This document shows, in pieces, positions 1 through 36,979 of a stretch of 36,979 nucleotides of DNA. Under the pieces are notes generated by a model. It was not told the DNA's origin. It ran no database searches and saw only the letters and a list, made by a program, of their open reading frames with translations. How positions within the stretch are numbered: the stretch's first letter is position 1; each line of letters begins with the position of its first letter. The stretch is from a virus. The stretch lies in IMG/VR virus record IMGVR_UViG_3300032323_003007, positions 1 to 36,979 of that record; one strand, given 5' to 3'. Position numbers and translations under genes: made by a program.

Positions 1-1274
1 GAAGACTTCTTGATTGCAGTCTCTGATTCTACTGCGTCGACACGCTTTTGTACACCATCAATCGTGCTCTTGATGTTATTTACAGCGCTTGAAAGTGCTG
101 TGTGTTGTTCTGCCAACTCTGAAATTCTAGCATCTACGCTCTTGCTAAAAGCTTCAACAGTCTCTTGGATTGTTGTTACTTGTGCTGCATTTGCTTCAGA
201 TGCCTTGTTTAGAGTTTCTGAGAAAAAGCCTTTTAGATCGCCTAACATCTTTGCAAAATCAGGTTCATCAACCTTATCTTCTGATACTTCGGCTGCTTTT
301 TCCAGAGTTTCGGCAGAAGGGTCTTGTGCTACTGCATCTTCAGTAGAAACTTCAACTGCTGCTTCATCTGCAACTACTTCTGTTTCTTCAACTGCTGCTT
401 CTGCTGCTGCGGTTTCGGCTGGAACTTCAACAATTGCATCTTCTGCAACTACTTCTGTGTCTTTGCCTACATTAAGTTTTTCCACTTCATTACCTCCTTC
501 TGCGTTTGCCTGTTTTGCATTTTTTTGTGTTTCAGGCAACGTAAATCTTGAATGCTTATATGCATCAAGAATCTTATCTATTTCTTTTGCTTTGTTAACA
601 TCTGAACTCTCAACCCAACCAATTAGTTGTGCTGGCTTACCAGATACTGGTGAGTCATATGTCTTCTCTGTTGAAATAAAAACAGAGTCACTGTCTTCAC
701 AGTAAAATATGTTTTCGGTTACGACACCTACTGCAATTCCCTTAAACATTAATTCCCCATTTACTTTCTGTACAGAAAGAATGTTACATAATTCATTTGC
801 TGGAGAATCAACAATTGAAAGCTCAATTAATTCGTAGTTCTTAATAAATCTTACTGTCTTACCATTTGACTTATTAACTTCGTTGTCTGATTCAAGAATC
901 TTTCCGCCGATTGAAAATCCAGATAGAGTTCCGTCTAAAACCTTTTCCCAAGTATCTTGAGCACCCTTTGAGATGTATGCATCTACGTAGACACCGTTAT
1001 AAAATTCTTTTGACTTTGGGTCGTAAAAACTTTCTGGCTTAAATGAAACCATTTTGCCCACTGCGTTTGATCCATGCATCTCACGAATGTTTCCACGGAA
1101 ATTTTCAAATGCCTTTAAGCTTGACTCTGCTGTTACAACATCGCCTGTTTGATCAACGTTGTCCAATGTAGCAAATCCAGACACAGTTCTTTTTTCACGG
1201 TTAACCTTAGTAAAAGGTACCGATAAATTAATGACGTTTCCATCACTGGTCCATAGAGACTTTTCAATGTTCAT
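1..1274 (-). CDS. Prohead protease fused to scaffold-like region (C-terminus cut by window edge)
   Basis: Capsid maturation protease, read directly from the minus strand; 424 codons are in the window and no stop is reached. Residues ~1-175 look like the XkdF/HK97-type prohead protease fold: a His in MHGSNAVGK (H67), a Ser in SGFSIGG (S121) and the conserved ELSIVDSPAN block (151-160). The His and Ser are the likely catalytic residues by family comparison. From about residue 215 the protein becomes very rich in Ala, Glu and Val, then predicted coiled coil, as expected for a delta/scaffolding domain that is later digested. It lies directly downstream of the portal gene, the usual order. No Shine-Dalgarno precedes the ATG at 1274; a -10-like box lies 7 bases upstream. 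A major capsid gene probably follows beyond the edge. Confidence 0.8.
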   Translation of the reverse strand, partial: MNIEKSLWTSDGNVINLSVPFTKVNREKRTVSGFATLDNVDQTGDVVTAESSLKAFENFRGNIREMHGSNAVGKMVSFKPESFYDPKSKEFYNGVYVDAYISKGAQDTWEKVLDGTLSGFSIGGKILESDNEVNKSNGKTVRFIKNYELIELSIVDSPANELCNILSVQKVNGELMFKGIAVGVVTENIFYCEDSDSVFISTEKTYDSPVSGKPAQLIGWVESSDVNKAKEIDKILDAYKHSRFTLPETQKNAKQANAEGGNEVEKLNVGKDTEVVAEDAIVEVPAETAAAEAAVEETEVVADEAAVEVSTEDAVAQDPSAETLEKAAEVSEDKVDEPDFAKMLGDLKGFFSETLNKASEANAAQVTTIQETVEAFSKSVDARISELAEQHTALSSAVNNIKSTIDGVQKRVDAVESETAIKKS

Positions 1275-1281
1275 ATGCTTA

Positions 1282-1310
1282 ATTTTATAGTGTTATATAC
1301 TATAAAGCAA
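1282..1310 (-). promoter_or_regulatory. Possible leaderless promoter of the protease gene, overlapping an inverted repeat
   Basis: On the minus strand TTGCTT (1310-1305), a 17-base spacer and TAAAAT (1287-1282) are followed after 7 bases by the protease ATG. There is no ribosome site. The same stretch carries the inverted repeat TATAGT/ACTATA (1286-1304), which might be an operator or only AT-rich chance. The -35 match is weak (3 of 6). Confidence 0.33.
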
Positions 1311-1327
1311 ATAACAGTTGAGTAGAC

Positions 1328-2911
1328 TTAGTCAACCTGTCTTCCGTCGCCCTTGGCATTTCTTCCTTCTCCTACTTTATCTGAGGATGAGGCGGATCTT
1401 TCTGAATCTCGGGCTCTAGTTTTTCCAGCGGTTGCTTTTTGATCAGCGGCTTCTTGTGGCTTTAATTCAACCATTTTATCCCCACCATCAACAGGGATCA
1501 TGCCTTTTCTAATTCTAACTTCATTTGGAGTAATTACCTGCATTCTTAAATATCTTTCGTCTATTTGAGACTGGGTATCTTCATCCGTTAGGGTTAATTC
1601 GTTAAACTTTAAATACAAAGCATCTGTTTTTTCTTCAAATATTGCATTAATTTTTTTCTCAAGGGTCATTTGAGCTGGTCGGCAAACCTGCTCTTTAAAT
1701 GTCTTGTCTGCATCACGGGCTACTGCTAAATTAACCCCCTCTGGAGTTCCTATTTTATTAATTGGGACACGGTGGGCTAGCAGAATTTCATCTCTATTTG
1801 ATTTACGATATTTCTCAAATGAGCCTTCTTGATTTCCTGCTTCAATAGGCTCCATTTTAAATTCAACCTTTGAGTCTGGGCTATCAGCTGGAAGCGGTAC
1901 ATATAATGATCTATGGTTCTTTCCCTTTAATCCGACCTGGAAAAATTCAAGCAATTTACGCTCTGACTCTGGAGAAAGCTTTGCTCCCTTTACTGTAATG
2001 ATATATCTTGGGACAGCTTTGTTTTCAAAATAATCTAAGTTGTATCTTCCAGACAATTCATTACCTGCGAGTGCTACCTGTGCAGCAATAATGTCTGGGA
2101 TACCATAATAATTATTCATAGGGGTATACTTTTTAAAATGAATAATTTCATTTGGACGATCTTCTTGTCCAGCAATAGGGTTCTCTGTTTCAGTGTCTCC
2201 GAAGTTGTTAAAGAAAACAGCCTTGCCGTATAGCAATTGAACAAAGCCATCTCTTAATCTACGTACACGCATTGTCTTTGCTGGTATATGCCCAATGTAT
2301 CCAATGTTCCCACCTGTTGTTCTTCCAACTTCGATATAACCGTTGCCAGTAGCCTCCAGGTCTGTGTACACCTTAATAAGAGTTTGTGTAAAAGTATCTT
2401 CATCATTTGTTGTATCTAACCAAGCATGTAGGTCTTGACGAAGCTTGTTTAACTTTCTACGTGCTCTTTCTAGCTGCTTGTCATCTGTAATAGAATCAAA
2501 TGCATCGTTGGTCTTTTTTGTTTCAATAAAATCATAGCCTAAACCAACGATATTAGAAACCTTTGCGTTAATTGCTGCATAATTATAAGTAGATATTTCA
2601 TAAATCTTAGATAGATACTCTTGGTTGTATGGTGGCTCAATAAGATCAAACATTGCATAACCAGTAATTGCTTGTGCTAATAGGTTCTGCTGTGTACCGC
2701 TGCCGTCTATACCCGTAAAGGATTTAGAAAACTCTCTATTTATCTTACGCTTAAATGAAGATCCGAGACCTCTTACCTTTTTTAATTCTTCAAGACTCAT
2801 TGAAAATGGATCGTTGCTCTTGTCATCCTTTTTAAAAGAAAACCAGTCTGCAGTATTTGATATATCAATAATGCTTTCTGAGCCATCCTCATTAAGAAAT
2901 TCTACTGTCAT
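1328..2911 (-). CDS. Phage portal protein
   Basis: Portal subunit: the dodecameric ring at the capsid vertex through which DNA is packaged and ejected. The 527-residue length and several blocks fit the PBSX/HK97-like portal families: an N-terminal helical region (~85-180), the GNGYIEVGR block, PAKTMRVRRLRDG, then EIIHFKKYTPMNNYYGIPD, which resembles the family's 'fHl+...yG.s.l' block, followed by a long helix and the stem-like ALAGNELSGRYNLDYFENKA. The C-terminal ~45 residues are polar and low-complexity (Ser, Asp, Lys, Arg). The start overlaps the stop of the upstream 113-residue gene by four bases (ATGA), so the two are probably translationally coupled. The prohead protease follows after 53 bases. 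Confidence 0.85.
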   Translation of the reverse strand: MTVEFLNEDGSESIIDISNTADWFSFKKDDKSNDPFSMSLEELKKVRGLGSSFKRKINREFSKSFTGIDGSGTQQNLLAQAITGYAMFDLIEPPYNQEYLSKIYEISTYNYAAINAKVSNIVGLGYDFIETKKTNDAFDSITDDKQLERARRKLNKLRQDLHAWLDTTNDEDTFTQTLIKVYTDLEATGNGYIEVGRTTGGNIGYIGHIPAKTMRVRRLRDGFVQLLYGKAVFFNNFGDTETENPIAGQEDRPNEIIHFKKYTPMNNYYGIPDIIAAQVALAGNELSGRYNLDYFENKAVPRYIITVKGAKLSPESERKLLEFFQVGLKGKNHRSLYVPLPADSPDSKVEFKMEPIEAGNQEGSFEKYRKSNRDEILLAHRVPINKIGTPEGVNLAVARDADKTFKEQVCRPAQMTLEKKINAIFEEKTDALYLKFNELTLTDEDTQSQIDERYLRMQVITPNEVRIRKGMIPVDGGDKMVELKPQEAADQKATAGKTRARDSERSASSSDKVGEGRNAKGDGRQVD

Positions 2912-3249
2912 CTTAAACCACCTAGTTTCTTCATTTCGTCTTTATAGTTACCAATGTCGTATGGGTCTGGAACTAATCCCCAGTCAAGTCTTTGTTTTTG
3001 ATGCTCAAATTCTTCGTCGTTAATTTTTCTTCTTGCTGAAAGAAATTTAGGCCCGCCTTCATATATACCGAATGAGCGAACTTCTCTAGCCAAAGCATCG
3101 ATGTTGGATCTATTGCCTTTTTTGGACGTGACCGAAAGAAAATTCCCATCATCATCTCCAATCCATCTGCCGTCAGGCATTTCCCAGACATATATGCCTA
3201 GAGTAGACTCTTCTTCTAGCATTCTGGTTTTAGTTCTATTAATGTCCAT
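2908..3249 (-). CDS. Small portal-associated protein of unknown function
   Basis: Encodes 113 residues from the ATG at 3249, or 115 from an in-frame ATG at 3255. The later start is preferred because a TGGTATGAT box ends only 2 bases before 3255 but 8 bases before 3249. The protein is charged, with no membrane segment. It contains GIYVWEMPDGRWIGDDDGN, a likely beta-hairpin with acidic turn, and ends in a basic helix (DEMKKLGGLR). Its stop overlaps the portal start, so it is probably made in step with the portal. It may be a portal- or packaging-associated protein; I do not recognise a named family. Confidence 0.7.
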   Translation of the reverse strand: MDINRTKTRMLEEESTLGIYVWEMPDGRWIGDDDGNFLSVTSKKGNRSNIDALAREVRSFGIYEGGPKFLSARRKINDEEFEHQKQRLDWGLVPDPYDIGNYKDEMKKLGGLR

Positions 3250-3257
3250 AGACATAA

Positions 3258-3266
3258 ATCATACCA
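3258..3266 (-). promoter_or_regulatory. Extended -10 promoter box ahead of the portal operon
   Basis: The minus strand reads TGGTATGAT, an extended -10 (TGn plus TATGAT). It lies in the 56-base gap between the LamG-type fibre gene and the portal-side genes. No convincing -35 is visible. Transcription would begin at or very near the ATG at 3249, giving a leaderless message; no Shine-Dalgarno is present. Confidence 0.45.
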
Positions 3267-3311
3267 TTATTTCGTGCTAAAGTCTAGAGTTTGTACAATA
3301 GACGGACAAAA

Positions 3312-5114
3312 TTATAGGCTAACTGCCTCTGCCTCTACCACTGTTATAAAGAATGGAGTTGAATCTTCTCCCAAAGTGGACTCTTCTATTTCAAATGAGG
3401 TATCATTAATTTGATTTACTACGTTTCCTGTATATAGTAAATAGTGGTTAAGCTTTGAGGATAGGGGTAGATCTTCTTCATATACCGCAAGATTATTATA
3501 CATATGGCTAGATCCGTATTTAGATCCATCTTGATTTTGATTAAACTTAATATTGCTATCTGCTGACGTAAACTCTATAATTATATGATGAGGGGTTCCC
3601 GCAACCATAAAGTCCCACACATTTATTGCGGATGTCCTATTTATACCATTTACGTATATTGAATTAATTCCAGACTTTGTTATATCTCCAGATGCGTCCC
3701 ATTCGTATTTACTATTTAATCCGCTCACAAGAACATTTTCATAATCCTGGGGAGTAAATATAACCTCTACTGTTGAAATTTCTGGAACATTATTTAACGA
3801 GAATCCGTGTCCGTCATACATTTTAAGCCCATTGTTGCTATTGTAAGACAGCGTCTTGCTATTTATCTTTGGCAAAGAGTAATCATAATCTGAAGATATA
3901 TAGTAGCCAGAGTTGTCGCTGTAAAAATTTTTTGAACCATAAAAAGCAATATCTAAAGATCTTAGAATTGGTAAGTATCTTGTGGCATCGTCAGAAGATA
4001 GGGTTACTCTTAAATAAACAATGTCTGAAATTTGATTATCGTTTTTATTAAAATAAGGTAACGGTGCCCCATTTACACATGGCTCCCAGCCAGACACTCC
4101 ATTTAGACTGGCCTCTACCAAAATACCGTTTACGTCATTTTGCCAATGTATTTGAGAGCTAGTGATCCCTAAATAATTTGGAACAACAAAATGATCTGTA
4201 AATGAAAAAGATTCTGGACCTACTGTTTCTGGTATATATACATAAGATTGATCGGTTGATATATTTTCTCCGCTTATACCTATTTCTCCCCACAATTTTG
4301 ATACAGGGTAAGTATATGAAAATTTGCGCTGTATGGATTCTGTGTTCATGCTAAACAAATAACCGTTATCTACAGATACTATTTGAGACACATTAACTTC
4401 TTTTGTGCCTTCGTTGTAATGATTTAAAATTTGAGAAGAGGCAAGAGCATACCTGTAGAATCCTACTGAATCAATTACAAGCCTTCCTTCACAAGGACCG
4501 CTTTTAAACAACACAGAATTGTTAGAAAATTTATAATTATCAATAGATGCTGTGTCAACAAGTAAACCGTTTACGTACAAAGACAACAAATTGCTTTGAA
4601 AAATTCCAACAATGTGGATTGCTTCAGAATTAGATACCGTGTGCTCTGCTTTGTTTGGCCCAACCCGAAATATAACGTTTCCGTTTTCGTAAAATATTCC
4701 AGTGTCTATTAAATCGTCTCCTACAATTGTTGCAGCAACATCATATTCTGGAAGCGCAGCCCATACTTCTATTGAAAAAGCATTATCTTTATAGTCTTTG
4801 GTTGCTATACCTTTTGGGCTGTATCTAATTTCAGTAGAAGACAATATTTCTGTACCTCTAATTCCTCCAGACACCAACGGCATTATCTGTTTTGTGGATG
4901 CAGAAGAAGCGGTTCCATTATTAAGGCTACCCGAGTAATCGTAGACATCAATACCAGTAATTTGTGAATATACCAAACCGCTGTCTTTTAAATCCTGGTA
5001 GGTCGCAAATTGAGATAAAAGTTCTGAGTAATCTTCTATTAGCCCAGACTGCACCTCGTCTAATAAATAAAATGAGTTTGGAAAGTCGTTTAAGACTATA
5101 TTTTTATATGACAT
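3312..5114 (-). CDS. LamG-type lectin-like tail fibre protein
   Basis: A 600-residue structural protein and probable receptor-binding fibre component. Residues ~55-245 look like a LamG/concanavalin-A-like domain: DYSGSLNNGTA at its start, NAFSIEVWAALPEYD, SLYVNGLLVDTASID, then the closing IDSVGFYRYALASSQILNHYN. Such jelly rolls bind sugars in many adhesins. The remaining ~350 residues are beta-rich, and a second weaker lectin-like segment (~430-560) repeats the theme with SIYVNGINR and NLAVYEEDLPLSSKLNHY. The start is supported by AGGAGG five bases upstream of ATG 5114. It is the last fibre gene before the portal operon. Sugar specificity cannot be inferred. Confidence 0.7.
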   Translation of the reverse strand: MSYKNIVLNDFPNSFYLLDEVQSGLIEDYSELLSQFATYQDLKDSGLVYSQITGIDVYDYSGSLNNGTASSASTKQIMPLVSGGIRGTEILSSTEIRYSPKGIATKDYKDNAFSIEVWAALPEYDVAATIVGDDLIDTGIFYENGNVIFRVGPNKAEHTVSNSEAIHIVGIFQSNLLSLYVNGLLVDTASIDNYKFSNNSVLFKSGPCEGRLVIDSVGFYRYALASSQILNHYNEGTKEVNVSQIVSVDNGYLFSMNTESIQRKFSYTYPVSKLWGEIGISGENISTDQSYVYIPETVGPESFSFTDHFVVPNYLGITSSQIHWQNDVNGILVEASLNGVSGWEPCVNGAPLPYFNKNDNQISDIVYLRVTLSSDDATRYLPILRSLDIAFYGSKNFYSDNSGYYISSDYDYSLPKINSKTLSYNSNNGLKMYDGHGFSLNNVPEISTVEVIFTPQDYENVLVSGLNSKYEWDASGDITKSGINSIYVNGINRTSAINVWDFMVAGTPHHIIIEFTSADSNIKFNQNQDGSKYGSSHMYNNLAVYEEDLPLSSKLNHYLLYTGNVVNQINDTSFEIEESTLGEDSTPFFITVVEAEAVSL

Positions 5115-5132
5115 TCCATCCTCCTATTTTAA

Positions 5133-5330
5133 TTAAAGTGCTGCTATTTGTGTTTGCTTTTCAGCAATAAGTGTATTTAAAGTTAAAACAGCTGTTTCGT
5201 CTGGCGTAGACTTAGCATTTTCTGCAATAAGCTTTAACTCTAATGCATACATCTGATACTCTAGATTTCTAATTTCTGCTTGAGCAATTGCTGCTTTCTC
5301 GTCATTTGTTAGAACTGTGTATGTTGGCAT
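5133..5330 (-). CDS. Small coiled-coil protein between fibre genes (copy 1)
   Basis: Encodes 65 residues, almost entirely predicted helix (NDEKAAIAQAEIRNLEYQ, then LIAEKQTQIAAL). A clear AAGGAG lies 8 bases upstream of the ATG. It resembles its neighbour at 5332-5532: both begin with a lysine/glutamate stretch followed by an IA..xI..L helix and both end in a second helix, so they are probably diverged paralogues. The position between two large fibre genes suggests a minor structural or fibre-assembly role. No known family recognised. Confidence 0.65.
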   Translation of the reverse strand: MPTYTVLTNDEKAAIAQAEIRNLEYQMYALELKLIAENAKSTPDETAVLTLNTLIAEKQTQIAAL

Positions 5331-5331
5331 T

Positions 5332-5532
5332 TCATTCTCCTTCTTCTATTTTTATTTTTTCAGACTCAATGGCTTGAATCTTTTGATCTATTGATTGTAT
5401 GCTGAGATTTATTTCAGCAATTTCCTCCTGAGTAGACTCAGAAGTAATTTTATTAGTATTAGTATATTTATTACAATTAAGCTCTTTTATATACTGATTA
5501 GCAATAAAAATTTTTTCTTCTTTTCTTATCAT
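5332..5532 (-). CDS. Small coiled-coil protein between fibre genes (copy 2)
   Basis: Encodes 66 residues from ATG 5532 (MIRKEEKIF). A longer reading from 5565 would overlap the upstream fibre gene, whereas 5532 has AGGAG (5541-5545) at 8 bases, so the short form is chosen. Mostly helical and charged, ending in two heptad-like runs (IAEINLSIQSIDQKIQAIE). Probable paralogue of the 65-residue protein just downstream. Function unknown. Confidence 0.6.
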   Translation of the reverse strand: MIRKEEKIFIANQYIKELNCNKYTNTNKITSESTQEEIAEINLSIQSIDQKIQAIESEKIKIEEGE

Positions 5533-5546
5533 ATCATAGACTCCTA

Positions 5547-7382
5547 TTATAACCAAGTGGACCAAGGGCCGTTAACTATTGCAAAAGTAATGTCATTTTG
5601 ACCATACAGTCTACATCTTAAAAATCTTGCAGCTGTGCTGAAAGGGAGATCTGTTGTTGATCTAACCCAATAGTTCCAACTAAAGCCATTAACTGGACCC
5701 CTTGTCATAGATGTTGTATAGTTTATTGTACTGTTAGCAATTGCAGTTCCGCCTCCTGCGGCTGATCTAACTTCCCACTCAATTCCGAATGGTGTGAACG
5801 CACCACTAAATGTTGGATTGTCGATACCCCATTTTATTTGAGTTGAAGTTCTTTCAAATTGAACAGTTGGTACGCCAATTGATGGGGGATTTTGTTGGGT
5901 AGTTGCTGTTGCTGTTCCATCTCCACCGTATCCCCAACCATCTTTAAAAGCTGCAACTGTTACAAAGTATGGTGTATTTGCAGATAACCCTGTAGCGTTA
6001 TATGAAGTGCTTGTTGTAGTAGTGTTTACAATGTTGCTTCCACCTGAAAATGTTCCAATTTTTACTGAATATGAAGATGCTCCAGGTACTGACGCCCAAG
6101 AAGTAGTAAACGAGACATTTGTTATAGAGCTTGTTGAAGGAGAAGGAGTGCCTGGGGCTGTGTATGGAACAACTCCAGAGGCCTTAAAAGAACCATATGG
6201 AGTCCAGACCCCATTATTTCCTGCGGCTGATATAAAGAAATAATAAGTGCTTCCTTCTTGAAAGGCTCCGTTATAACTTGCAGATGTAGATGTCCATTCT
6301 GGAGCATCCCATATTGAATTTGAATCTCCCGAGAAAGCAGAGTTAAGAGTCCAATAAACCCTGTACTTAACTGCATTTGTTGCACCACCCCAAGAAACTG
6401 ACAAGTTTGATGCACTAACAGTTGCATTTGCAAATGTTGGAGATGTTGCATTTGGTACAAATAGTGTTTCTACATTACTTTGTGTATATGCAGAAAATTT
6501 ATCTGCTGCCGAAGTAACTGATCCAGTTGCTCCAGTGCCACGGAAATTAGTAGTTCTTGGATAAACGGTAAACGTATATCCAGCAGTATCAAGAACTGGC
6601 TGCGTAATAGAGGTAGTTGTTGATGGAACATTATAGAAGAAAGATCCATTTATATGTACATCATAAGTTGCTGCTCCTGGAGCTGCGGGCCAGCTTACAA
6701 GTATTTGTTTATTGGTATTTACTGATCTTACAAAAATTACTGCATTTCCTGCCGTTCCTGTTCCGCTAAATGTTCTTGCTGAATAATTAAAAGATGGTGT
6801 CCCTGCAAATCCTCCGCCATATCCATCATATGTAGTTGCATTAGATCCAACTGCCCAACTTCCAGTATAACTTAATCCTGTTGGTGAGTTTAACGTAACA
6901 GAGCTAGGTTGTCCAGGGGTAATGGTGGAATCAGATGTACTTACAGAAATAACTGCTGGGAGCATCATAACTCCTGTTGAAACTGTAATTGGAGTACTTC
7001 CTCTAAGATTTGTTGCTGTTATTCTACAACCTATTGTTTGCTCTGCATCTGCACCAACTGTTGTATATGATGATCCCGTTGCATTAAAAATATCTGTACC
7101 ATTTCTTGTCCATTGATAAGAGTATGTTGTTGCTGCGTATGCATCTTGAGCATTCCAGCTTCCTAGTGTTACTGAATAAACACATCCAATTATTCCAGAT
7201 GTTCCACTTGTTGTGGATATAGATGGCGCTGCTGTATTTAATGGAAATTCTGGATACATAATTGACCATTGAGTTCCAGTATATACCCAGGCTTGCTTTG
7301 CTGTTCTCCAAAGAGAACCGTCATAAATTCTTAATGATTTTTGATTTTGCCAGGTGCTTCCGTCAAATGCTCTTATCGCCAT
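5547..7382 (-). CDS. Fibronectin-III/Ig-like tail fibre protein
   Basis: A 611-residue virion-surface protein. Residues 1-45 hold three short W-type hairpins (FDGSTW, IYDGSLW, VYTGTQW), like the 'xxGxxW' module found in other fibres here. Then comes an Ig-like domain (~52-135, with SYQWTRNGTDIF), an irregular beta region, and at least two fibronectin-III-like units (~310-400 and ~405-490) with the pattern SPSTSSITNVSFTTSWASV ... YSVKI ... LSANTPYFVTVAAFKDG. FN3 and Ig units in phage tails are spacers or weak carbohydrate-binding decorations. The ATG lies five bases after the stop of the collagen-like gene region, with only a weak AGGA site. Confidence 0.75.
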   Translation of the reverse strand: MAIRAFDGSTWQNQKSLRIYDGSLWRTAKQAWVYTGTQWSIMYPEFPLNTAAPSISTTSGTSGIIGCVYSVTLGSWNAQDAYAATTYSYQWTRNGTDIFNATGSSYTTVGADAEQTIGCRITATNLRGSTPITVSTGVMMLPAVISVSTSDSTITPGQPSSVTLNSPTGLSYTGSWAVGSNATTYDGYGGGFAGTPSFNYSARTFSGTGTAGNAVIFVRSVNTNKQILVSWPAAPGAATYDVHINGSFFYNVPSTTTSITQPVLDTAGYTFTVYPRTTNFRGTGATGSVTSAADKFSAYTQSNVETLFVPNATSPTFANATVSASNLSVSWGGATNAVKYRVYWTLNSAFSGDSNSIWDAPEWTSTSASYNGAFQEGSTYYFFISAAGNNGVWTPYGSFKASGVVPYTAPGTPSPSTSSITNVSFTTSWASVPGASSYSVKIGTFSGGSNIVNTTTTSTSYNATGLSANTPYFVTVAAFKDGWGYGGDGTATATTQQNPPSIGVPTVQFERTSTQIKWGIDNPTFSGAFTPFGIEWEVRSAAGGGTAIANSTINYTTSMTRGPVNGFSWNYWVRSTTDLPFSTAARFLRCRLYGQNDITFAIVNGPWSTWL

Positions 7383-7390
7383 GTCAGGTC

Positions 7391-8035
<645 letters not shown>

Positions 8036-8045
8036 ATCATATCTC

Positions 8046-8257
8046 CTATAGTCCGACTATCGCTTTAGCTTCATCTTCGGTCAAACCTAAAGATTGCAAC
8101 TTATCTAATGCTGATTGTTTATTTGGATCAATTTCTGGTTCTGAATATTCTGGGACAACAACTTGGCTTTCTAGATGTGCCTTATAATTAATTTCTTGTT
8201 CAGTGTATTCTCTTTCTGTAACTTCTCCAGTATTAACATTAATTTCAATAACATCGC

Positions 8258-8261
<4 letters not shown>
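8046..8261 (-). CDS. Small acidic fibre-associated protein
   Basis: Encodes 71 residues starting [20 protein letters not shown]. The start at 8261 is chosen over 8276 because it has GGGGGAG upstream and overlaps the preceding collagen gene's stop by four bases (ATGA), implying translational coupling. Very acidic, with a C-terminal helical hairpin ([21 protein letters not shown] is 21 residues reading through; the last 14 resemble a UBA-like helix pair). Similar small acidic proteins accompany tail fibre genes in other phages and may aid assembly. This role is inferred from position only. Confidence 0.6.
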
Positions 8262-10303
<2,042 letters not shown>

Positions 10304-10305
10304 TT

Positions 10306-11376
10306 TTAAATTATACCACTTTTAAGATTCTGAGCATCGTGATAAAAGGCAAGATTGTCATGCAGTCTTTGATCTTCGCACAAAGAAACAGCTATCTCCC
10401 CATGCTTTGAAGCTGCTTCAAAATCCCCTAGGTTATAGTTTGCAAGTGCTAGCAGATCATGAGGTTTCCATCCCCATGAGTCTGATTCGCAAAAATATCC
10501 TAAATACTTTTCTTTTATATTTAAAGCAAGCTCTGAATATTCTTTTACTTTGTGCCAATCTTCTTGCTCATAAAAATATTGAGCTAGATCTACAATGGGC
10601 TCTCTTCTTTCTGGGCATTCTGCAATTGCTGTTCTTAGCCAGTACTCTTTATTTTCTGGTTCACATTTAGCAATGTATCTCATAGACTCACATCTTTCTG
10701 GCTTCCAAAAGGCGGACTCTAAAGACAGGTGTCTTTTAAATTCTGCTGCAGACTCTGCATATCTAGCATAATAAAATAGTTCACGAGCATAGTAATGTGC
10801 ACATCTATCGCTTAAAGGATCTTCTTTTGCTGCCATTTCTAAAAGAGCAAGATATTGTCCTCTAGATTTGTTATTGTCTGGCAGATGAGATATTTTTACG
10901 TCAATCTTTTTTCTTACCTCTTCTATTCCATAAAATGAAACAGATTCGTGAATTGGAAATTTCCACCTATGACCGTGTCTTGAATGCATTCTTAATGCAT
11001 CAAATTCTGTTCCTGATTGTCCCGCTTCATCTATATGGGTAGCAAGTGTATGTATTGGTCTTGTTACATTAGAACCTTCTAAAGACTCTAACTCTTTTCT
11101 CCAGCCTTCCGAAAGTATTTCATCCATATCCATAGATATGCAGTAATCAATGTCGGAAGGAAGTAAGGCAAGAGCTGCATTGCGAGCATCATCAAATCGC
11201 CATGGATTTATAGAAATGATATGTACATTTATTCCAAGTGATTTGGCTATCTCTACTGTTTTATCTGTAGAACCAGTATCTGCAATTAATAAATAGTCAG
11301 CATCTTTTGCAGATTCATACCAACGCTTAACAAATTGCTCTTCATTCAAAGCAATTGTATATACTGCTATTTTCAT
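10306..11376 (-). CDS. GT2-family glycosyltransferase with TPR-like C-terminus
   Basis: A 356-residue protein with a GT-A fold glycosyltransferase domain at residues 1-~110: [10 protein letters not shown], the nucleotide-sugar motif [10 protein letters not shown] (D33-T40), FDDARN (61-66) and a DxD-type metal site SMDMDE (D83, D85). Residues ~170-350 are helical with TPR-like pairs ([20 protein letters not shown]-like spacing). This architecture occurs in enzymes that glycosylate proteins or cell-surface glycans. The gene sits directly between two collagen-like fibre genes (stop two bases before one start; 17-base gap on the other side), so fibre glycosylation is a reasonable hypothesis. Sugar donor and acceptor are unknown. 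CGGAG precedes the ATG. Confidence 0.8.
10310..10318 (-). promoter_or_regulatory. Extended -10 box for the 681-residue collagen-like fibre gene
   Basis: The minus strand reads TGGTATAAT, a consensus extended -10, overlapping the last codons of the glycosyltransferase gene. It ends six bases before the fibre ATG, which has no Shine-Dalgarno. Initiation would place +1 at the start codon. No -35 match. Confidence 0.5.
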
Positions 11377-11393
11377 TTTTCTCCGACTTTTAA

Positions 11394-13775
11394 TTAGCCA
11401 ATTATGTTAATTACACCTGTCATAGGAGAATGGAATTGGCAAATATAGTATAGCGTAGCTGGTGCGGCTAAGTCAACAGTAAAACGAATTCCGCCAACAT
11501 CGTCTCCGTTATTTACAACTCCAGTATTATATTGATCTCCCGTTCCAGTTGTCTGTGCAGTTTTAATCCAAAACGGGTGCCCAGAGGCATTTACTGTAAA
11601 GAAGTATGTTTGTCCTCTTACTAATGTTAATGCTCGATTTGAAATTCCATCAATTGAATAAGAACCTGATCCGCTATTTGTAACTTGAAAGTTTTGTATG
11701 ATAGTTAATCCTGCTGGACCCGTTGGTCCTGTTGGACCACCTGCAGGTCCGTCTGCACCAGTTGGTCCTGTTGGGCCTGTTAAACCAGCACCTGTGGCTC
11801 CTGTGGCACCAGTTGCGCCTGTTGGTCCTACTGATCCTGTTGGTCCTGTTGGACCCTGAATACTTGATCCATTGGCACCTGTGGCTCCTGTGGCACCTGC
11901 GGCACCTGTTGGCCCTGCTGGGCCTGTGGCTCCTGTAGCGCCTACTGCTCCTGTTGGGCCTTGAATGCTTCCCACATTTGTCCAAGCAGCTCCTGCCCAA
12001 ACATAAAGCTCTCCAGCAACTAAATAAGCGTCTCCTGTTTGACCTGATGGCTGTGCGGCTTGCAATTGTGCAAGAGTAGAGTAAGAACCAAGGATTGAAA
12101 CTCCAGTTCCATCTGATCCAGCTACTCCTGTGGCACCTGTTGCGCCTGTGGCACCAGTTGCGCCTGTTGGTCCAGCAACTGTGCTATTAGCGCCTGTAGC
12201 GCCTGTAGCACCTGTTGGACCTGTGTTTCCTTGAGCTAAAGTAAAGTTCAAAACAACATCTGTTGTTGTTCCTGAGTTTGTTACAGAAGGAATTCCAGTT
12301 GCACCAGTTGCAGTTGTTGTACCTAAAGTAATTGTAGTTGGTCCAGCTGGTCCAGTTGCCCCTGTAGGTCCTTGCCTTAAAGTAAAATCAAACACTGCTG
12401 CAGATGATGTTCCTGAATTTACAACAAGGGAATTTCCTGTTGGGCCCGTAGAGGTAGTCGTTCCGATTGCAACTGTTGGAGTAGATCCAGTCGGTCCTGT
12501 TACTCCCGTTGGTCCTTGACGTAATACAAAATCAAAAACTCCAGCAGATCCTGTTCCAGAATTTGTTACAGAAACTGTTCCAGTAGGACCAGTTGAAGAT
12601 ACTGTTCCTACCGCAATTGTTGCTGGTCCAGTTGCTCCTGTAGGTCCTTGAAATTGTCCCGCATCAATCCAAGATGATCCGTCCCAAACATAAAGATGTA
12701 AATCTGTTAAAACTATCCATGAGTCTCCTGAAACATTTCCAGAAGAAGGCAATGCAGCAAAATTTGCTTGCGTTCCCTTAATGTTTATAGATCTTCCAGC
12801 TGCGCCTGTAGCACCTACTGCCCCTGTTACTCCTCTAAGACCTGTTGCGCCTGTTGCGCCTGTTGGGCCTATAAATCTTCCTCCGTTTTGCCATACTAGA
12901 CCGTTATATAAATATACTTCTGATGTTGATGATAATATGTATGCTGTTCCTAGCGGTGCGTTAGCAGGCAATGCGTTTATGTCGGCTACTACTCCCTCAA
13001 GCCTTAAACCTGTTCCATTTGCACCAGTTGGTCCTGTTTGGCCTGTTGGCCCTGTTGGTCCTTGTGGACCCGCTGGTCCAGTTGCTCCATTAGTTCCTAT
13101 AGTTCCGTTAGTTCCTGGATTTCCAGCTACTGCAAAAACCCAATTAACATATGTACCAGTTCCACTAAACGAATCTACGGCTACGGTAATGCTGACATTT
13201 TTAACAACTTGTGTAATAATGCCTTCTACATATGTAGTTAAAGCAAGTGGATTAATTACACGAACTCTTTGTCCTGCTGTGTATGCTCCGCTATTATTTA
13301 CAAAAAATACTTTTGCTCCAGCTGAAACTTGGTGTGATGTTATAGAAGTAATATCTGAATATCCTGCTCCAGAGGCACCAGTAGTTCCGCCTCCACTGCC
13401 GCCACCTGAAAGTGTTCCTGAAAGATCAACCCCAGATATTGTTAATGAGTAACAGTTTGGCGTTGTAGTAACTGCTGCAATAGATTCTCCAGCATTTAAA
13501 ATTAATGAGTGCTCAAGCTTTAATGTTGTGTTGTTTTCAACACTCACATTGCCATAAAGAGTGTATGGGTCTAAACTCGACCTGTTAATATTGTAAAGGT
13601 TTATAAGCTGATCGCCATTTTCTCCCAATAAGAAAATGCTAAAAGGAAGAGTTGATCCACTAAAGTTTGTTACGGTAAACTCTTTGATAATTATAGTTGA
13701 TACAGCTGTGTATATTTTTGCTGGAGATGCTGGAATTAAAGAAGGTCCTGCAAATCTAATTGGAGCATATGACAT
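11394..13775 (-). CDS. Collagen-like tail fibre with C-terminal cupredoxin-like domain
   Basis: Encodes 793 residues. Residues ~1-125 form a beta domain ([11 protein letters not shown] ... [13 protein letters not shown] ... LTISGVDL) that matches the small separate protein at 17910-18230. A glycine linker and a beta module follow, then several Gly-X-Y stretches alternating with ~50-residue inserts that close on W hairpins ([36 protein letters not shown]). The last ~105 residues look like a cupredoxin: a His in SGHPFWIK (H733) and [16 protein letters not shown], giving Cys779, His782 and Met785. That is a complete type-1 copper ligand set with C-x2-H-x2-M spacing as in amicyanin. Copper binding is inferred, not shown. 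AAGGGGG precedes the ATG. Confidence 0.8.
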
Positions 13776-13789
13776 ACTTTAAATCCCCC

Positions 13790-14506
13790 TTAGACTATAG
13801 ACCACTTAGACATTAGATCTTTTTCAACAGTTTCGTATTCTGAAAACTGTAAAGCTCTATCGTAAATTAAAAATTCTCCAATTTTAAAGTTTCCAAATGA
13901 AGATATGTATCTGCCAATTGCTTGTCCTGTCATTGAAGCTACGGATCCACCAGATACGGCACGTGAAACTTCAACTCTATTTCTTCTTACTGTTCTTTGA
14001 TTATTTGACAAATCATAAACAATTGTATAAATTTCTGTTGTGCCTGCAGGGGCTGCGGTTACAATAGATCCCTGGTCATCATTTACAAAACCAACTCTGT
14101 GTGTATTGCTGGTTAATTGACCTGCAAAAAGATTTGTTCTTGTTGCTGTATTTGTTCCACCAAAAATCCATGTGTTATTATTTGCTGGCTTTGATGCAAC
14201 ATAAATAATTGTAAAAGATCTTCCAGCTATGTACGCCAAGGTCTGATCTGAAAATACCATAAAGTCATCTGATCCATCAAACTGAAGTGCTCCAAGCCCA
14301 CCTAATCCAGTAGCTTGCCATTGTGGCCGATTGGCAAGAGTTGCCTGAGTCATATGTCTATTTGCACCTGACTTGTCGTTCCAGGCTGAAGCAAAGTTTG
14401 ATCCATCTCTAATTACTGTAGCTGGAAGAGCGGCATCTAAATGCAATCTTAAGCCTAATGTTGTAAATCTAGCTCTACGAAAGTTTGAACGCTGATTAGG
14501 TAACAA
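13790..14506 (-). CDS. LamG/concanavalin-like lectin-domain protein
   Basis: A 238-residue single-domain protein of LamG/ConA-like type: LRLHLDAALPATV, WNDKSGANRHMTQAT, ALQFDGSDDFMVF, SFTIIYVASKP, then IGRYISSFGNFKIGEFLIYDRAL close to the end, a typical pattern in phage and bacterial surface lectins. Likely a carbohydrate-binding fibre tip or accessory adhesin. The frame opens with TTG at 14506, immediately after the upstream gene's TAA and behind AGGGG; a nearby ATG in frame is absent, so TTG is the likely start. Follows a putative fibre chaperone gene. Confidence 0.72.
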   Translation of the reverse strand: MLPNQRSNFRRARFTTLGLRLHLDAALPATVIRDGSNFASAWNDKSGANRHMTQATLANRPQWQATGLGGLGALQFDGSDDFMVFSDQTLAYIAGRSFTIIYVASKPANNNTWIFGGTNTATRTNLFAGQLTSNTHRVGFVNDDQGSIVTAAPAGTTEIYTIVYDLSNNQRTVRRNRVEVSRAVSGGSVASMTGQAIGRYISSFGNFKIGEFLIYDRALQFSEYETVEKDLMSKWSIV

Positions 14507-14950
14507 TTAGTTTTCCCCTGTTCCACCATAAACTACAGGCTTTTCTGGCCATGTAACTTCTGATAAATTTGAATATTCTTTTAATAAATTAAGCTTTTCT
14601 CTATACTTAACCCAAGACTGCTTATCTTTTGCAGATAGGTCTGACTTGGTTTCAAGTCCTTCTGTAGAAATTAATTCAAAATCAATGTAAGCAAGTAGTA
14701 TATCCTTTTGATCTTCTGCAGAGATTGATTCTACCTTTACGTTATAAACTTTACCGCCCTGAAAATATGGTTCGCATGGAACTAATTTTTCTGTATTTGA
14801 ATTATGTTCTAAATTAGTTATTACTGGGTACAAATTATTTTCTGATAGGAAATCACCATACTCTTCAGTTGAAGGAAACGATGTGTTTGGAAAAAGTACG
14901 GTTATATCACCAATACCTTTAATTTGATTATTTTCAACTACTGCGTACAT
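14507..14950 (-). CDS. Putative tail fibre assembly chaperone
   Basis: Encodes 147 residues. The N-terminus (MYAVVENNQIKGIGDI, FPNTSFPSTEEYGDFL) and C-terminus (AKDKQSWVKYREKL ... VTWPEKPV) resemble the two parts of small phage tail fibre assembly proteins, in which a 'W..YR..L ... WP..P' block closes the chain. The protein at 18602-19009 shares the C-terminal block. AAGGGGAT precedes the ATG; the LamG-type gene follows without a gap, so they may form a chaperone/adhesin pair. Confidence 0.55.
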   Translation of the reverse strand: MYAVVENNQIKGIGDITVLFPNTSFPSTEEYGDFLSENNLYPVITNLEHNSNTEKLVPCEPYFQGGKVYNVKVESISAEDQKDILLAYIDFELISTEGLETKSDLSAKDKQSWVKYREKLNLLKEYSNLSEVTWPEKPVVYGGTGEN

Positions 14951-14967
14951 GTAATCCCCTTTATTTT

Positions 14968-15405
14968 TTAAACGAATAGGTCAGCAAATGCATAACCACC
15001 AAAGACAGTTGTTCCACCATCTCTAGTGTAGAAATTTAATAATGTTGTATTTGTTGATAGCAATGGCGCAATGTTTGCTGCTCCGCCACCGTCCCATCTA
15101 ATATTTCCTGGCCAAGTAATTGTAAATGAACCGCCAGCCTTAATTTCAACTTGCCAAAAAGCAGCTTTTGCTGTTGATGGATAGTTGGTGAATGCGACTG
15201 TCATATTGCCGTTTGCAATCATCTTGAATACGCCAGCTTCTGCTAGGTTACATGTTGCTGTTCCTCCAGCATTAACAGTTCCCCGATCAAAAAATTCAAC
15301 TGGGATGTTAAAGTATGTAAAACCTTGGCCATTGATTGGGGCCTGAAGGTATGTGTATGTCCACAAAGACGGTGTAACGGCTTGTGGGGTCATTGATACT
15401 GGCAT
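14968..15405 (-). CDS. Small fibre C-terminal-domain-like protein
   Basis: Encodes 145 residues, beta-rich, no membrane segment. The block AAFWQVEIKAGGSFTITWPG followed by IRWDGGGAANIAPLLS and FYTRDGGTTVFGG matches the pattern of receptor-side domains found at the C-termini of many phage tail fibres ('...W.gg..P.lt......f.t.DgGt...G'). Here the domain stands alone as a separate gene, implying a detachable tip or decoration protein. AAGGAG lies upstream of the ATG. Confidence 0.6.
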   Translation of the reverse strand: MPVSMTPQAVTPSLWTYTYLQAPINGQGFTYFNIPVEFFDRGTVNAGGTATCNLAEAGVFKMIANGNMTVAFTNYPSTAKAAFWQVEIKAGGSFTITWPGNIRWDGGGAANIAPLLSTNTTLLNFYTRDGGTTVFGGYAFADLFV

Positions 15406-15429
15406 TTTATTCTCCTTTTATTTCTTTAA

Positions 15430-16365
15430 TTAAGCTTTTACCCAATAGGTAATTTTACAGATTCCTGAACCGCCTGTGTTTCCGCCTCCGCCGCCTCCGC
15501 CTGAGCCTGAGTTTGGCATTGCGTCTGCTCTTTGTGTTCCAATGTGATCTCCGTGACCGTTTCCGCCACCTGCTGCTCCTGCACCGCCAACACCTCTGCC
15601 AGATCCTCCGCCTCCGCCTGCAAGTCCATAAAGTCCTGGACCTCCACGTCCACCTGCTGAACGGTTAGAAGAGTCATTTGAGTTTGCCCATCCTGGACCT
15701 CCGCCAGATGCTCCTTCTGAAGGGCTTCTGCCTCCTCCGTGGTGACCTGAGTATCCGCCTGAGTTAGGCTTTTCAACATGCCCGTATTCTCCTGCTCCAC
15801 CTGCTCCTCCACCGCCTCCGCCTGCTCCCCACGAATTAACCCAGTTACCCTGACCGCCTCCGCCTGAGCCTGTTCCAATTATATTATTTGCTCCTGGTCC
15901 AGATGAACCTGATTGTCCATCTCCCTGTGTTGTTCCTCCGCCGTAAGCAACCATGTAGAAAGGCTGTCCTGATGTTCCAAATGTTGAGTTACCGCCTTGT
16001 GAACTACATGTTCCACCATTAGCAATTCCTACAGAAATTCCAGATCCTATTGCAACTGAAGAAACGTCAACCATTCTTCTTATTAGCTGACCCGCTCCTC
16101 CACCGCCGTGGTTTGTTGAACCGTTAGAGCAACCGCCTCCTCCGCCTCCGCCTACTAGGATTACTTCAATTTGTGGTGCACTGTTAGCTGGACGTGTCCA
16201 CACTCCACCGCTTAAAATTGTAACTTCATACGCATTGTAAAATCCTGAAAGATTTTGTGCAATTAAAGGAATTGCAATAGATGTTGAAAGAGCCGTTGTT
16301 GAAGCTAAAATTTGAGCATCAAGTCCTGGTACGTATATCTGATTAATTGTTCCAAATGTTGGCAT
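15430..16365 (-). CDS. Glycine-rich adhesin (copy 2)
   Basis: Encodes 311 residues. Residues 1-55 hold INQIYVPGLDAQI, then VWTRPANSAPQIEVILVGGG opens a domain dense in poly-glycine runs, and the chain closes GSGICKITYWVKA. The type is common in phage tail adhesins (Gly-rich domain families); in T-even-like gp38 adhesins glycine-rich segments form polyglycine-II helix sandwiches whose loops bind the receptor. It shares layout and end sequence with the gene at 16897-17892, so the two are paralogues. Start overlaps the preceding stop (TAATG) with GAGG upstream. Confidence 0.72.
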   Translation of the reverse strand: MPTFGTINQIYVPGLDAQILASTTALSTSIAIPLIAQNLSGFYNAYEVTILSGGVWTRPANSAPQIEVILVGGGGGGGCSNGSTNHGGGGAGQLIRRMVDVSSVAIGSGISVGIANGGTCSSQGGNSTFGTSGQPFYMVAYGGGTTQGDGQSGSSGPGANNIIGTGSGGGGQGNWVNSWGAGGGGGGAGGAGEYGHVEKPNSGGYSGHHGGGRSPSEGASGGGPGWANSNDSSNRSAGGRGGPGLYGLAGGGGGSGRGVGGAGAAGGGNGHGDHIGTQRADAMPNSGSGGGGGGGNTGGSGICKITYWVKA

Positions 16366-16613
16366 TATGGTTTTACCTCGATTTCATAAGTTGATTCTTC
16401 TAGCCGATGTTCTAATTTTGTTGGCTTTAAAGAATCTGGAGCCACAAACTTATTGCCTTCTAATTTCCACATAATTCCTGGTTGTGGATCATAGTCTGTA
16501 ATGTCCATCCGATCTAATCCAGAAAAATCTGGGTGAGACTCAATGAAATCTTCTTCTGCAATAATTACATTACCTATAATATTGTCTACAAATAAAGCCC
16601 AAGTTCTTGACAT
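16365..16613 (-). CDS. Small fibre-associated protein, PGxxW type (copy 2)
   Basis: Encodes 82 residues: an N-terminal strand region (TWALFVDNIIGNVIIAEEDF), then DITDYDPQPGIMW and KFVAP. The order 'host of strands, acidic, PG.xW, F.aP' is common in short phage proteins encoded beside tail fibres and probably acting as fibre chaperones or caps. It resembles the 93-residue neighbour upstream. TAATG overlaps on both sides and GGAGG upstream point to tight translational coupling with the glycine-rich adhesin. Confidence 0.5.
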   Translation of the reverse strand: MSRTWALFVDNIIGNVIIAEEDFIESHPDFSGLDRMDITDYDPQPGIMWKLEGNKFVAPDSLKPTKLEHRLEESTYEIEVKP

Positions 16614-16894
16614 TACTCTTGACCTCCCGCTAATTCATCTTCTGCAATAACATCATCAATTGGAACAAGGTGCTCTACAACAACAGATGAAACAGTAGGA
16701 ACTGGCTTAGTCCAAACCTCTGTGTCTTTGTTGTATGTCCAACCAGGTGCTGGCTTATCATCATAGGCCCAATCTGTATAATCAAAGAATAAAAGATCTT
16801 TTAAATCTTCATTTGCTGAAATTGCTTCTGGTCCAACTAGGCTCAATATGTTGTGAACCGTGCCGTCTTCATTAATAAATATGTAGTCTCTCAT
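16613..16894 (-). CDS. Small fibre-associated protein, PGxxW type (copy 1)
   Basis: Encodes 93 residues: FINEDGTVHNILSLVGPEA, an acidic middle, then the PAPGWTYNKDTEVWTKP block, equivalent to PGIMW..FVAP in the next gene. Acidic C-terminal tail (AEDELAGGQE). It follows the first glycine-rich adhesin after 2 bases; no clear Shine-Dalgarno, so translation may be by reinitiation. Likely a fibre chaperone or accessory; function not demonstrated. Confidence 0.5.
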   Translation of the reverse strand: MRDYIFINEDGTVHNILSLVGPEAISANEDLKDLLFFDYTDWAYDDKPAPGWTYNKDTEVWTKPVPTVSSVVVEHLVPIDDVIAEDELAGGQE

Positions 16895-16896
16895 GA

Positions 16897-17892
16897 TTAT
16901 GCTTTAACGTAGTATGTAATAATAGCTACGCCAGAACCTCCTCTTTGACCTACTCCTGACTGATGGTTATTTCCACCGCCACCTGATCCTGTTCCGTCTC
17001 TACCGAATCCACCAGAGTTATCAATTGTTTGTGAGCCTCCAGCTCCGCCTCCGCAAGAACCTCCTCCGCCTGCTCCTCCGCCTCCGCCGCCTCCGCCTGC
17101 AAGTCCATATTGTCCGTTACCGCCTGCTCCTCCTACACCAATCCATGAAGTCCAGCTGTGGTTTGAACCTGTTCCGCCGCCTGATGCTCCTGGTCCCCAA
17201 CCAAATCCTCCAGGATATCCAGCACTTCCAGTTCCGTTTGTCTGTGTTGTATTCTTACCGTTTTGTCCTGCTCCGCTTGCGCCACCGCCTCCGCCTGCTG
17301 CACCAAACTGCCAATCTCTTCCTGCTCCTCCGCCTCCGCCTGAGCCTCCTCCGTTTTGATTGCCCATTCCTTGTCCCATGTTTCCAGAGTTTCCAGTACG
17401 GCCATGATCATTAGAGTGACCTCCTCCGCCTCCGCCATATGCAATGCAGTGAAAAGCATTTCCATTTACACCAAATGAAGAGTTTGCTCCATTGTTACCA
17501 TTTGTATTTCCTGAAACTGCTGGACCGCCTGCGCCAATAGTAACTGGAATAGATCCGCCAACTGGAACAGAAGAAATGTCTAGCCATCTTTCAATAAGTT
17601 GACCTGCTCCTCCGCCACCTGCACCTGAGTGTGACCATGAGTGACCGCATCCGCCTGCTCCTCCGCCAGCAACAAGGATAAGCTTGATTACTGGACCTGT
17701 GTTTGCTGGACGCACCCAGTTTTGAGAAGAATAAATTCTTGTCTCAAGAGGCATGAACATCGAGCTTACACCACCTGCAGCAATTGCTTGTGCAGTAATA
17801 CCAGTTTGTAATCCCTGTGTTACTGCAGCATTAATTGTTGTAGTTAGTCCTGGCAAGTAAATTGATTGCGTGGTGTTGGAAACTTCTGACAT
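16897..17892 (-). CDS. Glycine-rich adhesin (copy 1)
   Basis: Encodes 331 residues, paralogous to the 311-residue gene downstream. An N-terminal docking segment (SIYLPGLTTTINAAVTQG) and NWVRPANTGPVIKLILVAGGG are followed by ~240 residues with many runs of 3-8 glycines, interspersed His, Asn and aromatic loops, closing GSGVAIITYYVKA. Matches the glycine-rich tail adhesin type. Variation between the copies lies in the loops between glycine runs, as expected if these contact the host. AAAGGAG precedes the ATG. Confidence 0.75.
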   Translation of the reverse strand: MSEVSNTTQSIYLPGLTTTINAAVTQGLQTGITAQAIAAGGVSSMFMPLETRIYSSQNWVRPANTGPVIKLILVAGGGAGGCGHSWSHSGAGGGGAGQLIERWLDISSVPVGGSIPVTIGAGGPAVSGNTNGNNGANSSFGVNGNAFHCIAYGGGGGGHSNDHGRTGNSGNMGQGMGNQNGGGSGGGGGAGRDWQFGAAGGGGGASGAGQNGKNTTQTNGTGSAGYPGGFGWGPGASGGGTGSNHSWTSWIGVGGAGGNGQYGLAGGGGGGGGAGGGGSCGGGAGGSQTIDNSGGFGRDGTGSGGGGNNHQSGVGQRGGSGVAIITYYVKA

Positions 17893-17909
17893 TTTATTAC
17901 TCCTTTAAA

Positions 17910-18230
17910 TTATGATGATGTTATTTTTACGCCTGAAATAAACATCGTCACTGCGTTGTTATTTGAAGCTTTAACTAGAATACTTTCAGCTGTATTAAGA
18001 ACCTGCTTAATGTCCAAAGTCATGAATGTCTGTGGTGGAAGGCTTAGGTTGTAAGCCAAGAATGTTCCTGCCATCTTAACATCAAATGTTTGGGCAGCAA
18101 GTGTGATATTTTGTACTGTGATTGATGTAATCACATCTGTCTCTGCTGCTGGAACTGTCCAAATTCCTACTTCGGCATTTGTAAGTGTTCCTGCATAAAA
18201 ACGTGCTGGTAAGCTAACTGTTGTTGGCAT
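17910..18230 (-). CDS. Small beta-domain virion protein
   Basis: Encodes 106 residues with no membrane segment: IWTVPAAETDVITSITVQN, MTLDIKQVLNTAESILVKAS, MFISGVKI. The same fold pattern (vpa..d.I..i.v.N ... L..aesI ... iSGv.i) forms the N-terminal ~115 residues of the collagen-like cupredoxin fibre at 11394-13775, so this is a domain that exists both free and fused. Probably a jelly-roll collar or fibre cap. GGGAG lies 10 bases upstream of the ATG. Confidence 0.6.
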   Translation of the reverse strand: MPTTVSLPARFYAGTLTNAEVGIWTVPAAETDVITSITVQNITLAAQTFDVKMAGTFLAYNLSLPPQTFMTLDIKQVLNTAESILVKASNNNAVTMFISGVKITSS

Positions 18231-18231
18231 T

Positions 18232-18564
18232 TTATATTACTCCCATATTCTGATATATTGTAAAGTTATTTAATTCATTTGCAACGGCTGCTACCTGTGT
18301 TGCTCCTGCTGCAGCCACTGCGGCTACCTGTGTACTTCCTGCAGATGACACTGTTGTTACAGCACCAGTTACAGCATTAGAGATGTCATTAAGTTTTGTA
18401 TTTGTAGCTGCCAATACGTCGTTGACTCCCAAAAGATTTCCCATTGATTCAATAGCTTTTGCTAAATAAACCAATTCTTGTGCGCCCAGGTTTGATCCAC
18501 TAAGGGCTGCTACCTTAGTCTTAAATAGATCTACTTGAGCCGTTAAACTTGCATAATCTGGCAT
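18232..18564 (-). CDS. Fibre-attachment-like helical protein (paralogue of 19944-20612 N-terminus)
   Basis: Encodes 110 residues. The first ~60 (MPDYASLTAQVDLFKTKVAA ... LVYLAKAIESMGNLLGV) match the first ~65 of the 222-residue protein upstream (MPDYSTLTSQINQFKS ... MGNTLGV), followed by a low-complexity Ala/Val/Thr helix (TQVAAVAAAGATQVAAVA). Looks like a trimeric coiled coil that joins a fibre to the baseplate. The ribosome site is unusually strong (18569-18580). Confidence 0.6.
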   Translation of the reverse strand: MPDYASLTAQVDLFKTKVAALSGSNLGAQELVYLAKAIESMGNLLGVNDVLAATNTKLNDISNAVTGAVTTVSSAGSTQVAAVAAAGATQVAAVANELNNFTIYQNMGVI

Positions 18565-18568
18565 TATT

Positions 18569-18580
18569 GATCACCTCTTT
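18569..18580 (-). promoter_or_regulatory. Near-perfect Shine-Dalgarno
   Basis: The minus strand AAAGAGGTGATC is complementary to nearly the whole anti-Shine-Dalgarno at the 3' end of bacterial 16S rRNA (consensus AAAGGAGGTGATC, one base shorter here). It lies four bases before the ATG at 18564. Confidence 0.6.
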
Positions 18581-18584
18581 GTAT

Positions 18585-18593
18585 AGTATAGCA
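18585..18593 (-). promoter_or_regulatory. Extended -10 box in the 37-base gap before 18564
   Basis: TGCTATACT on the minus strand, 20 bases before the ATG. It would give a short leader of about 14 bases carrying the strong Shine-Dalgarno. No clear -35. Confidence 0.4.
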
Positions 18594-18601
18594 TAATGAC
18601 A

Positions 18602-19009
18602 TTATAAAGTGGGCTCCGTAGGATACACAATATTATAGTCTGTTACGGTTTCTGGAAGATCTCTGAGGGCTTGTCTATAGACTCTCCACTCTTCTTTCTT
18701 CTCATCAGACAAATTAGATGTTTCCACCCAGTCTGATAATTTTAATAAGTTGCCTCTTTTAGTTCTTGCAACCTGTAGGGCTCCGCTTAAATTAATTCCA
18801 GCTTGCCAATCGGCATGCTCTTCATCGGTCATTAATCTTGGAGACCCATTATTATAAACTAAATGTCTTTCTCCAGTAAATGTTTCATCTACTTCAAACC
18901 ATTCTGAGCCATCTTCTGTATGATCTGTTGGGAATTCATGCCAAGTTCTAGTCTCGACCTGAATATCATATTCAGGACTAAATCTTGCATACTTTTTAAA
19001 TTCGTCCAT
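18602..19009 (-). CDS. Tail fibre assembly chaperone
   Basis: Encodes 135 residues. The C-terminal half is characteristic: ARTKRGNLLKLSDWVETSN followed by LSDEKKEEWRVYRQALRDLP and IVYPTEP. This R..LL..sDW ... W..YRqaLRdlP ... yP..P signature belongs to the phage tail fibre assembly chaperone family, which guides fibre trimerisation. The N-terminal half is acidic and aromatic (RTWHEFPTDHTEDGSEWFEV). GGAGATAGAT precedes ATG 19009, which overlaps the stop of the fibre gene it probably serves. Confidence 0.78.
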   Translation of the reverse strand: MDEFKKYARFSPEYDIQVETRTWHEFPTDHTEDGSEWFEVDETFTGERHLVYNNGSPRLMTDEEHADWQAGINLSGALQVARTKRGNLLKLSDWVETSNLSDEKKEEWRVYRQALRDLPETVTDYNIVYPTEPTL

Positions 19010-19944
19010 TATCTATCTCCATATACTGTTGCGGCATAATTCCAAATTTTATGGGAATCAATTGTTGATGTAAAGTTAGCATTGTTTACTTCATTAAACA
19101 TTAATGCTGCCTGCGTCAATCTAATATCAGGTTGAATAAAGTTATTTGATCCTGTAAATGTGCCTTGTAGATTATAGAAAGCATTGTTTTCATTCCAGTG
19201 GTACTGGTTACCAGTATCCGTCCAGTATGTGAATGTGTTACACAGTAGTACCACGCAAGATTCTCCAGCGTTTAAAGTAAATGATCCAGACATTCCTGAG
19301 TTAGAAGTATTTGTTCCTGTTAGAGTAGCTATGTTTGTCCAAGACATTCCATTTGCTGCTGAATAACGTGTTCCTGATGAATAGGTTGGTCTTCCAACCT
19401 GAAGTCCCGCTCCATCTGTTCCGCTACACCAGTAGGTTCCAACTAGACCCCATACGGATACAGTCTGAGCAGTAGTTCCAAAATTTCTAATAAACATTAC
19501 ACGAGAACCAAATGGCCCAAAGCATGTTGTTCTTGGCCATGTGTGCATACGTGAGTTTGATGTTCCACACATGTTGTTGGTTGCATAGTCTAGGCGCTTA
19601 TAGGCAGCTGACCAGTATGACTTTCTATTTTCGTTCATATTTCTGTATCCGCCTAGTGCATGCCAAAATGCTCTTTCAGCATCCCATGGCTGTGTGCCTG
19701 TTAGATATGTATGAAATGTTGTCCAGTCGTCTGAACCGTCCCAAGAGTAGTTGTTAAACATTGCATTACCACGCATGTTAACTGAATATATAGATGGAAT
19801 AGAAAACGGTCTTCTTGAACCGTCAGTTACTTCTGGAAGCACTGTACTTAGTCCGCTCTGAATTCCTAAAGACTGTGCAGTTATTCCTAAGCTAGCTACT
19901 GACACTCCTGTTCGTGGAATATTTAATTCTGAAAAAAGTGCCAT
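19009..19944 (-). CDS. Tail fibre protein of unknown fold
   Basis: Encodes 311 residues from MALFSELNIP. The start at 19944 is chosen because it overlaps the upstream stop as TAATG; an in-frame ATG at 19959 would intrude on that gene. The first ~60 residues (SVASLGITAQSLGIQSGLS ...) resemble docking segments of the glycine-rich adhesins. The rest is beta-rich and unusually full of Trp, Tyr, Asn and Ser, plus five cysteines, which suits a tip domain that contacts carbohydrate. A chaperone gene overlaps the end. Family not recognised. Confidence 0.6.
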   Translation of the reverse strand: MALFSELNIPRTGVSVASLGITAQSLGIQSGLSTVLPEVTDGSRRPFSIPSIYSVNMRGNAMFNNYSWDGSDDWTTFHTYLTGTQPWDAERAFWHALGGYRNMNENRKSYWSAAYKRLDYATNNMCGTSNSRMHTWPRTTCFGPFGSRVMFIRNFGTTAQTVSVWGLVGTYWCSGTDGAGLQVGRPTYSSGTRYSAANGMSWTNIATLTGTNTSNSGMSGSFTLNAGESCVVLLCNTFTYWTDTGNQYHWNENNAFYNLQGTFTGSNNFIQPDIRLTQAALMFNEVNNANFTSTIDSHKIWNYAATVYGDR

Positions 19945-20612
19945 TATGTTAGTACCCATCCTCTCACTGCATTTGTATATACCAAAGTCATTGTTGCTCC
20001 GCTTACGTTTACAATAAGAGGCTCTTGAAGACCCTGAATTCTTTCAGAGTTTCTGTTTACGGTCCAGTTATTGGTTGCAGCTGCGCCAGTCATATCTACT
20101 AACTGAACTGTCCATCCCAATGTAGGGCTAAATGGAAGAGTTACTGTTATCCCACCTTGGTTTACAAATATTCTTTCATTATTTAATGCTGTAGTATCTG
20201 TTGTGGCAATCCGCCAAGACAAGGGGACTGTCGACAATGATGTCTGAAGGGCAGATACAGTAGACTGAAGAGTTGTATACTGAACTGAATTTGTATTAAC
20301 AAATCCTTCAATGTTTGTTGTTCTTCCTTGTAGATCTACAATGTCTGCCTCTGCCTCTGTCAGTCTTGTCCCATTAGTTGAAGTATTAAATGCTGTGACT
20401 GCTGCATCTTTTGTAGAATTAATTGTTGTTATTGCATCTGTAGTAGCATTATTAATGTCTGCAACACCTAAAGTATTGCCCATTTGATTTAATGCCGCTC
20501 CAACAAGCTGTAGCTCATTTGCATTTAACGGATCATTAGCATTAGTCATTAAAGCAGTTGCTGCTGATTTAAACTGATTAATTTGTGACGTTAATGTTGA
20601 GTAGTCTGGCAT
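19944..20612 (-). CDS. Short fibre protein: helical stalk plus beta tip
   Basis: Encodes 222 residues. N-terminal helix bundle (MPDYSTLTSQINQFKS; MGNTLGVADI), a coiled-coil stalk (~65-135, TRLTEAEADIVDLQGRTTNI, TLQSTVSALQTSLS), then a small beta domain (~138-222, SWRIATTDTTALNNERIFVN; TVTLPFSPTLGWTVQLVDM; VTLVY-type end) like those capping phage fibres ('itvtLP.sp..G..v.i.D.'). The N-terminal part is shared with 18232-18564. No good Shine-Dalgarno; the upstream fibre stop is 3 bases before the ATG, so translation is probably coupled. Confidence 0.65.
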   Translation of the reverse strand: MPDYSTLTSQINQFKSAATALMTNANDPLNANELQLVGAALNQMGNTLGVADINNATTDAITTINSTKDAAVTAFNTSTNGTRLTEAEADIVDLQGRTTNIEGFVNTNSVQYTTLQSTVSALQTSLSTVPLSWRIATTDTTALNNERIFVNQGGITVTLPFSPTLGWTVQLVDMTGAAATNNWTVNRNSERIQGLQEPLIVNVSGATMTLVYTNAVRGWVLT

Positions 20613-20615
20613 TTT

Positions 20616-23600
20616 TTAGGCCTGCGCTTCCGTCCACGCAAGAACTGCTGAAATGTTAGCAGGTGCGGAACCGAGGTTGGTAGCAACGATTGTAAGAATG
20701 TCTGGAGCATTTGGGAAACCTGGTGTGGCAACGCTTCCATCTCCATTTAGAATAGAGTTTCCTAGGTCTCTTGCTTTTGTAAGGTCAATACGTGTTACGG
20801 AGTAGTTTGTACCTCCGCCGTTATCTGTATAGAAAGCAAACACACGATCTCCTCCAGAAACTGTATTTGTAGGAGAAAGAACTGGCGATCCAGTTGTTCC
20901 TGTTCCATCATGGTAAATAATTTGTGCCAAAGAACCAGATCCCACTCTTGATTCTGACCAAGCATTTGGAATATTTACACCGTTTAGAGATTGTGCATTT
21001 AGAATTCCTTCTACAAGGAACTGACCCTGTGCCAAAATATTTACGCTGTAAAGTTTTAACTGCATGTTATTTGATAATTCACGAAGACCGAAGTTACGTC
21101 CAGTACCGTTATCCGCAGATGGCGCAACTCTAAGTGAAATCAATGGACGTGCCTGTTGCGTTGCCCCGAATACCTGTGTTACAGCTCCGTTTGGATTAAC
21201 TGAAGACGAGGATTCATCTGGTTGAGCAAGAGCAAATGATATCGTATTTGAAGTAACGTTATTTATTAAATGTGTTCCATTAAAGAAGCTTGAGGTTACA
21301 GCCGATGGGCTAGTAGAAGGCTGAACAAATTGAAACGGAATATTGCTGGAAGTTCTATTAAATAAGAAGGTTGTAGATGTTACTCCAGTAATAGTCCATG
21401 TACCATTAAACACATTGTCCACTCCAGTCACAACTACTGTTTGTCCCACTCTATGTCTGTGAGCAACGGATGTTGTAAGGCTTGCAACGTTATTTGTTAG
21501 CTGCTTGTATGTAATTATAGATGTATCATTTACTCCTGAAACAACTGCGTTAAATCCTGCAAGCAATGAGTGAGGTGCTGAAGTTGTTAATGTTGCAACT
21601 CCTGATGTTCTTACTCTAGAAACAATTGTTGCTGAAACAGATCCAGATCCACCGACCTGTAAATATCTCTGCATACCAGCTGTAAAGATAAAGGAAGCAT
21701 CATCATCAAAGCCTCCGTCCATAATTACTGAAGATCCCCAGTGGCTCATAACTGGAGCACATTCTTGAGAAATAACCTGAACTGAAACCTGTGCAGATCC
21801 TGATCCTCCAGGAATAGTTGCATCTGGTCTAAAGGTTGCTGCTACATAAGTTCCATTAAGGCTATATGCTGATCCTGCATAATATGTTACATAAGGTTGT
21901 CTACGAATAAGATTCATAGCGTATCCCTTTGCAGTATCATTATATGCACCAATTGATGTGAATCGTGCAATTTCTACATAATTTTCATCTTGAATTCTAA
22001 GGAATCCACTTGATGGCCAGTAGTCCACGTTATCAACATACATCACTGTATCTTGTGGAAGAAGATTTGATCCTCTTACTGCAGTTCCTCCAGCAACTAG
22101 CTTTGAAAACTTTGTTGGTTCGTTAATTGCTTCATATCTAGCAGGAAGGTTACCCGAACGCTGATATGCTGCTAAGTTATTATTGTTATTCGAAATTTCA
22201 TGGCACCAGGTAATCTTACCAGCCTGGCCTCTAAATCCATATCTAATTGTTCCTGCTCCATACCAAGAGTAGTCGATGTATGTCATCTGCATCTTGGATG
22301 GATCAAATACGTGTGCTGATGGTCCACTTCCGTCAAACTTATCTAAATTCCATTCTGATTGAGGAACCTTAACAATTTGAGTCTTGCGAACCTTTACACT
22401 TGGCTGAGAAGCTCCACGGTATGCTGGAGCAATAGTCAAGGATGTGTCTGATGCAATCTGAAGAACTCTATAAGACTGTCCACGGATTACAATTTTATCT
22501 CCTGAAACTAACTGCTTTCTAAAAATTGTTCCATTTCCAGTTACTGTTGAATTAAATCTAGTTACGGAAACATTTCCTCTAAGGACCTGTGTAGACCATT
22601 GACGGCAAGCGAATAAACCTTGTCCATCATACTCAAAGAAAAATCCATCTTGCTCTGAATATAAACCAGCTCTTGTTGATGCACCCTTCCAAATGTATGG
22701 GGTAGCAAAAACATTTACTCCGCCTGGTATTTGATCAATTGGTGACAAAACTTCTGTAAATACTACATTATACTTAAATGTTGTAGCATCAACAACGGAT
22801 GTTACAAGGTGAAGTCCGTTAAATGGATTGTATGGTCCAGATGTTTCTGTTCCTTCAATCTTAACGTATGCACCTGGCTGCAAGTTGTGAGAGTTAAGTG
22901 TAGTTACAGTAATGTCCTGAGATCCTGGAACTAATCCAGTAGATGCTAAATATTCTACCTGGAATGTAGGTGTAAATTTTGTTCCTGTTGAAAATTGAAT
23001 TGATTTTCCAGACTGGTATCTGAAATATCTACGTGTTTGACGCATTGTTTGTGTACCGCATACGTTATTTCCTGTTGACATAATAACTCCACCATCATGT
23101 GGTCTGTGGTTCACATAACCTTCAGGCTTTGCATAGAAGCCTTGATCAAGCGTATTGATTGGATTATTGATTTGACTATTCGCCATAAATGACATTGAGT
23201 TTGGTGTATCTACAGTGTCAATAAAAAAGCTTCCGAAGAAATTGCTTCCTTCTTTTTGTGTAACGAGAACTGGTGTTCCTGGAAGAAGTCCGTGTGGCTT
23301 TGGCGAAACAATTGTAATTCTTGATGGCGTAGCCTGATCTGATACTGCAGAAAATGATCCAAGCTGTCCAACAATTCCACCCATGATGTGTGCGTTGTCA
23401 AAAATTCCTCCGCCGTAAATTGATGTTAGTGTTCCATCTTGGATAGGACCGCTAACAATTCCTTTTGCTGTGTATGTAAATGTTGTTGATGATGTTGGGA
23501 AACATAAAAATGTTCCATCTGCATTATCTGAAGTTGTTTCCTGAACAGATATAACGTCTCCTGAGCTTAATCCATGAGGAGAGTTACATGTTACAGTTAC

Positions 23601-24122
23601 TGTAGATAATGGAGAAACTCCATTTCCTTCAATTAGCTGTACATCAATTGCGTTTCCTCCAGTAGATCTGCCGAAGAATCCTGGGTAATTCTGAATCATT
23701 GTAAGTGTTTCCCACTTAGAGTTCTGAATACCGTATTCAAAGTCAGTATCGATAAGAGATACAGGATTTGCTGTACGAAGCTTTCCTACTGCATCCACCA
23801 AATAATCGGCTGGCTCAAATACTTCATTTTCTGTGTCATAAACAATTTGCCAATCATCTGTAGGCAACATTGTAGAGGTGTTGTATTTTAATACTAATAT
23901 TGTTTTGCCGTGTGCTGCATCGTGATATTCATCTGAAACTGGAGTGGAGAAAGAATGGCTATATAGACCCAGTGCAGGGTCAGCAAAATTGTAAACAATC
24001 TTATTAGATGTTGTGTTTGTAATTAACAGTAGCTTTTCTCTACGAATTAGCTTAGGAATAGTTAATGTTCCTGTGCCTGGTACAAAATCAATATCTGTTA
24101 AACTTAAAATTTTTCTTGCCAT
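20616..24122 (-). CDS. Very large virion structural/tail fibre protein with H-G-L beta repeats
   Basis: Encodes 1168 residues, the largest gene here. Residues ~100-160 carry the LVDAVGKLRTANPVSLIDTD and FEYGIQNSKWETL blocks that are typical of large virion proteins of T4-like aquatic phages. A beta module recurs at least five times: 'T.t...HgL..G..v.v.G......G...v..v....F.y' (e.g. CNSPHGLSSGDVISVQ, VSPKPHGLLPGTPVLVT, LNSHNLQPGAYVKIEG, TSAPHSLLAGFNAVVSG, SVAHRHRVGQTVVVTG). Between modules are long beta stretches and a C-terminal domain (~960-1168). Likely a long baseplate or fibre component. AGGAG upstream of ATG 24122. No enzymatic motif seen. Confidence 0.72.
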   Translation of the reverse strand: MARKILSLTDIDFVPGTGTLTIPKLIRREKLLLITNTTSNKIVYNFADPALGLYSHSFSTPVSDEYHDAAHGKTILVLKYNTSTMLPTDDWQIVYDTENEVFEPADYLVDAVGKLRTANPVSLIDTDFEYGIQNSKWETLTMIQNYPGFFGRSTGGNAIDVQLIEGNGVSPLSTVTVTCNSPHGLSSGDVISVQETTSDNADGTFLCFPTSSTTFTYTAKGIVSGPIQDGTLTSIYGGGIFDNAHIMGGIVGQLGSFSAVSDQATPSRITIVSPKPHGLLPGTPVLVTQKEGSNFFGSFFIDTVDTPNSMSFMANSQINNPINTLDQGFYAKPEGYVNHRPHDGGVIMSTGNNVCGTQTMRQTRRYFRYQSGKSIQFSTGTKFTPTFQVEYLASTGLVPGSQDITVTTLNSHNLQPGAYVKIEGTETSGPYNPFNGLHLVTSVVDATTFKYNVVFTEVLSPIDQIPGGVNVFATPYIWKGASTRAGLYSEQDGFFFEYDGQGLFACRQWSTQVLRGNVSVTRFNSTVTGNGTIFRKQLVSGDKIVIRGQSYRVLQIASDTSLTIAPAYRGASQPSVKVRKTQIVKVPQSEWNLDKFDGSGPSAHVFDPSKMQMTYIDYSWYGAGTIRYGFRGQAGKITWCHEISNNNNNLAAYQRSGNLPARYEAINEPTKFSKLVAGGTAVRGSNLLPQDTVMYVDNVDYWPSSGFLRIQDENYVEIARFTSIGAYNDTAKGYAMNLIRRQPYVTYYAGSAYSLNGTYVAATFRPDATIPGGSGSAQVSVQVISQECAPVMSHWGSSVIMDGGFDDDASFIFTAGMQRYLQVGGSGSVSATIVSRVRTSGVATLTTSAPHSLLAGFNAVVSGVNDTSIITYKQLTNNVASLTTSVAHRHRVGQTVVVTGVDNVFNGTWTITGVTSTTFLFNRTSSNIPFQFVQPSTSPSAVTSSFFNGTHLINNVTSNTISFALAQPDESSSSVNPNGAVTQVFGATQQARPLISLRVAPSADNGTGRNFGLRELSNNMQLKLYSVNILAQGQFLVEGILNAQSLNGVNIPNAWSESRVGSGSLAQIIYHDGTGTTGSPVLSPTNTVSGGDRVFAFYTDNGGGTNYSVTRIDLTKARDLGNSILNGDGSVATPGFPNAPDILTIVATNLGSAPANISAVLAWTEAQA

Positions 24123-24134
24123 AGTTGTTTTCTC

Positions 24135-24755
24135 CTAGAATATCATGCTTGTTGCTAAAAGTGTTGCATTTTGTTGAGTCATATTTGTTAAGAACTCGTA
24201 CTTTGGATAGTATACACCAAGATTAAGTATCTGGTCTGCCTTCCAGCTATCTAGTTCTGTTATTACATTTTGTACTGCTGTTTCTCCCGCTGGTCCTGTT
24301 GCACCAGTTGGTCCTGTAATACCTTGTGCTCCTGCTGTTCCAACTGGACCCTTTAAATTTCCTTGAAGTACCCAAGTAGTATTTGAAGAATTATATTGGA
24401 AGTAATCTCCAGTTGTTGTATTTAAATATGTGTCGAGCCCTAGCTTACTTGCTGGATTTTGTGATGTTGGATTGTTTATACCTGTAAATGTATAAGAACC
24501 TCTTTGTCCCGCCAAACCTTGGGCTCCTGGTGTTCCTGCTGCACCAGTTGGTCCTGCTGGAATTTGAAAATTAAATATTGCGGCAGATGAAGATCCACCA
24601 TTAACAATTGATGCTGCGGTTCCTGCTGCAACAGTTGTTACTGTTCCAACAGAAATAGTTGCTGCAGAACCTGTAGGTCCTGTCGCACCTTGGGGTCCTG
24701 GTCTTGAACCAGCGACGGTAACCCATGAGCTACCATTCCATCTTTTTAATGACAT
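24135..24755 (-). CDS. Short collagen-like fibre protein
   Basis: Encodes 206 residues. Starts with the W hairpin MSLKRWNGSSWVTVAGSRPG, then short collagen-like patches ([50 protein letters not shown]) separated by beta segments, one containing DYFQYNSSNTTWVLQGN. The C-terminal ~45 residues are a helix (ITELDSWKADQILNLGVYYP) and a hydrophobic end. Unlike the three larger collagen-like fibres, its triplets also use Gln and Ala in the Y position. AGGAGG lies 8 bases upstream, and a TGGTATACT box further upstream. Confidence 0.7.
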   Translation of the reverse strand: MSLKRWNGSSWVTVAGSRPGPQGATGPTGSAATISVGTVTTVAAGTAASIVNGGSSSAAIFNFQIPAGPTGAAGTPGAQGLAGQRGSYTFTGINNPTSQNPASKLGLDTYLNTTTGDYFQYNSSNTTWVLQGNLKGPVGTAGAQGITGPTGATGPAGETAVQNVITELDSWKADQILNLGVYYPKYEFLTNMTQQNATLLATSMIF

Positions 24756-24776
24756 TTTATGACCCTCCTAACCTAA

Positions 24777-24785
24777 AGTATACCA
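24777..24785 (-). promoter_or_regulatory. Extended -10 box before the 206-residue collagen-like gene
   Basis: TGGTATACT on the minus strand in the gap before 24755, 21 bases upstream of the ATG with the AGGAGG site in between. No convincing -35. One of several TGnTATRnT boxes placed in the few real gaps of this cluster. Confidence 0.42.
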
Positions 24786-24791
24786 GAATGG

Positions 24792-26717
24792 TTATTCAAA
24801 ACCCATCCAAGCTAAAGCTTTCAAATCTTCAAATACTGTTGAATTTGAAGAAATAATGTTATTTATATTTGATGCCGTTACTATAGCAAGCCACTGCCCT
24901 TGGCTTCTTACGTATGCCAGTCCAGTTGAAGCATCGGAAGCAACAAAACCATTTGGTGCATTTTGTGGAAAATCAGAAACTGTTGCATAGTTTGTAAAAG
25001 TTAATTGATCGTAATAGCTTGGACTTTCATTTTCATTTATATCCACCCACAGCTGTACGTTGTCTGGATTTGGAGGAGTTGCTCCAAATTCAAGAATTGC
25101 ACCATCGAAATCATCTGTATCTATCCAGAGCTCACCTTCGTATGAAGGTGTTCCTGGTTCATCTGCGCTATAAATTAATTCTTGTACTCGCTCAACTTCA
25201 TCCACCCAGAATTCATATTGTTCTGGATCTGGAGCAACTGCACCTGTAAAAAATTGATTAAATGGGGTATCGATGTCATCAACATCAATCCACAAGTCTC
25301 CATTTGCTGTTGCCCCAAGTGGTGGTGCAACTAAACCAACAAAAAATGTACTAGGTGGCGCTGAGGCATCTGTTGGAATTAGTGTTAGTCCTCCTCCTCC
25401 ACCTGCGCCCTGAATATCTTGCCACAAAAGCCCGTCCCAAACCTTCATTTTATCTAGTGGCTTGTTGTAATAAATCTGACCGTGTACTGGAGAAAGTGGA
25501 GCTGCGTCTAGCCCAATAATTACACCGTTGGTAAATGTATTTTTAGAAGTCCAGGTATTTGTTGTTGATAAAGAAAGATCTGTTGATATATACTCCCAGG
25601 AGGAGGCTAGTGCATTCCAAACTTTTAAAGATCTTGTATTTCCGCTTCTATATTCGTCTGTGTCAAACCAAAATTCACCATCCGCTGGAGCAGATGGTGC
25701 AGATGCTGACATTATTGCTTTTGACGGCGGTATTATAGTTTCTAGTATAAGCTTATTTGTATCGTCATCGTATGTTGCTGTAATATTAGGATTTAGTCCG
25801 TGTGTAAATAATGGAGCAATATAATCTTGGGCCTGCTCTTGTGTTAGTTGAGCGGTTACGGCTAAATTAATACGATTTGCAACATCGTCATAAGTAGCTG
25901 TTACATTTGAATGACCCGAATGTGTAAATAAACTAGACACTGAGTCTTGTGCTGCTTCAGTAAACCCTGGAAGATCTGCAGTTGTTATTGCAAAATTTAG
26001 CTTTCCAGTAGGGTCGTCGTATGTGACTGAAAGTCCTGTTGACTCTGTATTGCCAGATACCATTTCACCAACAACATCTTGAATTCTTTCATCTGTGTCG
26101 GCAAGAGCTAAGTAAGTACTTGCTGCAGTAGTTATATTTAGCTTGGTTGCAAGAGCCGTTGTTATTGTTGTTGCAAAATTTGCATCGTCCCCAATTGCTG
26201 CTGCAATTTCGTTTAATGTATTTAACAAGCCTGGAGCTGCATCTATAAGGTTAGATATTGATGTGTCTACGTAAGCTTTATCGGCTATAACAGATGTATC
26301 AACCTGAATAGTAATTACATTTGTTTCGTCATTAAATGTTTTTGAGATACCATTACCAGGGTTAAGTGCTTGAGCTACTGCTGTTACCACTTCATCATCA
26401 TCATAAGTTGCTGTCAAACTTAAAATATTTGTAGTGTCGTTATAAGACACGGTAATTCCCGTGTGCGTACCACCTAATATTGAGGCGGCTGCTAGGTCTT
26501 TAATTTCATTTGGATCTTGAAAATTAAGTTCTAGCTGTCGAACCTTGTAATCAAGAGATTCTGGATCTGTAGAATTATTTACACCAACTTTTGTTTCAAG
26601 GGCCTCTATCGCATCATTGGCGTTTGCATGCTGGGCAGCATGAGAAACTAAAGCTGTCGAGTCGGTAGACTGAGGATTTACAAAATCATCTTTAGTAGTT
26701 GGGAATGATGTGGCCAT
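24792..26717 (-). CDS. Modular tail fibre protein with YDD and FWFD repeats
   Basis: Encodes 641 residues. The N-terminal attachment region (SHAAQHANANDAIEALETKV) is common in phage fibre bases. A helical segment (AAPGLLNTLNEIAAAIGDDA) recurs in the Mtd-like fibre at 30359. Five or six short strand pairs of the type 'xxxTYDDxTxxLxx' follow. The last ~300 residues hold six hairpins of the type G..(Y/F)(Y/W)(Y/F/V)D (GEFWFDTDE, GQIYYNKPLD, GDLWIDVDD, YEFWVDEVE, GELWIDTDD, VQLWVDINE). No enzyme motif. The ATG lies seven bases after TATAAT with no Shine-Dalgarno. Confidence 0.7.
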   Translation of the reverse strand: MATSFPTTKDDFVNPQSTDSTALVSHAAQHANANDAIEALETKVGVNNSTDPESLDYKVRQLELNFQDPNEIKDLAAASILGGTHTGITVSYNDTTNILSLTATYDDDEVVTAVAQALNPGNGISKTFNDETNVITIQVDTSVIADKAYVDTSISNLIDAAPGLLNTLNEIAAAIGDDANFATTITTALATKLNITTAASTYLALADTDERIQDVVGEMVSGNTESTGLSVTYDDPTGKLNFAITTADLPGFTEAAQDSVSSLFTHSGHSNVTATYDDVANRINLAVTAQLTQEQAQDYIAPLFTHGLNPNITATYDDDTNKLILETIIPPSKAIMSASAPSAPADGEFWFDTDEYRSGNTRSLKVWNALASSWEYISTDLSLSTTNTWTSKNTFTNGVIIGLDAAPLSPVHGQIYYNKPLDKMKVWDGLLWQDIQGAGGGGGLTLIPTDASAPPSTFFVGLVAPPLGATANGDLWIDVDDIDTPFNQFFTGAVAPDPEQYEFWVDEVERVQELIYSADEPGTPSYEGELWIDTDDFDGAILEFGATPPNPDNVQLWVDINENESPSYYDQLTFTNYATVSDFPQNAPNGFVASDASTGLAYVRSQGQWLAIVTASNINNIISSNSTVFEDLKALAWMGFE

Positions 26718-26724
26718 GTATATT

Positions 26725-26730
26725 ATTATA
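26725..26730 (-). promoter_or_regulatory. Consensus -10 box, leaderless position
   Basis: TATAAT on the minus strand ends seven bases before the ATG at 26717, in the 39-base gap after the Cys-rich gene. No ribosome site is present, so transcription would start at the ATG. The -35 region (TCTGGC at 17 bases) is poor. Confidence 0.48.
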
Positions 26731-26756
26731 CCGCCTTCTACATTATTGCCAGATTG

Positions 26757-26993
26757 TTATATGACGTAGTTTTTTGGTAGCTCCTGTGACCATTTGCCAA
26801 CAGGGCATTCAGAATGAGGAAGCTTAACCTTTGCCGTCATAAAGCAACTACACTTTTTGCACTGTTTAGTTGCTTTCAATAAGTGCTCGCATCCAAGGCA
26901 AACGTCGAGTCTTTTTTTGGCAACCTCTTTCGAAACATGATCTATACTTGGGTCAATTAGATCCCACGGTCTGGCTGGCCTATTGCTTTTCAT
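26757..26993 (-). CDS. Cys-rich zinc-binding-type protein
   Basis: Encodes 78 residues. The core reads CLGCEHLLKATKQCKKCSC followed by FMTAKVKLPHSECPVGKW: two CxxC pairs plus extra Cys, spaced like a zinc ribbon, ending in the CP.gKW block. Short proteins of this type are known from tailed phages and often sit beside 2OG-Fe(II) oxygenase genes. A structural or nucleic-acid role is possible; no function is established here. The start overlaps the oxygenase stop (TAATG), so they are co-expressed. Confidence 0.6.
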   Translation of the reverse strand: MKSNRPARPWDLIDPSIDHVSKEVAKKRLDVCLGCEHLLKATKQCKKCSCFMTAKVKLPHSECPVGKWSQELPKNYVI

Positions 26994-27643
26994 TATAAAA
27001 CTTTAGAGACGTGGCCCTGATATCTGCCATGCTCTTTATGGTTTCTGTCGTTATATGAAAACATAGTTACGGCAGAATACTTTATTCCAGACTTTACTGG
27101 CAAAGCGGCATGCGAAAAAAGATAACTGGACGGGAACAAAACAATGTCTCCATATTGAGGAACATATGTATAGTCAAAGTTTGGAAAATATAGCTCTCCA
27201 CCTTCATAGTCGCTATTTAAGTACATTACAGTTGATACGTCGCAAGAGTAGCTTGGACCGCTATCTGGGTGCGTTTTAAAATGCTGTCCTTCTCCATAAC
27301 GCACAAAGTTAATCGCTTCCATATAATTAAGTGGGTTTATATGATAAGACGCTCTATAATCTTCTAGGCACTCGTTAAGCTTTTCTGTTATTTGATCGTG
27401 TATTGATATAATTTCGTCTGATAACTCATTTCCTGGTCTTAAGGAATCTCTTTTAATTTTAAAATCAACACAGTCTCTGTAATCTAATTTTTGTACATGG
27501 TCGCCAACTGTAGCAATTGACCATTTAAACATTGAGCTTTTACCTGAACTCAATACCTTTTCCAGTCTCTCTGGAATGTTCATTGCTTCTGGCAAAGCGT
27601 TTCTGTATATCTTTATCCCTACTGCGGGAATGTCAATTATCAT
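26993..27643 (-). CDS. 2-oxoglutarate/Fe(II)-dependent oxygenase (prolyl-4-hydroxylase-like)
   Basis: A 216-residue protein with the P4H-type jelly roll: RYGEGQHFKTHPDSG holds the iron ligands H125 and D127, MYLNSDYEGGELYFPNF is the conserved strand pair, GDIVLFPSSYLFSHAALPV has the distal His178, and K188 follows in a position that binds 2-oxoglutarate. The triad and the Lys are intact, so it is probably active. Phage enzymes of this class may hydroxylate proteins or other small substrates; the substrate is unknown. Proximity to collagen-like fibres invites a proline-hydroxylation idea, but most Pro here is in the X, not Y, position. AAGGAG precedes the ATG. Confidence 0.82.
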   Translation of the reverse strand: MIIDIPAVGIKIYRNALPEAMNIPERLEKVLSSGKSSMFKWSIATVGDHVQKLDYRDCVDFKIKRDSLRPGNELSDEIISIHDQITEKLNECLEDYRASYHINPLNYMEAINFVRYGEGQHFKTHPDSGPSYSCDVSTVMYLNSDYEGGELYFPNFDYTYVPQYGDIVLFPSSYLFSHAALPVKSGIKYSAVTMFSYNDRNHKEHGRYQGHVSKVL

Positions 27644-27658
27644 AATATCTCCTTTTTA

Positions 27659-28249
27659 CTAGACTAAAGGTATCCACTTTTGCGAATACTGATTTTTTAT
27701 TTCTGATAATGGGCTTACGTAAAACACTATTGATTTAAATTTATTGTAATAAACAATTTTATTACCCGCCTCTGAAATTACAATGTCTCCAGGGTTTATA
27801 TCAAAATTTGTATCATTAATTGAAATCTTTGATTTTTTTGAGTCTAGAGAAATTATTCCAAACATAGACGGCCTTGAAGTTCCTCCAGCATCATACCATA
27901 GAGAAAGATCTTGATCTTCAACTAATGAGGAATAAATAAAGTATTTATTCTTTGAATAGCTGAAATCGTGCTCCATGCATGCATTTTTTATTAAATAGGA
28001 AACTTTTTGAAAAAGAAAATACATTTGTTCGTCATGCATAAAAAAAGGATTATAATTATTTTTATTATAAACTTTAGAAATCTTTTCATCAGACATGCCA
28101 AAGGTGTATAGGTTTTCAGATTTATCTAACTCAATTGCTATTTTTTCATAGAGGCCAGATGTTTCAAAATTGTCCCTACTTGAAATTGTTTTTCTTTTTT
28201 CTCTATAAATTACATTTTCATTTTTATTTTGAGAATAAGTATTAATCAT
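27659..28249 (-). CDS. Degenerate 2OG-oxygenase-like protein A
   Basis: Encodes 196 residues. The C-terminal half resembles a 2OG-Fe(II) oxygenase: LSLWYDAGGTSRPSMFGIIS, then INPGDIVISEAGNKIVYY and a final KWIPLV. At the expected H-x-D site the chain reads W-Y-D-A, with Tyr119 in place of His, and no clear distal His is seen, so iron binding is doubtful. It may be a catalytically dead paralogue or a structural cupin. AGAGG precedes the ATG, which overlaps the upstream stop by 8 bases. Lys- and Asn-rich, more AT-rich than its neighbours. Confidence 0.45.
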   Translation of the reverse strand: MINTYSQNKNENVIYREKRKTISSRDNFETSGLYEKIAIELDKSENLYTFGMSDEKISKVYNKNNYNPFFMHDEQMYFLFQKVSYLIKNACMEHDFSYSKNKYFIYSSLVEDQDLSLWYDAGGTSRPSMFGIISLDSKKSKISINDTNFDINPGDIVISEAGNKIVYYNKFKSIVFYVSPLSEIKNQYSQKWIPLV

Positions 28250-28772
28250 TTTTAACCTCTACATAAGAAACTCCAATAATTAATTCTCCCGAAGATACTT
28301 CAGAAATTTTATACTTGTAGTCTTCTTTAGATGGAAAAATTATTAAATTGCCTTTAGACAAAGGTATGGACATGTCCTTATTTAAAAATGTAATTGTAGC
28401 GTCAGAGTGATGGTTGTTTACAACGTAAATAATTGATATAGTGTCCGTTAATCCTGGGTTTAAAAAATCTTGAGTGTATGATGTTTCGGGAATTATTTTT
28501 AAAAACACATTTTCAATCGGAAAAACAAAAGACAGGGAGTTGTCATGAAGATATGAATTTATTTCAGAAATGTAGCTAACATATAGTCTTCTATTTTCTA
28601 AATTTAAATTTTTAAAGTTTGTTGTTTTAATTACTCCTTCTTTAAAACCATTTACTCTTTCTACCCATGAAATTTCTTCAAAGTTTGCAAGTAGGCGCTG
28701 AAGATCTGCGTCTTTTATATATGAAAATTCGTAAACACTTATGTCATCTTGTGAAAATATCTTGTTAACCAT
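28242..28772 (-). CDS. Degenerate 2OG-oxygenase/cupin-like protein B
   Basis: Encodes 176 residues from ATG 28772, chosen because GGAGG lies five bases upstream; a longer reading from 28841 would overlap the upstream gene heavily. The strand pattern in the last third (DTISIIYVVNNHHSDATITF, then PLSKGNLIIFPS) follows the 'vmyLN....GGel.f ... G.lviFPs' order of the intact oxygenase two genes downstream, but no H-x-D or distal His is identifiable. Together with protein A it may have arisen from an oxygenase-like ancestor. Function unknown. Confidence 0.4.
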   Translation of the reverse strand: MVNKIFSQDDISVYEFSYIKDADLQRLLANFEEISWVERVNGFKEGVIKTTNFKNLNLENRRLYVSYISEINSYLHDNSLSFVFPIENVFLKIIPETSYTQDFLNPGLTDTISIIYVVNNHHSDATITFLNKDMSIPLSKGNLIIFPSKEDYKYKISEVSSGELIIGVSYVEVKND

Positions 28773-29310
28773 TTTTGCCTCCTGGTCTGTGGCCGTGCCA
28801 TACATCTGGATAAACTGGATCTCTTGGCGGATCAATATCAAATACTGATATTGATGATTTTTTTTCTAGTGGGATATCCTCTATTCTTTCTTTCCAAATA
28901 TCTTTAACTAGTTTGGTAGCTTTTTCAGTTTTTGCGCTTCTATCTAAAGGCACATCCATAATTACATTTAAATAATCATTAAATATCGCTCTAGCAACTA
29001 ATCCAGAAACTCCAAGCAAGCCCATCTTTCTGTACTTTGGATTTACATAAACTCTTTCATTTCTTCCATTTTTATTAACAGTGCAATACAAGTCTGGATA
29101 TTCTACAGGTAAGAAGTCTGAAACAATAACAGTATTCTCGGGATGCATGTTGTTGAAATAAATTGCACTTACATATTTTATAGATGTGTGATTTAATTTT
29201 GTAACATGTATCCAGGAACCTTTCAACTCATCGGGCATTCCAGAAAATACGGGCACAAGATTTTCTCCAACCTTTTTCATTTCTATAATATTATATTGCG
29301 CTTGAGTCAT
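28765..29310 (-). CDS. Possible GNAT-type acetyltransferase
   Basis: Encodes 181 residues. The segment RVYVNPKYRKMGLLGVSGLV resembles the acetyl-CoA-binding V.P.yR..GlG motif of GNAT enzymes, though the glycine pattern is imperfect. The N-terminal half is beta-rich, consistent with that fold. The C-terminal tail (DPVYPDVWHGHRPGGKNG) is polar and probably disordered. GAGAGG lies upstream of the ATG. The start overlaps the stop of the PASTA/Hint gene. Modification of a fibre or host component is imaginable but not supported directly. Confidence 0.4.
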   Translation of the reverse strand: MTQAQYNIIEMKKVGENLVPVFSGMPDELKGSWIHVTKLNHTSIKYVSAIYFNNMHPENTVIVSDFLPVEYPDLYCTVNKNGRNERVYVNPKYRKMGLLGVSGLVARAIFNDYLNVIMDVPLDRSAKTEKATKLVKDIWKERIEDIPLEKKSSISVFDIDPPRDPVYPDVWHGHRPGGKNG

Positions 29311-30352
29311 GAGTTAACATCCTCTCTGTAAAGAACATATCGTATGGCTCACAGTTGATAGAAATAATATCGTGTGGGGCCTGAATTATTTCATAAAGAT
29401 AAATAGGCTCCCAGCTGCTGGTATCATACGAATAGACTAGATCAGTTTCCTTAATTATATTTACTGAAGTTTCAAACTTGGAAACCCCATCTCTTTTAAT
29501 TAAAATATAATGGTATTGAGAAAATATATCTTCATTAATTACAACCGCATATGCAGACTGTGTTTTATATATATTAGCTATGGTTGTAATTTCTGGAATA
29601 ATGTTGGGATTACTATCTGACCAAGCAATTGCTTGAGCTGTTATTCCTTCGTCTCCTTCATAAGGAAACCCTTCAATATTTGCAGATAAAAGAGTGTCTC
29701 CTACTCGCAAATCTCCTGCTTTAACAAGGCCATCGGTAGTTCTTACTAAAGTTGTAATTCCAACGCTCTTGCCGCCAAAGCTAAACAATGCGCTTAGGTC
29801 CAATGATGCTAAAGTAATATCGAATCCTGGGTCTGCAAATCCTGGGTTAGCAAAATTTGGTTCGTTAAAAGCTGGTTCGTTAAAAGCTGGTTCGTTAAAT
29901 CCTGGGTTAAATCCTGGGTTAGGAGGATTTATACAAGGAGATCCCGTGTTTCTTGCTGCACAACTAAACTGTCCGCTAGGACTGTACTGGTATTGAAACC
30001 AAATACCGCCATTACAGAAACCAGCATCGTCATCTATACAGTCACTTTGTGGAGGAAATCCTGGATTAATTGGTTGAAACCCTGGATTAAATCCTGGGTT
30101 AAAGTTTGGTGGAGCTACATAATTGTAATAAGTAAAAGTAATTTTTTCGCCAATTCTTAATGTTGTTCCTTGTGCAATTGGTTGATTTTTAATAGATAAA
30201 TCTAAATTAATATTTGATGTATCTTCTGCTACTTCTTCCCAAGATAAGCCGACAGATTCGAGTGCGGATTTTGCTTGGTTTCGTGTTAAGCCATTGATAT
30301 TAGGCATATCAACTTTTCTTATGCCTGCACGACCAAAGAATCTTCTTGCCAT
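29291..30352 (-). CDS. PASTA - NPGF linker - Hint (intein-like) domain protein
   Basis: Encodes 353 residues with three parts. Residues ~14-77 are a PASTA domain (MPNINGLTRNQAKSALESVG ... PIAQGTTLRIG), which in other proteins binds cell-wall muropeptides. Residues ~80-177 are a low-complexity linker of NPGF, NEPAF and NEPNF repeats with four Cys. Residues ~195-350 fit a Hint domain: KSVGITTLVRTTDG at its start (Ser196 at the usual Cys1 site), GDLRVGDTLLS, His281 (block B) and MFFTERMLTHDS at its end, where the usual His-Asn is His348-Asp349 followed by Ser350. No splicing extein is evident, only four trailing residues. Self-processing is possible but not shown. TATAAT ends five bases before the ATG. 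Confidence 0.68.
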   Translation of the reverse strand: MARRFFGRAGIRKVDMPNINGLTRNQAKSALESVGLSWEEVAEDTSNINLDLSIKNQPIAQGTTLRIGEKITFTYYNYVAPPNFNPGFNPGFQPINPGFPPQSDCIDDDAGFCNGGIWFQYQYSPSGQFSCAARNTGSPCINPPNPGFNPGFNEPAFNEPAFNEPNFANPGFADPGFDITLASLDLSALFSFGGKSVGITTLVRTTDGLVKAGDLRVGDTLLSANIEGFPYEGDEGITAQAIAWSDSNPNIIPEITTIANIYKTQSAYAVVINEDIFSQYHYILIKRDGVSKFETSVNIIKETDLVYSYDTSSWEPIYLYEIIQAPHDIISINCEPYDMFFTERMLTHDSSAI

Positions 30353-30357
30353 TTTGT

Positions 30358-30363
30358 ATTATA
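30358..30363 (-). promoter_or_regulatory. Consensus -10 box, leaderless position, for the PASTA/Hint gene
   Basis: TATAAT on the minus strand ends five bases before ATG 30352, which lacks a Shine-Dalgarno. The box overlaps the TAA stop of the upstream fibre gene. It may create a separate transcript for the accessory island. -35 not recognisable. Confidence 0.45.
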
Positions 30364-31459
30364 CTGCTAGGTCACCCAAAACGACCCAACTGTTACTGCC
30401 TCTCTTCAATACCGATGCGCTTGACCATTGTGCTCTAAGCTTGAGACCTGGTGTAGAATTTGGTGTAAATCCTGCTCCAGCTATAGTAACCTGTGAGGCT
30501 CCTGTTTGTAAAATTTCTATCGATGTACCTATTGGAAAATTATACGTTGTGTCTGCAGGTATTGTCAAGGTTCCGCCACCTGACATTTCTACAATTTTTC
30601 CTATATCTGTAGACTGAAGTGTATATGAGCCGCCTTGTGCATTAAATGAAATTACTTCGTTTATTTTGGTGTCTAGGGCTGTTTGTACTAAATTCGATAT
30701 TGGCTTTTCTGCATCAGAAGTATTATCAACATTTCCAAGACCTACATGTGTTTTTGTAACACCACCTACTGTTCCAGTAAATGTTGGTGAGGATATTGGC
30801 GCATATGTTGTTGCGGCTAGGGAGGAATCTAGTTTATTCCCTACCGCTGTTGTTAAAGTTGTAGCAAAATTAGGGTCATCTGCTAAAGCTGCAGCTAACT
30901 CATTTAAGGTGTTAAGAGTTGATGGGGCAGAATCTACAAGGTTAGAAATTGCAGTTGAGATTGCTGTATTTCTATCTGCTACTTCTGTAGAAATTGCTGA
31001 AGATAATTCTGTGTCTCTTGTAATTGTGGCTGGAATTTCAGAATCTGGGACTGTTCCATTTTCATCAAGTGTAGCGACACCTTCTGGGTTTCCATAAAGA
31101 CTTAATGGAATATATGTTTCCGCAGCAGTATTGCCTAAAGATGAAACTGCTGTATCAACATATGTTTTATTTGCAATAGTGTTATCTACAGATACTGTAA
31201 GCTTTCCAGTCTGTGAATCAAAGCTTTTATCTATACCAGTTCCGTCTAAAACTGTATCAGCAATATATTCTTGAGTTAAGCTTAAAAGTTCTGATGGAGC
31301 TACGCTTAGATATGGAAGAGATTGCCACAAGCTAGATCCGTTGCCAACTTTTATTTTTCCTAAAGTTGTATCTAGCGCAATTTCACCAGCAGATAATACA
31401 TTTGTAGATGCATTCCACTGTGTAGTGGTGCCTCTTCTAATTCTTATGCTGACTGGCAT
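30359..31459 (-). CDS. Tail fibre protein with Mtd-like N-terminal domain
   Basis: Encodes 366 residues. The first ~50 (IRIRRGTTTQWNASTNVLSA, GEIALDTTLGKIKVG, WQSLPYL) match the N-terminal domain shared with the major tropism determinant and many fibres; it anchors trimers. Then comes a region with the pattern FDSQTGKLTVSV, a coiled-coil (DSAPSTLNTLNELAAALADD) shared with the fibre at 24792, THVGLGNVDNTSDAEKP (a very common phage fibre motif), and a C-terminal beta cap (SYTLQSTDIGKIVEMSGGGT ... VVLGDLAV). GGAGGT precedes the ATG, overlapping the previous stop (TAATG). Confidence 0.78.
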   Translation of the reverse strand: MPVSIRIRRGTTTQWNASTNVLSAGEIALDTTLGKIKVGNGSSLWQSLPYLSVAPSELLSLTQEYIADTVLDGTGIDKSFDSQTGKLTVSVDNTIANKTYVDTAVSSLGNTAAETYIPLSLYGNPEGVATLDENGTVPDSEIPATITRDTELSSAISTEVADRNTAISTAISNLVDSAPSTLNTLNELAAALADDPNFATTLTTAVGNKLDSSLAATTYAPISSPTFTGTVGGVTKTHVGLGNVDNTSDAEKPISNLVQTALDTKINEVISFNAQGGSYTLQSTDIGKIVEMSGGGTLTIPADTTYNFPIGTSIEILQTGASQVTIAGAGFTPNSTPGLKLRAQWSSASVLKRGSNSWVVLGDLAV

Positions 31460-31755
31460 TATGGTGTACCTCCGTCAATTATATTTAGTGGTGATTGTCC
31501 AGTAAGGGCTGGTGATCCACCGTCTATCGAAGTAGCAGAAACTGAAACTGCTTCAACGGAATATATATCTCCATCATAAGTATGTTGATGAACAAGTAAT
31601 CCAATTTCTGCTCCGCCGACTGGTTTCCACTCTGTTCCAGTGTATACACGAAGCTCTTGAGCAGAACTATTATAATAAATAGCTCCAACTACTCCTTCTA
31701 ACGGATCAGAAGATAATTCTGTTGTATGTATTGGAACTAGTCTTCTAACTGACAT
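31459..31755 (-). CDS. Short fibre-related protein with YYN-W hairpin
   Basis: Encodes 98 residues. Residues ~20-50 form the hairpin GVVGAIYYNSSAQELRVYTG plus TEW, the same module seen at the N-terminus of 31767-33167 and in other fibres here. The remainder is beta/loop. AGGAGA precedes the ATG, and the stop overlaps the next gene (TAATG). Likely a fibre cap or connector expressed as a single module. Confidence 0.6.
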   Translation of the reverse strand: MSVRRLVPIHTTELSSDPLEGVVGAIYYNSSAQELRVYTGTEWKPVGGAEIGLLVHQHTYDGDIYSVEAVSVSATSIDGGSPALTGQSPLNIIDGGTP

Positions 31756-31766
31756 CAGGCTTCTCC

Positions 31767-33167
31767 TTAACCAGTAATTACGACTCTGTATGCTCCACTT
31801 GCAGGGGCTACCGCAAACTTTAATGTAATTGTATTTGATGATGTGCGCTCAACATCTGTTTCAACTAAAGCCTTTGATCCTGATGTTTCAAAAACTTGAA
31901 CAGTAACATCATCTGATCCTAGGTTGTGTGTGACAACTAAAGATGTTAGATTTGATGGATTAGAAAGATCTGCTGCGTACTTTCTTGCAATAGCATGATA
32001 ATCTGAACCATTATTTGTAAGGGTCCAATTATCTGATGTTTCATTCCACTTAAGGTCAACATCAGACTCTAAGCCACGATGTACCTTGATTCCAGCATCG
32101 ACAGAAGGTGCATTTTCTTCTGGCATATCGCTGTTAAGATTAATATAGTTATCAGAAATATTTACTTGCGTTGTATTAACAGCATTAATAGATCCAGTAA
32201 CATTAAGGTCACCAAGAACGTTAAGGTTATTACCAATTGTTACATTGTCTGGTAAACCAATTGTTACCGTTGTACCTTCTCCTGATGTAGGACTTACTGT
32301 TATTTCATTTTCTGTACCTTGAATATTTGCAACATAATCGCCAGTTGTGTCTGTTCCTAGTGCTACAGAATTAGGTGCAACTGTAGTTGTGATTGTTACA
32401 TCACCAAGGTTTGTCATTGTCGCAGAACCTGTTACATCTCCTGAAAGTGTAATTGTTGGGTCTGCTACATTAAAATCTAATTTTCCATTTGCATCGTCAT
32501 ATGTTACTGAAATACCAGATTCGGTATTTGTTGAAACCATACCACCGACGATGTCTTGTACTGACTCTTGATTAAGAGTTACGTGTCCATTTGTTACAAC
32601 AAAGTCTGTTGTTGCAAAAGAAGCAACACCTTTGTTAAAAGCAGACGCATCTTCAGCTGAGATTGTTAATGTGTCTCCACTTACTGCTACATCTATTCCT
32701 TCTCCGCCATTAATTTCAAGAGTTTCTGTAAGAAGATTAATTCCAATTGTGTTAGATGTATCATCTGAAATTGTAAGAGTTGTAGCTACATCTGCTTCGC
32801 CTGCAGCTGTTAATCTACCTTGTTGATCTACTGTAAATGTAGGTATCTTTGTTTGTGATCCAAATGAGCCTGGTGTTACGGCTGTATCATTTAATTTAAG
32901 TGTTGTTGTGCCTGCGGCATCATCATATGTTGCTGTTAAAGCTGTACCAGCTACAACGGAAGAACCAATGAGGTCTTGAATTACTTCTGTAGAACCAGAT
33001 GTTGGTGTCCACTCTGTTCCATTGTAGAAATAAAGAACATTTGTTCCAGTATCGTAGTAAATTTGTCCAGATACTGGATTCGATGGGGCAGCACCTAAGT
33101 TCTGGATTCTAGCATTTAGTAACTCATTCTTATTGAGATCTAAGCTAACTAAGAATTTTTTTGCCAT
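31767..33167 (-). CDS. Tail fibre protein, YDD-repeat type
   Basis: Encodes 466 residues. N-terminal LVSLDLNKNELLNARIQNLG is a common fibre-base sequence, followed by the GQIYYDTGTNVLYFYNGTEW hairpin, repeats of the type LTATYDDAAGTTTLKL and ISVTYDDANGKLDF, and a parallel-beta-like segment (NVTIGNNLNVLGDLNVTGSI) typical of phage fibre shafts. The C-terminus carries a domain with NLTSLVVTHNLGSDDVTVQV and APASGAYRVVITG, seen widely at fibre ends ('vtHnLgs.dv.vqvy'). AAGGAG upstream of the ATG. No enzymatic motif. Confidence 0.75.
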   Translation of the reverse strand: MAKKFLVSLDLNKNELLNARIQNLGAAPSNPVSGQIYYDTGTNVLYFYNGTEWTPTSGSTEVIQDLIGSSVVAGTALTATYDDAAGTTTLKLNDTAVTPGSFGSQTKIPTFTVDQQGRLTAAGEADVATTLTISDDTSNTIGINLLTETLEINGGEGIDVAVSGDTLTISAEDASAFNKGVASFATTDFVVTNGHVTLNQESVQDIVGGMVSTNTESGISVTYDDANGKLDFNVADPTITLSGDVTGSATMTNLGDVTITTTVAPNSVALGTDTTGDYVANIQGTENEITVSPTSGEGTTVTIGLPDNVTIGNNLNVLGDLNVTGSINAVNTTQVNISDNYINLNSDMPEENAPSVDAGIKVHRGLESDVDLKWNETSDNWTLTNNGSDYHAIARKYAADLSNPSNLTSLVVTHNLGSDDVTVQVFETSGSKALVETDVERTSSNTITLKFAVAPASGAYRVVITG

Positions 33168-33179
33168 TTTCTTTCTCCT

Positions 33180-33632
33180 TTACGACAGATGCGCTGTCCC
33201 TGAAAATGGTTGGGCCATCGTCAGTGTTAAACTATTAAGACTATTATAATCTATTCCTGTTTCCAATACGTCGCCTGCGCTAGACAATACTGTTACATTT
33301 GGACTAAATCCTAAATTGTGATTTATTACTACAGAATATACCCCAGATACTGGGCCTTGAACTTGAGACATTTCCCATGAGTAAACAAAAGCTATATCTT
33401 CTTTGGTAACAAGGTCAATTTTGTTTGCCCCGCTCCAAGTGGAATTTGACAGCTTTGGGCCATAGAACTCATTTGTAGTTGTATTAAAGTAAAAATCTCC
33501 TTCAATCCCAACTGTGTCTAGTGGGGTGGAAACTCCATTAAGTATAGATTTACCTCTGGGTCCTTGAGGACCTGGTGATGAGACAACAACTTTATTAACC
33601 TGCTCAACTACTTTTACAATATTTTCTGCCAT
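33180..33632 (-). CDS. Small fibre protein with collagen-like start
   Basis: Encodes 150 residues. After a short N-terminal strand (IVKVVEQVNKVVVSS) there is one collagen-like patch (PGPQGPRGKS), then the hairpin GDFYFNTTTNEFYGP, and a C-terminal domain with VYSVVINHNLGFSPNVTVLS, the same 'hNLgf.p.v.v' domain that ends the fibre at 31767-33167. A single-gene version of a modular fibre. The ATG overlaps the upstream stop (TAATG); the ribosome site is weak. Confidence 0.65.
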   Translation of the reverse strand: MAENIVKVVEQVNKVVVSSPGPQGPRGKSILNGVSTPLDTVGIEGDFYFNTTTNEFYGPKLSNSTWSGANKIDLVTKEDIAFVYSWEMSQVQGPVSGVYSVVINHNLGFSPNVTVLSSAGDVLETGIDYNSLNSLTLTMAQPFSGTAHLS

Positions 33633-33979
33633 TAGATAGTCACCGATCTACTTAGGGTCAAGAACCCTTCAATAAGTTTTGTTTTTGTATTATTGGTATC
33701 TGTAATCATTAAATCGTAAGACGATTTTGGGTGAAATAATTTGCTTGTTTGAGACGGAGTCATTGTACAAATAACTCTTCCGTTTGGACCATCAATTGTT
33801 ATCCCGCCATCTGGTGAGGTTAAGGTAAAGGATAATTTTGATCCACCCTTTGTATCTCTTACCTGCATTTTTGCTGTAGCTCCAGATAGGGATATGGGGA
33901 CATCGTTGTTGTCTGTATATTCTACAACAAATGAAAATGTAGTGTTTTGGTCTACTTCAAAATTCTTTTGCGCTGCCAC
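33632..33979 (-). CDS. Baseplate/BppU-N-like small protein
   Basis: Encodes 115 residues, beta-rich: FEVDQNTTFSFVVEYTDNND, LSGATAKMQVRDTKGGSK, DGPNGRVICTMTPSQT. The pattern (q..t..f...y.d.....l.ga....mqvr ... gvi...lt..qt..l) is that of N-terminal domains of phage baseplate upper proteins that join fibres to the tail. Start is GTG at 33979, preceded by GGGGT; no in-frame ATG is available. First gene of the fibre run after the terminator at 33991-34036. Confidence 0.6.
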   Translation of the reverse strand: MAAQKNFEVDQNTTFSFVVEYTDNNDVPISLSGATAKMQVRDTKGGSKLSFTLTSPDGGITIDGPNGRVICTMTPSQTSKLFHPKSSYDLMITDTNNTKTKLIEGFLTLSRSVTI

Positions 33980-33990
33980 ATTTACCCCTA

Positions 33991-34036
33991 ATTAGAAAAG
34001 CCCTTATGGATATTTTACCATAAGGGCACTTCTAAT
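33991..34036 (-). terminator. Strong intrinsic terminator after the holin-like gene
   Basis: A perfect 10-bp stem GCCCTTATGG (34000-34009) / CCATAAGGGC (34018-34027) with an 8-base loop. After a 2-base mismatch it is extended by TTAGAA/TTCTAA. On the minus strand it is followed by CTTTTCTAATT, a moderate T-tract. It separates the holin-like gene from the fibre operon; the reverse strand has a weaker T-run. Confidence 0.8.
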
Positions 34037-34049
34037 CTATATTAAATTT

Positions 34050-34274
34050 TTACTTCTTTGTAAATCCAAATGCTGGTTCATTAGTATTAAGAGCTTTTAA
34101 GATTACAGGCAATATTGCCGCTAATCCACCCTTAAGTAAGTCTCCTGGGTCAGTGTTACCAGTCATGTAAAGAGCAATTGCCGCACCCAAAAAGTGACGA
34201 CCATAGCTTGCCAACGCTGCTAGAATTTTTTCTTGCATAGTTACCTTTCCATCATTGTTTAGATCTTGTTTCAT
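34050..34274 (-). CDS. Holin-like membrane protein with N-terminal EF-hand
   Basis: Encodes 74 residues. Residues 4-15 (DLNNDGKVTMQE) fit the canonical 12-residue EF-hand loop with Asp4, Asn6, Asp8, Gly9 and Glu15 at the calcium positions. Two hydrophobic segments follow: ~18-41 (ILAALASYGRHFLGAAIALYM) and ~46-62 (LLKGGLAAILPVILKAL). Size, hydrophobic pattern and position beside a lysis enzyme and before a terminator suggest a holin, which makes lesions in the membrane at the end of infection. Holin activity is inferred. AGGAGG lies 5 bases upstream of the ATG. Confidence 0.6.
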   Translation of the reverse strand: MKQDLNNDGKVTMQEKILAALASYGRHFLGAAIALYMTGNTDPGDLLKGGLAAILPVILKALNTNEPAFGFTKK

Positions 34275-34286
34275 TAGATCCTCCTA

Positions 34287-34327
34287 TTTCTGGGCCGTGT
34301 GCCCAGGAATTTTGGGTTTTACCCCAA
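34287..34327 (-). other. Two small hairpins between the reductase and holin-like genes
   Basis: CTGGGC/GCCCAG (34290-34295 and 34301-34306, 5-base loop, extendable by U-A and G-U pairs) lies just upstream of the holin AGGAGG. A weaker TTGGG/CCCAA hairpin is at 34312-34327. Neither is followed by a T-run, so they are poor terminators; they could damp read-through, protect mRNA ends, or modulate holin translation. Confidence 0.45.
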
Positions 34328-34343
34328 TTACATTGTACTACTT

Positions 34344-36278
34344 TTAACTAGAAATGTCTACTAGCTCACAGTTTCCATCTGAGCTGCATGCTAGTGTAGC
34401 ATTTGTAGAAGTTCCGTCTTCTGTTTCATAAAAAGATAAATCTTCCCAACGAATATTTTTAGGCATTTTTTCAACAAGTGCATCGTATTCTGCTTTGTCT
34501 ACTTCCTGGTAAGGTGCTTGCTTGTATGAGTGATCGGAATGAGGCAGGAATGAAATTCCAGACACTTCATCAAAATGCTTATAAACCCATGCTCCAACTT
34601 CCATCCACTCTTCTTCTTTTACGGAAACAGTAATAGATGGTTTGTGCTCACACCATGCACGTTGATAAGCTAACCAAATGTTTAAGTGCTCAATAGCAGT
34701 AAGATCATTTCTAATAATTGCGCCTTCTGGTGCTTTTACTGGAAATGAAAATACGTATGTATCGTTTGGCTTCATGACATCATCTTCTACTGGAATCCCA
34801 ACTTCCTTAAGAAAAACAGAAATAGGGTCTCCCTTTGAGCCACGAACTGTACGAATATAATATGGGGAATGCCATGCATGCATTCCTGAAGACACCCCGA
34901 CCAATTGAGATACTGTTCCTGATGGCTTTACACATGTAATAGCGGCAGATTCGGGAATCCCAATTTTCCCAGCCTCTTCTTTATTAATTTCACGAGCATA
35001 CTCACGAAGTCGAGATAATGCATCTTCTAATTTATCAAGACCCTGTTTTCCAGAAAAGAACTTATGTCCAAATTGTCCTGTTAATGAAACTCCAAGCAGT
35101 CTTTCTTCTTCGGTGTTATCTTTCCAAATTTTGCGAAGGTACTTAAAATCTGTTAGTGTTGATTGCCAAGTCCCAAGAATTGTTGCAAGGCGTACCTTAT
35201 TTGCAACATCTTCATTTGTATCCTTTTCACGTAGTACGACTTCTGAAAGATTACAAAACTGGTAAGGACGTAGGATAATCTCTGAACACGGGTTAGTTCC
35301 ATAGTGTATATCTGGATCTCTTCTGCCAAACTTGGCTGCTTGGGCTTGAGCTGCGGCCACATTGTATATACCTCGTTCTCCTGATTTTGAATCATATAGA
35401 GATTTCCATTCTGCAATAAACTGCTCCATTTCTGGTTTGCGTGAATACGCAACAGAGTTGTTAGACAAAGCACGTTGTGGGCTTGCTTCCCACCAATTAC
35501 CTGACTTTGCCTGTGCCATTTCAATATCATTAATATTGGAAAGAGAAATCATTGCTGATCGACGAACTCCGCCTACAACAACTACTTCACCAATCTTACA
35601 CATTATGTCGTGGCATTCAATTGGCTTTAAATTTCTTCCTGTAGCATTCTTAAACTTTGCAATTGTAAAATCAAACAAATTAATAAGTGGCTGTGGACCT
35701 GATGACCTTCCGCCCATTGTCTTAAGTCTTGCTCCTGCTGGTCTTACCTTAGAAACATCAATTGCTGGAATCTGTCCAGACCAAAGTAGCGCTAGCAACT
35801 CACGGTATGCCTTGGCCCAGCCTTGCTTTGAGTCTTCTACTGTAATTACTGTAGTTGACTTTTCTAAAGATTCTGGGACGGCAGGAAGTTTATTGATGTA
35901 CTTATACTCAACAGAAAATCCTACACCCGTACCGCACATAAGTATGTACATAGTCTCATCAAATGAACGTGGGGAATCAACTGGTAAGAAAGCACAGTTG
36001 TATCCAGCTACATTATCTCTTTCCAATGCTGCACCTGAAGTCATAACAGAACGCATTGATGGCATAACATTTCGTTCAAAGACAAACTCTTTTAATTCCG
36101 CAACAAGCTTCTCATTTGGAATATAATTATGGTTTTTTTCTAGATGGCCAAGCATGAAGTTAAAATATCTATCTACTGTTTCACCCCAAGTCTCACGGCG
36201 ATTATCTTCTGATATCCATCTTGCATATCTTGATAATGCAATGAAATTTTCGTATGGGTTTGCAATAGTTTTAGACAT
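34344..36278 (-). CDS. nrdJ: Adenosylcobalamin-dependent ribonucleoside-triphosphate reductase (class II)
   Basis: Makes deoxyribonucleotides from ribonucleoside triphosphates using vitamin B12 radical chemistry, without oxygen or a second subunit. Key residues match the Lactobacillus RTPR type: Cys95 (YNCAF) and Cys342 (QFCNLSE) form the likely redox pair; NPCSEI (329-334) holds radical Cys331 and Glu333, with the same 11-residue spacing from radical to redox Cys; PSGTVSQLVGVSSGMH is the phosphate-binding loop; C631/C637 at the C-terminus are the shuttle cysteines. At 644 residues it is somewhat shorter than cellular enzymes (~740). It supplies phage DNA synthesis. Weak AAAGG before ATG 36278. 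It stands alone, outside the fibre operon. Confidence 0.92.
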   Translation of the reverse strand: MSKTIANPYENFIALSRYARWISEDNRRETWGETVDRYFNFMLGHLEKNHNYIPNEKLVAELKEFVFERNVMPSMRSVMTSGAALERDNVAGYNCAFLPVDSPRSFDETMYILMCGTGVGFSVEYKYINKLPAVPESLEKSTTVITVEDSKQGWAKAYRELLALLWSGQIPAIDVSKVRPAGARLKTMGGRSSGPQPLINLFDFTIAKFKNATGRNLKPIECHDIMCKIGEVVVVGGVRRSAMISLSNINDIEMAQAKSGNWWEASPQRALSNNSVAYSRKPEMEQFIAEWKSLYDSKSGERGIYNVAAAQAQAAKFGRRDPDIHYGTNPCSEIILRPYQFCNLSEVVLREKDTNEDVANKVRLATILGTWQSTLTDFKYLRKIWKDNTEEERLLGVSLTGQFGHKFFSGKQGLDKLEDALSRLREYAREINKEEAGKIGIPESAAITCVKPSGTVSQLVGVSSGMHAWHSPYYIRTVRGSKGDPISVFLKEVGIPVEDDVMKPNDTYVFSFPVKAPEGAIIRNDLTAIEHLNIWLAYQRAWCEHKPSITVSVKEEEWMEVGAWVYKHFDEVSGISFLPHSDHSYKQAPYQEVDKAEYDALVEKMPKNIRWEDLSFYETEDGTSTNATLACSSDGNCELVDISS

Positions 36279-36334
36279 TTTATAATACCTTTTTCTCCGC
36301 CTAGCGGTTAATTTAAATTTAATGTGAAGATCCT

Positions 36335-36363
36335 ATTCTACCAAACAACTATTCATATGGGAA
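36335..36363 (-). promoter_or_regulatory. Possible promoter for the ribonucleotide reductase
   Basis: On the minus strand TTCCCA (36363-36358), a 17-base spacer and TAGAAT (36340-36335) lie about 56 bases before the ATG. The -10 matches 5 of 6, the -35 4 of 6. The leader holds a tiny CCGC/GCGG hairpin (36297-36307). No B12 riboswitch could fit in so short a leader. The rest of the 234-base divergent gap is AT-rich without other recognisable elements. Confidence 0.33.
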
Positions 36364-36449
36364 GTGCTAAAATATATTTATAGCCTTTATTTTAAAATAT
36401 TATTAGTCAACTATGCACGTTTACTTTATACTTATTCTGGTTGACTGGC

Positions 36450-36479
36450 TTGACAGCTTTACACTATAGATGTTATGAT
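36450..36479 (+). promoter_or_regulatory. Strong promoter for the lysozyme-like gene
   Basis: TTGACA (36450-36455), an 18-base spacer and TATGAT (36474-36479) preceded by TGT, so both a consensus -35 and an extended -10 are present. It is the best promoter in the window and the only one on the plus strand. A second TTGACT sits at 36441-36446. It would start transcription at about 36486. Confidence 0.75.
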
Positions 36480-36499
36480 TATAGTTCGTTATCTCTAAA

Positions 36500-36504
36500 G
36501 GAGG
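36500..36504 (+). promoter_or_regulatory. Ribosome binding site deciding the lysozyme start
   Basis: GGAGG (within AAAGGAGG) lies 8 bases before the ATG at 36513 but only 2 bases before an in-frame ATG at 36507, so 36513 is the likely start. Confidence 0.7.
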
Positions 36505-36512
36505 AAATGCCA

Positions 36513-36979
36513 ATGGAGAAAGTAAAACAACGTTTGAGCGAAGTTGCCAATAGTTGGTCGTACATATTAGTAATAGTATTATTTTTATTTACGGTTCAGC
36601 CAGGACCAACAGCAACTCAAGCATTGCAGGTAGAAACACCTGTGAAATCAACAGTACAACTAAAGAAAGAAACCTTAGAGAAGTACAGCAATACTGTGTA
36701 CAAGCCTTCTGAGATGCTAACAGACGAAGAACTAAAAGAACTTCTATCAGCTGTTGGTTTTGAAGGAAAAGCACTTAAAAATGCTTGGGCTATTGTTAAG
36801 GCAGAGTCTAATGGAAGACCTATGGCTTACAATGGTAACAGGAAAACTGGAGACAGTTCCTACGGAATTTTTCAGATTAATATGTTGGGTGAACTCGGCA
36901 TTGATCGTAAAGAAAAATTTGATCTAAAGTCAAACATTTTATTGTTTGACCCAGTAATAAACGCAGAGATAACGTATTA
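36513..36979 (+). CDS. Secreted lysozyme/lytic transglycosylase-like enzyme (3' end outside window)
   Basis: A cell-wall hydrolase; 155 residues are in the window. An N-terminal hydrophobic segment (~17-30, YILVIVLFLFTVQ) followed by TATQA looks like a Sec signal peptide or anchor. A linker (~40-70) leads to a goose/SLT-type lysozyme fold: NAWAIVKAESNGRP with the probable catalytic Glu98, and TGDSSYGIFQINM, the usual second block. It cleaves peptidoglycan, either for release at the end of infection or during entry. It is divergent from the reductase gene and has its own strong promoter. A secreted lysin needs no holin for export, yet a holin-like gene lies nearby. More domains may follow beyond the edge. 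Confidence 0.78.
   Translation, partial: MEKVKQRLSEVANSWSYILVIVLFLFTVQPGPTATQALQVETPVKSTVQLKKETLEKYSNTVYKPSEMLTDEELKELLSAVGFEGKALKNAWAIVKAESNGRPMAYNGNRKTGDSSYGIFQINMLGELGIDRKEKFDLKSNILLFDPVINAEITY

Follow-up and report, generated by a model that had tools for sequence, protein, structure and literature searches.

Why would a collagen-like phage tail fibre end in what appears to be a complete set of type-1 copper ligands, and does the end of this fibre bind copper? We have addressed these questions for a fibre gene in the window, i.e. the stretch of DNA that was analysed, which comprises an entire virus record of 36,979 bases.

The fibre gene and its parts

The gene (positions 11394-13775, minus strand) is an open reading frame encoding a protein of 793 amino acids, with the G-x-y repeats of a collagen-like phage tail fibre, a match to Pfam Collagen (E 8e-11) and matches to PHROG tail fibre families (phrog_3904, E 3e-55). 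Residues 1-216 (13127-13775, minus strand), presumed to be the virion-proximal end, are 85-92% identical across 25 IMG/VR fibres. They are followed at residues 218-689 (11709-13124, minus strand) by collagen-like G-x-y stretches, recognised by Pfam Collagen and in the sequence, with small interspersed domains. The final G-x-y stretch precedes the last ~104 residues, i.e. the C-terminal tip domain (residues ~690-793; 11397-11708, minus strand), which AlphaFold2, Foldseek, VIA-align and more than 450 viral relatives identify as a predicted cupredoxin.

The copper-ligand motif

The initial annotation had claimed a complete type-1 copper ligand set for this tip, and translation of the fibre places all four residues where they had been reported, in canonical order and in register with plastocyanin, azurin and NirK. 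Specifically, these are His733 as candidate N-terminal ligand (codon 11577-11579), Cys779 as candidate thiolate ligand (11439-11441), His782 as candidate second His ligand (11430-11432) and Met785 as candidate axial ligand (11421-11423), all on the minus strand. Cys, the second His and Met lie on the last loop, and its sequence, C779-Q-F-H782-S-P-M785, is of the amicyanin CxxHxxM type; among natural ligand loops no type is shorter.

The fibre has His at positions 89, 148, 360, 733 and 782, the last four being the only His within its last 680 residues, where C779 and M785 are the sole Cys and Met. CxxHxxM arose in 6 out of 200,000 shuffles of the fibre protein; of the 128 stop-to-stop frames of at least 60 amino acids in the window, that of the fibre is the only one in which it occurs. 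The His-x-His iron motif of phage tail fibres is absent from the 793-residue protein, and reading the tip as an iron site of that kind was rejected on this ground. A disulphide role for Cys779 is not favoured: since it is the single Cys in the domain only an interchain bond would be possible, and relatives retain the Cys jointly with both His.

Predicted fold and structural matches

Structure prediction of the tip, suggested in the initial annotation as a check on the proposed cupredoxin fold, supports that proposal, in that both Foldseek and VIA-align give cupredoxins, and not another fold, as best PDB matches. The AlphaFold2 model, built with 53 aligned sequences, is an all-beta sandwich (pLDDT 97, pTM 0.89). 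Foldseek against PDB placed rusticyanin, AcoP and plastocyanin at the top, with copper proteins throughout the list, including multicopper oxidases, CuA and amicyanin. With VIA-align the model matched the N-terminal domain of Hyphomicrobium NirK (Z 10.8, rmsd 1.9, 88 aligned), rusticyanin (Z 10.6, rmsd 2.7, 95 aligned) and small laccases (Z 9.9). A separate model of the C-terminal domain of cyanophage gp9 (pLDDT 86) had amicyanins as best Foldseek matches (E 1.9e-3), the leading matches being copper proteins and none falling under 1e-3, and was matched by VIA-align to the NirK N-terminal domain (Z 9.2) and rusticyanin (Z 8.7). The predicted Greek-key beta sandwich thus matches solved members of the cupredoxin superfamily, and on the basis of these models the tip domain almost certainly has the cupredoxin fold. 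From the fold match and the alignment register we infer that the four ligands converge to bonding distance.

Three BFVD entries (A0A481Z6J5, A0A481Z7Q7 and A0A481YVH3), which are 'beta-sandwich proteins' of Pithovirus and Marseillevirus, also match the tip model, with TM ~0.8 by query length.

Sequence homology to known cupredoxins

When the tip sequence was used alone, Pfam PF00127 (Copper-bind) scored 12.6 bits, under its cut-off of 21.2 (E 0.19), the best E value in a phmmer search of PDB was 0.43, and the NCBIfam amicyanin model TIGR02657 gave no match at E ≤ 0.01. Among the relatives, 16 of the 53 members of alignment A1 matched PF00127 weakly (best E 9.9e-4) and 3/34 matched TIGR02657 (best 1.4e-4); individual relatives reached 3.4e-5 for rusticyanin, 1.3e-4 for plastocyanin and 1.4e-4 for amicyanin in NCBIfam. 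Scanning bacterial genomes in which the domain occurs for PF00127 matches gave no further information on the ligands. Moreover, a profile of 34 diverse domain members (A2) retrieved mainly cupredoxins from PDB, e.g. NirK (E 1.6e-3), plastocyanin (0.033) and the azurin loop variant CAAHAAM (0.041). In these alignments Cys, His and Met are in register with the copper ligands of NirK, plastocyanin and the azurin loop variants, and for plastocyanin the first His is in register too.

Amicyanin (TIGR02657) shares with the tip the cupredoxin fold, the His...Cys-x2-His-x2-Met pattern and the loop length, but it carries electrons in the periplasm for methylamine dehydrogenase and the tip is part of a phage fibre. 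In amicyanin-type proteins the first His ligand is usually followed by Asn, whereas the window domain has HPF at this point. Rusticyanin, AcoP and the N-terminal domain of three-domain NirK, the best structural matches, are ~15-20% identical to the tip; rusticyanin and AcoP are longer than the tip domain, and all three belong to electron transfer contexts. We also noted that Pfam PF25489, a plant At5g54830-like domain, is weakly matched by 14 of the 53 A1 domains (best E 5e-4), and judging from these scores it may be related to the tip-domain family.

Conservation and loss of the ligands

Relatives of the domain were found in 452 confirmed stretches in IMG/VR, in some 200 phage records (E ≤ 1e-3; cyanophages almost throughout) and in 31 cellular loci. 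Across 182 distinct domains with a mean identity of 47% and a minimum of 15%, the ligand columns hold conservation ranks 1 to 4: Cys779 and His782 are each kept in 182/182, and His733 and Met785 in 181/182. A secreted Acidobacterial protein (L084, 5842-6321) has Gln in the axial position, which is a natural variant in stellacyanin. A diverse alignment of 34 members has H44, Y88, C90, H93 and M96 (domain numbering) as its only invariant columns, and the four ligands are invariant in all 77 gp9/cyanophage domains of the set, which leaves out the divergent fibre of S-B43 (too short).

Two of the collections of relatives had been gathered partly via the ligand motifs, and two unselected samples were therefore added. 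Cyanophage gp9 proteins fetched by their N-terminal 300 residues have the four ligands in 78/78 complete proteins, corresponding to 53 distinct C-terminal domains. Fibre-type domains fetched with an alignment (A3) of the segment between the ligands have all four in 49 of 53 distinct domains. All these counts refer to related sequences and not to independent events.

Ligands have also been lost. L261-263 are without His, Cys and His, L301 and L311 without both His, and L281 without Met, and in the fibre of the isolate S-B43 the residues His, Cys and His are replaced by Phe, Ala and Val. The losses are mostly joint, affecting two or three ligands. The remainder of the domain is recognisable in every such member, which argues that folding alone does not explain why the ligands are kept, and judging from these sequences the metal appears to be dispensable in some phages.

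Where the domain occurs

The initial annotation dealt with a single fibre tip, and the family extends beyond it. Of 24 complete fibres that share the N-terminus of the window fibre, 21 end in the cupredoxin with ligands intact. The other three (L227, L234 and L235) have the same N-terminus and collagen part followed by a different tip of ~45 amino acids (GDVKWDSNYIYVC...WKR), and the tip is therefore an exchangeable module. The domain forms the end of the fibre in the loci nearest to the window, whereas in more distant loci it is internal or near the N-terminus; for open reading frames with a complete 3' end it is C-terminal in 32 and internal in 45.

The domain also forms the C-terminus of gp9 in T4-like cyanophages. 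The C-terminal domain of PHROG 677 (cyanophage gp9, 'baseplate wedge tail fiber protein connector') is the same cupredoxin with all ligands (E 3e-20), although the parent protein belongs to a T4-like baseplate and not to a collagen-like fibre. Neither PHROG 677 in PHROGs nor the gp9 records examined carry a cupredoxin annotation, and annotated records name the domain-bearing proteins gp9, tail fibre or hypothetical. A more diverged copy, again with all four ligands, is present in cyanophage gp10-like wedge proteins (L118, L120, L121, L123, L128 and L130), and in most of these loci the wedge gene adjoins gp9. We suggest, as judged from sequence, that the domain is a portable module grafted onto exposed tail parts, i.e. 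fibre tips and interiors, the gp9 C-terminus and the gp10-like wedge.

On the cellular side, secreted bacterial proteins (Flavobacterium, Gillisia, Muricauda and others) have a C-terminal domain that is 45-62% identical with the same ligands but, unlike the phage fibre, they have no collagen-like part. The secreted flavobacterial relatives L086, L098, L101 and L107-L111 combine repeats, CHRD-like or of other kinds, with one C-terminal cupredoxin. As read from their sequences, most of the cellular relatives seem to be secreted or at the cell surface, and several appear to have CHRD-like repeats. In the domain tree cellular and viral members are intermixed and poorly resolved, the domain being too short to show its origin.

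A probable copper site in the phage tail and its possible role

Taken with the predicted fold, the ligand pattern suggests that the tip very likely carries a working type-1 copper site; that it is a cupredoxin whose copper site is functional is probable on the present models, and we consider it likely that the site binds copper in the virion. Copper is far likelier than zinc, given the His2-Cys-Met set in type-1 arrangement and the amicyanin loop length; the same fold could also hold Zn or Cu(I) without blue colour.

In the scheme we propose, His733, Cys779, His782 and the axial Met785 would form a complete mononuclear type-1 site. Free copper is nearly absent from the host cytoplasm, and the domain would therefore be synthesised and assembled empty, to be loaded with copper after lysis. 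Once bound, copper would clamp the C-terminal loop with its ligands to the domain core, and the clamped domain would give the outer tail its final rigid and active form. That such a copper-dependent clamping or maturation step is the main role is a tentative suggestion. A role as a building block is weakly favoured over a single receptor-specific role because the domain is present at fibre tips, in fibre interiors and in two baseplate proteins.

Copper might instead mediate attachment, with the loaded tip being bound by a copper- or cupredoxin-handling protein on the host surface, or with copper bridging tip and receptor. In keeping with this, the domain sits terminally on the fibre, 3 of the 24 sister fibres that share the N-terminus have a different tip in its place, and the close cellular relatives are secreted or surface proteins; an iron-binding analogue, HxH, has been put forward for phage tails (PMC11705849). 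However, the conserved site also occurs in fibre interiors, in the gp10-like wedge and at the C-terminus of gp9, where no receptor contact is required, and the tip is very conserved, whereas receptor-binding tips usually diversify; we therefore regard attachment as a rather unlikely main function.

The type-1 sites of the solved homologues serve mainly in electron transfer, and the ligand set and short loop of the tip are of the electron-transfer kind. It could accordingly be imagined that an electron passes between the tip and either the host surface or the medium, and that the tip thereby changes conformation, senses redox state or triggers infection. Against this, none of the window proteins scanned was recognisable as a redox partner and collagen fibres are not known to offer a route for electrons, and a redox function seems improbable.

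The domain may also be a beta-sandwich adhesion or spacer domain of a kind common to bacterial surface proteins, in which the copper site is inherited but unused, or occupied by zinc. Phage domains do persist after losing two or three ligands (L261-263, L301, L311 and S-B43), and viral and cellular members are mixed in the tree. An unused site would, however, be expected to decay, but conservation is highest at the four ligand columns, with identities down to 15%, and the ligands are invariant in the 78 unselected gp9 proteins; His2-Cys-Met is moreover a copper set and not a typical zinc set. This explanation is thus quite improbable.

Finally, a chance motif in an unrelated fold, with which the weak single-sequence searches of Pfam and PDB would agree, is hardly credible and was rejected on the shuffles, the high-confidence cupredoxin model, the profile matches and the extreme ligand conservation, this last and not the shuffles appearing to be the real evidence.

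Significance

Both fold and ligand set are classical for a cupredoxin. A search of open-access full texts, judged by titles, abstracts and term counts and leaving subscription papers and preprints outside, yielded no example of a cupredoxin or blue-copper domain in a phage tail. The nearest published idea is the iron-binding HxH motif of phage tail fibres with the Trojan (Ferrojan) Horse hypothesis (PMC11705849). In both a metal would be part of the tail fibre, with a proposed bearing on attachment and ocean metal chemistry, but metal, motif and architecture differ: iron is held by His pairs of the fibre trimer in the one case, and copper by a predicted site within a single folded domain in the other.

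Viral contigs with the domain number in the hundreds, and all complete cyanophage gp9 proteins sampled have it; the putative copper ligands are its most conserved residues, and many virions may carry copper. That many tailed phages of aquatic origin, among them the T4-like cyanophages sampled (gp9), carry virion copper and need it for infection is possible but somewhat doubtful; such a need would act via attachment, a redox trigger or copper-dependent maturation. If true, copper in natural waters would have virions among its ligands and infection would hinge on how much copper is available, which would bring copper into the debate on phage-tail metals and tie infection to aquatic copper chemistry. 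The copper content and copper need of cultured marine cyanophage virions is thus a concrete, testable question. The findings also provide a function-bearing annotation for the C-terminus of a known baseplate protein, gp9.

Other features of the window

Two collagen-like fibre genes, both of which are rich in G-A-T/G-P-T, flank a family-2 glycosyltransferase gene (10306-11376, minus strand; phrog_13126, E 4e-110), and the enzyme might glycosylate the repeat threonines of the fibres. Among the window positions examined (1328-2911, 34344-36278 and 20616-24122), the portal is 57% and the ribonucleotide reductase 66% similar to proteins of Streptomyces phages, whereas a structural protein of 1168 amino acids is cyanophage-like (33%), and on these similarities the virus appears to be a mosaic.

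Follow-up and report, generated by a model that had tools for sequence, protein, structure and literature searches.

A predicted C-terminal Hint domain with serine at position 1 on a PASTA protein encoded among the fibre genes of a freshwater phage

One gene in the fibre cluster of a freshwater phage encodes a PASTA domain, a linker and, at the C-terminus, what looks like a Hint domain with Ser instead of the usual Cys (Table 1), and the question that this locus raises is whether such a domain, with only four residues behind it, still acts on the protein that carries it. A preliminary description of the window, by which we mean the whole stretch of 36,979 nucleotides that was analysed, had suggested that the protein might cleave itself or attach to a partner, or else be a dead structural relic. 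The PASTA domain named there was recovered by Pfam in the window protein (PF03793, E 7.1e-7; score 29.5 bits, cut-off 23.2) at residues 14-75, and both the NPGF-rich linker and the LTHDS end, which is followed by SAI, are visible in the translation. As the family name by itself would suggest, the PASTA domain may bind the cell wall, with peptidoglycan or beta-lactam as its ligand. An ORF on the + strand (29694-29996) runs antisense to the repeat linker and was set aside as a gene. The Cys-rich insert of the linker (DDDAGFC..., residues ~95-141 of the window protein) is 61-66% identical between Ser1-type and Cys1-type proteins (L057 and L060), which is far higher than the identity of their Hint domains and looks, from the sequences, as if modules had been swapped.

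Table 1. Features of the Hint gene and of its neighbours in the window
Feature	Position	Strand	Remarks
PASTA-linker-Hint protein, 353 aa	29291..30352	-	ORF with stop; 62 related loci in one search
PASTA domain, residues 14-75	30128..30313	-	Pfam PF03793, above gathering score
Low-complexity NPGF/NEPxF linker, residues ~82-178	29819..30109	-	visible in translation
Cys-containing insert DDDAGFCNGG..., residues ~103-141	29930..30046	-	common to Cys1-type relatives L057-L060, 61-66% identity
Hint domain, S196-D349	29306..29767	-	profile, predicted model, structure alignment
S196 codon AGC, nucleophile position 1	29765..29767	-	alignment of 47 domains, structure alignment
S278 codon, block-B TxxH position, Ser for Thr	29519..29521	-	Ser in 42/42 Ser rows, Thr in 5/5 Cys rows
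H281 codon, block-B His, invariant	29510..29512	-	alignment of relatives
H348-D349 codons CAT GAC, replacing His-Asn	29306..29311	-	hold the next gene's ATG (29310-29308)
Four-residue tail S350-S-A-I353	29294..29305	-	+1 residue is Ser in 18/18 His-Asp rows
181-aa downstream gene, overlapping the Hint gene by 20 nt	28765..29310	-	beside Ser-type Hint genes in 32/42 rows; probably GNAT-like
Collagen-like GPTGPTG proteins	7391-8035, 8258-10303, 11394-13775, 24135-24755	-	
2OG-Fe(II) oxygenase	26993-27643	-	same cluster
Family-2 glycosyltransferase	10306-11376	-	same cluster

Searches with the window protein alone found no match for the Hint domain in Pfam, PHROGs or NCBIfam, and the Cys-type relatives L057 and L060 gave weak, below-cut-off matches to Intein_splicing (0.0014 and 0.03). 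A family profile made from an alignment of 38 Hint domains (A1) matched, among PDB sequences, the bacterial intein-like domain 2lwy (1e-6) and the gp41-1 intein (4e-4), with the phage 'yd' end falling on the last two residues of gp41-1, and a profile of five Cys1 domains gave only a weak match to 6rpp (E 0.016), a chain named 'Cell division control protein' in that search and titled intein in the structure-alignment listing. An AlphaFold model of residues 183-353 (pLDDT 87.8, pTM 0.84) has a beta fold across the whole domain, as the Hint superfamily does, and retrieved 45 PDB matches at E <= 0.001 with Foldseek; inteins and BIL domains head the list (6riz, 2.4e-7), and the best 50 matches listed are by title all inteins, BIL or Hedgehog domains. 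Alignment of the model with VIA-align gave a Z of 18.1 to 6y75_B (rmsd 1.8, 135 aligned), 17.8 to 1mi8 (Ssp DnaB), 17.2 to 2lwy and 17.1 to Hedgehog 1at0, as well as 15.4, at 22% identity, to 9hth, a cysteine-less intein crystallised with S1A. The Hint domain first read from the letters has thus found its counterpart in the structure prediction, where BIL, intein and Hedgehog structures score Z values of 16-18, and the predicted model supports a C-terminal Hint domain in this product. We file it under the Hint fold and not under any curated Hint or intein sequence family.

The register of the active site is likewise supported. The structure alignments place S196 (model residue 14) on intein residue 1 and D349 (model residue 167), in several inteins, on the last aligned residue, for example 2in0 1..440. 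The window domain has the Ser at position 1 and the block-B His (H281) that are looked for in the Hint superfamily, and the proposal that S196, H281 and H348-D349 occupy the Cys1, block-B His and His-Asn sites agrees with both structure alignment and conservation.

Fold prediction is uninformative on activity. Self-cleavage or transfer by the domain is nevertheless a plausible, putative function, and the reading that we prefer, to which we give a rough probability of 0.56, is that the Hint domain is intact, makes an ester at Ser196 and either cuts off or hands on the PASTA-linker part. After folding, Ser196 would attack the K195-S196 peptide bond in an N-O acyl shift aided by H281 and S278, and the resulting ester would be resolved by water or by another nucleophile, so that the Hint domain would either release the PASTA-linker part or pass it on. 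Cleavage at the C-terminal side would be weak or absent, and only four residues lie there. We infer this chemistry, its outcome and its timing. Against the preferred reading stand the replacement of the penultimate His by Tyr or Phe in 24 of 42 Ser1 domains, the missing C-extein, the strong structural constraint seen in the EPYDMF block, and the next gene's start codon, which accounts in part for the conserved His-Asp-Ser end of the His-Asp clade.

A single protein would say little about constraint, and we turned to relatives. A scan of viral contigs with the window protein found 62 related loci and a profile scan with the A1 alignment found 78, many of them on the same contigs, and with these overlapping sets a chance occurrence is disfavoured. 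No relative was present among the 66 pattern matches of a scan of bacterial and archaeal contigs (genome_contigs), and neither the window protein nor the L028 domain had a relative among cultured phages at E 0.01. Conservation was counted over 47 distinct Hint domains, with identical domains counted once, after L141 (a fragment without the position-1 site) and L021 (cut before the EPYDMF block) had been left out. Domains with Ser at position 1 are as little as 28% identical to each other and 20-33% identical to those with Cys, from which one fully supported branch of the tree separates them; elsewhere in the Hint tree long branches meet and the fine placement is unsure. On this sequence comparison the window domain is part of an unnamed phage family. 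In the rows seen the Hint domain is the last of its protein, as it is in the Cys1/His-Asn tail proteins of jumbo phages. In a viral-model library, the Hint model matched Hint-containing phage proteins, including A0A6J5NY54 (301 aa, TM 0.84), a 'PASTA_pknB domain containing protein' from an uncultured Caudovirales phage which is only 20% identical in the aligned part and whose name mentions PASTA but not Hint.

Only two residues occur at position 1, Ser in 42 domains and Cys in the remaining 5, in a set of 47 whose rows were gathered by motifs other than position 1 and then extracted by a rule that required S or C there, a rule that failed on one row, L141, which starts after the site. All six serine codons are used at this position (TCT 19, AGT 8, AGC 6, TCA 5, TCC 3 and TCG 1; TCN 28, AGY 14), and the tree places two switches between TCN and AGY at Ser1, against 0, 0, 1, 1 and 1 at five other well-conserved Ser columns. 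The shortest path from TCN to AGY goes via Cys (TGY) or Thr. With six codons and two block switches, the side chain of Ser1 looks selected. A probability calculated for three invariant sites is given no weight, being circular at S2, the residue by which the Ser rows are defined. H281 is present in 47/47 domains. All five Cys rows end in Asn, whereas 41 of the 42 Ser rows end in Asp, L119 with its Asn being the exception. Taken together, the constant Ser/Cys at position 1, the six Ser codons, the invariant H281 and the nearly constant Asp349 make the dead relic of the preliminary description a disfavoured reading on these alignments.

Conservation would also be expected if the domain were kept for its shape, and the strongest rival, considerably less probable than the preferred reading, is that the Hint fold is a C-terminal folding domain, a cap or chaperone that makes no cut, in which Ser1 and His serve packing or hydrogen bonds. 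The most conserved block of the domain, EPYDMF, is as conserved, together with two Trp columns, as the active-site positions, and since it is no catalytic motif, structural constraint must also be strong. The loss of the penultimate His, the replacement of Asn by Asp and the constant C-terminal place of the domain would suit a cap as well. However, a Ser kept for packing would be expected to drift to Ala, Thr or Gly in some rows, whereas Ser or Cys stands alone at position 1 in 47/47 through six Ser codons and two block switches, and the Cys1/His-Asn relatives retain Cys1, TxxH, His and Asn.

The C-terminal end of the domain is less uniform, the penultimate residue being His in 18 of the 42 Ser rows and Tyr or Phe in the other 24. 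The residues of the first step are kept and those of C-terminal cleavage are eroding, which is the pattern expected for action on the N-side only, and with the penultimate His so often lost, splicing is less likely than a reaction at the N-junction (K195|S196). Conservation in the window's own clade has to be read together with the next gene. The codons CAT GAY contain the ATG of that gene in 16 of the 18 His-Asp rows, the window included, and such an overlap alone would keep His (or Tyr, Asn or Asp) followed by a codon that starts with G and would forbid Asn as the last residue. Because of this overlap, the conservation of His-Asp-Ser in the clade is not independent evidence of catalysis. His-Asp-Ser also stands in L092 and L093, two long-branch rows that lack the overlap, as does Asp in 23 of the 24 Tyr/Phe rows, again with no overlap. 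Asp therefore probably preceded the overlap, and a need of the next gene for G was rejected as the sole reason why Asn became Asp. The overlap of these codons with the ATG in the window's clade and the conserved, probably GNAT-like downstream gene are new here.

That downstream gene belongs to one family in 32 of the 42 Ser rows, whose two branch profiles align with each other (probability 99.7, E 4.2e-25). Pfam finds GNAT in 9 of the 32 members (best 2.1e-4), the window's own not among them; all four matches of the family profile against the PDB (E 0.21-1.3) are by name either acetyltransferases (three) or RibT; and a model of the protein (pLDDT 71.5) drew a fold list made up mostly of acyltransferases, with a best Z of 5.5. 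The product is probably GNAT-like. The gene after Cys1-type Hint genes is of a different family, which by its motif looks like a 2OG oxygenase.

A conserved partner of this kind also bears on an unlikely variant of the same chemistry, a transfer as in Hedgehog, in which the Ser1 ester would be attacked from outside by a nucleophile such as a sugar, amine or lipid of the wall or virion, to which the PASTA-fibre part would become covalently joined. The N-terminal half of the mechanism is kept and the C-terminal half erodes, as in Hog, which is also C-terminal, gives the Z of 17.1 (1at0) and can dispense with its terminal Asn, and the PASTA domain stands at the N-end. Against this, Hog has Cys1 and a sterol-recognition region after Hint (the excerpt of PMC7765530), whereas the window protein has Ser1, ends four residues past Hint (349 of 353) and so has no region for recognising an acceptor; no acceptor is known, and the fold of the partner is only moderately supported. 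An attachment machine of this sort in phages, in which the ester would be handed to a nucleophile belonging to the cell wall, a second fibre or a product of the GNAT-like protein and the fibre would be fixed covalently, with Ser suited to oxidising extracellular conditions, seems to us similarly improbable. Apart from any transfer, Ser could have an extracellular advantage over Cys; according to the excerpt of PMC13014065, split inteins without cysteine work under oxidising conditions.

Full splicing, with Ser1, His, Asp and Ser+1 acting as in a class 1 intein to join K195 to SSAI, is very improbable even in the His-Asp clade, since its product would gain only four residues, +1 is Gly in 18 of the 24 other Ser rows and the tail overlaps the start of the next gene in 16/18 His-Asp rows, although Ser+1 is found in all 18 of these rows, including L092 and L093 where no start codon overlaps, and Asp is accepted as a last residue in the excerpt of PMC7664689.

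Among described systems, inteins begin with Ser or Cys and end with Asn, Gln or Asp according to that excerpt, and the window domain has the residues of class 1 (Ser/Cys1, block-B His and a terminal Asn, Gln or Asp) but its host protein has no functional C-extein, the stop coming four residues after D349. It resembles the Ser1 inteins (Aes123 PolB1, 9hth) in its first residue and in its fold, at Z 15.4 and 22% identity, and differs from them in having no extein to restore, with four residues following, and Asp rather than Asn last. A class 3 intein acting through the conserved C334 was rejected: class 3 has neither Ser nor Cys at position 1 and uses a block-F Cys instead, whereas S196 occupies position 1 here, and L092 and the Cys1 rows have Thr in place of C334. 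BIL domains (C. thermocellum 2lwy, T. thermophila BIL2 6y75) share the Hint fold, provide the best profile match (2lwy, 1e-6) and sit in variable proteins as the window domain does. Unlike the A-type BIL, which ends in His-Asn (excerpt of PMC7765530), the window domain combines Ser1 with His-Asp, and many relatives have Tyr/Phe-Asp; its motif pattern would fit the B-type, which has the intein motifs minus the C-terminal one and cleaves at its N-terminal side. C334 (29351-29353) itself is Cys in 41 of 42 Ser1 rows and Thr in L092 and all five Cys1 rows, a near-reciprocal swap of Cys in the alignment.

Cultured phages carry the Cys1 counterpart. A search with a Cys1 domain found four phage records, including NCTB, whose gene at the match is annotated 'putative phage tail protein, contains intein domain', and Yersinia phage fHe-Yen9-02 ('virion structural protein'); a search with the fHe-Yen9-02 domain found 53, mostly from Erwinia jumbo phages. 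The tail Hint domains of jumbo phages (NCTB, fHe-Yen9-02, Erwinia Alexandra, Y3 and Yoloswag, Dickeya AD1) are C-terminal like that of the window, have an EP(Y/F)D-like motif and adjoin fibre genes, some of them collagen-like. They differ in having Cys1, a THEH or TEQH block B and His-Asn near the C-terminus (NCTB tail protein, fHe-Yen9-02, Yoloswag, AD1 and 2910A), no PASTA was seen in them, and at ~27% identity to the Cys1-type query they gave no match to the window protein. In NCTB a free-standing Hint ORF of 153 aa (L142:3004-3465) directly follows the Hint-ended tail protein, and a 'large intein domain protein' is nearby.

A C-terminal Hint domain on tail proteins is therefore a wider phage habit, already visible in part in existing annotations, and judging by sequence, the Ser1/Asp clade is a divergent, so far metagenomic branch of this tail-protein family. 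Our search of the open-licence literature, by titles and the beginnings of abstracts, found no paper on C-terminal Hint domains of phage fibre proteins, and the words 'Hint' and 'intein' do not occur in the main text of PMC6143709. Uncultured phages and cultured jumbo phages alike show this arrangement, which is recurring and conserved. If the domain is active, the maturation of fibres would include a self-cleavage or transfer reaction, which has hardly been considered for tail assembly. The Ser1 clade is a source of natural Ser1 Hint domains. Whether such proteins are processed can already be tested in their cultured relatives from jumbo phages of Erwinia, Dickeya and Yersinia.

The genomic setting supports a role in the virion. 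The fibre-gene surroundings proposed earlier were borne out, since the gene preceding the Hint gene (30359-31459, -) codes for a tail protein with an Mtd_N (Major tropism determinant N-terminal) domain (E 2.4e-13), and collagen-like and tail-fibre proteins flank the Hint gene on both sides. The best explanation of the 29291-30352 product is a fibre or adhesin component of a tailed-phage virion. From the gene content, the oxygenase and glycosyltransferase of the cluster may possibly hydroxylate and glycosylate the collagen-like fibres. The portal protein is ~57% identical to portals of Streptomyces phages, including LukeCage (Stanwilliamsviridae), and because of this resemblance, which PASTA fits, we infer that the host is likely an actinobacterium.

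The portal gene and, by eye, two adjoining genes (1328-2911, 2908-3255 and 3312-5114, -) resemble LukeCage genes 48, 47 and 46, and the fibre cluster sits between these portal-region genes and a ribonucleotide reductase (34344-36278, -). Two genes of 196-199 aa (27659-28249 and 28242-28841, -) have no Pfam or PHROG match, and the end of the 199-aa product looks by eye like a 2OG-oxygenase-type barrel with a doubtful metal site.
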